DNA of 64,000 bases, from contig JAFWIX010000001.1 of the NCBI GenBank assembly GCA_017514665.1, positions 124,001 to 188,000 on the forward strand, read 5' to 3'. Below are positions 1-64,000 of this stretch, in pieces. Position 1 is the stretch's first letter; the number at the start of each line of letters is the position of its first letter. The position numbers and the translations under genes are program-made. Under the pieces are notes generated by a model, which was given only the letters and a program-made list of their open reading frames with translations, was not told the DNA's origin and did no database searches. This stretch comes from Candidatus Saccharimonadota bacterium. Lineage in GTDB: Bacteria; Patescibacteriota; Saccharimonadia; Saccharimonadales; Saccharimonadaceae.

Positions 1-143
1 ACTTTTAAAACATTTGGTACACCCACAATCACCACACCATCATCGACTGAGATTAGGGTTACTCCGGTAAACCAAGTTGAAAAAGCTGCGTGCGGAATCT
101 TTTGCTCTACCTCGGCAAGCACATTCTTCCACACATCAAACAT
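1..143 (-). CDS. dnaA: DnaA replication initiator, N-terminal fragment
   Basis: The minus strand opens with MFDVWKNVLAEVEQKIP and continues with FSTWFTGVTLISVDD, matching DnaA domain I, which binds DnaB/DnaD-type partners at the origin. Only about 47 residues are visible; the AAA+ and DNA-binding domains lie outside the window. The ATG has a strong AGGAGG six bases upstream. The gene diverges from rpmH across a DnaA-box-bearing spacer, the classic oriC arrangement. An extended -10 lies about 40 bases upstream, so unlike many genes here it has a real leader. Identity is secure from sequence pattern and context; the gene is cut by the window edge, not visibly broken. Confidence 0.9.
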   Translation of the reverse strand, partial: MFDVWKNVLAEVEQKIPHAAFSTWFTGVTLISVDDGVVIVGVPNVLK

Positions 144-185
144 TTAACCTCCTGACTTCACAACTTTAACTTTAAAACTAATTCT

Positions 186-194
186 ATTATAACA
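186..194 (-). promoter_or_regulatory. Extended -10 promoter of dnaA
   Basis: Minus-strand TGTTATAAT, a perfect extended -10. It lies 42 bases before the dnaA ATG, leaving a short leader that holds the AGGAGG site. Confidence 0.6.
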
Positions 195-317
195 GATTTT
201 CTTAGTTTTCCACAGATTTTACCATCGAATTTTTATTTTATAATAGTTAACACTCTAAATAGGGGTTATTTTTTCCACAAACACCATTAGTAATCAGGAT
301 TTTATGTGGAAAACTTC

Positions 318-346
318 TTGAAAATAGTGGAAATCTACGCTATACT
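318..346 (+). promoter_or_regulatory. Promoter of rpmH-rnpA
   Basis: TTGAAA, 17 bases, then TATACT: a good sigma-70-type promoter at optimal spacing. It ends 45 bases before the rpmH ATG and overlaps the oriC spacer. Confidence 0.6.
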
Positions 347-391
347 ATAAACAATATTTGTCAATTTAAAAAATTTATATAGGAATTATTT

Positions 392-529
392 ATGCCAAAA
401 CGTACTTATCAACCACACACTCGTCAGCGTAAACGCGAACATGGTTTCATGAAACGCAATAGTTCTACTGCTGGTAAAAAAGTCCTCAAACGTCGCCGCA
501 TTAAGGGTCGCGCTCGCCTTAGCGCCTAA
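392..529 (+). CDS. rpmH: Ribosomal protein L34
   Basis: A 45-residue, highly basic protein beginning [19 protein letters not shown] and ending with [12 protein letters not shown], the standard L34 pattern (large ribosomal subunit). AGGAATT precedes the ATG by five bases. It is followed after nine bases by rnpA; rpmH-rnpA is among the most conserved bacterial gene pairs and commonly sits beside the origin. The length is normal for the family. It is too short for many ORF callers and easily missed. Confidence 0.97.
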
Positions 530-538
530 AAGGGAATT

Positions 539-871
539 ATGATCGCCAAAAAATACCGTTTCCATTCTCGTGGAGGTATTAAGTATACCTACAAAAACGG
601 TACGACTATTCGTGGTACACAAATTTCCCTAGTTTTTGCTACTAATTCCCGTAACCACCAGAGATTTGGTGTAGTCGTCTCTAAAAAAATTTTAAAAAGT
701 GCTGTCGATCGCAACCGAATTCGTCGCCGTGTTTATGAGGCGATTCGGCTAGAATTACCTAATTTTTCAAAAAATCTAGACTGTTTATTTATTATTAATA
801 ATAAAAACGTCCTAAATTTACCATTTTCTAAACTCCAAGGTCTGATTACTGAGCTTTTGAGTAAAACCTAG
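539..871 (+). CDS. rnpA: Ribonuclease P protein component
   Basis: A 110-residue basic protein with the RNase P protein signature DRNRIRRRVYEAI (about residues 57-69), the RNR motif that contacts the catalytic RNA. It helps mature tRNA 5' ends. The N-terminal part (KKYRFHSRGGIKY, then FGVVVSKKI) matches the usual beta-sheet core. AGGGAA lies just before the ATG, very close to the start. It is co-directional with rpmH, nine bases apart, and is probably co-transcribed with it. Confidence 0.95.
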   Translation: MIAKKYRFHSRGGIKYTYKNGTTIRGTQISLVFATNSRNHQRFGVVVSKKILKSAVDRNRIRRRVYEAIRLELPNFSKNLDCLFIINNKNVLNLPFSKLQGLITELLSKT

Positions 872-885
872 TTTCGTGATATAAT
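857..885 (+). promoter_or_regulatory. Promoter of yidC-jag
   Basis: TTGAGT, 17 bases, TATAAT, with a TGA extension before the -10 (TGATATAAT). The -35 lies inside the end of rnpA. The -10 ends nine bases before the yidC ATG and there is no Shine-Dalgarno, so the mRNA should be almost leaderless. Confidence 0.7.
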
Positions 886-894
886 ATACAAAGT

Positions 895-1893
895 ATGTTT
901 GAATTTATTGATATGATTATAGTTCGCCCAATCGCGAACATCCTCTTCGTCATCTATAATTTTGTTGGCGATTTTGGTTTAGCAATCATTCTTTTTACTC
1001 TCATCGTTCGTCTCTGTATGTGGCCACTCATGAAGCGTCAATTTCATCAAACCAAGCTCATGCGTAGCTTACAACCAGAACTTGCTAAAATTAAGAAAAA
1101 TTGTAAAGGGAATCGTCAAATGGAGTCTATTCAGACTATGGATCTCTATAAACGCCACAACGTCAAACCATTTCGCTCTATCTTAACTCTTTTGATTCAG
1201 CTTCCTATCTTTATCGCTATTTATACTGCCATCCGTGTTATGGTGATGCCTACTCCTACTGATAATTTAGAGATTCGTGCCTATTCTTTTGCGCAGACTT
1301 CTAATACAGCTGACGTCATTAATAAACAACAAGCTTATCTTGCTGATACCGTCAATGGTACTTATGATTTTCATCCCCAATTGTTTGGCTTAGTTGATTT
1401 AGATGTTCGTGCTACTGATATTTTATCAGATAGAGTCTCTGTTAGTGCATTTATTATTCTGATTTTTGCGCTTTCAGCAGCTGGGGTACAGACGCTTGTT
1501 ATGCGTCAACAAATGCCATCAAGCAAAGACAAAAAGAAGAAAACTATTCGCCAGATGATGAAAGAAGCCGCTGAAGGTAAAGAACCAGATCAATCCGAAC
1601 TTAATTCGGTTATGACTGGACAAATGACCAAAATTATGCCTATCATGATGCTATTTATTATGATTCCTTTACCGGGTGCCCTAGTGTTTTACTTCCTCTT
1701 AATTAACATTATCAATGCTTTTCAACAAAAGTTTATCTTCAAAAAAGACGAGACCGAACTCGAGGCTATCGCCGGAGAAAAAACTGCGACTAAAGTCAAA
1801 AATATCAAAGAGGCTGAAGTCATCGAAAACAAAAAAACAGGCACAAAAATCACCCGTATTTCTGCTAAAGATAATAAGAAAAGGAGAAAATAA
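895..1893 (+). CDS. yidC: Membrane protein insertase YidC/Oxa1
   Basis: This 332-residue protein matches the short Oxa1/SpoIIIJ-type insertase, which places membrane proteins into the cytoplasmic membrane with or without SecYEG. Visible features are a hydrophobic pair around residues 8-45 with the conserved arginine in FTLIVRLCMWPL, the helix LTLLIQLPIFIAIYTAI, a later helix around ALSAAGVQTLV, and the terminal IPLPGALVFYFLLINI hairpin. A basic tail (about residues 285-332) probably binds ribosomes. There is no lipobox, unlike Bacillus SpoIIIJ. It starts at the ATG after its own promoter and is followed two bases later by jag. Confidence 0.95.
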   Translation: MFEFIDMIIVRPIANILFVIYNFVGDFGLAIILFTLIVRLCMWPLMKRQFHQTKLMRSLQPELAKIKKNCKGNRQMESIQTMDLYKRHNVKPFRSILTLLIQLPIFIAIYTAIRVMVMPTPTDNLEIRAYSFAQTSNTADVINKQQAYLADTVNGTYDFHPQLFGLVDLDVRATDILSDRVSVSAFIILIFALSAAGVQTLVMRQQMPSSKDKKKKTIRQMMKEAAEGKEPDQSELNSVMTGQMTKIMPIMMLFIMIPLPGALVFYFLLINIINAFQQKFIFKKDETELEAIAGEKTATKVKNIKEAEVIENKKTGTKITRISAKDNKKRRK

Positions 1894-1895
1894 TT

Positions 1896-2354
1896 ATGGA
1901 TAAAGACGAATCAATTCGTTTTGCAACTAAATTTCTCGAAGATTTACTTTCATTCTTCGGCATTAATGTTGCAGTATATTCAACCATAGATGATGAAGTT
2001 ATCCAACTTTCGGTACCTTCCACATCTATGAACTCACTACTTATTGGCAAAAATGCAGACAATTTACGGGCCTTACAATATATTGTTTCTACTGCCCTTA
2101 CTGCTAAATCTGCCGAAATTACTCGTGTTAGCGTTGATATTGCTGATTATAAACGTCAACGTGCCGATCGTATCGCTGAACGTGCCGAAGAATGGATTAA
2201 CAAAGTTAGAAATACTGGTGAACCTATGACTCTTGATCTTAATCCCGCTGATCGTCGCATTGTACATAAAGTAGCGACCGATTATTCCGATATCTCCACT
2301 CATTCTGAAGGTGAAGGCAAAGAACGTAAAATAATTATTTCCAAAATAGCTTAA
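1896..2354 (+). CDS. jag: Jag/KhpB RNA-binding protein (KH and R3H domains)
   Basis: A 152-residue protein with a KH domain (IGKNADNLRALQYIV around residues 50-64, in place of the classic GxxG) and a C-terminal R3H domain with the R-x3-H pattern in ADRRIVHKVATDY. Jag/KhpB proteins bind RNA and are linked to cell elongation and division in Firmicutes. The N-terminal Jag_N domain of longer homologues is absent. AAAAGGAG precedes the ATG. The gene follows yidC by two bases, the standard yidC-jag pair, and its stop overlaps the convergent LCP gene by four bases. Confidence 0.9.
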   Translation: MDKDESIRFATKFLEDLLSFFGINVAVYSTIDDEVIQLSVPSTSMNSLLIGKNADNLRALQYIVSTALTAKSAEITRVSVDIADYKRQRADRIAERAEEWINKVRNTGEPMTLDLNPADRRIVHKVATDYSDISTHSEGEGKERKIIISKIA

Positions 2355-3946
2355 TCGCTGTTTCCTAGTATTATTACAAAATCAAATCCATCCGCTTGTA
2401 CGGCTTCTGGTAATTGGTCGGCTGTCTGTACTTGTACTCCGTATCGCTGCGCTAAGGTGCTCTTAGTACCGCTCTTTTTGTCATTTAATGCGTACACCAT
2501 TACTTCACTATATGTATGGTCTGCATTCCCGGCATACCCTACTTTATAACCATCATCCTCTAATTTACCCTTTTCTTCTTCTGCTACACCAGGTTTACTT
2601 GAACCATTCAAAACCATAATATTTGCCCCCTCGCGTACCGCAACGTCGTTACTAAACATTTGTTTAATATATTCTTGTATGTCTCTATAATTATTTATAC
2701 CAGCCGAGGGAACTATATAGGAAACGCCGTCAATCGTCACCGTAGATACATAATTTATACCGTTTTCTGGATCGGATAAGGGCACTTGACGAATTGTATT
2801 AAAATCAATTTCATTTAATAGATTAGCCACCGTTTTAATTTCGTCAGCATTAAAATCAGTTCTTAAATTATCACCTAAAGTGTTTACTAGGTTAATTGTT
2901 TCTCCTACACCTAATCCTTTGTCTTTGATTTTTTGCGCAATCGCCGTTAGAATTTTTTGTTGACTATTACCTCGTGTAAAATCACCACCAGCTGTGCCGT
3001 GTCTTGCTCTCGCTAAGCCCAACGCTTGTTCTCCATTTAACTCTACTATTTCACCAGCAGAGATATAAGTTTTCGTCCAAGAATCATTAATATCTTCATC
3101 TAAAGTGATCGTAATACCACCGATAGCATCTACTACTTGTATTAATGCTCCCCAATCTACGTGAGCATAATATTGAATATCAATATCTAAAATTTCTTCC
3201 ACTGTTTTTTGTAAAGCCTCAGCACCAGCTTTTTCATCGTCGCCGTTTTGATTGTTACACCAGTAGACCTCGTTGATTTTTCCTGCCGAACAAGCATCAG
3301 CTACTTTCAAATCACGTGGTAGATTTACCATTGCCACATCTTTAGTTTCTTGATTCAGACTAATCACCATGATAGAGTCGGTTAATTGAGCACCATCATG
3401 TATTCCACCCCCTTCTTCACCTTCCATATTATAACCACTAGTACCAAATGCTAAGATATTAGTGCGACCATTCTTGTCAGTTTTTAGTGGTACGTCGCTC
3501 CAAATCATACCAATCGCATCAAACACGTTTGAATTTCCACCAGTCAGCTTAGAAATAATTGCATTACCCCAGATTAAAAACACCAATAATAATGCCGCTA
3601 GCACCGACGCAATAATTGTTAAAACCTTACGTTTTTTTGACCACTTTTTACGAGGTTTTTTATTATGTTTACTGGATTTTTTAATATCATCTTCGGTAAA
3701 GTCAAAATCAAACGCCTCTACTGGCTTCAAAAAATCATCTGCTGCCGCCTTTCGTTTTTTGACGTTATTTTTTGCCATTTTTTCTACTGCTTCAGCATCA
3801 ATTTTTCTTGCTTGAGTTGGTACGGCAATTTTCTTTACGGATTTTTTTGCAGGTTTCTTTGTAGGGTTTTTATGCAAAACATCAGCGCTCATCATCCGAT
3901 CGCTGCGCGTCACCAACCCATCAATTGATTTTTTCTGATTATTCAT
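2351..3946 (-). CDS. LytR-CpsA-Psr family cell-wall ligase
   Basis: A 531-residue membrane protein. Residues 1-105 are a Lys-rich cytoplasmic tail, about 108-131 a single transmembrane helix, about 155-390 the LCP domain, and about 435-525 a LytR_C domain. LCP enzymes transfer undecaprenyl-phosphate-linked glycopolymers onto peptidoglycan on the outer face of the membrane. The conserved arginine segments are visible in NLPRDLKV and in ARHGTAGGDFTRGNSQQ. It fits the surface polysaccharide genes downstream, whose product it could anchor to the wall. The basic N-terminal tail is longer than usual. The ATG lies ten bases from an extended -10 without Shine-Dalgarno. Confidence 0.9.
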   Translation of the reverse strand: MNNQKKSIDGLVTRSDRMMSADVLHKNPTKKPAKKSVKKIAVPTQARKIDAEAVEKMAKNNVKKRKAAADDFLKPVEAFDFDFTEDDIKKSSKHNKKPRKKWSKKRKVLTIIASVLAALLLVFLIWGNAIISKLTGGNSNVFDAIGMIWSDVPLKTDKNGRTNILAFGTSGYNMEGEEGGGIHDGAQLTDSIMVISLNQETKDVAMVNLPRDLKVADACSAGKINEVYWCNNQNGDDEKAGAEALQKTVEEILDIDIQYYAHVDWGALIQVVDAIGGITITLDEDINDSWTKTYISAGEIVELNGEQALGLARARHGTAGGDFTRGNSQQKILTAIAQKIKDKGLGVGETINLVNTLGDNLRTDFNADEIKTVANLLNEIDFNTIRQVPLSDPENGINYVSTVTIDGVSYIVPSAGINNYRDIQEYIKQMFSNDVAVREGANIMVLNGSSKPGVAEEEKGKLEDDGYKVGYAGNADHTYSEVMVYALNDKKSGTKSTLAQRYGVQVQTADQLPEAVQADGFDFVIILGNSD

Positions 3947-3956
3947 TTATTATATT

Positions 3957-3965
3957 ATTATAGCA
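3957..3965 (-). promoter_or_regulatory. Extended -10 promoter of the LCP gene
   Basis: Minus-strand TGCTATAAT, ten bases before the LCP ATG. No Shine-Dalgarno lies between them. Confidence 0.55.
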
Positions 3966-3966
3966 T

Positions 3967-4299
3967 ATGAGTATTAAATTAACCAAAAAGCAAACGCTAA
4001 TTTTAGACTTTATTAATGATTTTACTAATACCCACGGTTTTTCGCCCTCGTATCGCGAAATTATGAATGGGTTAGGGCTATCTTCAGTCTCCTCGGTCGC
4101 CGAACATATCGAAAACTTAGTTTTAAAAGGCGCTTTAAAAAAATCCCCAGGTGCTGCTCGTTCACTAGAAGTGATAGATTTAAGCTTCCCTGAAACTACC
4201 ACTCTTTTTAAAGCAAAACTAAATACCGCCACCGAAGAAGAAACCGATATTTTACTTAAAGCCGCCAAAATTCTTGATCTCAACCTAGAGCAAAACTAG
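3967..4299 (+). CDS. LexA-like winged-helix protein lacking the protease domain
   Basis: Residues 1-75 match the LexA N-terminal DNA-binding domain: KLTKKQTLILDFINDF, then HGFSPSYREIMNGLGL and SSVSSVAEHIENLVLKG, followed by the basic hinge around GAARSLEVIDL. LexA represses SOS genes and cleaves itself when RecA is activated. This 110-residue protein ends about 35 residues after the hinge, with no room for the S24 protease domain and no Ser/Lys dyad. The reading frame is clean, so it looks like a stable short form, not a fresh truncation. It is divergent from the LCP gene. Its targets cannot be read from this window. Confidence 0.75.
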   Translation: MSIKLTKKQTLILDFINDFTNTHGFSPSYREIMNGLGLSSVSSVAEHIENLVLKGALKKSPGAARSLEVIDLSFPETTTLFKAKLNTATEEETDILLKAAKILDLNLEQN

Positions 4300-4307
4300 A
4301 TTTCCCG

Positions 4308-4316
4308 TGTTATAAT
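4308..4316 (+). promoter_or_regulatory. Extended -10 promoter of the acyltransferase gene
   Basis: TGTTATAAT ending ten bases before the ATG; no Shine-Dalgarno between them. Confidence 0.55.
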
Positions 4317-4326
4317 ATAAGAGATA

Positions 4327-5388
4327 ATGCGAAAAAATAAGAGGATTTTGTGGATAGACTTAGCCCGAGCCACCGCCATTTTCATGGTGGTAGTTTGTCA
4401 TGTATCAACAGCTATTTATGAATTATCGCCGTCATTCATACTATCCGTAGGACTAGGCTCTCAAATCACCGCCTTTTTATTATTTACTATTGGTCGCCTA
4501 GGGGTACCACTTTTTCTTATGATCTCAGGATATTTACTGTTAGATCGCAAATACGACGACGACTCTTGTAAAAAATTTTGGCAAGATAGATGGTTCCATT
4601 TACTGATGTGTGTACTTATATGGTGGTTTATATATGCAATTTTCCTTTGTATTGTTAATAATAAGTCACTAGATATTTGGGAATTTGTACAAGCACTATT
4701 TTTCTTTAAGGATATTGGCGTAAATAGCGCTTGGTACATGCCGATGATTCTAGGATTATATATTCTTATACCATTTGTTGCTATTTTATTAAAAAAGATA
4801 AAGCTCTCCACTTTAAAATTTCCAACTTTAATTTTTGCTTTCTTTACATTTGTTTTTCCGCTAGTTTCTACTATAAACAATATATTAGGTGGGCGAGAGA
4901 TGTCGCTTTATTTTTCATTAGGTTTTAGTGGTGGAGCTTATGGCCTTCTTCTAATAACGGGATTTCTAGTCAAAAAAGGAGTGTTTAAAATCATAAAAGC
5001 ACCATATCTCATAATATGTATAATCGTTAATATAATTTTATCTGTTATATTGCAAATATGGTCCTATCATTCAGATTTTCCCTATAATATATGGTATGAC
5101 AATATGTTAATTATGCTGCCAGCGGTCTGTCTGTTTGAATTGATGTCTAGAATTAAAACAGTCAAGTATTATAAGGCTATTAATTTCGTAGCTCGCCTTT
5201 CCTTTGCGATATATTTAGTTCATTATTTGGTTATAAAGCTTTTTCGAGAAACCATCAATTCTCTTGCAATGCCGCATACAGTTAGATTTGTATGTTTATT
5301 TGTTGTAGTTTGGATTGTTAGCACAATAATTACGTATTTGATTTACAAAATACCCAAAGTTGGTAAATATATATTATATATGAAATAA
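4327..5388 (+). CDS. Membrane acyltransferase, acyltransferase-3 family
   Basis: A 353-residue polytopic protein with about ten hydrophobic helices. It begins with the family signature KRILWIDLARATAIFMVVVCH, whose histidine (about residue 25) is the expected catalytic residue, followed by GRLGVPLFLMISGYLLL. Acyltransferase-3 (OafA/WecH-like) proteins add acetyl or other acyl groups to surface sugars. The surface glycan genes downstream make that role plausible here, but the substrate is unknown. It is AT-richer than its neighbours and uses more ATA codons, which may reflect transfer. A terminator follows directly. Confidence 0.85.
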   Translation: MRKNKRILWIDLARATAIFMVVVCHVSTAIYELSPSFILSVGLGSQITAFLLFTIGRLGVPLFLMISGYLLLDRKYDDDSCKKFWQDRWFHLLMCVLIWWFIYAIFLCIVNNKSLDIWEFVQALFFFKDIGVNSAWYMPMILGLYILIPFVAILLKKIKLSTLKFPTLIFAFFTFVFPLVSTINNILGGREMSLYFSLGFSGGAYGLLLITGFLVKKGVFKIIKAPYLIICIIVNIILSVILQIWSYHSDFPYNIWYDNMLIMLPAVCLFELMSRIKTVKYYKAINFVARLSFAIYLVHYLVIKLFRETINSLAMPHTVRFVCLFVVVWIVSTIITYLIYKIPKVGKYILYMK

Positions 5389-5389
5389 A

Positions 5390-5426
5390 CAAGAAGGGTT
5401 TAACCCGCTACCCTCTTGACTTTTTT
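5390..5426 (+). terminator. Rho-independent terminator after the acyltransferase gene
   Basis: The arms CAAGAAGGGT and ACCCTCTTG pair with one bulged A and are followed within two bases by six T residues. Confidence 0.7.
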
Positions 5427-5444
5427 CACCTCTTATATTATACT
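5416..5444 (+). promoter_or_regulatory. Promoter of the lectin-protein operon
   Basis: TTGACT, 17 bases, TATACT: a strong -35-dependent promoter without the TG extension. Its -35 overlaps the preceding terminator. AAGGAGAT precedes the next ATG, so this mRNA has a normal leader. Confidence 0.65.
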
Positions 5445-5462
5445 GAAAACAAGGAGATATTT

Positions 5463-6026
5463 ATGCTCAAAAAAAGGCAAAAAACAAACACTTTCAAAAA
5501 ACCTTCTTTTAAACGGCGCCCTCTGTTAATTATTGGTTTAATTTTATTAATGGCCGTCGTCGCTCTTGCTACTGCTAAAATTCTTGCCTCTATTAGTCAA
5601 AATAATTCCAATAATGAGCCCGAATCTACTATTGAAGTAACCGACCAAACTGGCACTGGCGCCGAAATTGCTACCGATAACGCCGAAGACCCTAATAATA
5701 AAACTCCTGCTCAATACGAAGGTCCTGATGTCAATACGCTCGACTATCTCAGCGGCGTCATCACTTACGCTGGTGCTATTGACAACTATTTAACTATTAG
5801 TACCACCATCAATCAATATCTTTCTACTGGTACTTGCGAGCTTATACTAACCCAAGGAGGTAAAACTGTTTCTCATACCGCTGACATCATCGCCAACCCC
5901 TCATCTTCTACTTGTGACGGTTTTAATATTCCTTTAAGTGAACTTGGTAGCGGCAGTTGGAATATTGACATCAGATTGACCTCTGGTGACAAAAATGGTA
6001 CAATTACCGGAGAGGTATCTCTATAA
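5463..6026 (+). CDS. Membrane-anchored secreted protein, unknown
   Basis: A 187-residue protein with a basic N-terminus, a transmembrane segment around residues 19-42 (PLLIIGLILLMAVVALATA), an Asn/Thr/Glu-rich linker, and a C-terminal beta-rich region that looks immunoglobulin-like (GTCELILTQGGKTV through GEVSL) with two cysteines that could form a disulfide. I do not recognise a named family. Its stop overlaps the start of the lectin gene (TAATG), so the two are translationally coupled and probably act together at the cell surface. AAGGAGAT precedes the ATG. Confidence 0.7.
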   Translation: MLKKRQKTNTFKKPSFKRRPLLIIGLILLMAVVALATAKILASISQNNSNNEPESTIEVTDQTGTGAEIATDNAEDPNNKTPAQYEGPDVNTLDYLSGVITYAGAIDNYLTISTTINQYLSTGTCELILTQGGKTVSHTADIIANPSSSTCDGFNIPLSELGSGSWNIDIRLTSGDKNGTITGEVSL

Positions 6027-8185
6027 TGAAACAGCATTTTACCACCAAACAAATCCTTTTAGCATGTTTTAGCTTTGCTTTCGTTGGCACATTAAGTTTT
6101 TTACTTGTTAAAAACATGCATACTACCGAAGCCACTATGGATGGTTTCAGAGCTGGTAATATTATCAGCGACTATGTGATGAGCAATTATAAGACCATGA
6201 ACGAATCTCAAATTCAGTCTTTTCTTAATGCTAAAAATTCTTGTAATAAGGCCGTTTCTGGTGGTAGTTATATCAATACTGGCAATGATTACGGCGTTAC
6301 CTTTAATTACGGCGCCACTTATGGCAGCAAGTATTATCACTACCACGCTAATAATGGCAAATATATTTGTCTTGGCAACGAGCGCTTTAACAGTGAAACC
6401 GCTGCTCATATTATCTATCGCGCTGCTCAAGATTATCGTATCAATCCTCAGGTTTTATTGGTGCTACTTCAAAAAGAACAAAGCCTTATTACCGACCAGT
6501 GGCCTAATACTAATTTCCAATATCGCTCTGCTACTGGTTATGGCTGCCCCGATACTGAGCCCTGTAATTCTGAATATTACGGATTCAAAAACCAAGTCAG
6601 AAAAGCGGCTGAACTTTTCCGCATAGTTCTCGATAATGATTACAATCCTTATCACTCTGGTCGTACCGCATATGTCCAATATAATCCAAACGCAAGCTGT
6701 GGTGGTTCCAATGTTTATATTGAAAATCGTGCTACCGCCGCCCTTTACCGTTACACCCCATACCAACCAGGCGGTTCTGGTAATTGTGCCGCTTATGGTA
6801 ACCGTAATTTCTACGACTTCTTCACTAATTGGTTTGGCAATACTCGCACCAACTCACCTAATACTAACATTTTTGTCCCCGAGAGTACCTATACTATCAC
6901 CTCGGCTCTTTCCGACAATATTGCTTTAGACATAGCTGGTGGTACTGAGGCAGCTGGCAACCAAACTAATATTCAGATCTATAATGCCAACAACACCAAC
7001 GCACAAATTTGGCAGTTTATTAAGAATAATGACAACACCTACACTATTAAAAACCCAGCTACCGGCAAAGTTCTCGATGTTTATGGTGCTAACACTTTTA
7101 ATGGTACTAATATCCAACTTTACGATTCTAATAACACTTGTGCGCAAAAATGGCACGTCACCAAAAACCTTGATAGTACATATACCTTTTTCTCCGCTTG
7201 CTCTGGTCTAACTATTGATATAGCTGGTGGCAAGACTGATAATGGCACCAACGTTCAACTTTATAGCTCTAATAATACAAATGCCCAAAAATGGAAATTA
7301 AAACCCACTCGCTCTATATTGGACGGCATTTATAGTATTACATCCAAACTCTCAAATAATTCCACTATTGATATAGCTGGTGGTGTCAATTCCGCTAAGA
7401 ACAAAACTAATATCCAATTCTATAGAGTCAACCACACCTTAGCACAAACCTGGAAAATTAATTATAACAGCAATGACGGCTATTATACTATTATCAACCC
7501 AGCCACAAATAAGGTACTTGACGTTGCCAATGGTAGTACTTCACCTGGAGCTAACGTTCAGCTTTACACTTCCAACAACACTTGTGCCCAGAAATGGCAA
7601 ATCATTCAAAATTCTGACAGTTCGTTTAGCTTATATTCTGCCTGTTCTAACTTAAACCTTGATGTTAACAATGCTCAAACTGCTAACGGCACCAACATCA
7701 AACTCTGGAGCTTTAATGGGTCAAAGGCGCAAAAGTGGCTATTTACTTCTATGCAGACTGTTTCTGACGGCACATTCCGTATAACCTCTAATTTAGCTAG
7801 TGATAAAGTTATCGATATTGCAGGCGTTTTTGACGAAGCCGACAATAAAACCAATATTCAGCTAGGCGATTTAGCCAGATCTGACAAACAAAATTGGAAA
7901 TTTACCTATGCGGATGGTTATTATACAATTGCAAATCCTCTCCTTGGTAAAGTTTTGGATGTTGCAAATGCTGGTATTACTAATAGTACCAACATCCAAC
8001 TTTACACCTCCAATAACACTTGTGCCCAGAAATGGCGAGTCGTCAAAAACTCTGACAATACATATTCATTCTTTTCTGCCTGTTCTGGTTTAGCGATTGA
8101 TGTTGCTGGTGGCAAAACCGACAGCGGCACCAATATTCAACTCTATAGCTCTAACAACACTAGCGCCCAAAAGTGGAAATTATAG
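6026..8185 (+). CDS. Secreted lysozyme-like protein with three ricin-type lectin domains
   Basis: A 719-residue protein with an N-terminal signal or anchor (about residues 8-28), a catalytic-looking domain (about 35-275) and three beta-trefoil lectin domains (about 285-430, 432-578, 580-719). The first domain has INPQVLLVLLQKEQSLITDQ, with a glutamate near residue 151 placed as in soluble transglycosylase/lysozyme folds; this assignment is tentative. The trefoils show nine QxW repeats (AQIW, AQKW, AQKW, AQTW, AQKW, AQKW, KQNW, AQKW, AQKW), three per domain, so all are complete. Ricin-type domains bind sugars. A role in gripping or cutting a host envelope is plausible but inferred. It is coupled to the gene upstream. 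Confidence 0.8.
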   Translation: MKQHFTTKQILLACFSFAFVGTLSFLLVKNMHTTEATMDGFRAGNIISDYVMSNYKTMNESQIQSFLNAKNSCNKAVSGGSYINTGNDYGVTFNYGATYGSKYYHYHANNGKYICLGNERFNSETAAHIIYRAAQDYRINPQVLLVLLQKEQSLITDQWPNTNFQYRSATGYGCPDTEPCNSEYYGFKNQVRKAAELFRIVLDNDYNPYHSGRTAYVQYNPNASCGGSNVYIENRATAALYRYTPYQPGGSGNCAAYGNRNFYDFFTNWFGNTRTNSPNTNIFVPESTYTITSALSDNIALDIAGGTEAAGNQTNIQIYNANNTNAQIWQFIKNNDNTYTIKNPATGKVLDVYGANTFNGTNIQLYDSNNTCAQKWHVTKNLDSTYTFFSACSGLTIDIAGGKTDNGTNVQLYSSNNTNAQKWKLKPTRSILDGIYSITSKLSNNSTIDIAGGVNSAKNKTNIQFYRVNHTLAQTWKINYNSNDGYYTIINPATNKVLDVANGSTSPGANVQLYTSNNTCAQKWQIIQNSDSSFSLYSACSNLNLDVNNAQTANGTNIKLWSFNGSKAQKWLFTSMQTVSDGTFRITSNLASDKVIDIAGVFDEADNKTNIQLGDLARSDKQNWKFTYADGYYTIANPLLGKVLDVANAGITNSTNIQLYTSNNTCAQKWRVVKNSDNTYSFFSACSGLAIDVAGGKTDSGTNIQLYSSNNTSAQKWKL

Positions 8186-8195
8186 CACGGGAAAT

Positions 8196-8227
8196 TTGAC
8201 AAAAACCTAAGAATAGTTTACTATAAT
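8196..8227 (+). promoter_or_regulatory. Promoter of the GT2-YfhO genes
   Basis: A consensus TTGACA at 8196-8201 and TATAAT at 8222-8227. The 20-base gap is long; TACTAT at 8219-8224 gives the ideal 17. TATAAT ends only three bases before the ATG, with no Shine-Dalgarno. Confidence 0.55.
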
Positions 8228-8230
8228 TAT

Positions 8231-9208
8231 ATGGCCAAATCGAAGTCAGCTAAAATATCTTTTGTTATTCCAGTTTTTAATGAACAAGACGGTATTAAAA
8301 ATTTTCTGGATAAGCATTTTTTGCCCGAAGTTGCTAAAATTTCTAAATATAAAAAAGAGATTATTTTTGTTGACGATGGCTCATCAGATAATACTCTAAA
8401 AATTATCCAGGACTACGCAGCTACAAACAATGATTTTAAAATTATTGCTTTTTCACGTAATTTTGGCAAGGAAATTGCCCTGTCTGCTGGTATTGCTCAC
8501 GCCACTGGCGAAGCAGTAATTATGATGGACTCAGACGGTCAGCAACCCACTAAATACATCCATGATTTTATTAAAGCTTGGGAAAATGGCTCTGATATAG
8601 TTACTGGCATTCGTACTGATTACAATAAGGGTCACGGCCTAATTCCACGTCTTGGCTCAAAATTATTTTATAAATTGCTTAATAAAATGGGCTACAAAAA
8701 CACAATTCCTGGTTCTACCGACTTCAGATTATTAGATCGTAATGTAGTAAATGAATACAATAAATTATCAGAGCACAATCGCATCACCAGGGGATTAATA
8801 GATTGGTTGGGTTTTGAACAAACCATTGTTGAATATAAATATAACGATCGTATAGCAGGGAAATCATCCTTCGATTTTAAAAAATTACTCCACCTTGCTG
8901 TAAATAGTTTTATCTCACTTTCTACCACCCCACTAATTGTCTTAGCGTATATTGGTGCGTTCATTATGATAGGTTCATTTTTCCTTGGTCTATTTGTTAT
9001 TATTCAACAATATATACTTGGTGACCCACTACAACTTTATTGGAATGGTGCTGTTCAGATGTCAATCTTTATTACATTTTTGGTTGGCTTGATTTTGGTG
9101 TCACAAGCCACTACGGCACTCTATATATCTCATATTCACGCCGAGGCTCAAGATCGCCCACTATATATAATCAACAAAAAGCAATCTCGTAACCTTGAAG
9201 ATAAATAG
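8231..9208 (+). CDS. Polyprenyl-phosphate glycosyltransferase (GT2, DPM1/GtrB-like)
   Basis: A 325-residue protein with an N-terminal GT-A domain (ISFVIPVFNEQDG, VDDGSSDNT, SRNFGKEIALSAGI, and the metal-binding MDSDGQ near residue 100) and two C-terminal transmembrane helices (about 240-262 and 275-298). This is the GtrB/dolichyl-phosphate mannosyltransferase layout: a sugar is moved from a nucleotide donor to undecaprenyl phosphate on the inner membrane face. A GtrA-like flippase component is encoded at 20373-20816, and the next gene, YfhO, belongs to a family proposed to use such lipid-linked sugars. The sugar cannot be deduced. Confidence 0.9.
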   Translation: MAKSKSAKISFVIPVFNEQDGIKNFLDKHFLPEVAKISKYKKEIIFVDDGSSDNTLKIIQDYAATNNDFKIIAFSRNFGKEIALSAGIAHATGEAVIMMDSDGQQPTKYIHDFIKAWENGSDIVTGIRTDYNKGHGLIPRLGSKLFYKLLNKMGYKNTIPGSTDFRLLDRNVVNEYNKLSEHNRITRGLIDWLGFEQTIVEYKYNDRIAGKSSFDFKKLLHLAVNSFISLSTTPLIVLAYIGAFIMIGSFFLGLFVIIQQYILGDPLQLYWNGAVQMSIFITFLVGLILVSQATTALYISHIHAEAQDRPLYIINKKQSRNLEDK

Positions 9209-9209
9209 C

Positions 9210-11792
9210 ATGAATAAACTCAAAAACATATTTAAATATTTTCACAAGCCACTTTTTCTTTATTTAATTGTTTTTATGATTACTTTTCTAGTTTTTTCTT
9301 CAGTACTTTTTGTTCTTTATTGCGCACCATTTGGCAATAGTCGTAGCCTTGCCACTAATGACGCCTATATTCAGTATATTGACTTCTTTTCTTATTTCAA
9401 AGACGTTTTAGCTGGACAAAATGATATTACCTATACTTTTGATAAGACACTCGGCGATAATGCTTTTGCGGTTTTTTCGTATTATCTCTCGTCGCCGCTC
9501 AGTTTACTCGTGGTCTTCTTTGATAAAACCGATTTACACTCTTTTATCGATATCCTCATTACTATTAAAATCTCTCTAACAGCTGTTACTTGTGCGATTT
9601 TTCTGAATAACCGTTTTTCTAAAAAACTCCACCTTCCACTACTCATTGCCTTATCTATGGGTTACGCCTTGTGTGCCTATGTCATTACTAAAAAATGCAA
9701 CATAATGTGGTTAGATGGTGTTTATATGTTGCCAATTATGGCATTAGGAGTATATAAATTAATTGCGAAAAACCGATTTAACCTTATTTTGCCAGTTTCA
9801 ATTGCGTTGGCTATCATTTTCAACTGGTATAGCGGGCTAATTGACTGTGTATTTATTGTTTTTTGGTTTATTTTAGAATATACATTATCCCAGAAAAAGC
9901 TTAAAGAAGTTTGGCAATACTTACTAAAATTTATTATCTCAGCTATTTTAGGTGTTGCCATGAGTGCGGCAATATTATTGCCAACTATATCCGCGTTAGG
10001 CAATGGCGCTCGTGGCAGTATAGATTTTGACTATTTGAAGTTTGGTTTCAGGAGCGAAATTCCATCTATGGTGCAAAACTTGCGAATCGGCGCCACGGAC
10101 ACACAAACCGAAGTATCTCTCTTTTGTGGTAGCATCAGTATTTTAGGTATTATGTCAATTTTTATTAGTAAACATAAATTTACTATCAGGAAAAAAGTCA
10201 TCATCATAGTTTCGCTTTTTGCCATTTATCTAATCATGTGCTGGGGGCCGCTATTTTTCCTCTTTTCGCTTCTTAAAGACGCCAGTTCTTATTATACTCG
10301 CTTCGCCTACATGGGGTCATTTACTTTAATATTCTTGAGCGCTACTGCTTTTCCTTCATTAAGAGCCAAAAATGCACGAGCTAAAGAGTATTTAGTTTGG
10401 TTTAAAGCTGGTTTAGTTTTAGCAGCAATTCAAGTTATTCTACAATTTATCCGCCCTATAAACTTAGACCTGACCTATTTATTTGTTATTGACGTTATTA
10501 TCATATCGGCGATTTTAACTCTATATCACCGAAGTATAATAAAAAACAATTTCAGGCAAAAGATAGTTTTATCAATAATCTTAATTATTGCAGCCGTTAC
10601 GGAGCTTACTTTCAACACAGCAATCATTGCCAAAAACTATCTTTTCTGGGGTGTTTCTGAATATAAAGATTACACAAGCAACATCACCGAGCAAATTCAA
10701 GACATCAAAAATCAGGACCAGAGTTTTTACAGGATTTCCCAAACTTCCACTGAATACACAACGGTAGAGAATCTCACTGCAAATTATAACGAAAGTCTTG
10801 CCCAAAATTATATGTCAATCTCCGGTTACACATCTAGTCCAGACATTCGTCAGCTTACATTCTTAAATGATGTGGGATACCACAAAAACGGTGAAAATTT
10901 TAACATCACCAACGATTCGGTTCTCGCTACTGACTCATTATTAGGGATAAAATACATCATGTCAAAATACGAAATGAACGGCTTGCAAGCACTTGATAAA
11001 AATTATGGCAACCGTAAAACGTATTATAACTCGTATTATCTACCGATGGCCTTTGACTATAAATATCAAGAAGCTCAAATCGACAAAGATAATCCGTTTA
11101 TTACCGTTAATAACATATATAGCAGCCTAGCTGGCAAAGAGCTTAATTTATTCTTTCAAGTTAATTTTAAAAAATCTATACATAGTGATTATACCGAATA
11201 CGACGTGTCTACCCCAGAAAATTCCAAAAACTATATATTATATGGCAATCTTGCTTGGGTTGGTGGTAGTGACCCAGTAAATATTCAATTCGAAGACGGT
11301 CACGCTTTTGGTTATAATCGTTGGTTAGCCCCATCAGTCTTTTACATACCAAGCCAAAAAGGCGCCTCTTCTAGCTCTATTAAAGTTTCTTCTACTAGTG
11401 AACAAAACACCAATGCAATTCTAGAGCAATTTTATGCCTTAGATTTAGATGCTCTTAAGGAATTTTCTGCTAAAACCCAAAAACACGAGGCCAAAATAGA
11501 AACCCTTACAAATCAACACGTAGTTATCAAAATTGACGAAAATCACCAAGATACATTGTTTACTTCAATCCCTTATCACAAGAATTGGCGCATCACAGTA
11601 AATAATGAAAAAATTGCCCCTCAATTGATTGGCGATTGTCTTATGGCGATTCCACTTGTTGCCGGAGAAAATATCGTCGAATTTGAGTATTCAGACCCAA
11701 CCCTTAAAACTGGATTCATAGTATCTTGTATTGCGACTCTCACGGTAGTCTGCATTGCCGTTAAGACACGTGTATCAGATAAGCAGACCTAG
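9210..11792 (+). CDS. YfhO family polytopic membrane protein
   Basis: An 860-residue protein with about 12-14 hydrophobic helices in the first 480 residues and a large mostly soluble C-terminal domain ending in a last helix near residue 840. The pattern (NDAYIQYIDFFSYFKD early, YSGLIDCVF, late SIPYHKNWRITVNNE) matches the YfhO/GT-C-like family linked to glycosylation of teichoic acids and related polymers. I place the start at the ATG at 9210, one base after the GT2 stop, and not at an in-frame TTG at 9195 inside that gene. Coupling to the GT2 supports a lipid-linked sugar donor. Confidence 0.85.
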   Translation: MNKLKNIFKYFHKPLFLYLIVFMITFLVFSSVLFVLYCAPFGNSRSLATNDAYIQYIDFFSYFKDVLAGQNDITYTFDKTLGDNAFAVFSYYLSSPLSLLVVFFDKTDLHSFIDILITIKISLTAVTCAIFLNNRFSKKLHLPLLIALSMGYALCAYVITKKCNIMWLDGVYMLPIMALGVYKLIAKNRFNLILPVSIALAIIFNWYSGLIDCVFIVFWFILEYTLSQKKLKEVWQYLLKFIISAILGVAMSAAILLPTISALGNGARGSIDFDYLKFGFRSEIPSMVQNLRIGATDTQTEVSLFCGSISILGIMSIFISKHKFTIRKKVIIIVSLFAIYLIMCWGPLFFLFSLLKDASSYYTRFAYMGSFTLIFLSATAFPSLRAKNARAKEYLVWFKAGLVLAAIQVILQFIRPINLDLTYLFVIDVIIISAILTLYHRSIIKNNFRQKIVLSIILIIAAVTELTFNTAIIAKNYLFWGVSEYKDYTSNITEQIQDIKNQDQSFYRISQTSTEYTTVENLTANYNESLAQNYMSISGYTSSPDIRQLTFLNDVGYHKNGENFNITNDSVLATDSLLGIKYIMSKYEMNGLQALDKNYGNRKTYYNSYYLPMAFDYKYQEAQIDKDNPFITVNNIYSSLAGKELNLFFQVNFKKSIHSDYTEYDVSTPENSKNYILYGNLAWVGGSDPVNIQFEDGHAFGYNRWLAPSVFYIPSQKGASSSSIKVSSTSEQNTNAILEQFYALDLDALKEFSAKTQKHEAKIETLTNQHVVIKIDENHQDTLFTSIPYHKNWRITVNNEKIAPQLIGDCLMAIPLVAGENIVEFEYSDPTLKTGFIVSCIATLTVVCIAVKTRVSDKQT

Positions 11793-11809
11793 TATTTCTT
11801 TGCTAAATA

Positions 11810-11818
11810 TGGTATAAT
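11810..11818 (+). promoter_or_regulatory. Extended -10 promoter of the GT8/glf operon
   Basis: TGGTATAAT ending eight bases before the next ATG; the gap (taccccag) has no Shine-Dalgarno. It should drive the five-gene run to the end of glf. Confidence 0.6.
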
Positions 11819-11826
11819 TACCCCAG

Positions 11827-13707
11827 ATGAGTAACAATAATTCCCATATCAAAATTTTTATTTCCTGTCATAAACCTACGGCCTATATTAAAAATAATAT
11901 TATGGAGCCGATTCAGCTTGGTTGTGCCAATAAAAAGAACCATATCAAGGGTATTTTACATGACGATGACGGCAAGGATAATATTTCTCAATTAAACCCA
12001 ATGTATTGCGAACTTACTGCTCAATATTGGGCCTGGAAAAATTACGACGCAGACTACTATGGCTTCTGTCACTATCGACGTTATTTTAATTTCACTGATA
12101 AAAAATTCAAAGAAGATCCATACGGCAACATAGTGGAAACTTATCCAGGCGAATACAATATTGCGAAATATGGTTTAGACGAAGCAACTATTACAGAACT
12201 TGTAGATAAATACGATATTGTTATCACCGAGCGCAAAGATCTTCGCAAAATGCCCGGCCACAGCCCGTCGGTGATGGCACAATATGTACGAGCGCCTCTT
12301 CTTCACAAGAAAGATATTCACGTTTTATTAGACATTATTGATGAAAAATACCCAGAATATAGCAAATCAGCCCATGAATTTCTAAAAGGGCATTATTCTA
12401 GTTTCTGTAATATGTATATTCTTAAAAAAGAAATCTTTTTCAAATATGCCGAGTGGATGTTCGCAGTTTTAGAAGAGTTTTGTAAGCGCACCGACATGAG
12501 TAAATACAGCACCGAAGCTTTACGCACTCCAGGTCATCTGTCGGAACGTCTATTTGGTATCTTTTTGACTCAAATTTTAAAAGAAAACCCTGGTCTTAAA
12601 GTTAAAGAGCTACAATGTGTATACTATACTAAAACTGACCCCGAAGAACCACTCAGCCCAGTATTCCCCAAAAACAGCAATACTATTCCTGTAGTTTTTG
12701 CCGCCAATAACAGCTTTATCCCTATGTTTGCTACTTGTTTGCAATCATTAATTGATCACATTAATCCTAAATACAACTATGATGTTATCTTGATTCAATC
12801 AGATGTTAGCCCAGAAAACAAAGCTATTTTGCTTGATATGGTTAAATCACACAAAAATCTGTCATTGCGCTTTTTCGACGCATCAGTTTTATTGGCTGAT
12901 TATAAACTCAAGGCCAACGCCCATATTAGCGTTGAAACATACTATCGCTTCTTGATTCAGGATGCTATGCCTGATTATCACAAAGTTTTATATATTGATT
13001 GCGATTTAGTTATTAACGGTGATATATCTAAGCTTTTCGAGACCGACGTCGATGAATACATATTGGCTGCTACTCGTGACCCTGATTTCCTTGGTCAAAT
13101 CAATGGCGCCGACCAAGAAACCATGAAATACATTCAAAGCAAGTTTAAAATGCAAGATCCATATAACTATTTCCAGGCTGGCGTCATTCTCTTTAATGAA
13201 GATGAAATGCGTAAAGCCCACACCGTAAATGAATGGCTTGAATTCGCTTCAACTCCGTATCGTTATAATGATCAAGATGTACTTAATCTTTATTGTGAAG
13301 GTCGCGTTAAATTTATCGACATGAAGTGGAATATGCTAGTTGACTGCAATCATGAACGCTCTGAGGTTATCGAATTTGCACCTGATGCCATCCAAAAAGA
13401 GTATCAACTAGCTCGTCAAGATCCTAAGATCATTCACTACGCCGGTTTCAAAAAACCCTGGCACGATCCCAGCGAAGATTTTGCGCATGAATTCTGGCAA
13501 TACGCCAAACAGACCATTTATTATGAAGAATTACTAGCTCAGATTCCAAAGTTTCAACTTAAATACGCCAAGAAGAATCAACGCCAAATTACTGCTAAGG
13601 TTAAAAATAAAACCAAAGCCGGCGTTTATAAAACTTATTCCTTAGCATTCCCGTATGGTTCAAAACGTTGGCATAAGCTTAAAAAACTTCGCGGTAAGTC
13701 TTATTAG
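11827..13707 (+). CDS. Two-domain glycosyltransferase: DUF4422 fused to GT8
   Basis: A 626-residue fusion. Residues 1 to about 255 are a DUF4422 glycosyltransferase-like domain (FISCHKPTAYI, then NPMYCELTAQYWAWKN and GFCHYRRYF). Residues about 285-545 are a GT8 domain (PVVFAANNSFIPMF, the metal-binding DCD near 391-393, and IIHYAGFKKPWHDP). GT8 enzymes usually transfer glucose or galactose from UDP donors with retention. Joining the two suggests two successive transfers onto the growing polymer. A basic C-terminal tail may bind the membrane. It is the first of two tandem paralogues; the next gene starts ten bases after its stop. Confidence 0.85.
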   Translation: MSNNNSHIKIFISCHKPTAYIKNNIMEPIQLGCANKKNHIKGILHDDDGKDNISQLNPMYCELTAQYWAWKNYDADYYGFCHYRRYFNFTDKKFKEDPYGNIVETYPGEYNIAKYGLDEATITELVDKYDIVITERKDLRKMPGHSPSVMAQYVRAPLLHKKDIHVLLDIIDEKYPEYSKSAHEFLKGHYSSFCNMYILKKEIFFKYAEWMFAVLEEFCKRTDMSKYSTEALRTPGHLSERLFGIFLTQILKENPGLKVKELQCVYYTKTDPEEPLSPVFPKNSNTIPVVFAANNSFIPMFATCLQSLIDHINPKYNYDVILIQSDVSPENKAILLDMVKSHKNLSLRFFDASVLLADYKLKANAHISVETYYRFLIQDAMPDYHKVLYIDCDLVINGDISKLFETDVDEYILAATRDPDFLGQINGADQETMKYIQSKFKMQDPYNYFQAGVILFNEDEMRKAHTVNEWLEFASTPYRYNDQDVLNLYCEGRVKFIDMKWNMLVDCNHERSEVIEFAPDAIQKEYQLARQDPKIIHYAGFKKPWHDPSEDFAHEFWQYAKQTIYYEELLAQIPKFQLKYAKKNQRQITAKVKNKTKAGVYKTYSLAFPYGSKRWHKLKKLRGKSY

Positions 13708-13717
13708 GAGCAGAAAA

Positions 13718-15547
13718 ATGTCTCAAGATCTAAAAATCTTTGTCTCGTGCCACAAACCAGCAGACTTTATTCATGATGATGTTTTTATTCCAATCCAAGT
13801 TGGTGCCAGCCTGCCTAATCGCACAAAGATTAAAGGGGCTATCCAGGACAGCACGGGAAGTAATATTTCTGATAAAAACCCACGTTATTGCGAACTTACT
13901 GCTCAATATTGGGCTTGGAAAAACGCTCTCAAGGACACCGAATATATCGGGTTTTTTCACTATCGTCGATATCTGGATTTTAGTGGCAAAAATCACCCTA
14001 CAGACGCCTGGGGCAATATCGTCGAAAAATTTATTAGCCCAGAAACTATCAACGAATATAAGCTAAATGGTGATACCATCAATAATTTAGTAAAAAAATA
14101 TGACATTATTTTGCCCGTAGCTAAAGACGTTACCAAAATGCCAGAAGGTGCCAAAAATATTCGCGAACAATATGAAAGTTCTGGTTATCTACACGCCAAA
14201 GATTTAGATATTATGCTAGAAGTAATCAAGGAAAAGTATCCAGAATTTTTGCCTTATGCTCAAGATTATCTGGCTAGCAAAACTTCATATTTAAACAATA
14301 TGTTTATTATGAAAAAAACAATTTTTAGTGAATATAACGCTTGGCTATTTGATATCTTAGACGAGTGCGACAAACGCATTGATTATACTGATTATTCCAC
14401 TGAAGCCATTCGCACTCCAGGACATCTAGCAGAGCGCCTATTCAATATATATATAGCCTATCTTAAAGACCATCAAAATTTTAAAATTAAAGAACTACCA
14501 ACGGTAATATTTTTAAGCACTGATCCATTACCAGATATTAAACCTGCTTTCCCCAAGAATAATATTGCGATTGTTTTGTCTGCAGATGATTACTACGTTC
14601 CGTATTTGGCTACAGTTCTTTCATCTGTCAAAGAAAACACTACCACTAGTAATAATTATGACGTAATAGTTATGACCAAAAATATTTCTTTGGCTAACCA
14701 AACCCGCTTGCAGAGTATTTTTAATAGCAAAAATACCTCCTTACGCTTCATTGATATCTCACGTTTTGAGCCCCAGTTCAAAAAACTCTTTTTGCGTGGC
14801 CATTTTGCTATCGAAACCTGGTTTCGTCTTTTGATGCCAGAAATTTTTCCGCACTATAATAAAATCCTCTATCTAGATTCAGATTTGGTAGTAAACTCTG
14901 ACTTAGCTAAACTATATAATACCAACATCCAGGGTAAATTGCTTGCCGCTTGTCGCGACGCTGACACTGCTGGGTTATATAATGGCGCTCAACCAGACAA
15001 AAAACACTACATGGACCACATTTTAAAAATTAAAAAACCCTATGACTATTTTCAGGCCGGTGTTGTTTTGTTTAATTTGGCGGAATTTCGCGAACAATAC
15101 ACTACAGCTGAAATGCTAAAATTTGCTGGTTCTTATAAATGGCAATTACTCGACCAGGACGTTCTCAACTTTTTAGCCCAAGAACAGGTTGTTTTTGTTG
15201 ATATGTCCTGGAACGTTATGCACGATTGGAAAGGGGCTCGCATTGAAGAGAATATTAGTCGCGCCCCCGAAAGGCTTTCAATAGAATATTTAACCGCTCG
15301 CAAAAACCCCAAAATTATTCACTATGCCGGCCCTGATAAGCCATGGACAGACCCCGAAGCTGATTTTGCCGAAATCTTCTGGCGTTATGCCAGAACCAGC
15401 GGCTATTATGAAGTTTTGGTTGAACGCCTTATTGCTAAAAAACGCGACAAAAAAGCAGCTATCAAAAGGACTGCCAAAAAAGTTTTGCCCGTTAATTCAC
15501 GACGCGGTAAATTCGCACGTAATTTTTACACCAAACTCAGAGGTTAA
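13718..15547 (+). CDS. Two-domain glycosyltransferase: DUF4422 fused to GT8 (paralogue)
   Basis: A 609-residue paralogue of the preceding gene with the same order: DUF4422 (FVSCHKPADFI, NPRYCELTAQYWAWKN, GFFHYRRYLDF) then GT8 (IVLSADDYYVPYLATV, DSD near 387-389, IIHYAGPDKPWTDP). I chose the ATG at 13718 because TTAGGAGC precedes it by seven bases; a longer frame beginning at 13655 would overlap the previous gene. Divergence between the copies is considerable, suggesting an old duplication with different sugar specificity. The C-terminal tail is basic. Confidence 0.85.
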   Translation: MSQDLKIFVSCHKPADFIHDDVFIPIQVGASLPNRTKIKGAIQDSTGSNISDKNPRYCELTAQYWAWKNALKDTEYIGFFHYRRYLDFSGKNHPTDAWGNIVEKFISPETINEYKLNGDTINNLVKKYDIILPVAKDVTKMPEGAKNIREQYESSGYLHAKDLDIMLEVIKEKYPEFLPYAQDYLASKTSYLNNMFIMKKTIFSEYNAWLFDILDECDKRIDYTDYSTEAIRTPGHLAERLFNIYIAYLKDHQNFKIKELPTVIFLSTDPLPDIKPAFPKNNIAIVLSADDYYVPYLATVLSSVKENTTTSNNYDVIVMTKNISLANQTRLQSIFNSKNTSLRFIDISRFEPQFKKLFLRGHFAIETWFRLLMPEIFPHYNKILYLDSDLVVNSDLAKLYNTNIQGKLLAACRDADTAGLYNGAQPDKKHYMDHILKIKKPYDYFQAGVVLFNLAEFREQYTTAEMLKFAGSYKWQLLDQDVLNFLAQEQVVFVDMSWNVMHDWKGARIEENISRAPERLSIEYLTARKNPKIIHYAGPDKPWTDPEADFAEIFWRYARTSGYYEVLVERLIAKKRDKKAAIKRTAKKVLPVNSRRGKFARNFYTKLRG

Positions 15548-15548
15548 C

Positions 15549-16523
15549 ATGAAGTCGCCAAAAGTCTCAATTCTCGTTCCCATCTATAACGTTGAAAAAT
15601 ATCTTAACCAAGCTTTAGAAAGCTTAATTAATCAAACATTAAAAGAAATTGAAATTATTTGTATTAATGATGGTTCTACCGATGGTTCGCCTAAAATCCT
15701 CAAAACCTACGCTAATAAAGACAAACGTATCAAAATTATTACTAAGAAAAATACCGGTTATGGCGACAGCATGAATCAGGGCCTCAGGGTCGCCAAAGGC
15801 GAATATATCGGTATTCTCGAGCCAGATGATTTTGCCGAACCCGAGATGTTTAAAACTCTTTATCATCTCGCCCAAAAGCTTAACGTTGATATGGCAAAAG
15901 GGAATTATTACTTTCATCAACACGGTCAAGACAAGATTAGTCAAATTATTGACCCCAAAGAGGCAGATAAACTAATTGATCCGCTCGAAAATCAACATAT
16001 CTTTCATCAACCTCCCGATATTTGGGCTGCTATTTATCGGCGCGAATTCCTTACAGAAGCCAATATTAGTTTTCTTCCCACTCCAGGTGCGTCCTACCAA
16101 GATACCGGCTTCAATTTTAAAGTTTTAGCTAGCACTCACCGCGTCGCCTATACCACTAAACCAGTTATGCACTATCGCACCGACAATGTTAATTCTTCCG
16201 TCAAAAGTGCCACCAAGATTTTTGCCGTGTCTGAGGAATTTGCTAGTATTGAAGAGTTTCTTCGTGATCACAAACTTTATCAAAACTACGCTCCAATTAT
16301 GCAAGCCGTTAAATTCGGCAGTTATCACTGGAACCTCCTTCGTTTGCCAGACCAAGCTATTCAAAAATTTCTGCCTACTATGCGCCAAGAATTTCTTGAT
16401 GCCAAAGAGACTGGTGTATTACAAAAACAATATTTTCCGCCTAAACATTGGTTGGCACTCAACTTACTCTTGAAATCACCTGCCCTCTTCTTGCGAGCCT
16501 TCCGTATTTATAGTAAGATATAG
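15549..16523 (+). CDS. Glycosyltransferase family 2
   Basis: A 324-residue GT-A glycosyltransferase: VSILVPIYNVEKYLNQAL at the N-terminus, CINDGSTDGS, GYGDSMNQGLRVAKGEYI, and the acidic EPDDF taking the place of DxD. There are no transmembrane helices, so it acts at the inner membrane face. The ATG lies one base after the previous stop; a longer frame from 15324 is excluded because it runs inside the GT8 gene. It is part of the same five-gene run ending in glf. The sugar is unknown. Confidence 0.88.
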   Translation: MKSPKVSILVPIYNVEKYLNQALESLINQTLKEIEIICINDGSTDGSPKILKTYANKDKRIKIITKKNTGYGDSMNQGLRVAKGEYIGILEPDDFAEPEMFKTLYHLAQKLNVDMAKGNYYFHQHGQDKISQIIDPKEADKLIDPLENQHIFHQPPDIWAAIYRREFLTEANISFLPTPGASYQDTGFNFKVLASTHRVAYTTKPVMHYRTDNVNSSVKSATKIFAVSEEFASIEEFLRDHKLYQNYAPIMQAVKFGSYHWNLLRLPDQAIQKFLPTMRQEFLDAKETGVLQKQYFPPKHWLALNLLLKSPALFLRAFRIYSKI

Positions 16524-16525
16524 TT

Positions 16526-17665
16526 ATGAAAGAGTTAAAGAGTTATCGATATATTATTGCTGGCACTGGACTTTTTGGCGCCACTGTTGCCGAACGCTTA
16601 GCCAGCCAAGGTCATAAAATTTTGATTATCGATAAACGCGATCACCTAGCTGGCAATGTCTATAGCTATACCGACCCAGACACTAATATAGAAGTCCATA
16701 AATACGGCTCCCATATTTTCCATACTGAATTTGATGAAGTTTGGGATTATATTACCAAATTTACTGAGTTCAACGATTATATCCATACTGTTGACACTCG
16801 TCACAAAGGCAAACTTTATCCTATGCCGATTAACCTTGATACCATCAATTTATTATATGGCACCGATATGGACGCCGAAGCAGCTGAAAAATTTGTTGCT
16901 GCAGAAGCTGAAAAAGAGGGCATCAAAGATCCTAAGAATTTTGAAGAAAAAGGACTTAGTCTGGTCGGCCGCAAACTTCACGAAGCTTTTCTCAGAAATT
17001 ACACCGCCAAACAGTGGTCTACTGATCCCAAAAACCTTTCCGCAGCCATCCTTAGCCGCATTCCGGTGCGGTTTAATCGTGATAATCGTTACTTTATTAC
17101 AGCCAAACATCAAGGTATTCCCAAAGAAGGTTATACCAAGATTGTCGAAAATATGCTCGCTAATGATTTAATTGATGTCAAATTAAATACGGATATCAAA
17201 AAAATTATTGACAACATCCCTGGTGAGACCACTATCATTTATTGTGGACAAATCGATGAACTTTTAGATTATGAGTTTGGTGTCTTACCATACCGTAGTT
17301 TGCGTTTTGAGCAGGAAACCACTGATGATACTCTTGGTAGAGCTGTTATTAATGAAGCCGACGCCGACGTTCCATATACGCGCACCCATGACTATAAATA
17401 TTATCAATCACATCAGCCAGAAGTTATTAATCAGTCAAAATCCATTCTTTGTCGTGAATATCCTGCCGATTTCCAAAAAGGCGGAGAAGCCTATTATCCA
17501 GTCAATAACGACGAATCCGAAGCCTTATATCAAAAATACGTTACTCTCGCCAAAGAAAAATATCCCAACCTCATCCTCGGCGGCCGTCTCGGCGCTTATC
17601 GTTACTGGGATATGGATATTGCTATCAAAAACGCCCTTGACCTTGTCAAGAAGTTACTTGGCTAG
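16526..17665 (+). CDS. glf: UDP-galactopyranose mutase
   Basis: A 379-residue flavoenzyme converting UDP-galactopyranose to UDP-galactofuranose. The N-terminal dinucleotide-binding stretch YIIAGTGLFGATVAERLA is followed by NVYSYTDPDTNIEVHKYG and GSHIFHTEFDEVWDY, highly characteristic of Glf; the C-terminal GGRLGAYRYWDMD completes the FAD site. The length matches the family. It lies two bases after the GT2 gene. Together with galE at 22614-23615 it supplies Galf, so at least one of the nearby glycosyltransferases should be a galactofuranosyltransferase. Its end overlaps the convergent licD-like gene by 12 bases. Confidence 0.96.
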   Translation: MKELKSYRYIIAGTGLFGATVAERLASQGHKILIIDKRDHLAGNVYSYTDPDTNIEVHKYGSHIFHTEFDEVWDYITKFTEFNDYIHTVDTRHKGKLYPMPINLDTINLLYGTDMDAEAAEKFVAAEAEKEGIKDPKNFEEKGLSLVGRKLHEAFLRNYTAKQWSTDPKNLSAAILSRIPVRFNRDNRYFITAKHQGIPKEGYTKIVENMLANDLIDVKLNTDIKKIIDNIPGETTIIYCGQIDELLDYEFGVLPYRSLRFEQETTDDTLGRAVINEADADVPYTRTHDYKYYQSHQPEVINQSKSILCREYPADFQKGGEAYYPVNNDESEALYQKYVTLAKEKYPNLILGGRLGAYRYWDMDIAIKNALDLVKKLLG

Positions 17666-18730
17666 AAAATCAATTTTTCCGTTTACAATATCTTTCACTT
17701 TTTGAATGGTCTGCAAGTTTATTCTTTTATCGATATCCTCGTGTTTAGGATGTAAATCTTTTGGCCAACCCATATAATTGCCATAATATTGATACAAAAG
17801 GATGTCTGGGCGTTTTGGTGCTAAAAATTTCTCGCCCATAAAACTTATTTTTTTCAATGGATAGACCCATTCATAATTATGCAAACACTGCAAAGTTGGC
17901 GGAATAACCTCTTCTAAGCCATGATAAATTGCTGGTTTTATCTTTTTTGCTTCTGCTCGCTTCACTTCGCGACAAATGTTAGCATTGCGAATTTTTTCTA
18001 TTTTGCTATATTCTGGGCTAACTATTACTCGCTCTTGCGTAAACAATTTATCATAATTATATTTAATATGTTTTTCCTGAGTTTCCTTTATCTTTTTGCT
18101 GATTTTAATTTTCTCTTCCTCACTTTCAACTTTGCGATCATAAAAATCTATCGGGAATATATCAATCTGCAATGGGGTATCATCGTAAAAGATTCTTATA
18201 ATCTCGCTATGTACGTAAAATAATTTAGTACCATCAAATTCTTTATCTAAAATTTTTAACAACTTGTCGTAATCTTCTCTTAGCATTGAAAGATCTATAT
18301 CGTCATCCCATGGTATATAACCACCATGACGCACCGCTCCTAGTAATGTGCCATAATCCAAAAAATATTCTAAGCCGTTTTTGTCTAGAATCTTTTTTAT
18401 CACTAGCAATAATTTTAGATTCCCCTCTTGCAAAAACCTAACTTGCCCTCGTGCCATTGGTGCATTCTGTATATCTACTGTTGTATGCACTACGTCTGCC
18501 AAATATTCAAACTGTCTATTCAACTCATTTATATGATCACGTTGGATTTTATCTAATTTCTTATTCAGGGTTATAATTTCGTCATCGTAATATTTAACTA
18601 ATTTATCGATTTTCTTATTTGCCTTTGCCAGAGCATCATTAGCCATATTTAATTGGTCTAGTAAATCCGAAGCTCCAAATGCCTTTCCTACTCGCTTAGT
18701 TGCTTTTTTTGTCGTGTCTCTTAATCCCAT
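17654..18730 (-). CDS. LicD-family phosphotransferase with coiled-coil N-terminus
   Basis: A 358-residue protein. Residues about 28-75 form a Lys-rich coiled coil; the C-terminal part is a LicD domain with the signature FLDYGTLLGAVRHGGYIPWDDDIDLSM. LicD-type enzymes transfer phosphocholine or other phospho-groups onto cell-surface glycans. The DDDID cluster fits the metal-binding nucleotidyltransferase-like site. Its start overlaps the ABC ATPase gene by ten bases, so it is last in the wzm-wzt-licD run. The transferred group is unknown; no choline-uptake or licC gene is seen in this window. Confidence 0.85.
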   Translation of the reverse strand: MGLRDTTKKATKRVGKAFGASDLLDQLNMANDALAKANKKIDKLVKYYDDEIITLNKKLDKIQRDHINELNRQFEYLADVVHTTVDIQNAPMARGQVRFLQEGNLKLLLVIKKILDKNGLEYFLDYGTLLGAVRHGGYIPWDDDIDLSMLREDYDKLLKILDKEFDGTKLFYVHSEIIRIFYDDTPLQIDIFPIDFYDRKVESEEEKIKISKKIKETQEKHIKYNYDKLFTQERVIVSPEYSKIEKIRNANICREVKRAEAKKIKPAIYHGLEEVIPPTLQCLHNYEWVYPLKKISFMGEKFLAPKRPDILLYQYYGNYMGWPKDLHPKHEDIDKRINLQTIQKVKDIVNGKIDFLAK

Positions 18731-19497
18731 AATTTTTTATAAGCCTCCGCTACTTTTTTAGGGTCGCCATCGAGCAAAATTTTGCCCTTTTCAATTAAAA
18801 TTGCCCTATCGCAAAACTCCACCACGTTCTCCATGTTATGAGTTACCAAAATCACCGTTTGATTACCATGCAAACTTCTAAAATAATCATTACATTTTTG
18901 CTGAAACTCTGCATCACCTACCGCCAATACTTCGTCTAGAATTAATATGTCGCCCTTTGCGCGAATTGCAATTGAAAAAGCTAATCTCACCTGCATACCT
19001 GAAGAATAATTTTTTAATTTTTGGTCCATAAATTCTTCTAGTTCGGCAAATTTTATAATTTTGGGATATAATTTGTCCATTTCAGCGTTTGAAAAGCCAA
19101 GTAGAGCCCCGTTCATGTAGATATTTTCTCGTCCAGTTAGGTCTGGGTTAAACCCTACGCCAAGTTCGATGAACGGTACTAAATTGCCGTTAATTTCTAT
19201 TGAGCCTTTTTGTGGCACATAAATACCAGACAGCACTTTAAGCAAGGTTGATTTGCCAGAACCATTTCTGCCAACTATACCTACGAATTCACCTTTTTTA
19301 ATTTCAAAATCCAAACCGTTTAAAACCTTTTGCGATTTAAACCCCTTTATCCCTTTAAGCCGATTAAAGAAAGCCTGTTTAAGCCCCCAAGCTTTTTCGG
19401 TTGGTAATCTAAAATCTTTGTGCAAATTGACGACTTTTATTGCGGTTGAATTATCGTCATTATTATAAACTATACGCTTGCCAATCTCTCGCTTCAT
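18721..19497 (-). CDS. Polysaccharide ABC transporter ATPase (Wzt/TagH type)
   Basis: A 258-residue ATPase with Walker A GRNGSGKST, signature YSSGMQVRLAFSIAI, Walker B ILILDEVLAVGDAEF and the H-loop VTHNM. It belongs to the group that energises export of lipid-linked O-antigen or teichoic-acid polymers. It ends right after the nucleotide-binding domain, so it lacks the C-terminal sugar-binding domain of chain-terminating Wzt proteins and resembles capsule/TagH-type exporters. It starts immediately after the permease stop, so the two form one transporter. Confidence 0.93.
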   Translation of the reverse strand: MKREIGKRIVYNNDDNSTAIKVVNLHKDFRLPTEKAWGLKQAFFNRLKGIKGFKSQKVLNGLDFEIKKGEFVGIVGRNGSGKSTLLKVLSGIYVPQKGSIEINGNLVPFIELGVGFNPDLTGRENIYMNGALLGFSNAEMDKLYPKIIKFAELEEFMDQKLKNYSSGMQVRLAFSIAIRAKGDILILDEVLAVGDAEFQQKCNDYFRSLHGNQTVILVTHNMENVVEFCDRAILIEKGKILLDGDPKKVAEAYKKLWD

Positions 19498-20316
19498 TTA
19501 GACTTCCTCCGCAAAGAACTTTGATTTTCGTCGGAAATACACGGCGCCCCAAATCAGAATTATTACAACAATCATAATTGGCACAAATTTCAAGATAAAG
19601 GTTCCTTCACCTACTAATCCCCAGGTTGTTACAGTTTGATCAGTAATTAAATTATAACGCACATCTTGAATTACTTGTGCGATTGGGTTGAGCAGTAGCA
19701 TCTTTGCTGCTAATTCACTAATCCCCATTACCATCGAGAGCGGATAAATAATTGGTACTGCATAAAACATTGCTTGTATTAATACGTCCCAGATTGATGA
19801 AATATCGCGATATTTTACGTTAATCGCACCAAACAAAAACGAGACTCCTAGAGACAGCGCAAACAGTTCAATAATAGACAAGGGAACTAAAAGCCAGCTC
19901 AAGCCTGGCATAATTCCGTTTAATAATGCAAACACTACCACCACCACTAGATTTACACCCAAATTAATTAGGGCTGTACCAGAAGAAGATACCACTACTA
20001 CCCACTTAGGAAAGCTGATCTTACGAATTAAATCACCGCGCATCACCATTGCTTGTATACCTTGTCCAGTACATTCCGTAAAAAAACTCCACAATACAAT
20101 ACCAGTCAACAGATAAAGCGAAAAATGCGGCGTTCCATCACTGAAGCGCAAGAAATGACCAAATACAATATATAAAACTACAAACATCAAAAGCGGTCTA
20201 AGTAGCGCCCATAAATATCCCAACACCGAACCTTGATATCTTAGTTTAAAATCAGTTTTAGTTAATTCTTTCAACAAAATTCGGTTTTTTTGGTTCAAAA
20301 TCCGAGGTATACTCAT
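19498..20316 (-). CDS. Polysaccharide ABC transporter permease (Wzm/TagG type)
   Basis: A 272-residue ABC-2 type permease with six hydrophobic segments and the usual start LTKTDFKLRYQGSVLGYLWALLRP written here in part as FKLRYQGSVLGYLWALL. It exports undecaprenyl-linked polysaccharide together with the next gene's ATPase. I choose the ATG at 20316: it lies exactly six bases after a TGGTATAAT box, the commonest spacing in this window. A GTG seven codons earlier would put the -10 inside the gene. Confidence 0.92.
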   Translation of the reverse strand: MSIPRILNQKNRILLKELTKTDFKLRYQGSVLGYLWALLRPLLMFVVLYIVFGHFLRFSDGTPHFSLYLLTGIVLWSFFTECTGQGIQAMVMRGDLIRKISFPKWVVVVSSSGTALINLGVNLVVVVVFALLNGIMPGLSWLLVPLSIIELFALSLGVSFLFGAINVKYRDISSIWDVLIQAMFYAVPIIYPLSMVMGISELAAKMLLLNPIAQVIQDVRYNLITDQTVTTWGLVGEGTFILKFVPIMIVVIILIWGAVYFRRKSKFFAEEV

Positions 20317-20322
20317 TCCATT

Positions 20323-20331
20323 ATTATACCA
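20323..20331 (-). promoter_or_regulatory. Extended -10 promoter of wzm-wzt-licD
   Basis: Minus-strand TGGTATAAT, six bases before the ATG at 20316; transcription should begin at or next to the start codon. Confidence 0.6.
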
Positions 20332-20372
20332 TACCACTCCTAAAAAATAAAACGCCCACCCAAGTAATTTTA

Positions 20373-20816
20373 CTATTTTGGCTTTCTAAACACCATAATC
20401 TTGCTTAATACATAATTACCGACAATAATCAAAATCTGCGTTACTACCGTCCATAGTATCACGTAAAAATCACTGTTCATACCAAGCAATGTAATAAAGA
20501 ACCACAACAGCACTGCTTCCATCAATAAAGTTGCCACTCTCGCCGCTACGAATCTCGCAATTTCACTCAAAATTTGCGAGTCTTTACTCTTAAATACAAA
20601 TACACGATTTGCCCAATAGGCGAACGCTACTGCCAGTATCCACGAAATTATCACCGAAATCTGCAATTGGACTGCGTCTGCTGCATCTAATATTGTAAAT
20701 AGCAGAGCATATTTACTGGCTAGCGACACTACGGTTGTCAAACCACCCACTATTAAGTAATTCACAATCTCTTCGTATTTATAATACAAGGCTCTTAACT
20801 TCTTGTAGGGCTTCAT
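20373..20816 (-). CDS. GtrA-like membrane protein
   Basis: A 147-residue protein with four transmembrane helices and the GtrA signature (EIVNYLIVGGLTTVVSLASK at the start, AYWANRVFVFKS in the middle, NYVLSKIMVFRK at the end). GtrA-like proteins are thought to flip undecaprenyl-phosphate sugars made by GtrB-like enzymes such as the GT2 at 8231. The length is typical. It is divergent from the GT2 gene at 20855, with two extended -10 boxes packed in the short gap. Confidence 0.88.
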   Translation of the reverse strand: MKPYKKLRALYYKYEEIVNYLIVGGLTTVVSLASKYALLFTILDAADAVQLQISVIISWILAVAFAYWANRVFVFKSKDSQILSEIARFVAARVATLLMEAVLLWFFITLLGMNSDFYVILWTVVTQILIIVGNYVLSKIMVFRKPK

Positions 20817-20822
20817 CTTTTC

Positions 20823-20831
20823 ATTATATCA
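20823..20831 (-). promoter_or_regulatory. Extended -10 promoter of the gtrA-like gene
   Basis: Minus-strand TGATATAAT, six bases before the ATG (gap gaaaag). Confidence 0.55.
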
Positions 20832-20839
20832 TGCGCCCA

Positions 20840-20848
20840 TGTTATAAT
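20840..20848 (+). promoter_or_regulatory. Extended -10 promoter of the GT2 gene
   Basis: TGTTATAAT ending exactly six bases before the ATG at 20855. It lies back to back with the minus-strand promoter of the gtrA-like gene. Confidence 0.6.
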
Positions 20849-20854
20849 AACTGT

Positions 20855-21850
20855 ATGAAAACCCCCTTGATTTCTATCATCGTCCCAGTTTATAACGTTG
20901 AGTTATATTTACCAAAATGTCTTAATTCTATTAAATCTCAGACCTATTCAAATCTCGAAATTATCCTCATTGACGATGGTTCTGCCGATAATTCTGGTAA
21001 ACTTTGTGATAATTTTGCTACTAATAATTCACATATTAAGGTTATCCATCAAAAAAACCAAGGTCTTTCTGTCGCTCGCAATGCTGGTCTCAAAGTCGCT
21101 ACCGGCGACTTTGTCACTTTTGTTGATTCCGATGACACTGTTTCTCCCGAGTATGTTGAATATCTCTATAAATTAATTGACAAATACCATGCTCAGCTTG
21201 CCATTGCTGCTACTGAAGAAATTTTCCCAGACGGCCATACCATCAATCGCGGCGCCGGTTATCGCGCCGCCGTTTATACCACCGCCGAGTGTCTTGATCA
21301 TATGCTCGCAGAGGACGGCTTTAATGTCACCGCTTGGAGCAAACTCTACGCAAGGGAATTATTTAAAGGCATCAAATTCCCGGTTGGCGCCCTTCATGAA
21401 GATCTCGCTACTACCTACCAAACAATTTTAAAATGTGATTCAGTCGCCTACGGCCCTGAACCCAAATATCAATATTATCAACGCCCCGATTCTATTGCCA
21501 ATAGCAAATTTAGTGACAAAAAACTTGCCATTATCACTTTTACTGATCAGATGTGTGATACCATTCATAAAAAATTTCCCGAAAACGAAGAACTTGACTG
21601 GACTTTGAAAAAACGTCGCATGCACGCCCGTTTTAGTGTTTTACGTCTAATGACCGCTCCGGGCGTTAATCTCACCCAGGCCCAACAAGCCCGCCAGCAG
21701 GAAATCGTCGACTATTTGAAGTCTCACCAAGATTGGGTACTCCAAAATCCCAAGGCCAGTTCTCGCGATCGCACTGCCATGAAACTGCTCAAATTTGGCG
21801 GCCTTTCCACTTTTAGGCTTGGCTGGCGCTTCTATACTAAACTCAAATAA
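20855..21850 (+). CDS. Glycosyltransferase family 2
   Basis: A 331-residue GT-A enzyme starting MKTPLISIIVPVYNVELY, with IDDGSADNSG, GLSVARNAGLKVATGDF and the metal-binding VDSDD. I chose the ATG at 20855 because it follows an extended -10 by six bases and starts right at the fold; a longer frame from 20735 would run through the gtrA gene on the opposite strand. It has no membrane helices. It is probably a single-gene unit, followed by an inverted stretch before the DUF218 gene. Specificity is unknown. Confidence 0.88.
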   Translation: MKTPLISIIVPVYNVELYLPKCLNSIKSQTYSNLEIILIDDGSADNSGKLCDNFATNNSHIKVIHQKNQGLSVARNAGLKVATGDFVTFVDSDDTVSPEYVEYLYKLIDKYHAQLAIAATEEIFPDGHTINRGAGYRAAVYTTAECLDHMLAEDGFNVTAWSKLYARELFKGIKFPVGALHEDLATTYQTILKCDSVAYGPEPKYQYYQRPDSIANSKFSDKKLAIITFTDQMCDTIHKKFPENEELDWTLKKRRMHARFSVLRLMTAPGVNLTQAQQARQQEIVDYLKSHQDWVLQNPKASSRDRTAMKLLKFGGLSTFRLGWRFYTKLK

Positions 21851-21897
21851 AATTAATCCACCACCTTTTCAGGTGAGGGATATTCTTTAGCGTTAAC

Positions 21898-22584
21898 TTA
21901 TTTTTTCTGCATCGTCGCTTCGATGTGCTGCTTACGGATTTTTTCGGTCGCTTCGGCAATCGCTTCGGGACCTTTTTCGAATGACGGTACCGCCCATGGC
22001 CCCCACAGTTCACATACTGTGCTGTGGTTCGGCTTTGCTGCCAAGAACGTCACAGGGTGGATTGTCGGCTGCCATCCCTGATAAATGAAGTACAACCTGG
22101 CACGCTCGAACTGTCCAGCGCTCATCACCACATGCAATTCACGGAAGTTTCCATCATTTGCAAAACACTCTGCTGCCAACCGATCTTCATCGTTACCAGA
22201 AAAAACCATCGGCTGCATAATGATTGCCGATTCTGGCACATCATGCTTCTGCAACCACGCCGCTCCAGCTTCTGCCAGGGTCATGGTCTGGTGTCCTTCA
22301 TGAACACCACCAAAGGTCATCATCCTGACCTCCAGCCCACGAGCTTCCAGCTCGGCTTTCACTTCCAGCGCCTTCTCCAGGCGTTTCTTGTATTCCAGCC
22401 CAGGCGTACCATCAGCATTCAGCGGATGTTGCGCCTTGATGGCAATTAGGGCTTTACTCCCTTTACCCATCTCTCTAAGCAGGGTATTCAATCTCGCCTG
22501 TTCCTCCAGGCAAGCCCATTCGTACACTTCGTCGGACATCCAATCTTGTCTTATAATACCACTCACAATCTTACCACCCTTCAT
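21898..22584 (-). CDS. YdcF/ElyC-like DUF218 protein, probably foreign
   Basis: A 228-residue protein whose centre resembles the DUF218 (YdcF/SanA/ElyC) fold: an Asn/Gly-rich strand near HPLNADGTPGLEYKKR, then VPESAIIMQPMVFSGNDEDR, then ELHVVMSAGQFERARLYFIYQG, where a histidine-arginine pair usually sits. Some DUF218 proteins act in envelope metabolism, but the biochemical role is unsettled. There is no membrane helix. Codon use is unlike the neighbours: many CTG, CAG, CCAG-rich stretches and clearly higher GC, suggesting transfer. It nevertheless has a local-style TGTTATAAT promoter nine bases upstream. Confidence 0.6.
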   Translation of the reverse strand: MKGGKIVSGIIRQDWMSDEVYEWACLEEQARLNTLLREMGKGSKALIAIKAQHPLNADGTPGLEYKKRLEKALEVKAELEARGLEVRMMTFGGVHEGHQTMTLAEAGAAWLQKHDVPESAIIMQPMVFSGNDEDRLAAECFANDGNFRELHVVMSAGQFERARLYFIYQGWQPTIHPVTFLAAKPNHSTVCELWGPWAVPSFEKGPEAIAEATEKIRKQHIEATMQKK

Positions 22585-22593
22585 ATATCACTA

Positions 22594-22602
22594 ATTATAA
22601 CA
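22594..22602 (-). promoter_or_regulatory. Extended -10 promoter of the DUF218 gene
   Basis: Minus-strand TGTTATAAT, nine bases before the ATG; no Shine-Dalgarno. Confidence 0.55.
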
Positions 22603-22613
22603 CAAGTTAAATA

Positions 22614-23615
22614 TTACTCTTCGTTTTTGAGATATCTGATAGTATCTTCCATCGCATCATCTACTGTCAATTCAGTTTTCCATCCCAGTTCTTTTTCGGC
22701 TTTACCTGGATTTGCCCAGAATTCCGCCAAATCACCCGGGCGACGTTTCACTACTTTGCGTGGTAACTTTTCGCCACTTGCTTTCTCAAATGCCGACACT
22801 ATCTCAAGTACCGAGTTTGGTTTTCCTGAACCCAGATTATATACATTAAACCCAGGCTTCAAAGCTTGCATTGCTGCCAGATGTCCCTTCGACAAATCCA
22901 CTACATGAATGTAGTCTCTGCGGCAAGTTCCATCAGGGGTTGGGTAATCATCGCCGTATATTGCCAATTTCGGAATCTCTTTTCTTGCTACTTTCATCAC
23001 AATCGGCATCAAATTATTCGGGATTCCATTTGGATCTTCGCCCAGCAACCCAGATGGATGTGCTCCTATCGGATTGAAATAACGCAAGGTCACTACTGAT
23101 AGCTTTGGATTCGCCACTGTCGCGTCCTTCAAAATCTCCTCTATCATATATTTCGTTTTGCCATACGGGCTCGAAATATCCTGTCCAGTGCGCATTGTTT
23201 CTACATATTCTGGTTTACCGGGATCACCATATACTGTAGCACTCGAAGAAAAGATAATTTCATTACAACCATGCTTTTTCATCGCTTTCAATAAATTCAC
23301 TGTACCACCGATGTTATTTTCATAGTAACTCAAAGGTTTTTCTACCGACTCCCCCACCGCTTTAAGTCCTGCAAAATGTATCACGGTGTCAAATTTACCT
23401 TTTTCAAATACCTTATCCACCGCCTCGGCGTCCATCAAATCTACCTTATAAAAGGGCACAACATTAGCAATTTTACCAATTCTCTCAAGTACTTCAATTT
23501 TACTATTAAAAAGATTATCCAAAATCACGACCTCATATCCAGCCTTGATTAACTCAACCGCTGTATGAGAGCCGATATAACCAGTGCCACCCGTAACTAA
23601 CACTCGTTTACCCAT
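22614..23615 (-). CDS. galE: UDP-glucose 4-epimerase
   Basis: A 333-residue short-chain dehydrogenase-type epimerase interconverting UDP-glucose and UDP-galactose. The N-terminal NAD site is VTGGTGYIGSHTAVELI; the catalytic Ser/Thr and YxxxK are in FSSSATVYGDP and SPYGKTKYMIEEIL; the substrate segment RYFNPIGAHPSG is intact. Its length matches bacterial GalE. It provides UDP-galactose for Glf at 16526-17665 and for galactosyltransferases of the surface region. It is divergent from the initiating sugar transferase. Confidence 0.96.
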   Translation of the reverse strand: MGKRVLVTGGTGYIGSHTAVELIKAGYEVVILDNLFNSKIEVLERIGKIANVVPFYKVDLMDAEAVDKVFEKGKFDTVIHFAGLKAVGESVEKPLSYYENNIGGTVNLLKAMKKHGCNEIIFSSSATVYGDPGKPEYVETMRTGQDISSPYGKTKYMIEEILKDATVANPKLSVVTLRYFNPIGAHPSGLLGEDPNGIPNNLMPIVMKVARKEIPKLAIYGDDYPTPDGTCRRDYIHVVDLSKGHLAAMQALKPGFNVYNLGSGKPNSVLEIVSAFEKASGEKLPRKVVKRRPGDLAEFWANPGKAEKELGWKTELTVDDAMEDTIRYLKNEE

Positions 23616-23624
23616 AATGTGGCC

Positions 23625-23633
23625 ATTATAACA
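23625..23633 (-). promoter_or_regulatory. Extended -10 promoter of galE
   Basis: Minus-strand TGTTATAAT, nine bases before the galE ATG; no Shine-Dalgarno. Confidence 0.55.
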
Positions 23634-23678
23634 TATTCTCTAAAAAAAACAACCCCTCTATAATTTCTCCCTCAAATC

Positions 23679-23687
23679 TGGTATAAT
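23679..23687 (+). promoter_or_regulatory. Extended -10 promoter of the WbaP-like operon
   Basis: TGGTATAAT ending exactly six bases before the ATG (gap atagcc). Confidence 0.6.
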
Positions 23688-23693
23688 ATAGCC

Positions 23694-25121
23694 ATGCAGA
23701 AAGACCCTAGTCTCAGATTCCGCCTCTGCTTAATGCTTAGTGACGCCCTCGCTTTTGTGGCGGCCTTTGTGTTTGCTTATTACACTCGCACCCATATTGA
23801 CCAGCGCCCCTATACTTTTGAGGCTGCACCTCTGGAATTTGCCCTTACCATCCTATCCTTTATTCCGGCCTGGATTATTATCCTCGCCTTTCTTGGACTT
23901 TACCAAAAGTCTATTTTCCTTGGCAAACCCCGCATCAAAGAGACTTGGCGTCTACTTATCGCTTCTGTCATCGGGGTGATGTTTATCATTACTTTTGACT
24001 TTTTCGATCAAGGCAATCTTTTTCCAGTTCGCGTTATCGCTATTTACGCTGCCATCCTTTGCTTCCTCACTCTCGCCGTTTTTCGCACCATCCTTCGTTT
24101 CGTTCGTAGCCAGATTACCAAACGTCACGTCGGCACTCTCCGTGCTGTAATTGTTGGCAACCACCAAAACACTGATTTTCTTGCCAACTACATTTCTACT
24201 AATCCCGAATCTGGTTACACCCTGGTTGGCATCGTTGCAAATAATCGTTATATTCCCAAAGGTCTTAAACGCACCCACCAATATTCTTCGCTCAAGGATG
24301 CTTTGAAAAAAGCTCACCCTGACGTTGTCTTTCAAACTGACGAACGCCAGACCGAGTATGTTTATAAACAGTCTGTCAATCACCACCTCCTTTATTACTT
24401 TGTGCCATCCGAGTCTGCTCTTTCATCACATATTGGTCAGCTAGAGCTCATCGGCAGCACTCCTGCTATTCTTGTCAAAGTCACTCCGCTCTCTGGCGGT
24501 GCTAAGGTCGTTAAACGTGTTACCGATATCATCATTAGCGGCTTCGCTCTCCTGATTGTCCTTATTCCTATGATAATTATCTGGATTGTTGTCAAATTTT
24601 CCGATATTCATGCTCCCGCCATCAATAGCAGTATTCGTCTTTCTCAATTCAACCACCGCTTCAAATGTTACAAGTTTCGTTCTATGAAACCTGAATTTGA
24701 TGGTCTCACCCCAGAGCAAGCTTTTATTAAAATCGGCAAACCTGAACTCATTAAAAAATACCGCAAAAATGGTGATTATCTTCGCGACGATCCTCGTGTC
24801 ACCAAGATTGGCAACTTTCTCCGTCGTACTTCACTTGATGAATTACCTCAGTTATTTAATGTTTTTAAGGGCGACATTTCGCTGGTAGGGCCACGTGCTC
24901 TAGTGCCAGGCGAACTTCGCAATTACGGTGATCGCTCACTCCTCTTATCTGTTAAATCTGGCCTCACAGGTCTCGCTCAAGTCTCCGGTCGTCGTGACAT
25001 CTCCTTTGAAGAGCGCCGCGCCCTTGATATCTATTACATTCAAAACTGGTCTTTGCTTCTTGATTTTCAAATTCTCATACGCACCATCGGTACCGTTTTT
25101 ACTGGTGAAGGAGCTAAATAA
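23694..25121 (+). CDS. Initiating undecaprenyl-phosphate glycosyl-1-phosphate transferase (WbaP/WcaJ-like)
   Basis: A 475-residue polyisoprenyl-phosphate hexose-1-phosphate transferase. Four N-terminal helices (about 12-120) precede a CoA-binding-like domain, a fifth membrane segment near 275-300, and the catalytic bacterial sugar transferase domain (KCYKFRSMKPEF, RTSLDELPQLFNVFKGD, SLVGPRALVPGE, SGLTGLAQVSGRRDISFEE). It starts assembly of a repeat unit by moving sugar-1-phosphate onto undecaprenyl phosphate at the inner face. It leads a three-gene run with a GT4 enzyme and a Wzy/WaaL-like protein. Confidence 0.93.
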   Translation: MQKDPSLRFRLCLMLSDALAFVAAFVFAYYTRTHIDQRPYTFEAAPLEFALTILSFIPAWIIILAFLGLYQKSIFLGKPRIKETWRLLIASVIGVMFIITFDFFDQGNLFPVRVIAIYAAILCFLTLAVFRTILRFVRSQITKRHVGTLRAVIVGNHQNTDFLANYISTNPESGYTLVGIVANNRYIPKGLKRTHQYSSLKDALKKAHPDVVFQTDERQTEYVYKQSVNHHLLYYFVPSESALSSHIGQLELIGSTPAILVKVTPLSGGAKVVKRVTDIIISGFALLIVLIPMIIIWIVVKFSDIHAPAINSSIRLSQFNHRFKCYKFRSMKPEFDGLTPEQAFIKIGKPELIKKYRKNGDYLRDDPRVTKIGNFLRRTSLDELPQLFNVFKGDISLVGPRALVPGELRNYGDRSLLLSVKSGLTGLAQVSGRRDISFEERRALDIYYIQNWSLLLDFQILIRTIGTVFTGEGAK

Positions 25122-26326
25122 TGGCCACCGCCGAACCTAAAATTGCTCTCGTCTGCGACTGGCTCACTACTGTTGGTGGCGCCGAAAAAGTCCTCTTAAA
25201 ACTCCATCAAATGTATCCAAAAGCCCCCATCTATACTTCACAGTACAGCAAAAAGGGAATCACTTGGTTTGACGACGCCGACGTGCGCACTGGCTGGATG
25301 CAACATCTCCCCTCAAGCATGCGCCGCTTTTTTGCCCCTCTGCGTGCTAATTATTTCAAACATCTTGATCTTTCAGGCTATGACCTTATTATCTCTGTTA
25401 CTGGCGCCGAAGCTAAAGGCGTAAAAAAGGGAAATGCTACCCACCTCTGTTATTGTCATGTGCCAACTCAATATTATTGGCAAATGTACGATGATTATAT
25501 TAAAAACCCCGGTTTTGGTATCTTAAACCCCCTGATGCGCTTTGGTCTCAAAATCCTTGTCAAACCACTCAGAAAAGCCGATTTTAATGCTGCTTTAAAA
25601 CCTGATAAATTTATTACTATTTCTACTTACGCTGCCCATCAAATTCGTCATTACTACACCAGGGAATCAATCATTATTCATCCGCCTGTCTCTGTTAAAT
25701 CCTTTGCAGACCATAAAGCAGGGAAAAGTCAAACTAAAGAACATAATAAATCTGCAAAAAGTCAAGCCGAAGTTATCCACTCATCTGTGGAAAACTCTGA
25801 CTCAGAAACCCGAACAAAGCCCTATATTATTACCTCTCGTCAAGTCACCTGGAAACACCACAATATCGCTATCAAAGCTTGCCTCACTTTAAATCGTCCG
25901 CTTGTCATTATTGGTGATGGCCCTGAGCATAAAAATCTCGTCAAACTTGCCAATAATTCTCCGTTGATTTCTTTCTTCCCCACCATGGAACAACCAGAAC
26001 TCAAAAATCATCTCAAAAAAGCCCGCGCCTTCCTTTTTCCCTCTCTAGAACCTTTTGGTATTGCCCCTGTTGAAGCGCTTGCTGCTGGCTGTCCAGTTAT
26101 TGCTTACGAACAGGGTGGCTCAGAAGACTTTATTAAAGATGGCGAAAATGGTGTATTTTTTGCCAAACAATCCACTCGTTCTCTGATTGACGCTATTAAG
26201 CGTTTTGAAAAACTTGAAGAGCGCTTAGACAAAGCCAAAATCGCCACATCCGCTCTCCCCTTCTCTGAAGAAAATTTTGAAAAAGCTATCAAAAAGGAGG
26301 TAAAAAATGCCCAAAAAAGTATCTAA
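25121..26326 (+). CDS. Glycosyltransferase family 4
   Basis: A 401-residue GT-B enzyme. The donor site is in the C-terminal domain: FLFPSLEPFGIAPVEALAAG, with the E-x7-E pattern of retaining GT4 enzymes, followed by GCPVIAYEQGGSEDFI. The N-terminus (KIALVCDWLTTVGGAEKVLL) matches WbaZ-like mannosyltransferases. An unusual Lys/Ser-rich insert of about 35 residues (near 203-230) separates the two Rossmann domains. The ATG overlaps the previous stop by one base, so it is coupled to the initiating transferase and likely adds the second sugar. Confidence 0.9.
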   Translation: MATAEPKIALVCDWLTTVGGAEKVLLKLHQMYPKAPIYTSQYSKKGITWFDDADVRTGWMQHLPSSMRRFFAPLRANYFKHLDLSGYDLIISVTGAEAKGVKKGNATHLCYCHVPTQYYWQMYDDYIKNPGFGILNPLMRFGLKILVKPLRKADFNAALKPDKFITISTYAAHQIRHYYTRESIIIHPPVSVKSFADHKAGKSQTKEHNKSAKSQAEVIHSSVENSDSETRTKPYIITSRQVTWKHHNIAIKACLTLNRPLVIIGDGPEHKNLVKLANNSPLISFFPTMEQPELKNHLKKARAFLFPSLEPFGIAPVEALAAGCPVIAYEQGGSEDFIKDGENGVFFAKQSTRSLIDAIKRFEKLEERLDKAKIATSALPFSEENFEKAIKKEVKNAQKSI

Positions 26327-27809
26327 AATCACTCTGGCGCTCTTGGCCATCTTGCCTATTGCGTTGTTCTTTAGTTATTACCCAGTTATTTCGCTTGGTT
26401 CTGACGCTACCATGAATTTTGAATTTTCTATCGCTTTATTTACCTTGTTAGCCTTTGATCTTGCAGCGCTAATTGAGCTCTTTAGAAATTATCATTTCAG
26501 CAAAAATTATCCAGGTCTTACCGATCGTCAGATTTTCATTCTTTCGTGGTTCCCCTTCTTCGCTACTGCTTCGATTTTCTGGTCTGCAAACCCTCTGCGC
26601 GCCACTCTTACCGCTGGTATTCTCTGGGCGCTTTATTTTGCCTTTCTTTCTTTGGCGCGTTTTATTCAAATTACCCCAGAGCAAAGAACTAAACTTGCCA
26701 AATTATTCTTTGGTGGTTCTCTGATCATTTGTGCTTGGTGCTGGTTGCAATGTATTCTAGACGTTATTGGTGTTGCCCCTAATGTCACGCTACTTTGTGC
26801 CGGTTGTACCTCTGATAATTTTGGCTTTCCTCATCCCAATGGCTTTGCTATTGAACCTCAGTTTATGGGCAATCTCTTGCTCGCGCCCACTATGTTAGCG
26901 CTCTACCTCTGTATTTCCACTAGAAAGCCCCTCAAAACGCTTAAAAAGCGTATTAAAGTCAAATCAGCCACCACGCTCGCCTCTAATGTAAAAGGCGCTA
27001 AAAACGCCTCCCATGCTTATCCAGTGCTATTTATTATCTTTGCTACTACGCTTTTCCTTACTTTTTCTCGCGGTGCTATTTACGCATTTCTCATTGCTCT
27101 TGTTATTCTTATAGTTGCAGAAATTTATCAAAAACGCAGCGCCACCCCACTACGTGCCTTATTTGCTACCATGTTAGCTTTTTTGCTTGCCCTCACTGCT
27201 CAAGGTGTTTTTGCTGCCGTCTCTCCTACTAACGACACCTTTTCTACCGGAGTCACCAAATCAATTCATCAATTATCTCTCGGTACCATCGATATTCGTA
27301 GTACTTCGGCAGACGTATCTTTTGAAGACGACAACCTTTCCGTTAGTATCACTACCGACAATACGTACGTTCCAGAAGAAACGAATTCAGACGAACAAGC
27401 TTCCAAATTCTCCGGTTATGTCGCCACTTCTACCGACACTCGTCTTATGCTCAATGATTTAGCGCTAGCCACTTGGTCTTCTAAGCCGGCCATCGTCTTT
27501 GCTGGTGTTGGCCTCGGTGGTGCTGGTACTGCTATCCATCACGAGTTCCCTGATAAGGTTAACAGTAAAGAAATTATTCAAAATCAATATGTCTCTACCC
27601 TCTTAGAACTTGGTCTTGTTGGTATTACGCTTGCTATTCTGGGTGCTCTTGTAGTCACCAAGCTTTACTGGCATCACCCTGCCAGGAATCTCATCTTTAC
27701 CCTTGGTCTCGCTTACGCTGTTTCCCTCTGCTTCTTTTCCGGGCTTCCCAACGCTCTTCACATTTATTTGATGTTACCATTTATCGCACTTATTACTAAC
27801 AAGGAGTAA
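26307..27809 (+). CDS. Wzy/WaaL-like O-antigen polymerase or ligase
   Basis: A 500-residue polytopic protein with about eleven hydrophobic helices and a large extracytoplasmic loop (about residues 295-400) rich in Thr, Ser and Asp. The helix with LTFSRGAIYAFLIALVIL carries the arginine typical of the O-antigen ligase/polymerase family. Such enzymes polymerise or transfer undecaprenyl-linked repeat units outside the membrane. AAGGAGG inside the end of the GT4 gene sets the ATG; the overlap is 20 bases. Polymerase versus ligase cannot be decided from sequence alone. Confidence 0.8.
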   Translation: MPKKVSKITLALLAILPIALFFSYYPVISLGSDATMNFEFSIALFTLLAFDLAALIELFRNYHFSKNYPGLTDRQIFILSWFPFFATASIFWSANPLRATLTAGILWALYFAFLSLARFIQITPEQRTKLAKLFFGGSLIICAWCWLQCILDVIGVAPNVTLLCAGCTSDNFGFPHPNGFAIEPQFMGNLLLAPTMLALYLCISTRKPLKTLKKRIKVKSATTLASNVKGAKNASHAYPVLFIIFATTLFLTFSRGAIYAFLIALVILIVAEIYQKRSATPLRALFATMLAFLLALTAQGVFAAVSPTNDTFSTGVTKSIHQLSLGTIDIRSTSADVSFEDDNLSVSITTDNTYVPEETNSDEQASKFSGYVATSTDTRLMLNDLALATWSSKPAIVFAGVGLGGAGTAIHHEFPDKVNSKEIIQNQYVSTLLELGLVGITLAILGALVVTKLYWHHPARNLIFTLGLAYAVSLCFFSGLPNALHIYLMLPFIALITNKE

Positions 27810-27812
27810 AAT

Positions 27813-28550
27813 ATGAAAATTGCTTTTGTCGAAGACAACCCAATTTTAAAACAGGCCATCGCTGACACTAATACCGAAGCCGTTTGGGCACCAGATCTTG
27901 AGATCGCTTGCGCCAAAGTCACTGCGGGCGAAGCCCAAGCTCTCATTGCCGGCATTGATTTCACTTCTCGTGACGTAATTCTTGCTTGTCGTGACCATCT
28001 AGGTATGACCAGTGAAACCTTTTCTAGTTCCTTTGTCATAAAGAAAGCTGACACTACGTTGATTGTTGCTGATGCTGCTACTTGCAAACATCCTACCGAA
28101 GATCAACTTTATGATATCGTCATGCAAACTTATCAGACTGCCACTAAGATTTTTGATACTCCTAAAATCGCCATCCTTTCATTTTCCACTCTCGGCAGCG
28201 GTGGTCACGACGATACTATGACGATGTCTCAAAACGTCGTCAAGCGCATCCGCGCTGAACACCCAGACATTCTGATCGACGGCGAAATGCAACTTGACGC
28301 CGCTGTTAACCCCAAAGTAGCTGCCAAAAAAGCCCCAGATTCCCCAGTTGCTGGCTCGGCCAACGTTCTCATTTGCCCCGATCTCAACTCTGGCAACATT
28401 CTTTATAAATCACTTGAACAATTCGGTGGTTTCACTGCCGCTGGCCCCATCCTTCAAGGTTTCAACTATCCCGCCTCCGACCTCTCTCGCGGCAGCACTG
28501 TTTCAGACGTTATAGAGGTTATTCATGTTTTGGAACAGATTAAAAGATAA
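27813..28550 (+). CDS. pta: Phosphate acetyltransferase, short form
   Basis: A 245-residue protein matching the phosphate acetyl/butyryltransferase domain (acetyl-CoA + Pi to acetyl-phosphate + CoA). The C-terminal signature is intact: DGEMQLDAAVNPKVAAKKAP, VAGSANVLICPDLNSGNI, and GPILQGFNYPASDLSRG. The family usually has about 320-330 residues; here roughly 80 N-terminal residues are missing and alignment begins near GEAQALIAGIDFTSRDV. The missing part does not carry the main signature. AAGGAG precedes the ATG. With ackA at 35854 it would complete the acetate branch that yields ATP. It follows the Wzy-like gene by three bases. Confidence 0.85.
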   Translation: MKIAFVEDNPILKQAIADTNTEAVWAPDLEIACAKVTAGEAQALIAGIDFTSRDVILACRDHLGMTSETFSSSFVIKKADTTLIVADAATCKHPTEDQLYDIVMQTYQTATKIFDTPKIAILSFSTLGSGGHDDTMTMSQNVVKRIRAEHPDILIDGEMQLDAAVNPKVAAKKAPDSPVAGSANVLICPDLNSGNILYKSLEQFGGFTAAGPILQGFNYPASDLSRGSTVSDVIEVIHVLEQIKR

Positions 28551-28614
28551 AATAGTCTTTTTTTTGAGCATTTTTCTAATTCAAGTCGTGAGAAAAAAGA
28601 CTATTTTATCTTTT
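28542..28614. terminator. Long perfect palindrome closing pta (element E1)
   Basis: The 22-base arms at 28542-28563 and 28593-28614 are exact inverted repeats, with a 29-base loop. The left arm contains the pta stop codon. A T-run follows, so it can act as a terminator. The loop carries a core, GAGCATTTTTCTAATTC followed by AAGTCGTGAG, that recurs in the palindrome at 41339-41460. Confidence 0.75.
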
Positions 28615-28630
28615 TTATTCCAGGGTAGTA

Positions 28631-28639
28631 TGGTATAAT
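28631..28639 (+). promoter_or_regulatory. Extended -10 promoter of the cysteine desulfurase-like gene
   Basis: TGGTATAAT ending eight bases before the ATG; no Shine-Dalgarno. Confidence 0.6.
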
Positions 28640-28647
28640 TATCTCTA

Positions 28648-29886
28648 ATGAAGGAGTTTAATTATTTATCAGATAAAGACATCTATCTGGATGCGGCTTG
28701 CCAGTCCCTGCGCCCACAGCCAGTCATGGATGCACTAAACAAATATTATACCGAGTTCAACTCTTGCGGCGAGCGCGTCAAATACAAATGGGGCGAAGCT
28801 ACCGACACCAAAGTCACCGAAACTCGCAAAAAGGTTCTAAAATACCTCAAATTACGTCAAAAAGATTATTTTGTCTCCTTCACCCTTAACACCACTTATG
28901 GTTTGAACCTTTTACTTAACCAGATTCACCCCAAATATGTCAAAAAAGTTATTACTTCAGACATCGAGCATAATTCAGTTTTTCTTTCTACTATGGCTTA
29001 CGCTAAGGCTCACAAAATCAAACGCGAAGTCATCAAGCGTGAACCTGATGGTTCATTTCCTATCAAGCAAAAAGATTTTAAAAAAGCTCTTGTAGTTGTC
29101 AACTGTGCTTCCAATTTCGATGGTCGCCAACTCAAAAACATTAAGGCTCTCGTCAAGGCCGTGCGCGCCGCCGATGGTATCATTATCATCGATGCCGCCC
29201 AGGCTATGGCTCACACCCCGCAAATTCTTTATCGTACTAACGCCGATGCTATCTGTTTTTCTGCTCACAAAATGTACGCTCCGTCACTCGGTGTCATGGT
29301 GGTCAGAAAAGATCTCGTTCGCCAGCTCCGTACTACCTTTATCGGCGGCGGCATGGTTGATGATGTTGACAAAAACACCTACTTACTTTCTGCCGATGAA
29401 AACCCTGATCACATTCACACCATTTTTGAACCAGGTCTCCAAGCCTGGGGTGAAATTGTTGCTCTCGGTGCTGCTATTGATTGGATTAATAAGCTTCCAA
29501 TGTCTGCCCACAAAGCACTCTGGCACGAAGCTCAGCGTCTTTATGATTTTCTTAAGAGCCGCCCCAAGGTGCATCTCATTAATACTGAAGCCAATCCTAC
29601 CATGTCGTTTTACGTCGAGGGCGTAGATTCTCACCTTATTGGTGCTGCGCTTGGCGACAAAAACATCATGGCTCGTACCGGTTATTTCTGCGCGCATTAT
29701 TACCTAGATCACGCCGAACACTATCCTAGCTTGATTCGTTTTTCGCTTGGCTATCACACTCGTCCTTCTGACATCGATAAAATCATCGAAGTTCTTGACA
29801 AAGTCACCACCGAAAAACCCAAGAAAACTAAAAAGATTAAGAAAAAGAAAACTACCAAAAAATCTAAAACTACTAAGCAGAAATAA
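28648..29886 (+). CDS. Class V aminotransferase, cysteine desulfurase-like (SufS/CsdA type)
   Basis: A 412-residue PLP enzyme. The PLP lysine is in CFSAHKMYAPSLGVMVV (about residue 209), preceded by IIIDAAQAMAHTP. A cysteine in ARTGYFCAHYY sits where SufS/CsdA-type desulfurases carry the persulfide cysteine. It likely removes sulfur from cysteine for Fe-S clusters or tRNA thiolation. No sufBCD, sufU or iscU partner lies in the window. The last 25 residues are almost all Lys and Thr, an unusual tail. Its 3' end overlaps convergent murC by 14 bases. Confidence 0.85.
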   Translation: MKEFNYLSDKDIYLDAACQSLRPQPVMDALNKYYTEFNSCGERVKYKWGEATDTKVTETRKKVLKYLKLRQKDYFVSFTLNTTYGLNLLLNQIHPKYVKKVITSDIEHNSVFLSTMAYAKAHKIKREVIKREPDGSFPIKQKDFKKALVVVNCASNFDGRQLKNIKALVKAVRAADGIIIIDAAQAMAHTPQILYRTNADAICFSAHKMYAPSLGVMVVRKDLVRQLRTTFIGGGMVDDVDKNTYLLSADENPDHIHTIFEPGLQAWGEIVALGAAIDWINKLPMSAHKALWHEAQRLYDFLKSRPKVHLINTEANPTMSFYVEGVDSHLIGAALGDKNIMARTGYFCAHYYLDHAEHYPSLIRFSLGYHTRPSDIDKIIEVLDKVTTEKPKKTKKIKKKKTTKKSKTTKQK

Positions 29887-31105
29887 AGTTGTTTCTCAGC
29901 CATTTATCCGCTGGTCCAGCAGACATCAGCAAGATTAGATAATCATCATCACGCCATTTTTTAATTTCATTCAATAATTTATTATCCAGTTTGGCTGGTT
30001 CAGCATTTTCAAATCCAGAAGCTTTAATCAAGTCGGTTGGTGTTAAAACCGGCAAACTTTCATCTTCGCGCGTCAAGAAAGTTGGCAACATATACAGCTT
30101 AGCTAAGCCATTAAACACGCCTTGATATTTATCTAACACTTGATGCTGACGGGAGTTCTGGTGCGGTTCATAAACCACCACCACGCCATTCAAGCTCAAT
30201 TTAGCAGCCTCTGCCTTTGCCAACTCTACTGTAGCCGCAATTTCTTCTGGATGATGCGCATAATCAGAATAGATACTATCGGCAATCTTCTCAAAACGAC
30301 GGCCACTGCCAGGGAAGTTATTCAGCGCTTCAATAATTTGTTCTTCACTAATGTTCAAATTACTATCTTTCACCAGTTCACACAAAATTTGTAGCGCCAA
30401 AGTTGCATCTAGTCGCTTTGCTTCTCCAGTCAAAGTCAAGCGTTCATCGATTTTGTCGGCATATAAAACTTTTTCGCTTTGTGATTCAAATTTTGCAAAC
30501 GCCGCCTTATAATCTGCTTCATCCTTATAAATATCAGGATGATCAAAAGTCACCGTGGTAATACCTGCTATCCAGGGACGAAAATGCAGGAAATTGCGGT
30601 CATATTCATCGGCTTCATAGATAAAATAACGTGCTTTAGCCTCATAATGTCCGCTTGGCGCAAACGGCAAAGTAGTCCCTACGATATATGATGTCAAAAT
30701 GCTTAGTTGCCGACAAGCCCAGATCAGCATCGATACCGTAGTAGTCTTGCCGTGCGTGCCAGCAATAGCCACCAATTTTGCTCCTTGTTTTTCTATCAGA
30801 ACATTGCTCAATTCGTCACGCTTGCTAGTCTTGATATCGAGTTCGCGCGCAGTTTGATATTCAATATTCTCATCGGTAATTGCTGAACTATGTACAAAAT
30901 AGTCAATTCCCACTTCTTGATGGATTTTACGCAAAAATTTACCATCTTGCGGGCCAATGTTCATTTTTACGTTGCGCTTCACTAGTTCTGGATAGACGGC
31001 GCCTTCTTTCAAATCTGAACCATATACACCTAGTCCAGCATCCGCCGCCATCAGTGCTAACGGCCCCATGCCAGTGCCACAAATTCCGGAAATATAAATA
31101 TTCAT
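29873..31105 (-). CDS. murC: UDP-N-acetylmuramate--L-alanine ligase (MurC/Mpl type)
   Basis: A 410-residue Mur ligase with N-terminal ISGICGTGMGPLALMA, the ATP site AIAGTHGKTTTVSML, the YEADEYDRNFLHF segment and TVTFDHPDIY, and the C-terminal DYAHHPEEIAATVELA. It adds L-alanine to UDP-MurNAc in peptidoglycan synthesis. It is shorter than typical MurC (around 450-490). Mpl, which recycles tripeptide, has the same motifs, so the substrate could differ. It is divergent from the next gene across a palindrome carrying two promoters; the ATG is eight bases from the -10. Confidence 0.85.
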   Translation of the reverse strand: MNIYISGICGTGMGPLALMAADAGLGVYGSDLKEGAVYPELVKRNVKMNIGPQDGKFLRKIHQEVGIDYFVHSSAITDENIEYQTARELDIKTSKRDELSNVLIEKQGAKLVAIAGTHGKTTTVSMLIWACRQLSILTSYIVGTTLPFAPSGHYEAKARYFIYEADEYDRNFLHFRPWIAGITTVTFDHPDIYKDEADYKAAFAKFESQSEKVLYADKIDERLTLTGEAKRLDATLALQILCELVKDSNLNISEEQIIEALNNFPGSGRRFEKIADSIYSDYAHHPEEIAATVELAKAEAAKLSLNGVVVVYEPHQNSRQHQVLDKYQGVFNGLAKLYMLPTFLTREDESLPVLTPTDLIKASGFENAEPAKLDNKLLNEIKKWRDDDYLILLMSAGPADKWLRNNFISA

Positions 31106-31106
31106 A

Positions 31107-31122
31107 TGTTATAATTATAACA
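31107..31122. promoter_or_regulatory. Palindromic divergent promoter
   Basis: TGTTATAATTATAACA is a perfect 16-base palindrome containing two overlapping extended -10 boxes, one per strand. The plus box ends 11 bases before the ATG at 31127; the minus box ends eight bases before the murC ATG at 31105. The two promoters must compete for RNA polymerase. Confidence 0.65.
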
Positions 31123-31126
31123 GTTT

Positions 31127-31828
31127 ATGGGTGGTAATACTAGAAATCACATCAAAAAAACCTTACACTGGCTCCATAGTATTGGTACTTGGCAATATTT
31201 ACTAGTGTTAATTGTGATGTTGTTTATTTCGGCGACCTGTTTGCGTATTGATCATATTCGTATGAATGATTTGAAATCCGAGGTTCTAGCCGCCGATGAA
31301 GCAGGCGATGAAGAGGCGTTAGTTACTAGTCTGAACAAGTTGCGTGATTACACTAATTCGCACATTGTGATTAATATTGATGACTTAAATGGCAATTTTG
31401 AAGTCTATTTTGGCACCGGACCACTCTATCTGGAAAATCAATATCGCAGTGACGCCACCAAGGCACTAGAAGAAGCCGAAAAAAATAATCCAGACGGTCT
31501 TGGAAGCAATGTTTTCGCTGAAGCCGCCAATGTTTGTCGCCCACAAGCAATCGCTGGTGGTTGGGCCTGGAACAGTCCTCAATATTTGAATTGTATGACT
31601 GCCGAAATCGACAAACATCCCGCCGCCGAGAATTTTCAATCTTCTGCCACCCTGCCATCTACTGAGCTTTATCGCTACAATTTCGCTTCACCAGTTTGGG
31701 CCCCCACCATCACTGGCTTTGTTCTCCTCATCACCGCCTTCCTCATCCTAATCATCTTCGTTAGATTTATCATCTGGGCAATCCTGAAAATAACGCTTAT
31801 TATCATGAAAAATAGAGGAGCAAATTAA
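31127..31828 (+). CDS. Two-helix membrane protein, unknown
   Basis: A 233-residue protein with a transmembrane helix near residues 23-42 (YLLVLIVMLFISATC), an extracytoplasmic region of about 150 residues, and a second long helix near 195-225. The outer part is acidic (EEAEKNNPDGLG and similar) and has two cysteines, in NVCRPQ and LNCMTA, that could form a disulfide. No family recognised. It converges on the three-gene minus-strand cluster with the thioredoxin-like protein, which makes a shared envelope role possible. It has no Shine-Dalgarno. Confidence 0.65.
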   Translation: MGGNTRNHIKKTLHWLHSIGTWQYLLVLIVMLFISATCLRIDHIRMNDLKSEVLAADEAGDEEALVTSLNKLRDYTNSHIVINIDDLNGNFEVYFGTGPLYLENQYRSDATKALEEAEKNNPDGLGSNVFAEAANVCRPQAIAGGWAWNSPQYLNCMTAEIDKHPAAENFQSSATLPSTELYRYNFASPVWAPTITGFVLLITAFLILIIFVRFIIWAILKITLIIMKNRGAN

Positions 31829-31829
31829 G

Positions 31830-32174
31830 CTATTTCTTTTCTGGTATGCCGAGCGATTTATCAGACAACGCTCCTGCCGGATACGGATTACTAATACTCT
31901 TCACATTATCTTCTATTTTCTTTATTTCCTTCAAATATTCATCCAGTGTCGCCTCATCCACTTCTCCCATTTCACTAAATTTATAGTCGCTATTCTCGGT
32001 TTTATCACCTACAGCCTCTTCTTCGTCTGGCAAAAACCCAGGTCTAGAACGATCCAGATAAATATCACCCGAATTATGATAAATTAAAATACTAACCGAA
32101 GTTGTGATAATCGCGAGCACCGTCGCTCCTACACCCAATATCCATAAATTTCTTGCGCCGAAACTAAATTTCAT
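31830..32174 (-). CDS. Small single-pass membrane protein, unknown
   Basis: A 114-residue protein with one N-terminal transmembrane helix (LWILGVGATVLAIITTSVSI, about residues 10-30) and an acidic C-terminal outer part (EEEAVGDKTENSDYKF). No family recognised. Its start overlaps the stop of the upstream secreted-protein gene by four bases (ATGA), so it is the last gene of the thioredoxin-like cluster. Confidence 0.65.
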   Translation of the reverse strand: MKFSFGARNLWILGVGATVLAIITTSVSILIYHNSGDIYLDRSRPGFLPDEEEAVGDKTENSDYKFSEMGEVDEATLDEYLKEIKKIEDNVKSISNPYPAGALSDKSLGIPEKK

Positions 32175-32686
32175 AGCTCGCTCCTCAATTTTTTTACGCC
32201 CTCGATGTGGTCATGTAAAAGAGAGTTAAGCTCTAAAGTCGTCTGTTGTAAAGTCGCTCGCGAGGCTCTCGCTGCCTGTAATTTTTCGTAAAAATCCTCT
32301 GGGCTTGTTTTGCAGTTTATCGCCAACAAATCTTCCACTTGTTTCATATAATTAGTATAGGTAGCATTAAACGCTTGTCTCTTGTCGGCAAATTTTGACT
32401 GCACCGAAGTCAAAGTAGCGTTTGGTTTGTTATTCTTAGTCAAACGTAAGTTCAGGGGTACAATAAAGTTCGTTAACGCATTTTCGTAAGCGCTACCTAG
32501 GTATACACGCGTTTTACTGTCTGCGCGCGTTAGTTGCTGAATAGTTTGCTTAATGGTATCACAATTTGTTGAAATCGCACCTTTTTGATCGGCATTCAAA
32601 TCTATTGCCATTGCTGGTACATCGCTCGACAAGACGCCCGTCATGATTCCCAAAACCGCAATACCTACTCGCCTACTTTGCTTCAT
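32171..32686 (-). CDS. Secreted helical protein with two cysteines, unknown
   Basis: A 171-residue protein with a clear signal peptide (MKQSRRVGIAVLGIMTGVLS, likely cut after PAMA) and a predicted alpha-helical mature part. It has exactly two cysteines, in STNCDTI and AINCKTS, about 85 residues apart. I chose the ATG at 32686, which overlaps the stop of the upstream thioredoxin-like gene by 14 bases. The paired cysteines and coupled thioredoxin-like gene suggest a disulfide-containing client or partner. Function unknown. Confidence 0.65.
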   Translation of the reverse strand: MKQSRRVGIAVLGIMTGVLSSDVPAMAIDLNADQKGAISTNCDTIKQTIQQLTRADSKTRVYLGSAYENALTNFIVPLNLRLTKNNKPNATLTSVQSKFADKRQAFNATYTNYMKQVEDLLAINCKTSPEDFYEKLQAARASRATLQQTTLELNSLLHDHIEGVKKLRSEL

Positions 32687-33731
32687 AGGCCCCCAGATGT
32701 ATTTTATTATCATAAATCAAAGTTGGAATTCCTTTTGCTCGCACCTGTTCTTCCACGATTTTGCGTGCTTGTTCCAAGATATTACTTACTTGCTCGGATT
32801 TTGTCAGTCCACTAATTCCTGAAATTTTCGTATTAGACACACCAAAATCTTTTAACCATTTTTCAATCATTTTCCTCGCGTTAGCCTCTGAAAGTTCGTA
32901 TAGCACAGATTGGTAAGTGGCCCCAGTTTCGTCGTGCTCAGCATACAATCTATTTAGTATTTTTGATGCTACTTCCGGTTCTGAAAGCATTGCTGCATAT
33001 ATGTAGCGTGCGATTAATTCAGAATTATTAAACTTTAATTCACCATTAGGCAAATGAATCGGATACATGACTATTATTGTATTGTATTGATCAAAGAACC
33101 CAGACTCTTTTTGGTTTCGGTACGACATCATGCAGGCCGAACACCCAGGATCTACGATATCTAGGGCATACGGCTTGTTTGGGTCTTCTTTATTTATAGT
33201 AAAATATGGTGTAGTATGAAAATCTTCAGCGTGCCAATCACGTAATCGGTCGGGAATAGCCACGAATATATCACCCCATTCCGTGAACCAACGCCCTACC
33301 GCCTCGATCGCATTATCCGGCTCATTCACTTCTAGTGAACAAGTTTCTGATGCTAATGCGCATGACGATGGTTGTGATATATTGCAAGTGCCAAATAACC
33401 ATAGTGTAAATAGCGTCTTGATCGAAGTTAATACCGCCCATATAAATATCAACACAATTAATATCGCCAATACTTCCATTGTGACGGACAATGGTTTTAT
33501 TAACCCTGGTTTTGTTAATACTATTTTTTTTAGTACAGAATGTTTTACGTCTTCTTTAAAATTTGTCTGGCATTTTTGTAGGCGTACTTTTTTACCTACG
33601 CATCCCCAAGCTTTTTTGATTACGCGTAAGTATTTGCGCCCAATATCTCGCTTAAAAATGCTCAAAAAAGCGGCTACTCCACCGAAAAGCAACAGAACAA
33701 TAAATGCAGCAATACATACCATAAATTTCAT
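32673..33731 (-). CDS. Membrane-anchored DsbA/thioredoxin-like protein
   Basis: A 352-residue protein (352 codons counting from the ATG at 33731). An N-terminal helix near residues 3-22 is followed by a basic stretch and a second helix near 90-115, then an outer domain. That domain has a CxxC motif in DPGCSACMMSYRNQ, a helical insert, and a cis-proline-like GIPTLIYDNKIHLG, the DsbA/thioredoxin pattern. It likely forms or shuffles disulfides outside the membrane. TATAAT at 33736-33731 overlaps the ATG, so the true start may be the fourth codon (33722), seven bases after the -10. It heads the three-gene cluster. Confidence 0.75.
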   Translation of the reverse strand: MKFMVCIAAFIVLLLFGGVAAFLSIFKRDIGRKYLRVIKKAWGCVGKKVRLQKCQTNFKEDVKHSVLKKIVLTKPGLIKPLSVTMEVLAILIVLIFIWAVLTSIKTLFTLWLFGTCNISQPSSCALASETCSLEVNEPDNAIEAVGRWFTEWGDIFVAIPDRLRDWHAEDFHTTPYFTINKEDPNKPYALDIVDPGCSACMMSYRNQKESGFFDQYNTIIVMYPIHLPNGELKFNNSELIARYIYAAMLSEPEVASKILNRLYAEHDETGATYQSVLYELSEANARKMIEKWLKDFGVSNTKISGISGLTKSEQVSNILEQARKIVEEQVRAKGIPTLIYDNKIHLGAYEAK

Positions 33732-33792
33732 TATATCACACCAAAATAAAATTTTCTGCAGAAAACCTCTATAAAAAAGCCCCAAAAAACCC

Positions 33793-33822
33793 TTGACACT
33801 CTCATCTTGCTTAAGCTATAAT
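33793..33822 (+). promoter_or_regulatory. Promoter of the DUF285 surface-protein gene
   Basis: Consensus TTGACA, 18 bases, TATAAT. There is no TG extension. About 60 bases of leader follow, with AAGG near 33867 as a weak Shine-Dalgarno. Confidence 0.65.
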
Positions 33823-33884
33823 AAAAACGAACCAAAAGGTCATAGTTGGTTTAATTAAAATTTAAGGTAAGAACACAAAAAGTC

Positions 33885-35696
33885 ATGTTCATTCGCAGTA
33901 AAACTCTAGGTCATTCTAAACGTCTTTTTCACCTCTCTTTAGGTGCTTTTTTGGTATTTCTAGGAGTCTTTACTGTCTGCAGTATTGTAGACTTTTCTAA
34001 TGAAGCAGAGGCTACCGATGTAAGTAGCAAATTCACTGTTAGTCTTAACGATGTCTTAACCATTAGTTCTCCTAGCGAAATAGTCCTAGACAACTGTAAT
34101 CCCTCTACTGCTAGTCTTTGTACCACTTCAGCCAATGTTACTGTCTCTACTAATAATCTCACTGGCTATTCCTTATACTTAAATTCTACTTCTGGTTCTT
34201 CTAATTCTCTCACTAATACTGCCACTACGCCTAACCCCACTATCCCTACTCTAAACAACCAATATAGTTCAGCTAACTTCCCTGTAAACTCTTGGGGCTA
34301 CACTGGTGGTACTGATCAATCTGGTGAAACTGGAGGCTATAACTGTTCTACTAACTATTGTCCTATTCTTGATTATGAAGCAGATCCAACAGACTATTCT
34401 CCTAACCACATCATCAAACAAACCGATACTCCCGCCGCTACTTCCTCTACCAACCTTACTTTTGCTGCTAAAGCTGATACTTCTAAGGCCTCTGGCACTT
34501 ACACTACTTCTGTTACCTTTACTGCTGTGGCTAATGAGATTCCGGACTATACTGCTAAATTAGACACCGGCCAAACCGTTAATGCCAAGCTAAAATCCCT
34601 AGCTGCTGGAACTACTCAGGCCTATACCGCGCAAGACAATCTTATCAAATCCATTGACGTCCACCTAGAAACCCCTGCCCCTACCGGCTTTATCCCATCT
34701 GCAGACAACACTATTTCTTCCTCTGAGTCTAAAAACCCAATCTACGCCATCTTTGACAATACCAACGACGCTGGTATTATGCACTTCTATACTGAAGGGG
34801 AACAAATTGTCTTATCTTCCGATTCGTCCTACATGTTCACTCAATTCCGCTCCCTCTCCGACCTCTCCGATATCTCTGATTGGGATACTTCCAACGTGAC
34901 GAATATGCATAGTATGTTCTCTTCTGCCGGCTACTCCTCCACCACTTTCACTCTTGATCTCTCTGATTGGAACACTTCCAACGTGACGGATATGGGTGAT
35001 ATGTTCTATTATGCCGGCCGCTCCGCCACCACTTGGTCCATCGGTGACCTCTCCGATTGGAACATTTCTAACGTGACGGATATGGGTAGTATGTTCTATT
35101 ATGCCGGCCGCTCCGCCACCACTTGGTCCATCGGCGACCTCTCTGATTGGAACACTTCTAACGTGACGAATATGTATGCTATGTTCGCCAGTGCCGGCCG
35201 CTCCGCCACCACCTGGTCCATCGGCGACCTTTCTGATTGGAATACTTCTAGCGTGACGGATATATATAGTATGTTCGAATATGCCGGCTACTCCGCCACC
35301 ACCTTCACTTTAGACCTCTCTTCTTGGAACACTTCTGGCGTGACGAATATGTACCGCATGTTCCGAGACGCCGGCTACTCCGCCACCACCTGGTCTATTG
35401 GTGACCTCTCTTCTTGGAACACTTCTAACGTGACGAATATGAGGGAGATGTTCTACAATGCCGGCTACTCCGCCACCACTTTTTCCCTCAATCTCTCTGA
35501 TTGGGATACTTCCAACGTGACGAATATGAGCCATATGTTCTCTTCTGCCGGCTACTCCGCCACCACCTGGTCTATAACTATTCCTCCAACCAACGGGAAT
35601 AATATTAGCAATACTACTAATGATATGTATGGCCAAACCACATCAGTATATGGTGAACCACCTAGCGGCAAATCTTTCACTTTGGCTCAACCATAA
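33885..35696 (+). CDS. Secreted BspA-like/DUF285 repeat surface protein
   Basis: A 603-residue protein. A signal peptide (about residues 10-45, ending near EAEATD) leads to a Ser/Thr-rich beta domain, then eight repeats of 29-30 residues (about 325-570) with the DUF285 core DWNTSNVTNMxxMFxxAG. DUF285 repeats occur in adhesins such as BspA-like proteins. The repeats are nearly identical at the DNA level with 87- or 90-base periods. No LPxTG, lipobox or C-terminal helix is seen, so how it stays on the cell is unclear. It is a single-gene unit with its own strong promoter. Confidence 0.85.
   Translation: MFIRSKTLGHSKRLFHLSLGAFLVFLGVFTVCSIVDFSNEAEATDVSSKFTVSLNDVLTISSPSEIVLDNCNPSTASLCTTSANVTVSTNNLTGYSLYLNSTSGSSNSLTNTATTPNPTIPTLNNQYSSANFPVNSWGYTGGTDQSGETGGYNCSTNYCPILDYEADPTDYSPNHIIKQTDTPAATSSTNLTFAAKADTSKASGTYTTSVTFTAVANEIPDYTAKLDTGQTVNAKLKSLAAGTTQAYTAQDNLIKSIDVHLETPAPTGFIPSADNTISSSESKNPIYAIFDNTNDAGIMHFYTEGEQIVLSSDSSYMFTQFRSLSDLSDISDWDTSNVTNMHSMFSSAGYSSTTFTLDLSDWNTSNVTDMGDMFYYAGRSATTWSIGDLSDWNISNVTDMGSMFYYAGRSATTWSIGDLSDWNTSNVTNMYAMFASAGRSATTWSIGDLSDWNTSSVTDIYSMFEYAGYSATTFTLDLSSWNTSGVTNMYRMFRDAGYSATTWSIGDLSSWNTSNVTNMREMFYNAGYSATTFSLNLSDWDTSNVTNMSHMFSSAGYSATTWSITIPPTNGNNISNTTNDMYGQTTSVYGEPPSGKSFTLAQP
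34896..35570 (+). repeat. Eight tandem 87/90-base repeats inside the DUF285 gene
   Basis: The marker GTGACG recurs at 34896, 34983, 35073, 35163, 35253, 35340, 35430 and 35517, giving steps of 87, 90, 90, 90, 90, 87, 90 and thus in-frame units of 29 or 30 codons. High DNA identity between units suggests recent copy-number change by recombination or slippage. Confidence 0.85.
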
Positions 35697-35811
35697 TCTA
35701 GCGTTTTGCTACTAACTTTCTGTCGTCATCGTGTTCAAAACCATCCACTGAACTCTCGTTTAGTATATAGTTTTTATTAGTGTCATATTGAGTCGAGTAT
35801 TTTTCTTTTTG

Positions 35812-35820
35812 TGTTATAAT
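35812..35820 (+). promoter_or_regulatory. Extended -10 promoter of ackA
   Basis: TGTTATAAT ending 33 bases before the ackA ATG; the short leader contains AAAGGAG. Confidence 0.6.
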
Positions 35821-35853
35821 ACATACAGTTATCACAAAACCAAAAGGAGCAAC

Positions 35854-37041
35854 ATGGCTAAAAATTTATTTTTAATCACTAATCCAGGCAGTAGTTCACG
35901 TAAATACGCTTTATATGATGATGATAAACCTGTCTGTACTTTGCATTTTGAATACGAAGGCGATTCGGTTATTTGTACCGTCAAAACCGCCGATGGTACC
36001 AAGAAAAAACTTGATCAAACTTTTATCGACCTCTCCGGCACCGTCTCTCATCTCGGCAAAATTCTCGAATCCGAAGGTTATCTTGGTGGCAATACTAAAT
36101 TAAAAGCCATTATCGCTCGCGCCGCCGCGCCAGGGGATTACTTTACTGAGGATCACGTAGTTGACGACGAATGTCTTTGGCAGCTCGAGCTCGCCAAAAA
36201 TCGTGCTCCGCTTCACGTTCCTGTTATCGCCAAAGAAATCGAACAGCTCGTCGCCGCTTTTGAAGGTACGCCAGTGCTTGCCGTGTCTGACTCTGGTTTT
36301 CACAACGATCGTCCGGCCTCTACCATTTATTATGCTATTGACACTCGTCTCGCCGACAAAACCGAACTTAAACGTTACGGCTTCCACGGTCTTTCGGTCG
36401 GCTCCATTGTTGAATATATGAAAAAACAAGACATTCTACCAGAGAAACTTATCGTTTGTCATATTGGCTCCGGTAGTTCTGTCACCAGTGTTTTGAATGG
36501 TAAATCTTATGATACCACTATGGGTTATACTCCACTCGAAGGCGTCATGATGTCTACTCGCTGTGGTAATATGGATGTCGCCGCCGCTTTTGCTTTGAAA
36601 CGCCAACTCGGCATCGACACCGAAAACGGTTTTATCGAATATCTTAGTCAAAAAGGTGGCCTTCGCGGCGTATCTGGCAAGACCGACGACATGCGTGAGA
36701 TTTTGAAGCTCCGCGACGCCGGCGACGAAAAAGCCCTTTTGGCTTACGAAATGTATGTCAGCCGTATTCAATCGGCTATCGGTCGTATGGCTGCCGTGAT
36801 GGATGGTGTCGACGCCATCGTTTTCACCGCTACCATTGGTGAGCGTAGTGATGACATGCGCGAATGGGTTTGTCGTAAGCTTCACTACCTCGGTTTTAAT
36901 CTAGACCAAGATAAAAACCTCGGCAAAATGCCCGAACGCCATACCAATATTGGCACCAAAGATTCCAAACCTATCTGGGTTATTCGCACTGATGAATTTG
37001 AAGAAATGATTCGTCGCGCCAAGATACTTTTAGCCAAGTAG
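35854..37041 (+). CDS. ackA: Acetate kinase
   Basis: A 395-residue ASKHA-fold kinase making acetate and ATP from acetyl-phosphate and ADP. Signatures: FLITNPGSSSRKYALY at the N-terminus, RYGFHGLSVGSIVEYM with the key histidine, CHIGSGSSVTSVLNG, and GYTPLEGVMMSTRCGNMD. I use the ATG at 35854 because AAAGGAG precedes it by six bases; an upstream in-frame ATG at 35788 would lie before the promoter. The length is typical. With the short Pta at 27813 it gives substrate-level ATP, important for a fermentative cell with reduced metabolism. Confidence 0.96.
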   Translation: MAKNLFLITNPGSSSRKYALYDDDKPVCTLHFEYEGDSVICTVKTADGTKKKLDQTFIDLSGTVSHLGKILESEGYLGGNTKLKAIIARAAAPGDYFTEDHVVDDECLWQLELAKNRAPLHVPVIAKEIEQLVAAFEGTPVLAVSDSGFHNDRPASTIYYAIDTRLADKTELKRYGFHGLSVGSIVEYMKKQDILPEKLIVCHIGSGSSVTSVLNGKSYDTTMGYTPLEGVMMSTRCGNMDVAAAFALKRQLGIDTENGFIEYLSQKGGLRGVSGKTDDMREILKLRDAGDEKALLAYEMYVSRIQSAIGRMAAVMDGVDAIVFTATIGERSDDMREWVCRKLHYLGFNLDQDKNLGKMPERHTNIGTKDSKPIWVIRTDEFEEMIRRAKILLAK

Positions 37042-37045
37042 GGAA

Positions 37046-37072
37046 TTAGCACTCTTGCTTTTTAAGTGCTAA
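37046..37072. promoter_or_regulatory. CIRCE element (HrcA operator)
   Basis: TTAGCACTC, nine bases, AAGTGCTAA: the CIRCE inverted repeat with one mismatch (consensus second arm GAGTGCTAA). It sits six bases upstream of the -10 of the dnaJ-like gene, so bound HrcA should block RNA polymerase and give heat-shock control. Confidence 0.85.
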
Positions 37073-37077
37073 TAATA

Positions 37078-37083
37078 TATAAT
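37078..37083 (+). promoter_or_regulatory. -10 box of the dnaJ-like gene
   Basis: TATAAT ending seven bases before the ATG, no TG extension and no Shine-Dalgarno. It lies just downstream of the CIRCE box. Confidence 0.55.
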
Positions 37084-37090
37084 ATAGTAC

Positions 37091-38005
37091 ATGGCAAAAC
37101 GAGACTATTATGAAGTTTTAGGCGTCAAAAAAGATGCTTCTGATGATGAAATCAAGAAGGCTTACCGCAAATTAGCCATTAAATACCATCCCGATAAAAA
37201 CCCGGGTGACAAAGAGGCTGAGGCCAAATTCAAAGAAGCTGCTGAAGCCCACGAAGTTCTCTCGGATAAGCAAAAACGCGCCCGTTATGATCAATTTGGT
37301 CATGCCGGTGTTGGTGGTGCTAGCGGTAACCCGTTTGGTGGCGCCGGTGGTAATCCTTTCGAGGGTGGCACCTTCAATTTCAATGGTCAATCATTCAACT
37401 TTGATTTTGGCGGTGGTACTGGTAACCCACTTGATGATATTCTCGGTTCTATCTTTGGTTTTGGTGGCGCCCCACGTCAACGTCGTGGCCATGATTATCG
37501 TGTCAGCACTACTATTAGTTTTGAAGATGCGATTTTTGGTACCACTAAGCAAATTACCGTAGAAGGCAAGTCCTTCAAAGTCAAAATCCCTGCCGGCATT
37601 GATGATGGCATGTCGATTCGTCTTGCTGGTAAGGGTGGTCCTGCCCCAGAAGGTGGTGTTAAGGGCGATCTTTATGTTCAAGTTCGTGTTAAACCCCACA
37701 AGCATCTTACCCGCGAAGGCGCTATCATCCTTTCAGAAGAACACATTAGCATGGTTGATGCCGCCCTGGGTACCGAGATTGATGTCGAAACCGTCGATGG
37801 CCATCTTACCATGAAAGTCCCGGCTGGCACCCAATCTGGCACTCCGTTCAAGCTTTCTGGCCATGGCGTGCCGATGCGTATCGATGGCGACCGCGGCCCA
37901 CACATTGTCACAATTATCGTTGATACTCCCAAAAATCTTTCCAAAAAACAAAAAGATTTACTTCGTGAATTTGCCGACAGCAAAAAGCGCAGTTTTTGGG
38001 GTTAA
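37091..38005 (+). CDS. DnaJ-family co-chaperone without zinc finger
   Basis: A 304-residue Hsp40. The J domain (about 3-67) has the HPD motif at residues 33-35 ([10 protein letters not shown]) needed to stimulate DnaK. A Gly/Phe-rich linker (about 70-135) and two C-terminal substrate-binding domains follow. The CxxCxGxG zinc repeats of DnaJ type I are absent, so it is a CbpA/type II co-chaperone. An upstream CIRCE box implies HrcA-type heat-shock regulation. No dnaK, grpE or hrcA is in the window. The ATG follows TATAAT by seven bases. Confidence 0.92.
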
Positions 38006-38017
38006 TTATTGCTGAAT

Positions 38018-38038
38018 ATGTTGTAAAAAATACAACAT
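38018..38038 (+). terminator. Hairpin after the dnaJ-like gene
   Basis: ATGTTGTA and TACAACAT form a perfect eight-base stem with an A5 loop. The downstream sequence is only moderately T-rich, so terminator function is uncertain. Confidence 0.4.
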
Positions 38039-38055
38039 TAACTTTATTCCGTTTA

Positions 38056-38064
38056 TGTTATAAT
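38056..38064 (+). promoter_or_regulatory. Extended -10 promoter of the zinc-ribbon gene
   Basis: TGTTATAAT, followed by about 70 bases of leader before the ATG. The leader is GC-richer than usual and can fold (AGTGC with GCGCT, AAC with GTT). Confidence 0.5.
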
Positions 38065-38141
38065 ATATAGTATTAATTCGTAGTTTAGTGCGAACTCTTT
38101 GGGTGGGTTGGCGCTTATACGGGGTCAATGAAAGGAGAAAT

Positions 38142-39266
38142 ATGAAACAGTGTTTAAAGTGTAAAGCCATAATGGCAGATGGTGCAACTTTTTGCCCTAA
38201 ATGCGGCACGCCGTCAGCAGTCACACCAGGCGCTCCCGCAGCTCCTGCCGCTCCCGCTACCCCTGCTGCTCCAGCAGCTCCCGCTGTTCCAACTCCTCCT
38301 GCTCCGTCAACTACTCCTAACCCTCCGCTTACTAGTCCATCCTCCGCTATTAATGGTTTTGGTGCCGTCTCTAGCAATCCCTCTGCTCCTGCACCAACCC
38401 CAGAACCCGTCCCCACACTAGCTCCTTCAACACCCATTACTCCCACTACTTCAGCGACCCCTTCTGATGATACCGCCACACCCATTACTCCAGATACTCC
38501 TCCCGCTCCAGTCAAAGACAAAAAAGCCATTTCCGGCAAAGGCCTCAAGATGCCTAACAAACGTACCATGATTTTAATTGCTGTTGCTGTAGCTCTAGTC
38601 ATCGGTGTTATTATTGCCGCTATTATCTTTATGTCACCATCTAGCGATGATAATACCGTCGAGACTCCAGTAGCACCAGCAGCCGAAACTCCCGTTCCGA
38701 CCACCACCAACAAAGCTTTGCTTAGTGGTTACTCTTTTGAAATCCCCAGCAATTACACCATGGAACTCCTTACCGATATCAACGGTAATCCAGTCCTCCA
38801 AATTGCCAACAACGATAATAGTTGGGCGATGGACTTAACCTATCTAAGCTCCACGCTATTTTCTACCGTTTCAGCTGAAGGAGCCATGGACAATCAAATC
38901 ATGCTTCTCAATGCGCAGACCAGCTCCGAAGCTACTGCCGGGCAAGCTACTCTGTCTGATGTTGATCTTCGCTTTATTACTACCACTTATAACAATATCC
39001 CAGTTACCATTGTTTATGCTCAAGCTCCAGCGGTTGAAGGCGCCGAAAGCTGCACTTTTGCCGGCATCGTTGTTAGCAAAGATGGTGAAAGCGGTGAAGC
39101 CGTACTTAATACTGCCGCCGAAATCTTTGCTTCTGCTGAAGTTTCCACTACTAGTCCACTTAGCAAAATCGCCGAAGGCACTGACTTTAGCAGCCTTATC
39201 TCCATCCTTGGTCAAGGTTTTAATCCAGCCGTCGACGAACCCACCCCAATAGACGTAATAGAATAA
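38142..39266 (+). CDS. Zinc-ribbon single-pass membrane protein with Pro/Ala linker
   Basis: A 374-residue protein. An N-terminal zinc ribbon (CLKCKAIMADGATFCPKCG, four cysteines) is followed by a linker of over 100 residues rich in Pro, Ala and Thr, a transmembrane helix near 152-175, and an extracytoplasmic domain of about 190 residues. The layout (cytosolic zinc ribbon, long linker, outer domain) suggests signalling or envelope assembly, but no function is known. AAAGGAG sets the ATG at 38142. A long open frame on the opposite strand over the linker is a composition artefact. Confidence 0.7.
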   Translation: MKQCLKCKAIMADGATFCPKCGTPSAVTPGAPAAPAAPATPAAPAAPAVPTPPAPSTTPNPPLTSPSSAINGFGAVSSNPSAPAPTPEPVPTLAPSTPITPTTSATPSDDTATPITPDTPPAPVKDKKAISGKGLKMPNKRTMILIAVAVALVIGVIIAAIIFMSPSSDDNTVETPVAPAAETPVPTTTNKALLSGYSFEIPSNYTMELLTDINGNPVLQIANNDNSWAMDLTYLSSTLFSTVSAEGAMDNQIMLLNAQTSSEATAGQATLSDVDLRFITTTYNNIPVTIVYAQAPAVEGAESCTFAGIVVSKDGESGEAVLNTAAEIFASAEVSTTSPLSKIAEGTDFSSLISILGQGFNPAVDEPTPIDVIE

Positions 39267-39268
39267 AA

Positions 39269-39670
39269 CTATTGCTTTATTAATCTAGTATTATCATCCT
39301 GTAGTTTGATTTCTATGCGAGTATGTTTTTCTGGCAATAAATCCGTTACGCTTTCGCCCCATTCAATCACCACTATAGCCTTTGGGTCATTCAGAGTTTC
39401 GGCAATTTCTTCTCTCATAATTCCAGGGTCTGTCAAACGGTAAAAATCATAATGCACTAGCACCCCTCCAGCAAAAGGGTAGCGTTTCGAAATTGTAAAA
39501 CTCGGACTCGTCACTAGTTCTTTCACCCCCAAACCTTCAGCGATACCTCGCACCAGGGTAGTTTTGCCGGCGCCTACATCACCCACCAATTCAAGTGCTG
39601 CTGGCGGCTTCAAATCATCAGCCAGTCTCTTTCCGTATTTGATAAGTTCTTTTTCGGATCTAATTTCCAT
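39269..39670 (-). CDS. tsaE: tRNA threonylcarbamoyladenosine protein TsaE
   Basis: A 133-residue P-loop ATPase. Walker A is GDVGAGKTTLVRGIAEGLG (residues 30-48), followed by TSPSFTISKRY and the conserved VHYDFYRL and VIEWGE. TsaE drives the TsaB-TsaD complex that makes t6A at position 37 of ANN-decoding tRNAs. Length is normal. Its start lies inside the end of comEC, a 61-base overlap. A tsaB gene lies nearby at 41010; tsaD is outside the window. Confidence 0.93.
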   Translation of the reverse strand: MEIRSEKELIKYGKRLADDLKPPAALELVGDVGAGKTTLVRGIAEGLGVKELVTSPSFTISKRYPFAGGVLVHYDFYRLTDPGIMREEIAETLNDPKAIVVIEWGESVTDLLPEKHTRIEIKLQDDNTRLIKQ

Positions 39671-40929
39671 CTTTTAATTGTAGCATAAATCACCATCGCC
39701 GCAATCGGTACATACAATATGAACACCCACGGGTTTTGTGATTCAATCTCAATCAAAAACGTCTTTTGTTCACCAAAGAAATTTATCACTGCCAAATGAT
39801 AATCTAGTGCCCAGGTAGAAAATTTACCCAGCCATTCGGCCGCAAACGGCCACCACCCCATTACGCCAGTTATAAAAATTAGCCCCATCACATAGGGCAT
39901 CGTCGGCAAAATCAATAAATTCGCCACCAGAGAAATCAACGACACCGTGCCAAAATAATATAGTGAAATTGGCAGACACGTTACTGTAGCAGCTATCGTT
40001 GCCATCAAAGTTTCCGCGACAAAATTTGGTTTTCTTCCACCATATAATAATTCTGCCAACACTGGCTCTAATATCAAAATTCCACCAAATGCGCTAAATG
40101 ACAAAAGCCACCCCAAATTAGTTAAATACATCGGGTTTATCAGTAGGGTAATCGCCATTACGATTAATATTAAACGCCAAGCTTCGAATTTTCTTCCTAC
40201 ATACCACATGGTTACCGATAGTCCCGATACCAATGCCGCTCGCGTAATTGAAGTCGTCCATCCCACTATACTTCCAAACGCCAAGATCAAAATCAATGCA
40301 AAGACTAATCCCGCAAAGCGTGACACTTTACCAAAAATCCGCCGTGCCAGGCCCACTAGTATCGACATATGTGTTCCCGATGCCACTACTATATGCACCA
40401 ATCCCACTACGCGCAAAGTCTCGACCAGATCATCACTTAGTCCACTTTTCATTCCTAAAAGGTAGGCTAAACCCAATTTAGCTTCATCTTCTGGTATATA
40501 TTTTTCAATTATCGCCGCAAAATTATCTCGTACACTCAGCATTATGTCTGCATTTTTGATTTTTTCGACTTTTATCAACTTTGGTCTATACATGCTTGCC
40601 GCGAATGTGCCGAAACCTTCGCTCAGATTACCTTTTAAGGTTGCCAGGTCGCTTCGCTTTATTTCCTCATTTTTCGGTATTTTTGCATAAATTACTCCGC
40701 TCGCTTCTATTTCGCCAATTTTTAATTCGCTTAGTCTCAACGCCGTCCCGCCATCATCGGTGTCTGGGTCTTCGCTTACCTTTCCAGTTATTTCTACGGT
40801 TTGTCCGACATATTGTTTTAAATATTCACCCGTCGTTTCCCAGCCACCAAATACTATTATTACTGTACTAATAATTACGCTCGTCGCCAACAACACTACA
40901 TACCAAGATGGATGAATTTTCTTCAACAT
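39610..40929 (-). CDS. comEC: ComEC/Rec2 DNA-uptake channel lacking the metallo-beta-lactamase domain
   Basis: A 439-residue polytopic protein. N-terminal helices and an OB-like domain (about 30-125, QTVEITGKVSEDPD) precede the competence domain with GLVHIVVASGTHMSILVGL, the conserved His/Ser-Gly-x-His region, and about eight helices. ComEC imports one DNA strand across the inner membrane. Typical ComEC proteins have about 700-770 residues with a C-terminal metallo-beta-lactamase domain; that domain is absent here. DNA uptake would help a nucleotide-scavenging cell. No clear promoter is visible. Confidence 0.88.
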   Translation of the reverse strand: MLKKIHPSWYVVLLATSVIISTVIIVFGGWETTGEYLKQYVGQTVEITGKVSEDPDTDDGGTALRLSELKIGEIEASGVIYAKIPKNEEIKRSDLATLKGNLSEGFGTFAASMYRPKLIKVEKIKNADIMLSVRDNFAAIIEKYIPEDEAKLGLAYLLGMKSGLSDDLVETLRVVGLVHIVVASGTHMSILVGLARRIFGKVSRFAGLVFALILILAFGSIVGWTTSITRAALVSGLSVTMWYVGRKFEAWRLILIVMAITLLINPMYLTNLGWLLSFSAFGGILILEPVLAELLYGGRKPNFVAETLMATIAATVTCLPISLYYFGTVSLISLVANLLILPTMPYVMGLIFITGVMGWWPFAAEWLGKFSTWALDYHLAVINFFGEQKTFLIEIESQNPWVFILYVPIAAMVIYATIKRWKLDPKKNLSNTERDWLMI

Positions 40930-40996
40930 ATCGGCACTTTAATCAAAAACACAGCCGAAAATCAAGCATATCCCCAATACTTTAGCAAAAATCGTA

Positions 40997-41002
40997 TATA
41001 AT
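40997..41002 (+). promoter_or_regulatory. -10 box of tsaB
   Basis: TATAAT ending seven bases before the ATG; no TG extension, no Shine-Dalgarno. Confidence 0.5.
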
Positions 41003-41009
41003 ATATATT

Positions 41010-41342
41010 ATGGAATTATATTTAGATACCAGTACGCCAGTTTGCAAACTTAAACTAGACGACCATACTTACAAATGGGAATCTGGTTATGAACTTGCTG
41101 AAGGTTTGCAAAAATTCATTCATGATAAATTAAAAGAGAATCACGCTACTTGGCAGGGCATCACTAAAATTACTTTCTTTTCTGGCCCCGGCTCCTTTAC
41201 TGGTCTTCGCATCGGTGCTGCCGTCGTCAATACGCTCGCTCACGAACTCCACATCCCCCTCTACGATCATCATAATAAAAAACGTCCAGTAATCATCCCC
41301 GACTATGGTCGCGGTGCCAACATTAGTACTCCAGTCAAGTAA
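41010..41342 (+). CDS. tsaB: TsaB-like protein, half-length
   Basis: A 110-residue protein matching the N-terminal half of TsaB, the scaffold of the t6A-forming complex: LYLDTSTPVCKLKL, then KITFFSGPGSFTGLRIGAAV with the hallmark GPGSFTGLR, then NTLAHELHIPLY. Bacterial TsaB usually has about 220-230 residues; the whole second ASKHA lobe is missing and the gene ends cleanly inside a palindromic element. Whether this is a working minimal form or a remnant cannot be told from one genome. Confidence 0.75.
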   Translation: MELYLDTSTPVCKLKLDDHTYKWESGYELAEGLQKFIHDKLKENHATWQGITKITFFSGPGSFTGLRIGAAVVNTLAHELHIPLYDHHNKKRPVIIPDYGRGANISTPVK

Positions 41343-41460
41343 AGCCAAACTAGTCTTTGCGAAGACTTTGTTAAGTTTAGATTTGGAATAGAAAAATGCC
41401 ACCCGAAGGGAGCATTTTTCTATTCCAAGTCGTCTGAGTAAAAGCCTAGTTTGACTTTAC
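41339..41460. terminator. Nested palindrome between tsaB and the YfcC gene (element E2)
   Basis: Outer arms 41339-41353 and 41446-41460 pair with one mismatch and contain the stop codons of both convergent genes. Inside is a perfect 17-base stem, 41383-41399 with 41412-41428, and a small hairpin at 41352-41367. A bidirectional terminator is likely. The core near 41410-41436 matches the loop of the palindrome at 28542-28614. Confidence 0.75.
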
Positions 41461-43226
41461 AATGAGAACAGACAGAGCACTATAATGTTCGCCACCGCGA
41501 TACAAGCGACTACGCGAATCCCCCACTTGAACCAAGTTACGTAATCAACTTTAGCCAAGGCCAAGCCACCCATAATTGCACCACAGGTTGGTGTGATTAG
41601 GTTTACTAAGCCATTTGAGGCTACAATCGTCATGGCTGCCACGTTGGTACTGTAGCCCAAGTTGGCCGCCAACGGTGCGATAATTGGCGTTGATAGTGTC
41701 GCTAGGCCTGAAGACGACGGTACTAGTATTGACAACACAACGTGCAATAGATAGTTTAGTGGTACAAACGCCATTTCTGGCAATGTTGCCAACCAATCTG
41801 AAGCGTTGTAGATGATAAAGTTGTCCATCGAAGTTTGCGCCATCAATACAGAAGCGCCACGGGCCACTGCAATTACCAGCACTACGCCAATCATATCACT
41901 AGCACCAGACACAAAAGTATCTACAAATCCGTGTTCGCCTTGGCGATTGACGATGGCAATAATAATCGAAGCAATTAAGAACCACAAGGCTGCTTCGTAG
42001 AACCACCAAGCACCTAATGGCTCGCCGGTCAACCAACCAGTCCATTCATCAAAGAATGTAACACCAAAGTCACCCCAAGGAATAAATCCAACAATCATTA
42101 CAATGAAGGTTAGAGCAAACACTATGAGAGATACTTTTTGTTTGCCAGTTAGTTTTTCGTTGTCATCATTTGCTTCTAGATATTTTGAATACTTCTTTTC
42201 AGCTGCCGCCTGCTCGCGCAAACTCAAGAATGTTGAACCTTTGTCACGCTGTACTTTCTTGGCATATCTTATAGTAAAGAATGCCGAAATTGCCAACGTC
42301 GAGAGCCAGAGCACTGTAGCAATGAAGATAATCGTCCCTTGATTATATTCTACGCCAGCGGACTCCATTGCTGACAAGGCTACGCCTGTCGCAAACGGGT
42401 TGATTGTCGAACCAAGCACACCTGAACCCGCACCGAGCAAGATAGTTGCTACACCTACGAGTGGATCCATGCCGGCCGCAAACATAGTTGCAGCAATTAA
42501 TACATAGAAACCGACGCTTTCTTCTAGGAAACCATAGGTTGTGCCCATGATCGAGAAGATCAACATCAAGAGTAAGATTAGAATGTATTCTTTACCACGT
42601 AGTTTTTTCACCAAAACGCGAATACCGGTTTCGAGTGCCTTGGTCTTAGCCATAATTGCCAAGAAACCACCAAGGATCATTACAAAGATACATACATCGA
42701 TTGCATCACCAAAACCAAGGATTGGCGCTATCAAAACTTGATAAAGTTTTGCACCTACTACACCTGAACCATTAACGACTTCACAGGCTTCTTCGCCATT
42801 TGCTTCTTCACAAGCTTCAAGCGAATCATAAGTAGTAGTTTCTTCAGCGCTAGCAGTAGATTCATTGCCATAGGTTACGGTGCTTTCAATAGCTCCTTCG
42901 TCCGGCGCAATTACGCTCGCTTTGGTTTCGCCACCAGCTTCTACAATAGTAGCTTCGTTGCTTTCTTCGCTAGCGACTTCTTCACCCCCTGCTTCTGATT
43001 CCGATGCCTCTTCAGCAGAGCTTTCGGTTACCGATTCGCTTTCCAGTTCGCTAGCCTCAACTTCTTCGCTAGTGCTTTCATCTTCTGGTGGAATTGCCTG
43101 ATATTTCGCTTCAGGTAAAACATGTGTTAAAAGGCCCAAAACGATAATCAAAATCATGATAATCGAGTATGCTGAAAGCATTGCTCGAGTGCGCTTTTTA
43201 CTGCGACTTTTCTTCTTTTTTAGCAT
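41457..43226 (-). CDS. YfcC-family transporter, probable arginine/ornithine exchanger
   Basis: A 589-residue polytopic protein of the YfcC/DcuC-like family with 12 or so helices (for example FVMILGGFLAIMAKTKALE, GAGSGVLGSTINPFATGVAL, SSSGLATLSTPIIAPLAANL). The family includes arginine-ornithine antiporters. Being third in the arcB-arcA run makes arginine/ornithine exchange the best guess. A Glu/Ser-rich stretch of about 100 residues (about 45-150) is inserted after the first helix and should lie outside the membrane; this is not typical. AGAGGAG precedes the ATG, five bases after the arcA stop. Confidence 0.8.
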   Translation of the reverse strand: MLKKKKSRSKKRTRAMLSAYSIIMILIIVLGLLTHVLPEAKYQAIPPEDESTSEEVEASELESESVTESSAEEASESEAGGEEVASEESNEATIVEAGGETKASVIAPDEGAIESTVTYGNESTASAEETTTYDSLEACEEANGEEACEVVNGSGVVGAKLYQVLIAPILGFGDAIDVCIFVMILGGFLAIMAKTKALETGIRVLVKKLRGKEYILILLLMLIFSIMGTTYGFLEESVGFYVLIAATMFAAGMDPLVGVATILLGAGSGVLGSTINPFATGVALSAMESAGVEYNQGTIIFIATVLWLSTLAISAFFTIRYAKKVQRDKGSTFLSLREQAAAEKKYSKYLEANDDNEKLTGKQKVSLIVFALTFIVMIVGFIPWGDFGVTFFDEWTGWLTGEPLGAWWFYEAALWFLIASIIIAIVNRQGEHGFVDTFVSGASDMIGVVLVIAVARGASVLMAQTSMDNFIIYNASDWLATLPEMAFVPLNYLLHVVLSILVPSSSGLATLSTPIIAPLAANLGYSTNVAAMTIVASNGLVNLITPTCGAIMGGLALAKVDYVTWFKWGIRVVACIAVANIIVLCLFSL

Positions 43227-43231
43227 TTATT

Positions 43232-44461
43232 TTATATCTCCTCTCTTATTAATGCCATTGACATACAATGCGAACCACCGCGACCTCTCGATAGCTCGGA
43301 ACTTGGTATTTCGATTACTTTTATGCCATGCCTCCTTAATGTTTGATTAGTTACGTAATTACGGTCATAGGCGATTACTACGCCCGGTCTAATACATAAT
43401 AAATTCACACCGTCGCTCCATTGTTCGCGTTCTGCATCAATTCGGCGGCCATTACCACATTTAATTAAATCAACTTTATGCAAATGCAAATACTTTTCCA
43501 AAACTTTTTGCAAACTTTGGCGAATTTCAACGATTTCTACTTCGCCACCATGCCCAGGTGTGATTTCGTAAATTGTCGAGATGTCCATAATGGCATCCTG
43601 TACGGCAAATTTATCCACATCTACCTGTGTCATCACGGTGTCTAGGTGCATGAAGCTTCTTTCGTCTGGAATATCGATTGCGAGGACATATTTAAAGTCA
43701 TTACTTTTGTCTTTAAATAGGTCTTTAGCAAAATTCGCAATCGCATCTGGCTCGGTGCGTTGTGAAATACCAATCGCCACCACTTCTTTGGATAGCACCT
43801 GAATATCGCCACCCTCAATTGAATATGGCTCGTTGCGGTCATAATAAATTTTAGTATCTTCATAAAATGGATGATATTTATATATATATTCTGCAAAAAT
43901 CGACTCCCTAGTCCTCGTCACCGACCACATTCTGTGTATTGTTGCACCATGACCTACAGTTGCCATCGGATCGCGTTGGAAATAAATATTAGGAATTGGG
44001 TCGAGAATCATTTTGCCAGTATCCCTAGCTGCATAAAAACCTGAAATAGCCTTTAATTTCTTCAGCTCCGAGATATCTATACCAGCAATACACTTTTGTA
44101 CCATTTCGCGGGTGTCTTTGATACCATTAAGAAAATCAAAACAATGCTTGGCTACTTTGGGTGAAGTTACCCCAGCTTCGGCAATAAATTGTTCCAAAAA
44201 TTTTCTCCTCACCGTTCGACCGCCCGCCTCAATAGCTTCTGCTGCCAAATCAGTTAAATATACTACTTCGATACCCTCATTTCTTAATGCATTAGCGTAG
44301 GCATCGTGTTCTTGTTGGGCAATTTTCAGATACGGAATATCATCAAACAACAGTCTTTCTAATGTATTTGGCGTCAAATTCAAAAATTCGTCGCCTGGGC
44401 GATGCACTAACACTTTTTTCAGTGGTGCAATTTCGCTAAAATTTGTAATTGAATGTCGCAC
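43232..44461 (-). CDS. arcA: Arginine deiminase
   Basis: A 409-residue enzyme converting arginine to citrulline and ammonia. The guanidino-modifying fold is seen in KKVLVHRPGDEFLNLTP, FQRDPMATVGHGATIHRM, EGGDIQVLSKEVVAIGIS, MHLDTVMTQVD and the C-terminal catalytic cysteine in GRGGSHCMSM (about residue 399). Length is typical. It starts with GTG, overlapping the arcB stop by one base (TAGTG), with AAGGAGG upstream. It is the first step of the arginine deiminase pathway encoded here. Confidence 0.96.
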   Translation of the reverse strand: MRHSITNFSEIAPLKKVLVHRPGDEFLNLTPNTLERLLFDDIPYLKIAQQEHDAYANALRNEGIEVVYLTDLAAEAIEAGGRTVRRKFLEQFIAEAGVTSPKVAKHCFDFLNGIKDTREMVQKCIAGIDISELKKLKAISGFYAARDTGKMILDPIPNIYFQRDPMATVGHGATIHRMWSVTRTRESIFAEYIYKYHPFYEDTKIYYDRNEPYSIEGGDIQVLSKEVVAIGISQRTEPDAIANFAKDLFKDKSNDFKYVLAIDIPDERSFMHLDTVMTQVDVDKFAVQDAIMDISTIYEITPGHGGEVEIVEIRQSLQKVLEKYLHLHKVDLIKCGNGRRIDAEREQWSDGVNLLCIRPGVVIAYDRNYVTNQTLRRHGIKVIEIPSSELSRGRGGSHCMSMALIREEI

Positions 44462-45462
44462 TATTTTTCCTCCTTTTTATTTAGTGTTAAGAACATCACG
44501 GTTTTGATTGTGTGCATACGGTTTTCTGCCTCTTCAAATACGATTGATTTCTCTGATTCAAACACTTCGTTAGTTACTTCCATCTCGGTCAGACCAAACA
44601 CCTCATGAATATCTTGAGCAATCGACGTGTTAAGGTCATGGAATGATGGTAGGCAGTGCAAAAGTACTGTCTCTGGTTTTGCATTGTTCATCATTTTCAT
44701 ATTTACTTGATAAGGTTTCAAAAGCTCAATTCTTTCGCCCCACTTTTCTTTGTTTTCGCCGAGTGACAGCCAGACGTCAGTGTAAATTGCATCTGCTTTA
44801 CCGTTTAGGGCATCCACATCATCAGTAATTGTAATCTTGCAATTATTTTGTTCGGCAATTGGTTGGCATTTTTTCACAATATCATCAGACGGTTTCAAAT
44901 CATTTGGCCCGCAGGCAATAAAATTTACACCCATTCGTGCGCTCATCGCCATGAGGGAATTACATACATTATTATGCGTATCACCCACAAATGCTAAAGT
45001 CAAGCCTTCAAGTTTACCAAAATGTTCTTCCAAAGTCATAAAATCCGCCAAAGCTTGGGTTGGGTGGCATTCGTCGGTCAGGCCATTCCATACCGGCACA
45101 TCAGAATATTTTGCCAAATCATCAACTACTTTTTGGTCAAAACCGCGATATTCAATGCCATCATAAATGCGCGACAATACTCGTGCGGTGTCAGCAATCG
45201 ATTCTTTATGTCCCATTTGCGAGCCACTTGGGTCCAAAAAAGTGACTCCCATGCCAAGGTCATATCCTGCCACTTCAAACGAACATCTCGTCCTCGTAGA
45301 AGTCTTTTCAAACAAAATCGCAATATTTTTGTTTGGAAAAACTTTGTGATTTATCCCCACTTTTTTCATTTTTTTGAATTCTTTTGCTATTTTTAGCATA
45401 TAGCGAAGCTCGTCTTCGCTAAAATCCAGAATCCTTAAGAAATCTCTCCCATAAAAATTCAT
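44461..45462 (-). CDS. arcB: Ornithine carbamoyltransferase (catabolic)
   Basis: A 333-residue enzyme with the carbamoyl-phosphate site EKTSTRTRCSFEVAGYDLG, the GSQMGHKESIADTARVL segment, and the ornithine site HCLPSFHD. In the deiminase pathway it runs in the phosphorolytic direction, citrulline plus phosphate to ornithine plus carbamoyl-phosphate. Length is typical. It is first in the arcB-arcA-YfcC run. ATP formation needs carbamate kinase (arcC), not found in this window. The promoter is unclear; a TATAAT lies about 25 bases upstream. Confidence 0.95.
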   Translation of the reverse strand: MNFYGRDFLRILDFSEDELRYMLKIAKEFKKMKKVGINHKVFPNKNIAILFEKTSTRTRCSFEVAGYDLGMGVTFLDPSGSQMGHKESIADTARVLSRIYDGIEYRGFDQKVVDDLAKYSDVPVWNGLTDECHPTQALADFMTLEEHFGKLEGLTLAFVGDTHNNVCNSLMAMSARMGVNFIACGPNDLKPSDDIVKKCQPIAEQNNCKITITDDVDALNGKADAIYTDVWLSLGENKEKWGERIELLKPYQVNMKMMNNAKPETVLLHCLPSFHDLNTSIAQDIHEVFGLTEMEVTNEVFESEKSIVFEEAENRMHTIKTVMFLTLNKKEEK

Positions 45463-45503
45463 TTGATGCCCTTCATTTATGTCTTTATTATATATTATTC
45501 TTA

Positions 45504-45512
45504 TGCTATAAT
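45504..45512 (+). promoter_or_regulatory. Extended -10 promoter of the 264-residue membrane protein gene
   Basis: TGCTATAAT ending 25 bases before the ATG; the short leader has AAGGAA. Confidence 0.5.
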
Positions 45513-45537
45513 CAATACATTAAATAAGGAAATTTTT

Positions 45538-46332
45538 ATGGATCCAAAAGAAAATAATTCGAAATGGGATAAACTGTCTGAGTTTGATCCTATTTCCAAT
45601 GAACCGGCTCCAGTAGCTCCCATGCAAGCTACCGTTGCCACTCCAGCCGTTGAGCCATTGCATACGCCCGAGCCTCAACCACAACCAGCCCCCACTCCTC
45701 CACCAGTTGACTACAATAAACAAATGAAAACCTCCAAAACTATCTCCATAGTTATGTGCGTTTTGGCTGGTGTGTTTCTTTGTGTGGGCGTTGGCGGCGC
45801 GATTTTAGCCTTAGCCGCCAATAATACCATTAATCAACAAGACGAAATTATTGCCAACCAAGATGAAATCATCAGCGCGGTTGCCAATTCTATGGGCGTT
45901 GCCGAAATTAATTCCGTCGACGATTTGCCTACTCTTGCTCCTACTACTGGCTATATCTACATTAGCGACTGGGGAATCAAAATTCAAGTTCCTGACAGCA
46001 TCAAGACTGTTAGCTATATTTTGAATGCCAATTATCGCCCATCAATCTGTTTTAATGCTAATGATGCCGGTTTACAATATTTACCAGACTTTGCCAACAT
46101 CGCCAAAAACCCGGGCGGCATGGGCTGCCTCACTCGCGTTGCTGTTTCTGAAGGCAATGCCGACACCGATGGCAATAGTTTCGGTGAACAAGTCTTCACT
46201 AGTGACGATTATAATTACTTCTATACCTTACCGCGCGTCTTTAGTACTGAACCAGCTGATCAAGGTGTTGAAAATTCTGTTATCAACGTTATTAAAAACA
46301 TGCTCACCAAAAACGTCTCCTCATACAAGTAA
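45538..46332 (+). CDS. Single-pass membrane protein with Pro-rich N-terminus, unknown
   Basis: A 264-residue protein with a Pro-rich cytoplasmic part of about 60 residues, a transmembrane helix near 70-92 (SIVMCVLAGVFLCVGVGGA), a short repeat (NQQDEIIANQDEIISAV) that may be helical, and an outer domain ending at residue 264. I chose the ATG at 45538 with AAGGAA upstream. Its plan resembles the zinc-ribbon protein at 38142 (Pro-rich linker, helix, outer domain with a LPSxxx-like end), so the two may be distant relatives. Function unknown. Confidence 0.7.
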   Translation: MDPKENNSKWDKLSEFDPISNEPAPVAPMQATVATPAVEPLHTPEPQPQPAPTPPPVDYNKQMKTSKTISIVMCVLAGVFLCVGVGGAILALAANNTINQQDEIIANQDEIISAVANSMGVAEINSVDDLPTLAPTTGYIYISDWGIKIQVPDSIKTVSYILNANYRPSICFNANDAGLQYLPDFANIAKNPGGMGCLTRVAVSEGNADTDGNSFGEQVFTSDDYNYFYTLPRVFSTEPADQGVENSVINVIKNMLTKNVSSYK

Positions 46333-46337
46333 AAGTA

Positions 46338-46346
46338 TGATATAAT
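46338..46346 (+). promoter_or_regulatory. Extended -10 promoter of rny
   Basis: TGATATAAT; about 75 bases of AT-rich leader follow before the rny ATG. Confidence 0.55.
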
Positions 46347-46428
46347 AGAAGCGGAAATTTATTAATTTATATTATTTGTTAACCCGTTGGTATAGAGAAA
46401 AATATCAACACAATTAGAAAAGAGGAAT

Positions 46429-47946
46429 ATGGAAATAGCTGCAATTATCATCGCCGCTGTCGCGGGTCTTGGTGTAGGTGCCGGTGGAATTTTTGCTTAC
46501 AACAAGCGAAACGAGTCAGGCGGTAAGAACAAAGCCGACGATCTCGTTCGCAAAGCCAAACACGAAGCTTCCGAGATTGTTTTAAAAGCCAAAAAAGAAG
46601 CTAGCGAAATCAGTGAAAAATCTCGCCGCGAAGAATCCGAGCATCGTCGTGAATGGAAGAAAACCGAAAATCGTCTCGCCGAACGCGAAACTGCTCTCGA
46701 TAGTAAGCTCGACCAAATCGAGAAAAAATCCGAAAAACTCGTCAAGCAAGAAAAGGAAATCGACGAACTCAAAAACGAAATCCGCGATATTCGCACCAAA
46801 CAACAAGAAAAGCTCGAAAAAATTGCCGGCCTCACTAAAAGTGACGCTCGCGACAAACTTATGCAGATGACCGAGCGCGATATCAAACACGACTTAGTCG
46901 GCTTAGTCGCCAAAGAGCAAAAAGAAATTCAACATGATGTCGATGAGACCGCTCAATCTATTTTACTTACCGCTATGGAACGTATGTCTTCTGAGGTAAC
47001 CGCAGACCGCACTGTCACCGCGCTCAAATTACCAGACGACGAAATCAAAGGTCGTATTATCGGTAAAGAAGGTCGCAACATTCAAGCTTTGCAACGTGCC
47101 ACCGGTGTCGATATCTTAGTTGATGACACTCCGGGTATGGTAGTTTTATCTAGCTTCGATCCAGTACGTCGCCAAGTCGCGCGTTACGCTTTGGAACGTT
47201 TAATGAAAGACGGTCGTATCAATCCTTCTTCTATTGAATCTGCCGTCCAGAAAGCCGAAAAGGAAATCGAAAAAGAAATCGTCCGCGCCGGTGAAGATGC
47301 TGCGCGTGAAGTTGGTGTAGTTGGCATCCCACGTGAGATTTTACACTTGCTTGGCGAACTCAAATTTCGCACTAGCTATGGTCAAAATGTTTTGTTACAC
47401 TCCATTGAAATGGCTCACATCGCTGGCATGATCGCCGAAGAGATTGGCGCCGATAAGCGCATTACCAAGACGGCTACTTTGCTTCATGATGTTGGTAAAG
47501 CCGTTACTCACAAGATTGAAGGCAAACACGCCGAAATCGGCGCCGAACTTGCCAAAAAATACGGCATGAGTGACGAAATCGTTCACGCCATGGCTGCTCA
47601 TCATAATGACATCGAGCCTACCACGCCAGAGGCCATCATTGTCAAGATTGTTGATGCCATTTCAGCTGCTCGCCCTGGTGCTCGCAACATCTCTGCCGAG
47701 AACTTTGCCGAACGCATGCGCGATCTCGAAAATATTGCCACCAGTTTCCCTGGCATCGACAAGGCCTTTGCCATCTCTGCCGGCCGTGAAATTCGCGTCA
47801 TTGTTGAGCCTCATCAAATTGACGATCTTTCCGCTCTCAAACTCGCTCGCGATATTGCTGATAAAATCGAAGCTACTATGAGTTATCCAGGCATTATCAA
47901 AGTTAATGTCATTCGCGAGACTCGCGCTATAGAATATGCTAAGTAG
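46429..47946 (+). CDS. rny: Ribonuclease Y
   Basis: A 505-residue endoribonuclease that starts mRNA decay. An N-terminal helix (about 2-24) anchors it, residues about 30-165 are a long charged coiled coil, a KH domain follows (DEIKGRIIGKEGRNIQALQ), and an HD domain carries TATLLHDVGKAVTHKIEG. Length matches Firmicutes RNase Y. AAAGAGGA precedes the ATG. Its stop lies inside the next gene (11-base overlap). Confidence 0.96.
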   Translation: MEIAAIIIAAVAGLGVGAGGIFAYNKRNESGGKNKADDLVRKAKHEASEIVLKAKKEASEISEKSRREESEHRREWKKTENRLAERETALDSKLDQIEKKSEKLVKQEKEIDELKNEIRDIRTKQQEKLEKIAGLTKSDARDKLMQMTERDIKHDLVGLVAKEQKEIQHDVDETAQSILLTAMERMSSEVTADRTVTALKLPDDEIKGRIIGKEGRNIQALQRATGVDILVDDTPGMVVLSSFDPVRRQVARYALERLMKDGRINPSSIESAVQKAEKEIEKEIVRAGEDAAREVGVVGIPREILHLLGELKFRTSYGQNVLLHSIEMAHIAGMIAEEIGADKRITKTATLLHDVGKAVTHKIEGKHAEIGAELAKKYGMSDEIVHAMAAHHNDIEPTTPEAIIVKIVDAISAARPGARNISAENFAERMRDLENIATSFPGIDKAFAISAGREIRVIVEPHQIDDLSALKLARDIADKIEATMSYPGIIKVNVIRETRAIEYAK

Positions 47947-48505
47947 CGATTTTGCTGAGTGGGTAAATAGTTTTGGAATCTTTGGGCCATTAGTATATAT
48001 AATGGCTCAAATTTTACAGATGGTTATTGCTCCCATCCCTGGCCAGGTCATCACCGCTACTGGCGGTTATTTATTCGGTTGGTGGGGCGTGCTTTGGACT
48101 CTTATCGGTACTGCCGTTGGTGGCTTTATCGTTTTTTGGCTCGCTCGTAAATTTGGTCGCTCGCTTATCGAGAAATTCTTTAAAAAATCCGCTATTAATA
48201 AATTCGAATTTATTTTTAACAAAGATGCCACCTTTATTATCTTTATCATTTTTCTCGTGCCCGGTCTTCCCGATGATCTCATCTGTTTTATGGCCGGTCT
48301 CACCAAAGTTCCCATCAAGACTCTTGTCGTTATATTATTGCTAGGCCACTTACCATCGATTGTCGTTACCAACTACATCGGTGCCGGTCTTGACGACGCC
48401 AATCTCACCCCTATTGTGGTTACCACCATTATAATTGTCATTATTTTCGCTCTTTGCATCTGGCAAAAAGAGCGCATTATCAATTTTCTCTCAAAAACCT
48501 CTTGA
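47936..48505 (+). CDS. DedA/VTT-domain membrane protein
   Basis: A 189-residue protein with five or six hydrophobic segments and the VTT signature GQVITATGGYLFGWWGVLWT followed by GGFIVFWLARKFGRSL, as in TVP38/TMEM64. Members of this group move lipids, including undecaprenyl phosphate in some bacteria. UppP and MurJ nearby make undecaprenyl-phosphate recycling an attractive but unproven role. It overlaps rny by 11 bases and has no separate Shine-Dalgarno. Confidence 0.8.
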   Translation: MLSSDFAEWVNSFGIFGPLVYIMAQILQMVIAPIPGQVITATGGYLFGWWGVLWTLIGTAVGGFIVFWLARKFGRSLIEKFFKKSAINKFEFIFNKDATFIIFIIFLVPGLPDDLICFMAGLTKVPIKTLVVILLLGHLPSIVVTNYIGAGLDDANLTPIVVTTIIIVIIFALCIWQKERIINFLSKTS

Positions 48506-48530
48506 CATTTTTTGCTTGAGGCCATAAGAT
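48502..48530 (+). promoter_or_regulatory. Promoter of the 67-residue protein gene
   Basis: Consensus TTGACA, 17 bases, TAAGAT. It overlaps the end of the VTT gene. AAAGGAGG follows before the ATG. Confidence 0.6.
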
Positions 48531-48559
48531 AGAGATATATACTAATTAAAGGAGGAAAT

Positions 48560-48763
48560 ATGGCCTACAAACATACCAACAGTAAGGGAATTGTCTATCA
48601 CCTTCGCAAGATGGATGTCGTTCTTCGTGGCGGCAAGCAACAGACTATCTACTTCTTCACCAAAGATGCAAATGGTGGCAAAGGTACCCCTTGCGATCTT
48701 CCATCCGATCGTGTTGTAAATGAGAACCCACGCAACGGTTTCTTGACTCTTAAGAAGAAATAA
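48560..48763 (+). CDS. Small conserved-looking basic protein, unknown
   Basis: A 67-residue basic protein (starts MAYKHTNSKGIVYHLRK; ends GFLTLKKK) with no membrane segment. It is not a spurious frame: it has a consensus -35/-10, one of the best Shine-Dalgarno sites in the window (AAAGGAGG), and its own terminator, so it is probably made in quantity. The beta-rich pattern with RGGKQQTIYFF suggests a small nucleic-acid or ribosome-binding protein, but that is a guess. Confidence 0.75.
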   Translation: MAYKHTNSKGIVYHLRKMDVVLRGGKQQTIYFFTKDANGGKGTPCDLPSDRVVNENPRNGFLTLKKK

Positions 48764-48783
48764 TCATTAGTTATTTCACTAGG

Positions 48784-48815
48784 TCTTCCTCGTTTTTTTC
48801 GGGGAAGATTTTTTT
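48784..48815 (+). terminator. Rho-independent terminator of the small-protein gene
   Basis: TCTTCCTCG pairs with CGGGGAAGA (one G-T pair) around a T7 loop, followed by seven T residues. Confidence 0.85.
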
Positions 48816-48822
48816 GAAAGTA

Positions 48823-48831
48823 TGATATAAT
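48823..48831 (+). promoter_or_regulatory. Extended -10 promoter of tRNA-Pro(TGG)
   Basis: TGATATAAT ending eight bases before the mature tRNA 5' end, leaving almost no 5' leader. Confidence 0.65.
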
Positions 48832-48839
48832 ATATAAAT

Positions 48840-48915
48840 CGGGGCGTGGCACAGTTGGTAGCGCGCTGCGTTTGGGACGCAGAGGTCGCAGGTTCAAGTC
48901 CTGTCGCCCCGACCA
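48840..48915 (+). tRNA. tRNA-Pro (anticodon TGG)
   Basis: A 76-base cloverleaf. The acceptor stem pairs CGGGGCG with CGCCCCG; the anticodon stem CTGCG/CGCAG encloses TTTGGGA with anticodon TGG; the T arm is GCAGGTTCAAGTCCTGT. CCA is encoded. It reads most proline codons. A two-hairpin element and ftsH follow, with no terminator between. Confidence 0.95.
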
Positions 48916-48916
48916 G

Positions 48917-49019
48917 ACGAGTTTTCGAGCAAAGAAAACAAACTTAGTTGTTTTCTTTCGAGAAAACGAGGATGGAAGACTTTTTACGAACGAAGTAAGT
49001 AAAAAGTCTACCAGATAAG
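48917..49019 (+). ncRNA. Two-hairpin structured element between tRNA-Pro and ftsH (E3)
   Basis: Hairpin A: an 11-base stem 48931-48941 with 48948-48958, plus an outer stem GTTTTC/GAAAAC (48921-48926 with 48962-48967). Hairpin B: an 11-base stem 48977-48987 with 48999-49009 and loop GAACGAAGTAA, extended by TGG/CCA across one A-A mismatch. A near-copy with different but still pairing stems lies at 54266-54361. GAGG directly abuts an eight-codon frame (48972-48998, MEDFLRTK). It may be a tRNA 3' trailer, an mRNA leader, or both. Confidence 0.5.
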
Positions 49020-49041
49020 ATTTATTAAAGAGACTTTAATT

Positions 49042-50952
49042 ATGCCTAAAAAACCACAACCTCAAAAACCCAACCAATCTTCCGTTAGTAATACTTCTCG
49101 TACGATAGTCTTTACTTTTTTGCTAGTCCTCTGTGGTATGGCAATTTTTTCTGTGCTCAATCAATCTTCGCCCACCGAAGAAGTTGCTCTTTCTGACGTC
49201 ATCTCCCGTGCTAATACCGAGAACAGCGATATTTCCAAAATTACCGTCAAGGGTACTGAACTCGAAATTACCCTGAAGGATCAAGATAAACCCACCCAAG
49301 TTTCTCGCAAAGACCCTTCCGGCACTCTTTACGAACAGGGTCTAGTAGATCATTGTGTCGATCTTAGCGGTGACGAGCTCGCCGATTGCAATTCCAAATA
49401 TCCCGCTATTGAATACGTTGAAGCAGTTGATGTCTGGGGTATTGTGCTTGATGTCGCCATCATCTTCTTGCCCATCATTGCCATCATCATTTTCTTTAAA
49501 TATATGATGGGTCAAGCTCAATCCATGAACAATCAAAACATGGGTTTCGGCAAATCCAAAGCCAGATTATATGGCCCAGACAAAAAGAAAATTACTTTTA
49601 AAGATGTCGCCGGTAATGAATCTGCCAAACAAGATCTCGCCGAAATTGTTGATTTTCTCAAAAGCCCCAAGAAATACGAAAAACTTGGCGCCAAAATTCC
49701 GCGCGGTGTTTTGTTGGCCGGCGATCCAGGTACTGGTAAGACTTTAATGGCGCGCGCTGTTGCTGGTGAAGCTAGCGTTCCGTTCTTTAGCATTTCTGGT
49801 TCCGAATTTGCCGAAATGTTCGTCGGTGTCGGCGCTTCTCGTGTTCGTGACCTCTTTAGTAAGGCCAAGAAAAACGCTCCGAGCATTATCTTTATTGACG
49901 AAATTGATGCTGTCGCCCACAAACGCGATGCTCGCGGTGGTGCCGGCAGGGAAGATGAGCAGACTCTAAATCAAATCCTCGTCGAGATGGACGGTTTTGA
50001 TAATGATTCTGGCGTAATAGTTATGGCCGCGACCAACCGTGTCGACATGCTCGACAAAGCCCTACTCCGTCCAGGCCGTTTTGATCGTCATGTTAATGTC
50101 ACTTTACCAGAACGCAAAGATCGCCTTGAAATTCTCAAAGTTCACTTTAAAAATAAACCAGTTACCGAAGAGGTCGACCTTGACATCCTTGCTGCCAAGA
50201 CTGCTGGCTCTTCTGGCGCCGATCTTGCCAACATCGCTAACGAAGCTGCTATCACTGCCGCCCGTGAAAATCATGACAAGATTACTGCCGGCGACATCAC
50301 TGAAGCTTTTGAACGTGTTGCTATTGGTCCTGAACGCAAATCCAAAGCCATGAACGAGCAAGAACGCAAAATTACTGCTTATCACGAGGCTGGCCATGCC
50401 ATCGTTGGACACGTTTTGCCAGATAGCGATCCGGTTCACAAAGTTACCATTATCCCACGCGGCCGCACTGGTGGTGTTACTTGGTTCTTGCCACCCGAAG
50501 ATCGCAGTTATAAGAATATTTACGAACTCAAAGATGTCTTGGCTCGCGCCATGGGTGGTCGTGTTGCCGAAAAGATTATCTTTGGTAAAGATGCCGTCAC
50601 CACTGGTGCTGGTTCCGATCTCAAAAATGTCGCCGAACTCGCCAAGGGTATGATTGTAGAAGAAGGCATGGGTGATAAGACTCGCAATCGCGTCTTCCTC
50701 GATCCAGATACCGGTTATTATACTATCACCACTGGTAAACCTTATTCCGAAAAAACCGCCGAACTCATCGATGCCGAAATCAAATCTCTCACCGATGAAG
50801 CTGCCACTCGCGCCGAAGCTGTACTAAAAGCCAATACTGAAATCCTTGATAAACTCGCTGCCGCTCTCCTCGAGCACGAGACGCTTGAAGAGGCCGAATT
50901 AGCACCTATTCTAAAAGGTGCAACTTTGCCTACATCTGCTAAACTACATTAG
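49042..50952 (+). CDS. ftsH: ATP-dependent zinc metalloprotease FtsH
   Basis: A 636-residue membrane protease. Two helices (about 20-38 and 133-155) flank an outer domain; the AAA domain has Walker A GDPGTGKT (about 227-234), Walker [11 protein letters not shown] and the second region [19 protein letters not shown]; the zinc site is HEAGH (448-452) with the third ligand in GAGSDLKNV. It degrades misfolded or regulatory membrane proteins. AAAGAGA lies before the ATG. The gene lies downstream of tRNA-Pro and element E3 without an obvious promoter of its own. Confidence 0.97.
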
Positions 50953-50954
50953 TG

Positions 50955-50963
50955 TGCTATAAT
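50955..50963 (+). promoter_or_regulatory. Extended -10 promoter of murJ
   Basis: TGCTATAAT ending seven bases before the ATG. The gap (taagagg) also has a Shine-Dalgarno-like AGAGG. Confidence 0.55.
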
Positions 50964-50970
50964 TAAGAGG

Positions 50971-52599
50971 ATGAAGAAATTTAAGTTTAAATCGGTTGTG
51001 GCGCTAGCAAATTCCAAGCTTTCCATCAAATCCGCCGCTGTCATTTTAGCCTGCTCCACACTTGTTTCCGCGTTGCTTGGCCTTTTCCGCGACCGTCTTT
51101 TAAATTCTTACTATCTCGATACTTATCCTACCGGCATCGATGCTTACACTGCCGCCTTTACCGTGCCTGATTTCATGTTTTTCATCCTTACATCCGGCGC
51201 ACTTTCTGTGTCATTTATTCCAGTGTTTAACCAACGCCTTGTTGCTGGTAACAAAAAATCCGCTTGGGAACTTTCTACTAGCGTCATCAATTTGATGGCT
51301 CTACTCACCTTGCTTGCTAGTATTTTGATCATGGTTTTTGCTGATCCTTTGGTTCGCTACGTCATTGGTCCAGGCCTTGACGAATCTGGCACCATTCTTG
51401 CTATCAACATGATGCGTGTGATTGCCATCAATCCATTTCTCTTTGCTATCGCTACAGTTATTACTTCTATCCAGCAAGCCGTCGGGCGTTTCGTTTTTTA
51501 CGCGCTTGCTCCAGCATTGTACAATATTGGCATTTTAATTGGCATCACTTGGTTCACCGACGGTATTAATCTTTTCGGTCTCCAAATCTTTGACGGCGGT
51601 ATCATGGGCGTGGCACTTGGTGTTATTCTTGGTGCAATCCTGCAGTTAATCGCTGCACTAATTGGACTATTTGGTTTGAATTTTGATTATGATTTCAAAA
51701 TCTACTGGAAAAATCGTGGCTTTCGTGACGTACTCAAATTATTACCATCTCGCTCTCTAGACCAGGGAATTGATTATATCAATACCATCGTCAACACCAA
51801 CCTTTCTTCGCGCATGGGTGCCGGTGCTTTGCGTTCATTCCAACAGGCTACCGCTTTGCATCAAATGCCAGTTAATCTCATTGGCACTGCTATTTCGACT
51901 GCCTTCTTTCCCAAACTTACCGAAGAACTTGGCGAAGGCAAAGAAGATGCCTACAACCGTACTTTTCGTACAGCTTTACGCACCATCATCTGGATTTCAC
52001 TACCAGTTGCCGTAATTGCTTTCTTTACTCGCGGTTACGTTGTTAACTTTATCAAAAACGGCGGTGATCCGCTCATCGCTTCTGTTCTTGCCACTCTTGT
52101 CTTAGCAATTTTTGCTCGTTCAGTTTTTCAAATTGCTTCACGTGGTTTTTACGCTCATCAAGATACCAAGACCCCATTTATCATCAGTATCGTTGCCATC
52201 GGTTTTTCTATTTTGCTTGCTATCGCTTTCACCATCTTCGGTCTCGGTCCAGAAGGCTTAGGTTGGGCACAGTCCATCGGCGCCATTCTAGAGGTTATCA
52301 TTCTCATTTTCCTTCTCCAGGTTCGTTCACGCGGCAAGCTATTAAATGCTAGTTTTTGGGGTGCTTTTATTCGCATGCTCTTTGCTAGCGCCATTGCTGG
52401 CTGTGTAGCTTACTCCATGACTAAATTCTTCCCGCTCCTTTCGTCCGACGATTCATTCTTTGCCACTTTCCCGAAATTCTTCTTCATTGCTCTCATTAGT
52501 TTCATCGCCTACTTCATTGCCAGCTATTTCTTAAATCTCAAAGAAATCACTCCGTTTATCAAGAAGCTTAAGAAAATCGTTTTTCGCAACCTACAATAA
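50971..52599 (+). CDS. murJ: Lipid II flippase MurJ
   Basis: A 542-residue MOP-superfamily protein with about 14 helices. The N-terminal LVSALLGLFRDRLLNSYYL carries the conserved arginines; the AFTVPDFMFFILTSGALSVS segment and RVFQIASRGFYAHQDTKTP-like SVFQIASRGFYAHQDTKTP match MurJ/MviN. It flips lipid II to the outer face for peptidoglycan synthesis. Length is typical. Next to it lies uppP, which recycles the carrier, so the two form a lipid-carrier module though each has its own promoter. Confidence 0.94.
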   Translation: MKKFKFKSVVALANSKLSIKSAAVILACSTLVSALLGLFRDRLLNSYYLDTYPTGIDAYTAAFTVPDFMFFILTSGALSVSFIPVFNQRLVAGNKKSAWELSTSVINLMALLTLLASILIMVFADPLVRYVIGPGLDESGTILAINMMRVIAINPFLFAIATVITSIQQAVGRFVFYALAPALYNIGILIGITWFTDGINLFGLQIFDGGIMGVALGVILGAILQLIAALIGLFGLNFDYDFKIYWKNRGFRDVLKLLPSRSLDQGIDYINTIVNTNLSSRMGAGALRSFQQATALHQMPVNLIGTAISTAFFPKLTEELGEGKEDAYNRTFRTALRTIIWISLPVAVIAFFTRGYVVNFIKNGGDPLIASVLATLVLAIFARSVFQIASRGFYAHQDTKTPFIISIVAIGFSILLAIAFTIFGLGPEGLGWAQSIGAILEVIILIFLLQVRSRGKLLNASFWGAFIRMLFASAIAGCVAYSMTKFFPLLSSDDSFFATFPKFFFIALISFIAYFIASYFLNLKEITPFIKKLKKIVFRNLQ

Positions 52600-52601
52600 A
52601 A

Positions 52602-52610
52602 TGATATAAT
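52602..52610 (+). promoter_or_regulatory. Extended -10 promoter of uppP
   Basis: TGATATAAT ending exactly six bases before the ATG (gap tagctt). Confidence 0.6.
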
Positions 52611-52616
52611 TAGCTT

Positions 52617-53420
52617 ATGGAAATTTGGCAAGCATTAATACTAGGTCTAACACAGGGAATTACTGAATTTTTGCCAGTTTCGTCTTCTGGCCACCTTGAA
52701 GTTTTGAGAATTATTATGGGTATAGGCGACGAGAATTTTCACTATTTTCTTGAATTTATCAATCTTGGCACCTTGCTCGCCCTACTAGTTTACTTTAGCA
52801 AATACATCATCAAAATTTTCAAAGATATTTTTATCAAACATCATTATCGTCTAGCGCTCAACATTATTATTACTTGTATTCCAGCCGGGCTAGCTGGGCT
52901 CTTGTTGGCTGATTTTATTGAAAACAATGATTTCTTTGGCAATATCATTTCGCTCGCCATTGCCTTAGGCGTTGTCGGTATTATCATGGTCTGGATAGAT
53001 AAATTACCTCACGCTTCCAAGCTTACCAGCGAAGCTCACCTTACCAAACCACGTGCTCTCGCCATCGGTTTGGCTCAAGTTTTTGCGTTAATCCCAGGTG
53101 TTTCACGTCTTGGCTCCACCATTCTTGCCGGGCGCTTTACTGGCATGGACAACAAATCTTCCGCCACCTATTCTTTTCTAGTAGCTATACCATTGATGTG
53201 TGGCGTCTGTCTCAAAATGTTTCTTTCTTCAGAAAATCGCAACTATCTTTTCGATAATCTTGACATGCTACTCTTGTCTAATCTCGTCGCTTTTGCTGTT
53301 GGCATGTTGGCAATCTTTGGCGCTCTCAAATTTCTCAAGCGTGACGGTTCGCTCCAGGCCTTTGGTTGGTATCGCATCGTCTTTGCACTCTCGATTTTAA
53401 TAGTTGTATTAATAATTTAA
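52617..53420 (+). CDS. uppP: Undecaprenyl-diphosphate phosphatase
   Basis: A 267-residue BacA-type phosphatase with seven or eight helices. Signatures: GITEFLPVSSSGHLEVL near the N-terminus and IPGVSRLGSTILAGRF with the catalytic arginine. It turns undecaprenyl diphosphate into the monophosphate used for lipid II and for the surface polymers encoded at 8231-27809. Length is typical. Because the ATG is exactly six bases beyond the -10, the mRNA should start at or beside the AUG. Confidence 0.95.
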   Translation: MEIWQALILGLTQGITEFLPVSSSGHLEVLRIIMGIGDENFHYFLEFINLGTLLALLVYFSKYIIKIFKDIFIKHHYRLALNIIITCIPAGLAGLLLADFIENNDFFGNIISLAIALGVVGIIMVWIDKLPHASKLTSEAHLTKPRALAIGLAQVFALIPGVSRLGSTILAGRFTGMDNKSSATYSFLVAIPLMCGVCLKMFLSSENRNYLFDNLDMLLLSNLVAFAVGMLAIFGALKFLKRDGSLQAFGWYRIVFALSILIVVLII

Positions 53421-53469
53421 CCATGACTTTTATGGCAATATTATTTTATTTTCATCGGAAGCGAAGACT

Positions 53470-54063
53470 GTGAACAAAAAAGCCTTTTTGATTATCTTCC
53501 TTACTTTAATTGTTAGCGGTATTTTGACTTTCGTAATTTTATCCAACACTTATTTCAAAAACACCGAAACTTATACGCTTAATAATTTCGAAATTTCTAG
53601 ACAGCAAGATCGTGCTGGTAAAGTTGAAGTTAGTTTTGAATTAGCCAAAAAACTTAACTATCAAGTTGAGAATCGTAATAGTTATTCTATCAAGCTCAAA
53701 AACCCCGACAACCTTTCTTCTATCGACGTCAAACTACTTGACGACACCAAGCGCGAGATCATAATGGAAGAAGGTGACTTTCAAAGTGAAAGATTCCAAG
53801 ACTACCAATTAATAAATCGCCACGGTTTTGAAGGTTATCAAATTTTTTACCGCACCGATTTGTATACAGAGTTCACAATTACTCTGCTCGTCAATGAATA
53901 TGAATACGACAAGGACGGCGAGGCTCAAACTGCCTACGATGGTGTCATAATTAAAGTCACTCAAAGCCCCAACGATGACAAAAAAATTTTCAATACTGAA
54001 GAATTTGTCAATTCCAAAGATTTTCAACATCTCCTAGATTCCATCAAGGTCACCGCTCCCTAG
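53470..54063 (+). CDS. Membrane-anchored secreted protein, unknown
   Basis: A 197-residue protein with an N-terminal helix (AFLIIFLTLIVSGILTFVIL, about residues 4-24) and a charged outer domain with alternating strands. It starts with GTG; an upstream ATG at 53423 is out of frame and hits a stop. No family recognised. The lack of cysteines and the single anchor suggest a surface or envelope protein. It lies after uppP and before two tRNA genes; no clear promoter is visible. Confidence 0.65.
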   Translation: MNKKAFLIIFLTLIVSGILTFVILSNTYFKNTETYTLNNFEISRQQDRAGKVEVSFELAKKLNYQVENRNSYSIKLKNPDNLSSIDVKLLDDTKREIIMEEGDFQSERFQDYQLINRHGFEGYQIFYRTDLYTEFTITLLVNEYEYDKDGEAQTAYDGVIIKVTQSPNDDKKIFNTEEFVNSKDFQHLLDSIKVTAP

Positions 54064-54080
54064 AGAATAGGCAGTTTTTG

Positions 54081-54089
54081 TGCTATAAT
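54081..54089 (+). promoter_or_regulatory. Extended -10 promoter of the tRNA-Pro pair
   Basis: TGCTATAAT ending ten bases before the tRNA-Pro(CGG) 5' end. Confidence 0.6.
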
Positions 54090-54099
54090 ATGAAGGTGC

Positions 54100-54175
54100 C
54101 TGGGTGTGGCGCAGTTGGTAGCGCGCAGCGTTCGGGACGCTGAGGTCGTCGGTTCAAGTCCGATCACCCAGACCA
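54100..54175 (+). tRNA. tRNA-Pro (anticodon CGG)
   Basis: A 76-base cloverleaf: acceptor CTGGGTG/CACCCAG, anticodon stem CAGCG/CGCTG around TTCGGGA with anticodon CGG, and T arm GTCGGTTCAAGTCCGAT. CCA is encoded. It reads CCG codons. The next tRNA begins 15 bases later. Confidence 0.94.
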
Positions 54176-54189
54176 AAAACTTAACAATT

Positions 54190-54264
54190 CGGGGGTTGGC
54201 GCAGTGGTAGCGCGCACGTCTGGGGGACGTGAGGTCGCCAGTTCGATCCTGGTACCCCCGACCA
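54190..54264 (+). tRNA. tRNA-Pro (anticodon GGG)
   Basis: A 75-base cloverleaf: acceptor CGGGGGT/ACCCCCG, anticodon stem CACGT/ACGTG around CTGGGGG with anticodon GGG, T arm CCAGTTCGATCCTGG. CCA is encoded. With the TGG and CGG tRNAs the window holds a full proline set. Element E4 follows directly. Confidence 0.92.
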
Positions 54265-54265
54265 T

Positions 54266-54361
54266 ACGAGCGAACGAGCGTAAAAAATGAACTTGTTCAT
54301 TTTTTACCGAGTCGCGAGGATGGAAGAGTTTTTGCGAACGGAGTAAGCAAAAAATCTACCA
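54266..54361 (+). ncRNA. Two-hairpin structured element between tRNA-Pro and the ABC exporter (E4)
   Basis: Hairpin A: a perfect 13-base stem 54280-54292 with 54295-54307; an outer stem pairs GCGA (54270-54273) with TCGC (54312-54315). Hairpin B: 54325-54335 with 54347-54357 (ten of eleven pairs), loop GAACGGAGTAA, extended by TGG/CCA across an A-A mismatch. The order and loop match element E3; the stems have changed on both sides. An eight-codon frame (54320-54346, MEEFLRTE) matches that of E3. Confidence 0.5.
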
Positions 54362-54372
54362 GTAAGGAATTT

Positions 54373-56130
54373 ATGTTTCACTTATTAAAATACTTAACAC
54401 CAAAAGATCGTTTTCTCACCCTCCTTTGTATCGCTCTTGTCGCGGTACAGGTTTTTTTCGATTTGCAACTTCCCAGCTACACTCAAGAAATCACCGTTTT
54501 AGTTAGTAGCGAAAACAACGACATCAACCAATATCTCGTTGCCGGTGGCAAAATGCTTGGCTGTACTTTGGGTAGCATTGCCGTTTCTATTGTCGTTGGT
54601 TTTTTTGCCGCAAAAATCGCCGCCAATCTTAGTTTTGGTATTCGCGACCGTGTTTTTAAGAAAATTACCAAATTCAGTCAACGCGAAATCAACAAATTTA
54701 GTACCGCTAGCCTCATTACCAGAACTACCAACGATATCACACAGGTGCAAATGTTTGTTGCTTCAGCTCTTCAAGTTTTTGTTCGCGCTCCCATCATGGC
54801 CGCTTGGGCTATTCAAAAAATTCTTGCTAGCAGCCTAACTTTATCTATGCTAGTGGCGGCAGCAGTGATAATTTTGCTCACCGTAATCATTGTTTTAATG
54901 CTCGTCATGATACCAAAATTCAGAAAAATTCAACGTCAAATCGACGACGTTAACCGCATTGCTCGTGAAAATCTTACAGGCCTCAAAGTCATCCGTGCTT
55001 TTAATGCTGAGACTTACGAAGAAAAAAAATTCTCCAGAAAAAACACCGCTCTGATGTGCACACAATTATTTACCATGCGTGGATTAGCTGTTCTTTTTCC
55101 AGTTATGATTCTTATTGAAAGCACTTTGTCGCTGATGATTTATTGGGTCGGTGCCAAAATAGTTAACGATTTATCAGTTGCCGAACGTGCCGAACTTTTT
55201 GGTAATGTTGTTGCCTTCAATTCCTATGCTATTTATGTAGTGATGTCATTTGTTATGATGATGGTCCTCTTAATTATTTTCCCACGCGCTCAAGTTTCCG
55301 CCAAACGTATTCGTGAAGTGTTAAATGAAGATATCACCATCAAAGAAGGGAATGGTATTGGCGCAGAATCAGAGACTAAGACTAAGGGCGAACTTGAATT
55401 CAAAAACGTTTCCTTCAAATACAACGACGACGAAACTTATTGTATCAAAAATGTTTCTTTTAAAATTGATCAGGGCAAGACTTTAGCTTTTGTTGGCGCC
55501 ACCGGTGCTGGTAAATCTACCATAGCGAATTTAATTACTCGTCTTAGTGAGCCAGATTCTGGTGAAATTCTTTTGGATGGTATTCCTCTCAAAGATTATA
55601 AATTTGAGGAACTCTATCAAAAAATTACTGTCGTACCACAAAAATCCACTCTATTTGCTGGTACCGTCCGTAGTAATATTGCCTTTGGCAAAGCCAAAAC
55701 CACTTTTTCTGACGAAGAAATTAATAAAGCACTCAAAATTGCCGAAGCCAAATCTTTTGTCGACAAACTAGGCGGTCTCAACGCCAAAGTTACTCAGTCT
55801 GGCGCCAATCTTTCTGGCGGCCAAAAGCAGCGTCTTCAAATCGCGCGTGCCGTCATTAGAAAACCCGAAATTTTAGTCTTTGACGATTCGTTCTCGGCGC
55901 TTGATTACAAAACTGATCGCAAATTGCGTGACAATCTCTCGCGCGAGCTCAAAGACACTACTCGCATCATTGTCGCACAGCGCATCAGCACCATCAAAAA
56001 GGCCGATCAGATTATTGTTTTGGATCACGGTCAAGTTGCTGGTGTCGGTACTCATGATGAACTCATGAAAAAATCCTCGCTCTATCACGAAATCGTCCTC
56101 ACGCAACTAAGTCAAGCGGAGTTAGATTGA
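54373..56130 (+). CDS. ABC exporter half, degenerate ATPase site
   Basis: A 585-residue half-transporter: six helices (about 15-310) then an ATPase domain with GATGAGKST, LSGGQKQRLQIARAVI and Walker B LVFDDSFSALD. The catalytic glutamate after Walker B is replaced (DDS instead of DEA), typical of the inactive side of heterodimeric exporters such as BmrCD/LmrCD. I take the ATG at 54373 with AAGGAA upstream; a longer frame would run through the tRNA. The stop overlaps the next ATG (TGATG), so the partners are made together. Export of drugs, lipids or peptides is possible. Confidence 0.92.
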   Translation: MFHLLKYLTPKDRFLTLLCIALVAVQVFFDLQLPSYTQEITVLVSSENNDINQYLVAGGKMLGCTLGSIAVSIVVGFFAAKIAANLSFGIRDRVFKKITKFSQREINKFSTASLITRTTNDITQVQMFVASALQVFVRAPIMAAWAIQKILASSLTLSMLVAAAVIILLTVIIVLMLVMIPKFRKIQRQIDDVNRIARENLTGLKVIRAFNAETYEEKKFSRKNTALMCTQLFTMRGLAVLFPVMILIESTLSLMIYWVGAKIVNDLSVAERAELFGNVVAFNSYAIYVVMSFVMMMVLLIIFPRAQVSAKRIREVLNEDITIKEGNGIGAESETKTKGELEFKNVSFKYNDDETYCIKNVSFKIDQGKTLAFVGATGAGKSTIANLITRLSEPDSGEILLDGIPLKDYKFEELYQKITVVPQKSTLFAGTVRSNIAFGKAKTTFSDEEINKALKIAEAKSFVDKLGGLNAKVTQSGANLSGGQKQRLQIARAVIRKPEILVFDDSFSALDYKTDRKLRDNLSRELKDTTRIIVAQRISTIKKADQIIVLDHGQVAGVGTHDELMKKSSLYHEIVLTQLSQAELD

Positions 56131-57884
56131 TGGAAACTAAGCCCAAAAATCTCAAAAAAGTCATCACCACTCTGCTTGGTTATTGTCGCAAGGAGATGTG
56201 GCCTTTAACAGTTGCGATTCTTTTAGCAATCGCTAGTGCAATTTTGTTAATCATTGGCCCCAGCAAAATTCAGGAAATCACCGACTATATTTTCGCAGGG
56301 CTTTCTAGCAGTATCGATCTTGCCGCCATTGCTCAGGTTGGCGTCACACTTTTAATAATTTTTCTCATTAGTGCGATTTGTGATTTTATTCAACATTATA
56401 TGATGGCAACAATCGCCCAAAAAATTTCCTGGCGTATGCGCCGCGATATTGATCAAAAAATTAACCGTCTACCACTTAAGTATTTCAGTAAAAACTCTTA
56501 TGGCGATGTAATGTCGCGCATTACCAATGACGTTGATAGTGTCGGGCAAGGCTTGTCAGATAATGTCGCCGAAACCGTTGCTGCAGTCACGCAAGTGCTC
56601 GGATGTTTAGTGATGATGATTATTACTGATTTACCTCTCGCTAGCATCACTATTATTACTACAGCTTTTGGGCTGTTTATTATGCTCAAAATTCTCAAAC
56701 GTTCACAAAAATATTTTGCCGCCAGACAAAAAAGTCTAGGTGCGCTCAATGGTTATATCGAAGAAACTTATAGCGGCCATGGCGTAATTCGTGTTTTGCA
56801 TGCCGAAGAAACTTCACATACTAAATTTGTTAAATTCAATCAAGCCGTTCGCACCGCCGATTTCAAATCACAATTTCTTTCTGGGCTTATGCATCCAGTA
56901 ATGCATTTTACTGGTAATCTTGGTTATGTTGCAGTTTGTGTGGTCGGTGCTATTTTGGTTATTAATGGCCACATTACATTTGGTGTCGTCACGGCCTTTT
57001 TAATTTACGTTCGTCTTTTTTCGCAACCTTTGTCGCAAATTGCTCAGGCTGTGGCCGTTTTGCAATCAGTTGCTGCTGCCACCGAACGGGTTTTTGAATT
57101 TCTCGGCGAGGAAGAATTATCAAACGATAGTGACAAACTCGCTTCGCTCGACAAAGTATCTGGTCAAGTAGAATTTAAGAATATTGAATTTGCCTATCCT
57201 GATAATCCCAAAGCCGAAGTCATTCATAATTTTTCTGCCATAGTCAAACCAGGTCAAAAAGTCGCCATTGTCGGCCCCACTGGTGCTGGCAAGACCACAA
57301 TAGTTAATTTATTAATGCGTTTCTTTGAAGCTTCCGACGGCGAGATTTTTATTGACGATGTTAAAATCACCGACCTCAAACGTTCTGCTGTTCACAGTTT
57401 GTTTGGTATGGTTTTGCAAGACACCTGGCTCTTTGAAGGTACCGTGCGCGAAAATCTCAAATTCAATTCGCCAGACATCAGTGATGAAAAAATGATTAAA
57501 GTCTGCAAAGCTTGTGGCATCGACGAACTGATTCGCAATTTGCCTAAAGGTTACGATACCGTCCTTAGTGATCGCACCACATTGAGTGCCGGCGAAAGAC
57601 AACTTTTCACCATCGCACGCGTGATGATTCAAGACCGCCCTATGATTATTCTTGACGAAGCTACTTCCAATGTCGACACCCGCACTGAGCTCAAAATCAA
57701 TAAAGCCATGGATGAGTTAATGGCCGACCGTACCAGTTTTGTGATTGCTCACCGCCTCTCGACCATCAAAAACGCCGACCTGATTTTAGTTTTGAAAGAT
57801 GGCGATATCATCGAACAGGGAACTCACACTCAGCTCCTGAAAAAAGGCGGCTTCTATGCCGACATTTACCAGAGTCAGTTTTAA
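56130..57884 (+). CDS. ABC exporter half, active ATPase site
   Basis: A 584-residue partner of the previous gene: six helices (about 20-310) then GPTGAGKTT, signature LSAGERQLFTIARVM and Walker B MIILDEATSNVDTR with the catalytic glutamate present. The signature LSAGE replaces the usual LSGGQ, as in the active partner of several heterodimeric exporters. The ATG at 56130 is set by TGATG overlap; an in-frame TTG one codon earlier is less likely. A tRNA gene with its own promoter follows. Confidence 0.92.
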   Translation: METKPKNLKKVITTLLGYCRKEMWPLTVAILLAIASAILLIIGPSKIQEITDYIFAGLSSSIDLAAIAQVGVTLLIIFLISAICDFIQHYMMATIAQKISWRMRRDIDQKINRLPLKYFSKNSYGDVMSRITNDVDSVGQGLSDNVAETVAAVTQVLGCLVMMIITDLPLASITIITTAFGLFIMLKILKRSQKYFAARQKSLGALNGYIEETYSGHGVIRVLHAEETSHTKFVKFNQAVRTADFKSQFLSGLMHPVMHFTGNLGYVAVCVVGAILVINGHITFGVVTAFLIYVRLFSQPLSQIAQAVAVLQSVAAATERVFEFLGEEELSNDSDKLASLDKVSGQVEFKNIEFAYPDNPKAEVIHNFSAIVKPGQKVAIVGPTGAGKTTIVNLLMRFFEASDGEIFIDDVKITDLKRSAVHSLFGMVLQDTWLFEGTVRENLKFNSPDISDEKMIKVCKACGIDELIRNLPKGYDTVLSDRTTLSAGERQLFTIARVMIQDRPMIILDEATSNVDTRTELKINKAMDELMADRTSFVIAHRLSTIKNADLILVLKDGDIIEQGTHTQLLKKGGFYADIYQSQF

Positions 57885-57891
57885 CCCATTA

Positions 57892-57900
57892 TGTTATAAT
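57892..57900 (+). promoter_or_regulatory. Extended -10 promoter of the CAT tRNA
   Basis: TGTTATAAT ending eight bases before the tRNA 5' end. Confidence 0.6.
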
Positions 57901-57908
57901 AGAGTAAC

Positions 57909-57984
57909 GGGGGCGTAGCTCAGTGGTTAGAGCAGTCGGCTCATAACCGATTGGTCGCTGGTTCAAGTCCAGCCGCCCCCACCA
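57909..57984 (+). tRNA. tRNA with anticodon CAT (Met elongator or Ile2)
   Basis: A 76-base cloverleaf: acceptor GGGGGCG/CGCCCCC, anticodon stem GTCGG/CCGAT around CTCATAA, T arm GCTGGTTCAAGTCCAGC, CCA encoded. It is not the initiator, since position 1-72 is paired. The variable loop and T arm closely resemble what I recall of bacterial tRNA-Ile2, whose CAT is modified by TilS to read ATA; elongator Met is the other option. Identity is unresolved. Confidence 0.9.
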
Positions 57985-58010
57985 GACGGTTATTGGTTTC
58001 TCAGATGTTT

Positions 58011-59090
58011 TTAGTCACCATCTTCGATTTGTTCTTTTAATGTTGCTATTTCGTCTTGGTCCAGTGTGGCTATAAGATTTCTAACAAATTCTTCTTCAGT
58101 AGAACTTGCTTCTTTTGCGGCTTGCAATTTGCTTTCGTAATTGCCTAGATATTTCGTGATTCGTCCTCCAACTTCTCCCGTTTTAAAGAAAGACTTTGCT
58201 TCTCCGAGAAGGGCATCTCTTTCTTGTTCTATTCGTCCAGAAACAGGATTATCTCGATTTGCCCAAAATTCTTTAACGTTTTCAGAAACTTCTCTGTCAT
58301 CATGTCTATCAGTAGGTTCGCCGTAAATATCTGTTCGAATCAAATAAATCGGTATTTCAAAAAACTCCGCTGCTTTTTTAGCCTCATCACTTATTACATT
58401 CCGTGAATCCCCAAAAACAATTATTGAATCTGGTTTGGTTTTGCCATTAATCTCTACTTCATTCCAGGGGGTTAAGCTATCCATAGTGCCAGTAGATTCT
58501 AACAATTCATCTGGGCTCATCACTTGGTCTTTGTATTGCCCCATTTCACCAATATCTCTTAGTACTCCGTGGTCAGCTGGCGCTGCACTTAAGAAATCAC
58601 CGTCATTTAGGTTGTTGAAGCCAAATATCAGTCCATTTCTGTCAAACAAATTTATTTTTTTATCTGAGATTAACGATGTTGAAATATAGTCTCTAGATGT
58701 ATTGACCCACCTTTCTAAATCAATGCTCTTCGGTTGATCCCCGAGCGATTGTCCTACTGCACCAATAACGGAAACGAGCATTTTAAAGTCTGAACCAACA
58801 AATTCATATCCATCAATTGTTTTACCGTCAACTTCGACAGGGAATTTTATCACGCCTTCTTGATCGGCTTCGTAAGCCCTAGTTAATTCGTTCTGGTATT
58901 GTTTTTCTGCTCCCGATCTAGCTACTTCTCTATTATTATTTTTGATATCCTTATCTGTCTCCAAAGATATAGCTTCTCTCCTAAAATTAGGGAACTCACC
59001 TGGATTTTGCCATGACGTGCCTTCGGGCGGTAATGGCTCGATGTTGTCTGTCTGCCCAGATCGATCAATCGTTCTTTCGTGATTATTCAT
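58011..59090 (-). CDS. Unknown soluble protein, possible ADP-ribosyltransferase-like
   Basis: A 359-residue soluble, acidic protein without signal peptide or helices. The middle has RDYISTSLISDKKINLF (about residues 145-161) and, later, PWNEVEINGK followed by PDSIIVFGDS and FEIPIYLIRTDIYG. An STS motif followed by an ExE (E-V-E) is the order seen in R-S-E ADP-ribosyltransferases, but I cannot confirm the upstream arginine or the fold. The N-terminus is polar and looks disordered; the C-terminus is coiled-coil-like. It flanks the AT-rich islet, with another unknown protein on the other side. It is leaderless-style, nine bases from TATAAT. Confidence 0.6.
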   Translation of the reverse strand: MNNHERTIDRSGQTDNIEPLPPEGTSWQNPGEFPNFRREAISLETDKDIKNNNREVARSGAEKQYQNELTRAYEADQEGVIKFPVEVDGKTIDGYEFVGSDFKMLVSVIGAVGQSLGDQPKSIDLERWVNTSRDYISTSLISDKKINLFDRNGLIFGFNNLNDGDFLSAAPADHGVLRDIGEMGQYKDQVMSPDELLESTGTMDSLTPWNEVEINGKTKPDSIIVFGDSRNVISDEAKKAAEFFEIPIYLIRTDIYGEPTDRHDDREVSENVKEFWANRDNPVSGRIEQERDALLGEAKSFFKTGEVGGRITKYLGNYESKLQAAKEASSTEEEFVRNLIATLDQDEIATLKEQIEDGD

Positions 59091-59099
59091 ATTATCTAT

Positions 59100-59105
59100 A
59101 TTATA
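59100..59105 (-). promoter_or_regulatory. -10 box of the 359-residue protein gene
   Basis: Minus-strand TATAAT, nine bases before the ATG; no TG extension and no Shine-Dalgarno. Confidence 0.45.
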
Positions 59106-59273
59106 TAATATTTTTAGTTTCTCTTGCAGACTTTCTCTGTATATTGTTAAAACCTGGTAAATTAAGCCCCACCAAAACGTATATAATTCAGCATTTTCGC
59201 CGATTTTTTAGTAGTAAATTTCTGTTAAATACCTCGTAAGTCCTAGAGTGCTATTTTGTACCAATTTTACACA

Positions 59274-59299
59274 AAAAATGCGCCCAAAAGCGCATTTTT
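59274..59299. terminator. Bidirectional terminator at the islet edge
   Basis: AAAAATGCGC and GCGCATTTTT form a perfect ten-base stem with a six-base loop and A/T flanks on both sides. It marks the left edge of the foreign AT-rich stretch. The 240 bases between the 359-residue gene and this hairpin hold no other recognisable feature. Confidence 0.7.
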
Positions 59300-59330
59300 A
59301 CCCTGATAGAATCGTCTGTTAATACCCTAA

Positions 59331-59542
59331 ACAATACATAGCGACTACGATCATATGGGAGAAGCAATTAATTTAGTTGAAACCTTTAAAGTAGAGAAAG
59401 TAATCTTTAATTGTGGAGAGTTTAATGATTTAGAAAAAAATTTATAAAAGTATTAGATAAAAAGAAGATTAGGTATTATTCATGCATTAAAGAATTAATT
59501 ACAGATAATAACAAATTATATAAATTAAGAAAAATAGATTAA
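59331..59542 (+). pseudogene. Relic of a metallo-beta-lactamase-fold protein
   Basis: Translated from 59331 the sequence reads TIHSDYDHMGEAINLVETF then VEKVIFNCGEFNDLE, with the H-x-D-x-D-H zinc motif of the metallo-beta-lactamase fold as in ComEC-type hydrolases. A run of seven A after GAA shifts the frame near 59433; adding one A restores KFIKVLDKKKIRYYS through KLRKID and a stop. Both ends of the parent gene are missing. Codons are AT-rich (AGA, ATA, TTA), unlike neighbours. It is a decayed transferred fragment; sequencing error at the A run is possible but would not restore the missing ends. Confidence 0.65.
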
Positions 59543-59577
59543 AGATCGAGACTTGTAATCCTTAGGGAGGAGTAGAT

Positions 59578-59766
59578 ATGAATTATATTGATGAAAATAT
59601 AAAGACTACAGATGAAAATGATACGATATGAATTATTATTTGTAAACAAGATAATGAATATGTTATAGAAAATTGTTTAGATGAAAGAATTGTTGTTAGA
59701 GAACATGAATCAGTGTTATATAATAATAAAAGAAATGAGAGATATTTATGGATTATGAAATTATAA
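59578..59766 (+). pseudogene. Relic of a DUF1016 (YhcG-type) nuclease, 3' end
   Basis: From 59578 the frame reads MNYIDENIKTTDENDTI, then TGA, then IIICKQDNEYVIENCLDE and RIVVREHES. This matches, by memory, the C-terminal part of DUF1016/PDDEXK proteins, where the motif is TIGIIICK; the TGA stands where glycine (GGA) is expected. The catalytic portion is missing. GGGAGGAG before the ATG may be chance, since that methionine is internal in the family. The 3' end overlaps the start of the VanY-like gene. Confidence 0.6.
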
Positions 59767-60341
59767 TAAATAAAAACAAATGTATAAAAAATGAAGAATT
59801 ACCAAAAAAACTAGTTGCTATTGGTAAAAATGAACATCCAACTATTTCGTTTGAAAATGAAACTGATGATATATTATTAGAGGAAACGGCTGCATTATTT
59901 TTTATCAAAATGATGAATGATTTTAATAGTAGCCATATTAATAAATTAATTCCAGATAGTGGATATAGAACAATTGAAAGACAAAAAAGATTATTAAAAT
60001 ACTATTATGATAGAGATGGTGAAGAAGCATTTTCATATGTAGCTCCACCAAGATCATCAGAACATCATACGGGTTTAGCCATTGATATTGCTTTGATTAT
60101 TAACGGAAAATATACGGATGATATTACTGGAGAAGAAGAAGAAATAATAGATTTACAGTCTATTTGCTATAAATATGGATACATATTAAGATATCCAAAA
60201 GGTAAAGAAGAGATTACAGGTTATAAATATGAACCTTGGCATTTTCGTTTTGTAGGATTGAATTTGGCAAAAAGAATTCATGAAAGTGGACTGACATTAG
60301 AAGAAATAAAACAACTAAAATATGTTAAAAAGTTAAAATAA
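59748..60341 (+). CDS. VanY-like D-alanyl-D-alanine carboxypeptidase (M15B), foreign composition
   Basis: A 197-residue zinc peptidase: DSGYRTIERQKRLL, SSEHHTGLAIDIALI (zinc ligands in the H-x6-D segment) and YEPWHFRFVG with the last histidine. M15B enzymes trim D-Ala from peptidoglycan peptides. There is no signal peptide, so it would act inside unless exported otherwise. The reading frame is intact, but AGA, ATA and TTA codons dominate and GC is far below the neighbours, pointing to recent transfer from an AT-rich donor, probably Firmicutes-like. The ATG lies inside the DUF1016 relic, with only a weak GAGAG upstream. Confidence 0.85.
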   Translation: MDYEIIINKNKCIKNEELPKKLVAIGKNEHPTISFENETDDILLEETAALFFIKMMNDFNSSHINKLIPDSGYRTIERQKRLLKYYYDRDGEEAFSYVAPPRSSEHHTGLAIDIALIINGKYTDDITGEEEEIIDLQSICYKYGYILRYPKGKEEITGYKYEPWHFRFVGLNLAKRIHESGLTLEEIKQLKYVKKLK

Positions 60342-60434
60342 ATATAGAAAGGTTAACGAACTATTATATAGATAGCACTTTTTATAGATTAATTTCATTC
60401 GACTTACTTTTTGACAATCACCACATGGAGACTA

Positions 60435-61214
60435 TTACCAATCGGCATCATCCCAGCCATCGACGGCGTCATCTATATTATCCTCTGGTTCGCTACCTTC
60501 CGTATTAGTGCGTGTAAATCCAAATGGATTATTCTCGTCAAATGCCTCATGCCTTTTCTTTGTTTGTTCTTGCACTTTTGCTAATCGTTCATCAAGCTCT
60601 TTTTTAAAATCTCCAGTAATATTTGGTTCAAAATTTGGGTTGAGCTCAACTTGCCCAGTCTCTGAATTGTAATTTCCAATTATAAAACGCCTGTCAATAT
60701 AATTTGTCGCTTGACCATTTTTATCCTCATGCTCAGTAAAGTATGCCTGCGTTCGTTCACTTCCAACTTCCGTATATCCATGGTGGTAATCGAGAGGGAA
60801 ACGCATTAATATAACATTCTTTGCGCCTCGATGTGGCCAATTATCCAGCTTCTCTTTCATTTTCTGAAAATCTAGCCTACCTTCCATCGAGCTCCAAAGA
60901 CCAACCGTATTGTCAGTTAAATCTGTTGAGCCGACCACTTCATTACCCCTGTTCATACTAACCATATTCCCCAGTGATTCAAAGCCCTTTACGCCTTCGT
61001 CAAAAATACTCTCAACAACTTCATGACTATTTCCCGCCGAGGCCGTACCGTGCCCACTAATCATTGTATTTTCAAAACTACAAAGATTAGCGATTTCTTC
61101 TAATTTTACAAACTTTTTCTCGCCAGCAAACTCTGGAACACTCTTTAGGTATTCTTCACCCCAAGCGGAATCGTCATTTTGTTGTTCTGCATTTGATGAA
61201 ATAATTTCGTTCAT
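60435..61214 (-). CDS. Unknown soluble protein, possible H-type ADP-ribosyltransferase-like
   Basis: A 259-residue acidic soluble protein. It has MISGHGTASAG then VVESIFDEGVKGFESL, resembling the HGT...I..G(L) start of PARP/KptA-type ADP-ribosyltransferases, followed by NWPHRGAKNVILMRFPLDY and YIDRRFIIGNYN. This is pattern resemblance only. The C-terminal 60 residues are acidic and likely disordered. AAAGGAGG precedes the ATG, so unlike its partner at 58011 it is a leadered gene. The two unknown proteins bracket the AT-rich islet. Confidence 0.6.
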   Translation of the reverse strand: MNEIISSNAEQQNDDSAWGEEYLKSVPEFAGEKKFVKLEEIANLCSFENTMISGHGTASAGNSHEVVESIFDEGVKGFESLGNMVSMNRGNEVVGSTDLTDNTVGLWSSMEGRLDFQKMKEKLDNWPHRGAKNVILMRFPLDYHHGYTEVGSERTQAYFTEHEDKNGQATNYIDRRFIIGNYNSETGQVELNPNFEPNITGDFKKELDERLAKVQEQTKKRHEAFDENNPFGFTRTNTEGSEPEDNIDDAVDGWDDADW

Positions 61215-61232
61215 AATAGACCTCCTTTATTT

Positions 61233-61241
61233 ATTATATCA
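61233..61241 (-). promoter_or_regulatory. Extended -10 promoter of the 259-residue protein gene
   Basis: Minus-strand TGATATAAT, 18 bases before the ATG; the gap contains AGGAGG. Confidence 0.55.
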
Positions 61242-61293
61242 TTTTTATACGCTGTTAATACCTGTCCAATTCGCCCCCACCATCCGAAATTCA

Positions 61294-61302
61294 TGCTATA
61301 AT
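61294..61302 (+). promoter_or_regulatory. Extended -10 promoter of the amino-acid ABC operon
   Basis: TGCTATAAT ending exactly six bases before the ATG (gap aggttt). Confidence 0.6.
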
Positions 61303-61308
61303 AGGTTT

Positions 61309-62190
61309 ATGGTTAAAAAACGGTCCAGCAAGATTTTGAAATTTTTTGCTAATTGGTGGGCGCTGATTTTACTCTTTATTGGTTTTTCCGTTCTCAACAC
61401 CATCACGCTTATTCAAAGCATTGAAAGCTATGACTACACGGTAGAGACCAACGCTTTCTTTGCGCCATTTGAATATTATGACAATCGCCAAATTGTCGGT
61501 GTGGATGTTGAAATCATTAATCGCGTAGCCGAAAAATTAGACGCCAATATAGATATCAAAAACGTCGAATTCGGCATGATTATTGACAACGTTGCTAATG
61601 GCGTCATCACTGATGCTGGTGCAGCTGGTATTACCATCACTCCTGCTCGTGCCGAAAAAGTAGACTTTAGTATTCCGTATTACACCTCAGTTCAATATGT
61701 AATTTTCGATCCTAACAGTCCCCCAGAAATCAAAGATAACTACATAGTTTGGGATGCTTTGAAGGGTAAAATTATCGGTACGCAGACTGGTAGCACCGGC
61801 TATCTATTTGCTTCAGACGAAATTGAGGAGGGAATACTCAAAAATAGTGGCACCACCCTCAAAGGTTTAGACTCACATCAATTATCCGCTGACGCTATCA
61901 AAGCTCATATTATCGACTACGCCATTGCCGATGAACTCGCCGCTCAATTTATCATCGAGAAAAATCCCGGTCTAGCCACTTTACCGCTCTACTATACCGC
62001 CGAAACCCCCGACGAAGCAGATTACCCCGCCGAAGAATCTTATGCTATCGCCGTCAACAAACAACGGCCAGAGCTTCTAGAAGCCTTCAACGAAGTTCTG
62101 AATGGAATGTTAATCCCAGATGAAAATGGTAAAACCGAAATGGATAAATTAATATTAAAATATATGGGGCTCAGTGAGGAGGAGAGCTAA
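61309..62190 (+). CDS. Amino-acid ABC transporter substrate-binding protein, membrane-anchored
   Basis: A 293-residue family 3 solute-binding protein. The N-terminal helix (WWALILLFIGFSVLNTITLI, about residues 16-36) has no lipobox, so it is a helix-anchored binding protein. The domain has YYDNRQIVGVDVEIINRVA, GAAGITITPARAEKVDFS and GKIIGTQTGSTGYLF, typical of polar amino-acid binders. The first gene of a three-gene uptake operon. The exact amino acid cannot be read; arginine would suit the deiminase pathway, but this is inference. Confidence 0.9.
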   Translation: MVKKRSSKILKFFANWWALILLFIGFSVLNTITLIQSIESYDYTVETNAFFAPFEYYDNRQIVGVDVEIINRVAEKLDANIDIKNVEFGMIIDNVANGVITDAGAAGITITPARAEKVDFSIPYYTSVQYVIFDPNSPPEIKDNYIVWDALKGKIIGTQTGSTGYLFASDEIEEGILKNSGTTLKGLDSHQLSADAIKAHIIDYAIADELAAQFIIEKNPGLATLPLYYTAETPDEADYPAEESYAIAVNKQRPELLEAFNEVLNGMLIPDENGKTEMDKLILKYMGLSEEES

Positions 62191-62891
62191 TGGGAGATTT
62201 CTTTAACAAAATCATCGAACTATTTACTACGCCGCAATATATCGAGGCTATGTTGCACGGCTTTTTACTGACTTTGCAAATTGCCTTTTTTGCTATTATT
62301 ATTGGTCTAATCATCGGCACGGTTGTTGCTTTGGTAGACACCGCCAAAGCTTCCAAATGGCTGATGTTGCCAAAGCTCATTTGCAAAGTCTATACCACCA
62401 TCATTCGCGGTACTCCGATGGCTTTACAATTATTTATCATGTTTTTTGTCATCTTTGCCATTAAGGGCTTTCCGCAAATTATCATTGCCATCCTCGCTTT
62501 TGGTTTTAATTCTGGCGCTTACGTTGCTGAGGTTGTTCGTAGCGGTATTCAGTCGGTCGACCCCGGACAAAAAGAAGCCGGCCTTGCGCTTGGTCTCAAA
62601 AACATCACCATCTTCCGCAAAATTATCGCCCCGCAAGCTATTAAGAACATTATCCCCGCGCTCGGCAACGAAATCATTACCGTCATCAAAGAAACTGCTA
62701 TTGTCAGCATGGTTGGCCTCTATGATCTTAACATGGCCGCGAAGGACATTGGTTCCGGTCAGAATATGGCCAGCTACATTGTCCCGATGTTTGTAGCTGC
62801 GCTGTTCTATCTTGCCGTAGTATACCTGATTACATTCGTTATCAAACGTGTTGAGAAAAGATTACGTAAAAGTGATTTGAGAGCTGTCTAA
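62190..62891 (+). CDS. Amino-acid ABC transporter permease (HisM/GlnP type)
   Basis: A 233-residue permease with five helices. The EAA loop is seen in EAGLALGLKNITIFRKIIAP, which contacts the ATPase; earlier RGTPMALQLFIMFF is the family hallmark. It is coupled to the binding protein by a one-base overlap (TAATG) with GAGGAGGAG upstream. It probably works as a homodimer, since only one permease is encoded. Confidence 0.93.
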   Translation: MGDFFNKIIELFTTPQYIEAMLHGFLLTLQIAFFAIIIGLIIGTVVALVDTAKASKWLMLPKLICKVYTTIIRGTPMALQLFIMFFVIFAIKGFPQIIIAILAFGFNSGAYVAEVVRSGIQSVDPGQKEAGLALGLKNITIFRKIIAPQAIKNIIPALGNEIITVIKETAIVSMVGLYDLNMAAKDIGSGQNMASYIVPMFVAALFYLAVVYLITFVIKRVEKRLRKSDLRAV

Positions 62892-62900
62892 GGAGGAAGT

Positions 62901-63629
62901 ATGGAGAATAAAATTATTACAATCAAAGATTTGAAAAAAGAATTCGGCAAAAACAAAGTTTTACGTGGTATTGATTTTGCGCTCGATCCAGGCGAGACCG
63001 TGGTAGTACTTGGTCCTTCTGGTTCTGGTAAATCCACTTTTTTGCGTTGCATCAACCGTATGGAAGAGCCCACTGCTGGTGAAATTTATTTTAAAGACAC
63101 GCTCATCACCGATAAAAACATTCAAAAGATGCGTCAAAAAATCGGCATGGTGTTCCAGCACTTCAATTTAATTGCCAACCTAAATGTTATGGATAATTTA
63201 ATCATGGCACCAGTTACGCTCAAATTAATGAGCGAAGAAAAAGCCGAACAAAAAGCCAAAGATTTGTTAAAGCATATTGGCTTGTCAAACAAAGCTGAAG
63301 CCTACCCCGCTAGCCTCTCAGGCGGCCAAAAGCAGCGCATTGCTATTATTCGCGCCATGATGATGGATCCAGAGGTTTTGCTCTTTGATGAACCTACCTC
63401 TGCTCTTGATCCAGAAGCTATCGGTGACGTCTTGAGTCTCATTCGTGAAGTCGATAAACTTGGCATGACTATTATGATCGTCACGCACGAAATGGGTTTT
63501 GCGCGCGAAATCGCTTCTCGTATCGTCTTTATTGATGAAGGTAAAATTCTCGAAGAGGGCACGTCCGAAACATTCTTTACTCACCCCAAAACTCCTCGGG
63601 TCAAAGAATTTCTTGAAAAAGTACTGTGA
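62901..63629 (+). CDS. Amino-acid ABC transporter ATPase (GlnQ/HisP type)
   Basis: A 242-residue ATPase with Walker A LGPSGSGKSTFLRCIN, Q-loop VFQHFNL, signature LSGGQKQRIAIIRAM, Walker B VLLFDEPTSALDPE and H-loop VTHEMGF. It powers the preceding permease and binding protein. AAGGAGG lies before the ATG. Length and motifs are fully standard. Confidence 0.95.
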   Translation: MENKIITIKDLKKEFGKNKVLRGIDFALDPGETVVVLGPSGSGKSTFLRCINRMEEPTAGEIYFKDTLITDKNIQKMRQKIGMVFQHFNLIANLNVMDNLIMAPVTLKLMSEEKAEQKAKDLLKHIGLSNKAEAYPASLSGGQKQRIAIIRAMMMDPEVLLFDEPTSALDPEAIGDVLSLIREVDKLGMTIMIVTHEMGFAREIASRIVFIDEGKILEEGTSETFFTHPKTPRVKEFLEKVL

Positions 63630-63635
63630 TATAAT
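63627..63635 (+). promoter_or_regulatory. Extended -10 promoter of the FtsB-like gene
   Basis: TGATATAAT ending seven bases before the ATG; it overlaps the stop of the ATPase gene. Confidence 0.6.
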
Positions 63636-63642
63636 ATAGATA

Positions 63643-64000
63643 ATGCAAAAGCTTAAAACTAAACTCCGCCAGCTTAATTACAAAACCAAATACGATTATC
63701 TTACTTTTGATAATGTTGTGTTGGCCATTGCTGGCGTGCTTTGTTTGGCTTGGACTTGGGGTTCGATTTCTTCTACATCGCGTAACTGGGAACTTGCCCA
63801 GACGGTCGCCGAACGTCAAAGGGAGTTGTCACTTATGCAGCTAGAAAGCGAGACTTTAGAGCTTGAAAACGATTATTACAAATCCCCCGAATATCAAGAG
63901 CTTGCCGCACGTCGTCTTGCCAATAAGAAACTCCCGGGCGAGAACATGATTTACCTTTCTGAAAATTCCGAAGCCGCCAAGACCAAACATCAAGCCGAAA
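63643..64000 (+). CDS. FtsB/DivIC-like septum protein, partial
   Basis: The first 119 residues are visible before the window ends. A basic cytoplasmic start, a helix near residues 24-44 (FDNVVLAIAGVLCLAWTWG), a coiled coil (about 48-85) and the segment SPEYQELAARRLANKKLPGE match FtsB/DivIC-like division proteins, which bridge FtsQ and FtsL at the septum. The tail after NMIYLSENSEAA continues out of the window. It starts leaderless-style, seven bases from the -10. Confidence 0.75.
   Translation, partial: MQKLKTKLRQLNYKTKYDYLTFDNVVLAIAGVLCLAWTWGSISSTSRNWELAQTVAERQRELSLMQLESETLELENDYYKSPEYQELAARRLANKKLPGENMIYLSENSEAAKTKHQAE

Follow-up and report, generated by a model that had tools for sequence, protein, structure and literature searches.

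An AT-rich islet in a Saccharibacterium genome, most probably a mobile gene cassette of a comEC-targeted serine recombinase system of gut Bacilli

The islet and its surroundings

The DNA analysed here, a stretch of 64,000 nucleotides referred to as the window, belongs to a 670-kb Saccharimonadales draft genome of 10 contigs and 95.7% completeness. Between two resident genes it carries an islet with a frameshifted metallo-beta-lactamase fragment, a DUF1016 relic containing one in-frame TGA and an open gene for a 197-aa peptidase (Table 1), all of which had been recognised in an earlier, sequence-only reading. The comparison with intact relatives, which possess the Pfam domains Competence and Lactamase_B, showed that the fragment, frameshifted as described, is the C-terminal domain of ComEC, and that the DUF1016 relic, taken for a gene end, includes the start of the gene as well. 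The borders, previously placed at 59300 and 60345, are located at 59342 and 60428; the former right border omitted the 34-nt site at 60397-60430, for which the chance expectation in the window is 0. The crossover dinucleotide would be AG at 59340-59341 and GG at 60427-60428.

Table 1. Features of the islet and its flanks (positions in the window)
Feature	Position	Strand	Evidence and remarks
Left resident gene, no known family	58011..59090	-	
Host flank, ending with pseudo-attB left half (AACAATACATAG)	59311..59341	+	59200-59333 80% to G025; AAACAATgCATgG.. in G006
Inserted cassette, complete	59342..60428	+	1087 bp; flanks uninterrupted in relative G006 (AAACAATGCATGGAGGCTATCCCCAATCAGCATC); inner ends are comEC attB right half and phage attP left half
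comEC 3'-end copy, first part, starting at codons (G)DYDHMGEAINLV, 1-nt frameshift	59342..59521	+	88% nt identity to G171 comEC
comEC final codons and stop (..NRLKIETCNP*), joined across ~340-nt deletion	59522..59565	+	blastn of 59522-59596 to L155 4770-4696 (81%), against 59336-59521 ending at L155 5111
yhcG/DUF1016 relic, start region fused to gene end across ~730-nt deletion	59578..59727	+	59576-59727 83% to end of intact L149 gene; start region matches L155 and L147
In-frame TGA in yhcG/DUF1016 relic	59629-59631	+	ATG of relic at 59578
Intact cargo, 197-aa M15B D,D-carboxypeptidase (VanY family)	59748..60341	+	PF02557 E=7.6e-30; 72% aa / 78% nt to Tb.RUG.455
Cassette 3' end preceding half-site	60342..60396	+	60335-60431 77% to same position in L155; 60353-60435 81% in L147
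Phage attP left half-site ATTCGACTTACTTTTTGACAATCACCACATGGAG	60397..60430	+	34/34 identical to site directly behind large serine recombinase, IMG/VR phage contig L162
Host flank, pseudo-attB right half, running into stop codon of next gene	60429..60437	+	AGACTATTACCAATCGGCATC vs G006 AGGCTATCCCCAATCAGCATC
Right resident gene, no known family	60435..61214	-	Same-genus relatives 57-66% aa; used to locate empty site

The GC content at 59339-60432 was 0.251, the minimum among 303 other windows of the same length in the 64 kb being 0.313; for the whole genome the comparison is about 40% against 25% in the islet. The tetranucleotide distance between the islet and the rest of the window was 0.61 (maximum of 0.60 among the 303 same-length windows), and that between the islet and the Bacilli donor loci described below was 0.23. 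Moreover, arginine is encoded by AGA in 7 of 8 cases in the peptidase gene vanY and by CGT or CGC in 37 of 45 in the neighbour genes. The GC and tetranucleotide profiles, proposed earlier as a check, and the AGA-type codon use confirm an AT-rich islet unlike its surroundings, and the two relics and the intact M15B peptidase are present as described.

The islet was aligned with donor loci by piecewise blastn of its separate parts. It was found that about 340 nt of comEC are lost at the joint 59521|59522 and about 730 nt of yhcG between two copies of the repeat ATGAATTA, which marks both ends of that deletion. Judged from these alignments, the relics arose by two internal deletions in one cassette; with the frameshift and the TGA they make up the decay that had been suspected earlier. 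A terminator-like match is absent from the 3' end of this copy (60342-60396).

Outside the islet, the repeat GTTAAnACCTGnnnAATTnnGCCCCACCA at 59146-59174 and 61254-61282 closes two one-gene units beside tRNA-Met (57909-57984, 3' end CCCCCACCA). This repeat is present in 52 of 90 same-genus genomes, in up to 7 copies with a chance expectation of 0. It appears to mark a native system of its own, distinct from the islet, in which one-gene units are inserted where tRNA genes end.

Relatives of the islet genes

The best relative of the peptidase, 72% identical over the full length, is encoded by the rumen MAG Bacillales bacterium Tb.RUG.455 (L002; genome G060), and the runners-up (41-45% aa) are mostly from Bacilli. 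The corresponding DNA match of 78% extends over 587 nt and begins 11 nt upstream of the start codon. The same MAG also holds the comEC tail, at 80%, and 374 genomes in a sample of 386 from its family match the islet, with maxima of 88% for this fragment and 83% for the DUF1016 end. The best DNA relatives of every islet part, including all three genes, fall in this one family of gut Bacilli, in agreement with the AT-rich Firmicutes-like donor postulated from composition. The size of its genomes (0.4-1.9 Mb) and their AT-rich DNA suggest that the family belongs to the RF39-like gut groups. The exact vanY cassette did not turn up in the Bacilli; the vanY of Tb.RUG.455 is close to the end of its contig, and no half-site could be recognised there. 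In plasmid and phage records the islet matched vanY sequences only, all of them short or distant.

Near-identical 112-aa genes occur in the rumen MAG at L002 2708-3046 and L143 89-427, one directly behind comEC and the other two genes past the vanY relative; the vanY locus of this genome may be linked to a comEC array. Three M15-type peptidase genes in tandem were noted close to ribosomal protein genes in another of the Bacilli (G439, L158 2033-4782), and a same-genus Saccharibacterium (G007, L083) contains a 43%-identical peptidase at a different locus, with an in-frame TAA in the open frame.

The islet peptidase matched PF02557 with 103.8 bits against a cut-off of 25. The motifs SEHHTGLAIDI and EPWHFRF are present, the M15B motifs being intact, and the PDB relatives include YodJ (4ox3). 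The protein shares the family profile and the zinc-site motifs with VanY and VanXY; however, it remains under the NCBIfam cut-offs, equivalog or exception, for vanXY (115.6 of 250 bits), vanY and LdcB, and no van cluster was found round it, so there is no reason for a resistance-gene label. The likeliest function, if the gene is expressed, is the predicted trimming of terminal D-Ala from peptidoglycan stem peptides. A promoter scan of the islet stayed at chance level. Because vanY has kept the donor's codon use, it could just as well be a recently acquired passenger that lies idle.

Cassettes at comEC in Bacilli

A full comEC is located after a comEA-like gene in these Bacilli, and the islet fragment corresponds to its 3' end. 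Further copies of this end follow behind comEC as direct repeats, 80-88% identical across species, each with a conserved site before it and other genes after it. The typical unit consists of the comEC 3' end, yhcG (DUF1016, PDDEXK) or dinD (NCBIfam NF008573, above cut-off), a variable cargo and the site. In the first 1 kb behind 63 inspected copies of comEC or its tail, a yhcG start was seen in 21 cases, dinD in 12 and neither in 30, the companion being frequent without being universal; PADLOC flagged both as candidate families only. The cargo includes genes for NUDIX, C39-like peptidase, S51 peptidase, Fic, MFS transporter, HD, DUF488-like, DUF952, DUF218 and unknown proteins. Successive sites are 0.6-4.4 kb apart, with about 2 kb as the most frequent distance, and the commonest site form, ATTCGACTTACTTTTTGACAATCACCACATGG, runs straight into the comEC codons GA(C/T)TA(C/T)GATCATATGGG. 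Array junctions, 44 in number, were detected in 40 of 372 family genomes, and also in 23 of 259 genomes drawn from the order, which are largely the same genomes. Only 5 of 359 genomes contain close recombinases, one or more of which occupy another target, and arrays therefore seem to persist after the recombinase is gone.

The islet has the order comEC tail, yhcG, vanY, half-site, which is the native order of the donor cassettes. Its left inner end is a comEC 3'-end copy from (G)DYDHMG, starting CGACTACGATCATATGGGAGAAGC (59342-59565), the yhcG relic is the companion and vanY the cargo, and the right end is the exact phage attP half-site. It differs from the native units in its position, not behind comEC but at an intergenic pseudo-site in a Saccharibacterium.

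Recombinase and attachment sites

The exact 29-nt core of the half-site was found in 2 IMG/VR contigs. One of them, L162, represents a temperate gut phage. Its recombinase of 473 aa ends 24 nt from the site and is composed of Resolvase, Recombinase and zinc-ribbon domains; it is an integrase according to PHROG, and its relatives include CcrB, among the best NCBIfam matches, and XisF. The site itself reads as a putative palindromic attP, ATTCGACTTACTTTTTGACAATCACCACATGGAGGTATGTGGTTAGTAAGTCGAAT. Recombinase relatives at 65-69% have, in the same place, differing inverted repeats round the same CCACATGG core. The int-attP arrangement, in which a large serine recombinase of ~470 aa on phages of these Bacilli is followed immediately by the attP, recurs in three further viral contigs, and one contig is in the integrated (attL) state, with ..LIITHG| followed by the attP right half.

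The bacterial genomes G266, G250 and G344 contain comEC cut at ..LTHG|, ..LTQG| and ..ITQG|, with a close recombinase right behind. A prophage of about 38 kb extends in G266 from attL in comEC to attR, where the comEC tail resumes; its genes follow the usual order, and those of large-terminase, portal and tail size are named presumptively. These junctions show, as far as genome sequences can tell, that the recombinase family splits comEC at H-G|D-Y-D-H-M-G (THG|DYDHMG). Both hallmarks of a large serine integrase were thus encountered, the three-domain recombinase adjoining a palindromic attP on L162 (not in the window), and attL together with attR in the target gene in the G266 prophage. The scan of IMG/VR for the full half-site::comEC junction gave 0 hits and that for the comEC tail protein 0 confirmed ones, and no phage with a cassette was seen.

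In the same family of Bacilli, a serine recombinase with 48% identity (L204 1474-2904) interrupts an apparent ABC-transporter ATPase gene (..GFIGENGA|), and a sister recombinase group may target a Walker-A motif instead of comEC. The genome G344 appears to combine an array (L210 1-4775; tail-dinD-cargo-tail-yhcG-cargo-half-site-tail) with a recombinase behind a cut comEC head on another contig (L209 6754-8157); this may be a phage integrated ahead of its own array.

Insertion in the Saccharibacterium

The same-genus relative G006 has the uninterrupted target AAACAATGCATGGAGGCTATCCCCAATCAGCATC (short form CATGGAGGCTA). In the window, AAACAATACATAG precedes the cassette and AGACTATTACCAATCGGCATC follows it, and an empty site of this species would be expected to read AACAATACATRGAGACTATTACC; G006 contains the corresponding host sequence without the cassette, and no host bases were lost relative to it. 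The alignment with G025 runs up to 59333, and the islet is absent. Intact islet genes, which would have spoken against the earlier reading had other Saccharibacteria carried them at this locus, were not encountered in the three same-genus relatives that share a flanking gene; all three lack the islet, G006 being the one with the uninterrupted target. The target resembles the comEC attB only in CATGGAG-CTA, about 10 bp, as expected of a pseudo-site, and the left junction of the islet is CATAG, not CATGG. Among 392 Saccharimonadales genomes the half-site was found in this one only. The genome possesses no close relative of the phage recombinase, only distant serine recombinases with 26-34% identity.

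At the level of sequence it is shown that the islet shares its parts, their order and both ends with native cassettes and sits in a short look-alike of their target. It is most probably one precisely bounded mobile gene cassette of the comEC-targeted large-serine-recombinase system of small-genome gut Bacilli. A different course would be transformation followed by illegitimate end-joining, with no site-specific recombinase involved, and it is favoured by the natural competence of Saccharibacteria, which transform via their own ComEC (PMC10633639), and by the lack of a recombinase near the phage type in the genome; however, both ends coincide with the att junctions that bound native cassettes, nothing is missing from the 34-nt half-site, and relative to G006 the host has lost no bases, a result which randomly formed ends would not give, and this course is improbable. 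The draft state of the genome, in 10 contigs, might have allowed an assembly chimera with a fragment of a co-occurring Bacillus-group genome, but the host sequence, set against G006, picks up again exactly at the base where it broke off, and the ends are att half-sites, where a chimera would have no cause to begin or finish; an artefact is very improbable.

Homologous recombination between copies of the comEC tail, by which cassettes may be passed on within the Bacilli and for which the identity of these direct repeats across species would provide the substrate, is hardly credible at an intergenic Saccharibacterium site that has about 10 bp in common with the cassette. Just as hard to credit is the earlier proposal that the donor segment entered in several pieces. 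The nearest donor MAG does have its vanY and comEC-tail relatives on different contigs, but the parts of the islet are in donor order and orientation between two recombination half-sites, the succession comEC tail-yhcG-cargo-half-site is the standing one of intact cassettes in other donors, and the fragmentation is explained by the two internal deletions. The sum of 1087, ~340 and ~730 nt, ~2.16 kb, is the usual size of an intact cassette and argues against entry in pieces.

For the preferred insertion by a recombinase the following course is conceivable. A phage integrated at the comEC attB of Bacilli would sit ahead of existing cassettes, and its excision between attL and a farther attR would rejoin comEC to a later tail and carry off the intervening cassette. 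The reverse steps in the next host would leave the cassette behind, comEC being restored by the cassette's own tail. Both steps at the pseudo-site of the Saccharibacterium, or the direct insertion of a cassette circle, would give the observed junctions; a recombinase of the L162 type, or one of the same specificity, may have inserted the cassette as such a circle or behind a phage that later excised via the cassette's inner site. The DNA may have entered by natural transformation, by stray phage infection or by uptake combined with the recombinase. Whether before the cassette entered or afterwards, the two deletions together with the frameshift and the stop would have ruined yhcG and the comEC tail, which is of no use at a distance from comEC, vanY remaining open. 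No IMG/VR contig carries a comEC-tail cassette, so that the vector step is unobserved, and as the genome also has no close recombinase, the transfer route is a model.

It is also tempting to propose, as a tentative reading almost as likely to hold as not, a serine-recombinase counterpart of the integron in gut Bacilli, with comEC as the fixed docking site, comEC-targeting phages that supply the recombinase and ferry cassettes, cassettes that restore the displaced comEC 3' end, and delivery across phyla, here into a Saccharibacterium.

Comparison with known systems and significance

Prophages with large serine integrases that split a gene include the comK phages of Listeria. Another is SP-beta in spsM (PMC4191935). 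The system described here is like both in that a serine-integrase phage splits a gene which excision would rejoin; it differs in the gene split, comEC, whose product is the DNA-uptake channel, and in the small, phage-gene-free cassettes left in arrays beside it. The islet cassette itself contains only the comEC tail, yhcG and vanY, without the structural or lysis genes of a prophage.

The staphylococcal and enterococcal chromosome cassettes (SCC/ECC) with their ccr recombinases are already known (PMC6222049). They resemble the present system in that their large serine recombinase belongs, broadly, to the same family, that they insert within a conserved gene or at its 3' end, and that they form tandem elements between att sites. 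An SCC is recognised by a ccr carried on the element and by rlmH as the target, whereas the present cassettes, 0.6-4.4 kb in size, hold no recombinase, which resides on phages, carry a copy of the target 3' end, and are inserted in comEC or, here, at a pseudo-site. Integron cassettes, too, are short tandem units, often with one cargo gene each, at a fixed chromosomal site and with the recombinase outside the cassette. In contrast to IntI and the attC hairpins of integrons, the recombinase adjoining the identical attP is of the serine, not the tyrosine, type, the sites correspond in sequence to attP/attB halves, and the units include the end of comEC, in many cases together with yhcG or dinD.

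In the open-licence literature no paper was found that links comEC with a large serine recombinase or Saccharibacteria with a serine recombinase, or that describes cassettes with comEC ends or such a cassette in Patescibacteria. On this basis comEC as the target, cassettes with comEC ends and the occurrence of one in Patescibacteria appear to be new; known from earlier work are large serine recombinases as such, prophages that split genes, and the SCC/ECC cassettes.

As a cassette of this system, the islet represents a gene transfer between phyla that bears the stamp of its mechanism, and it exposes an array-forming cassette system in comEC, the DNA-uptake channel, within a large group of gut bacteria of which most members are uncultured. 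Since comEC is split in lysogens and whole in array carriers, phage integration, competence and cargo, including candidate defence genes, are tied together in one locus. The route by which Patescibacteria gain genes from bacteria that do not normally host them thereby becomes a testable question.
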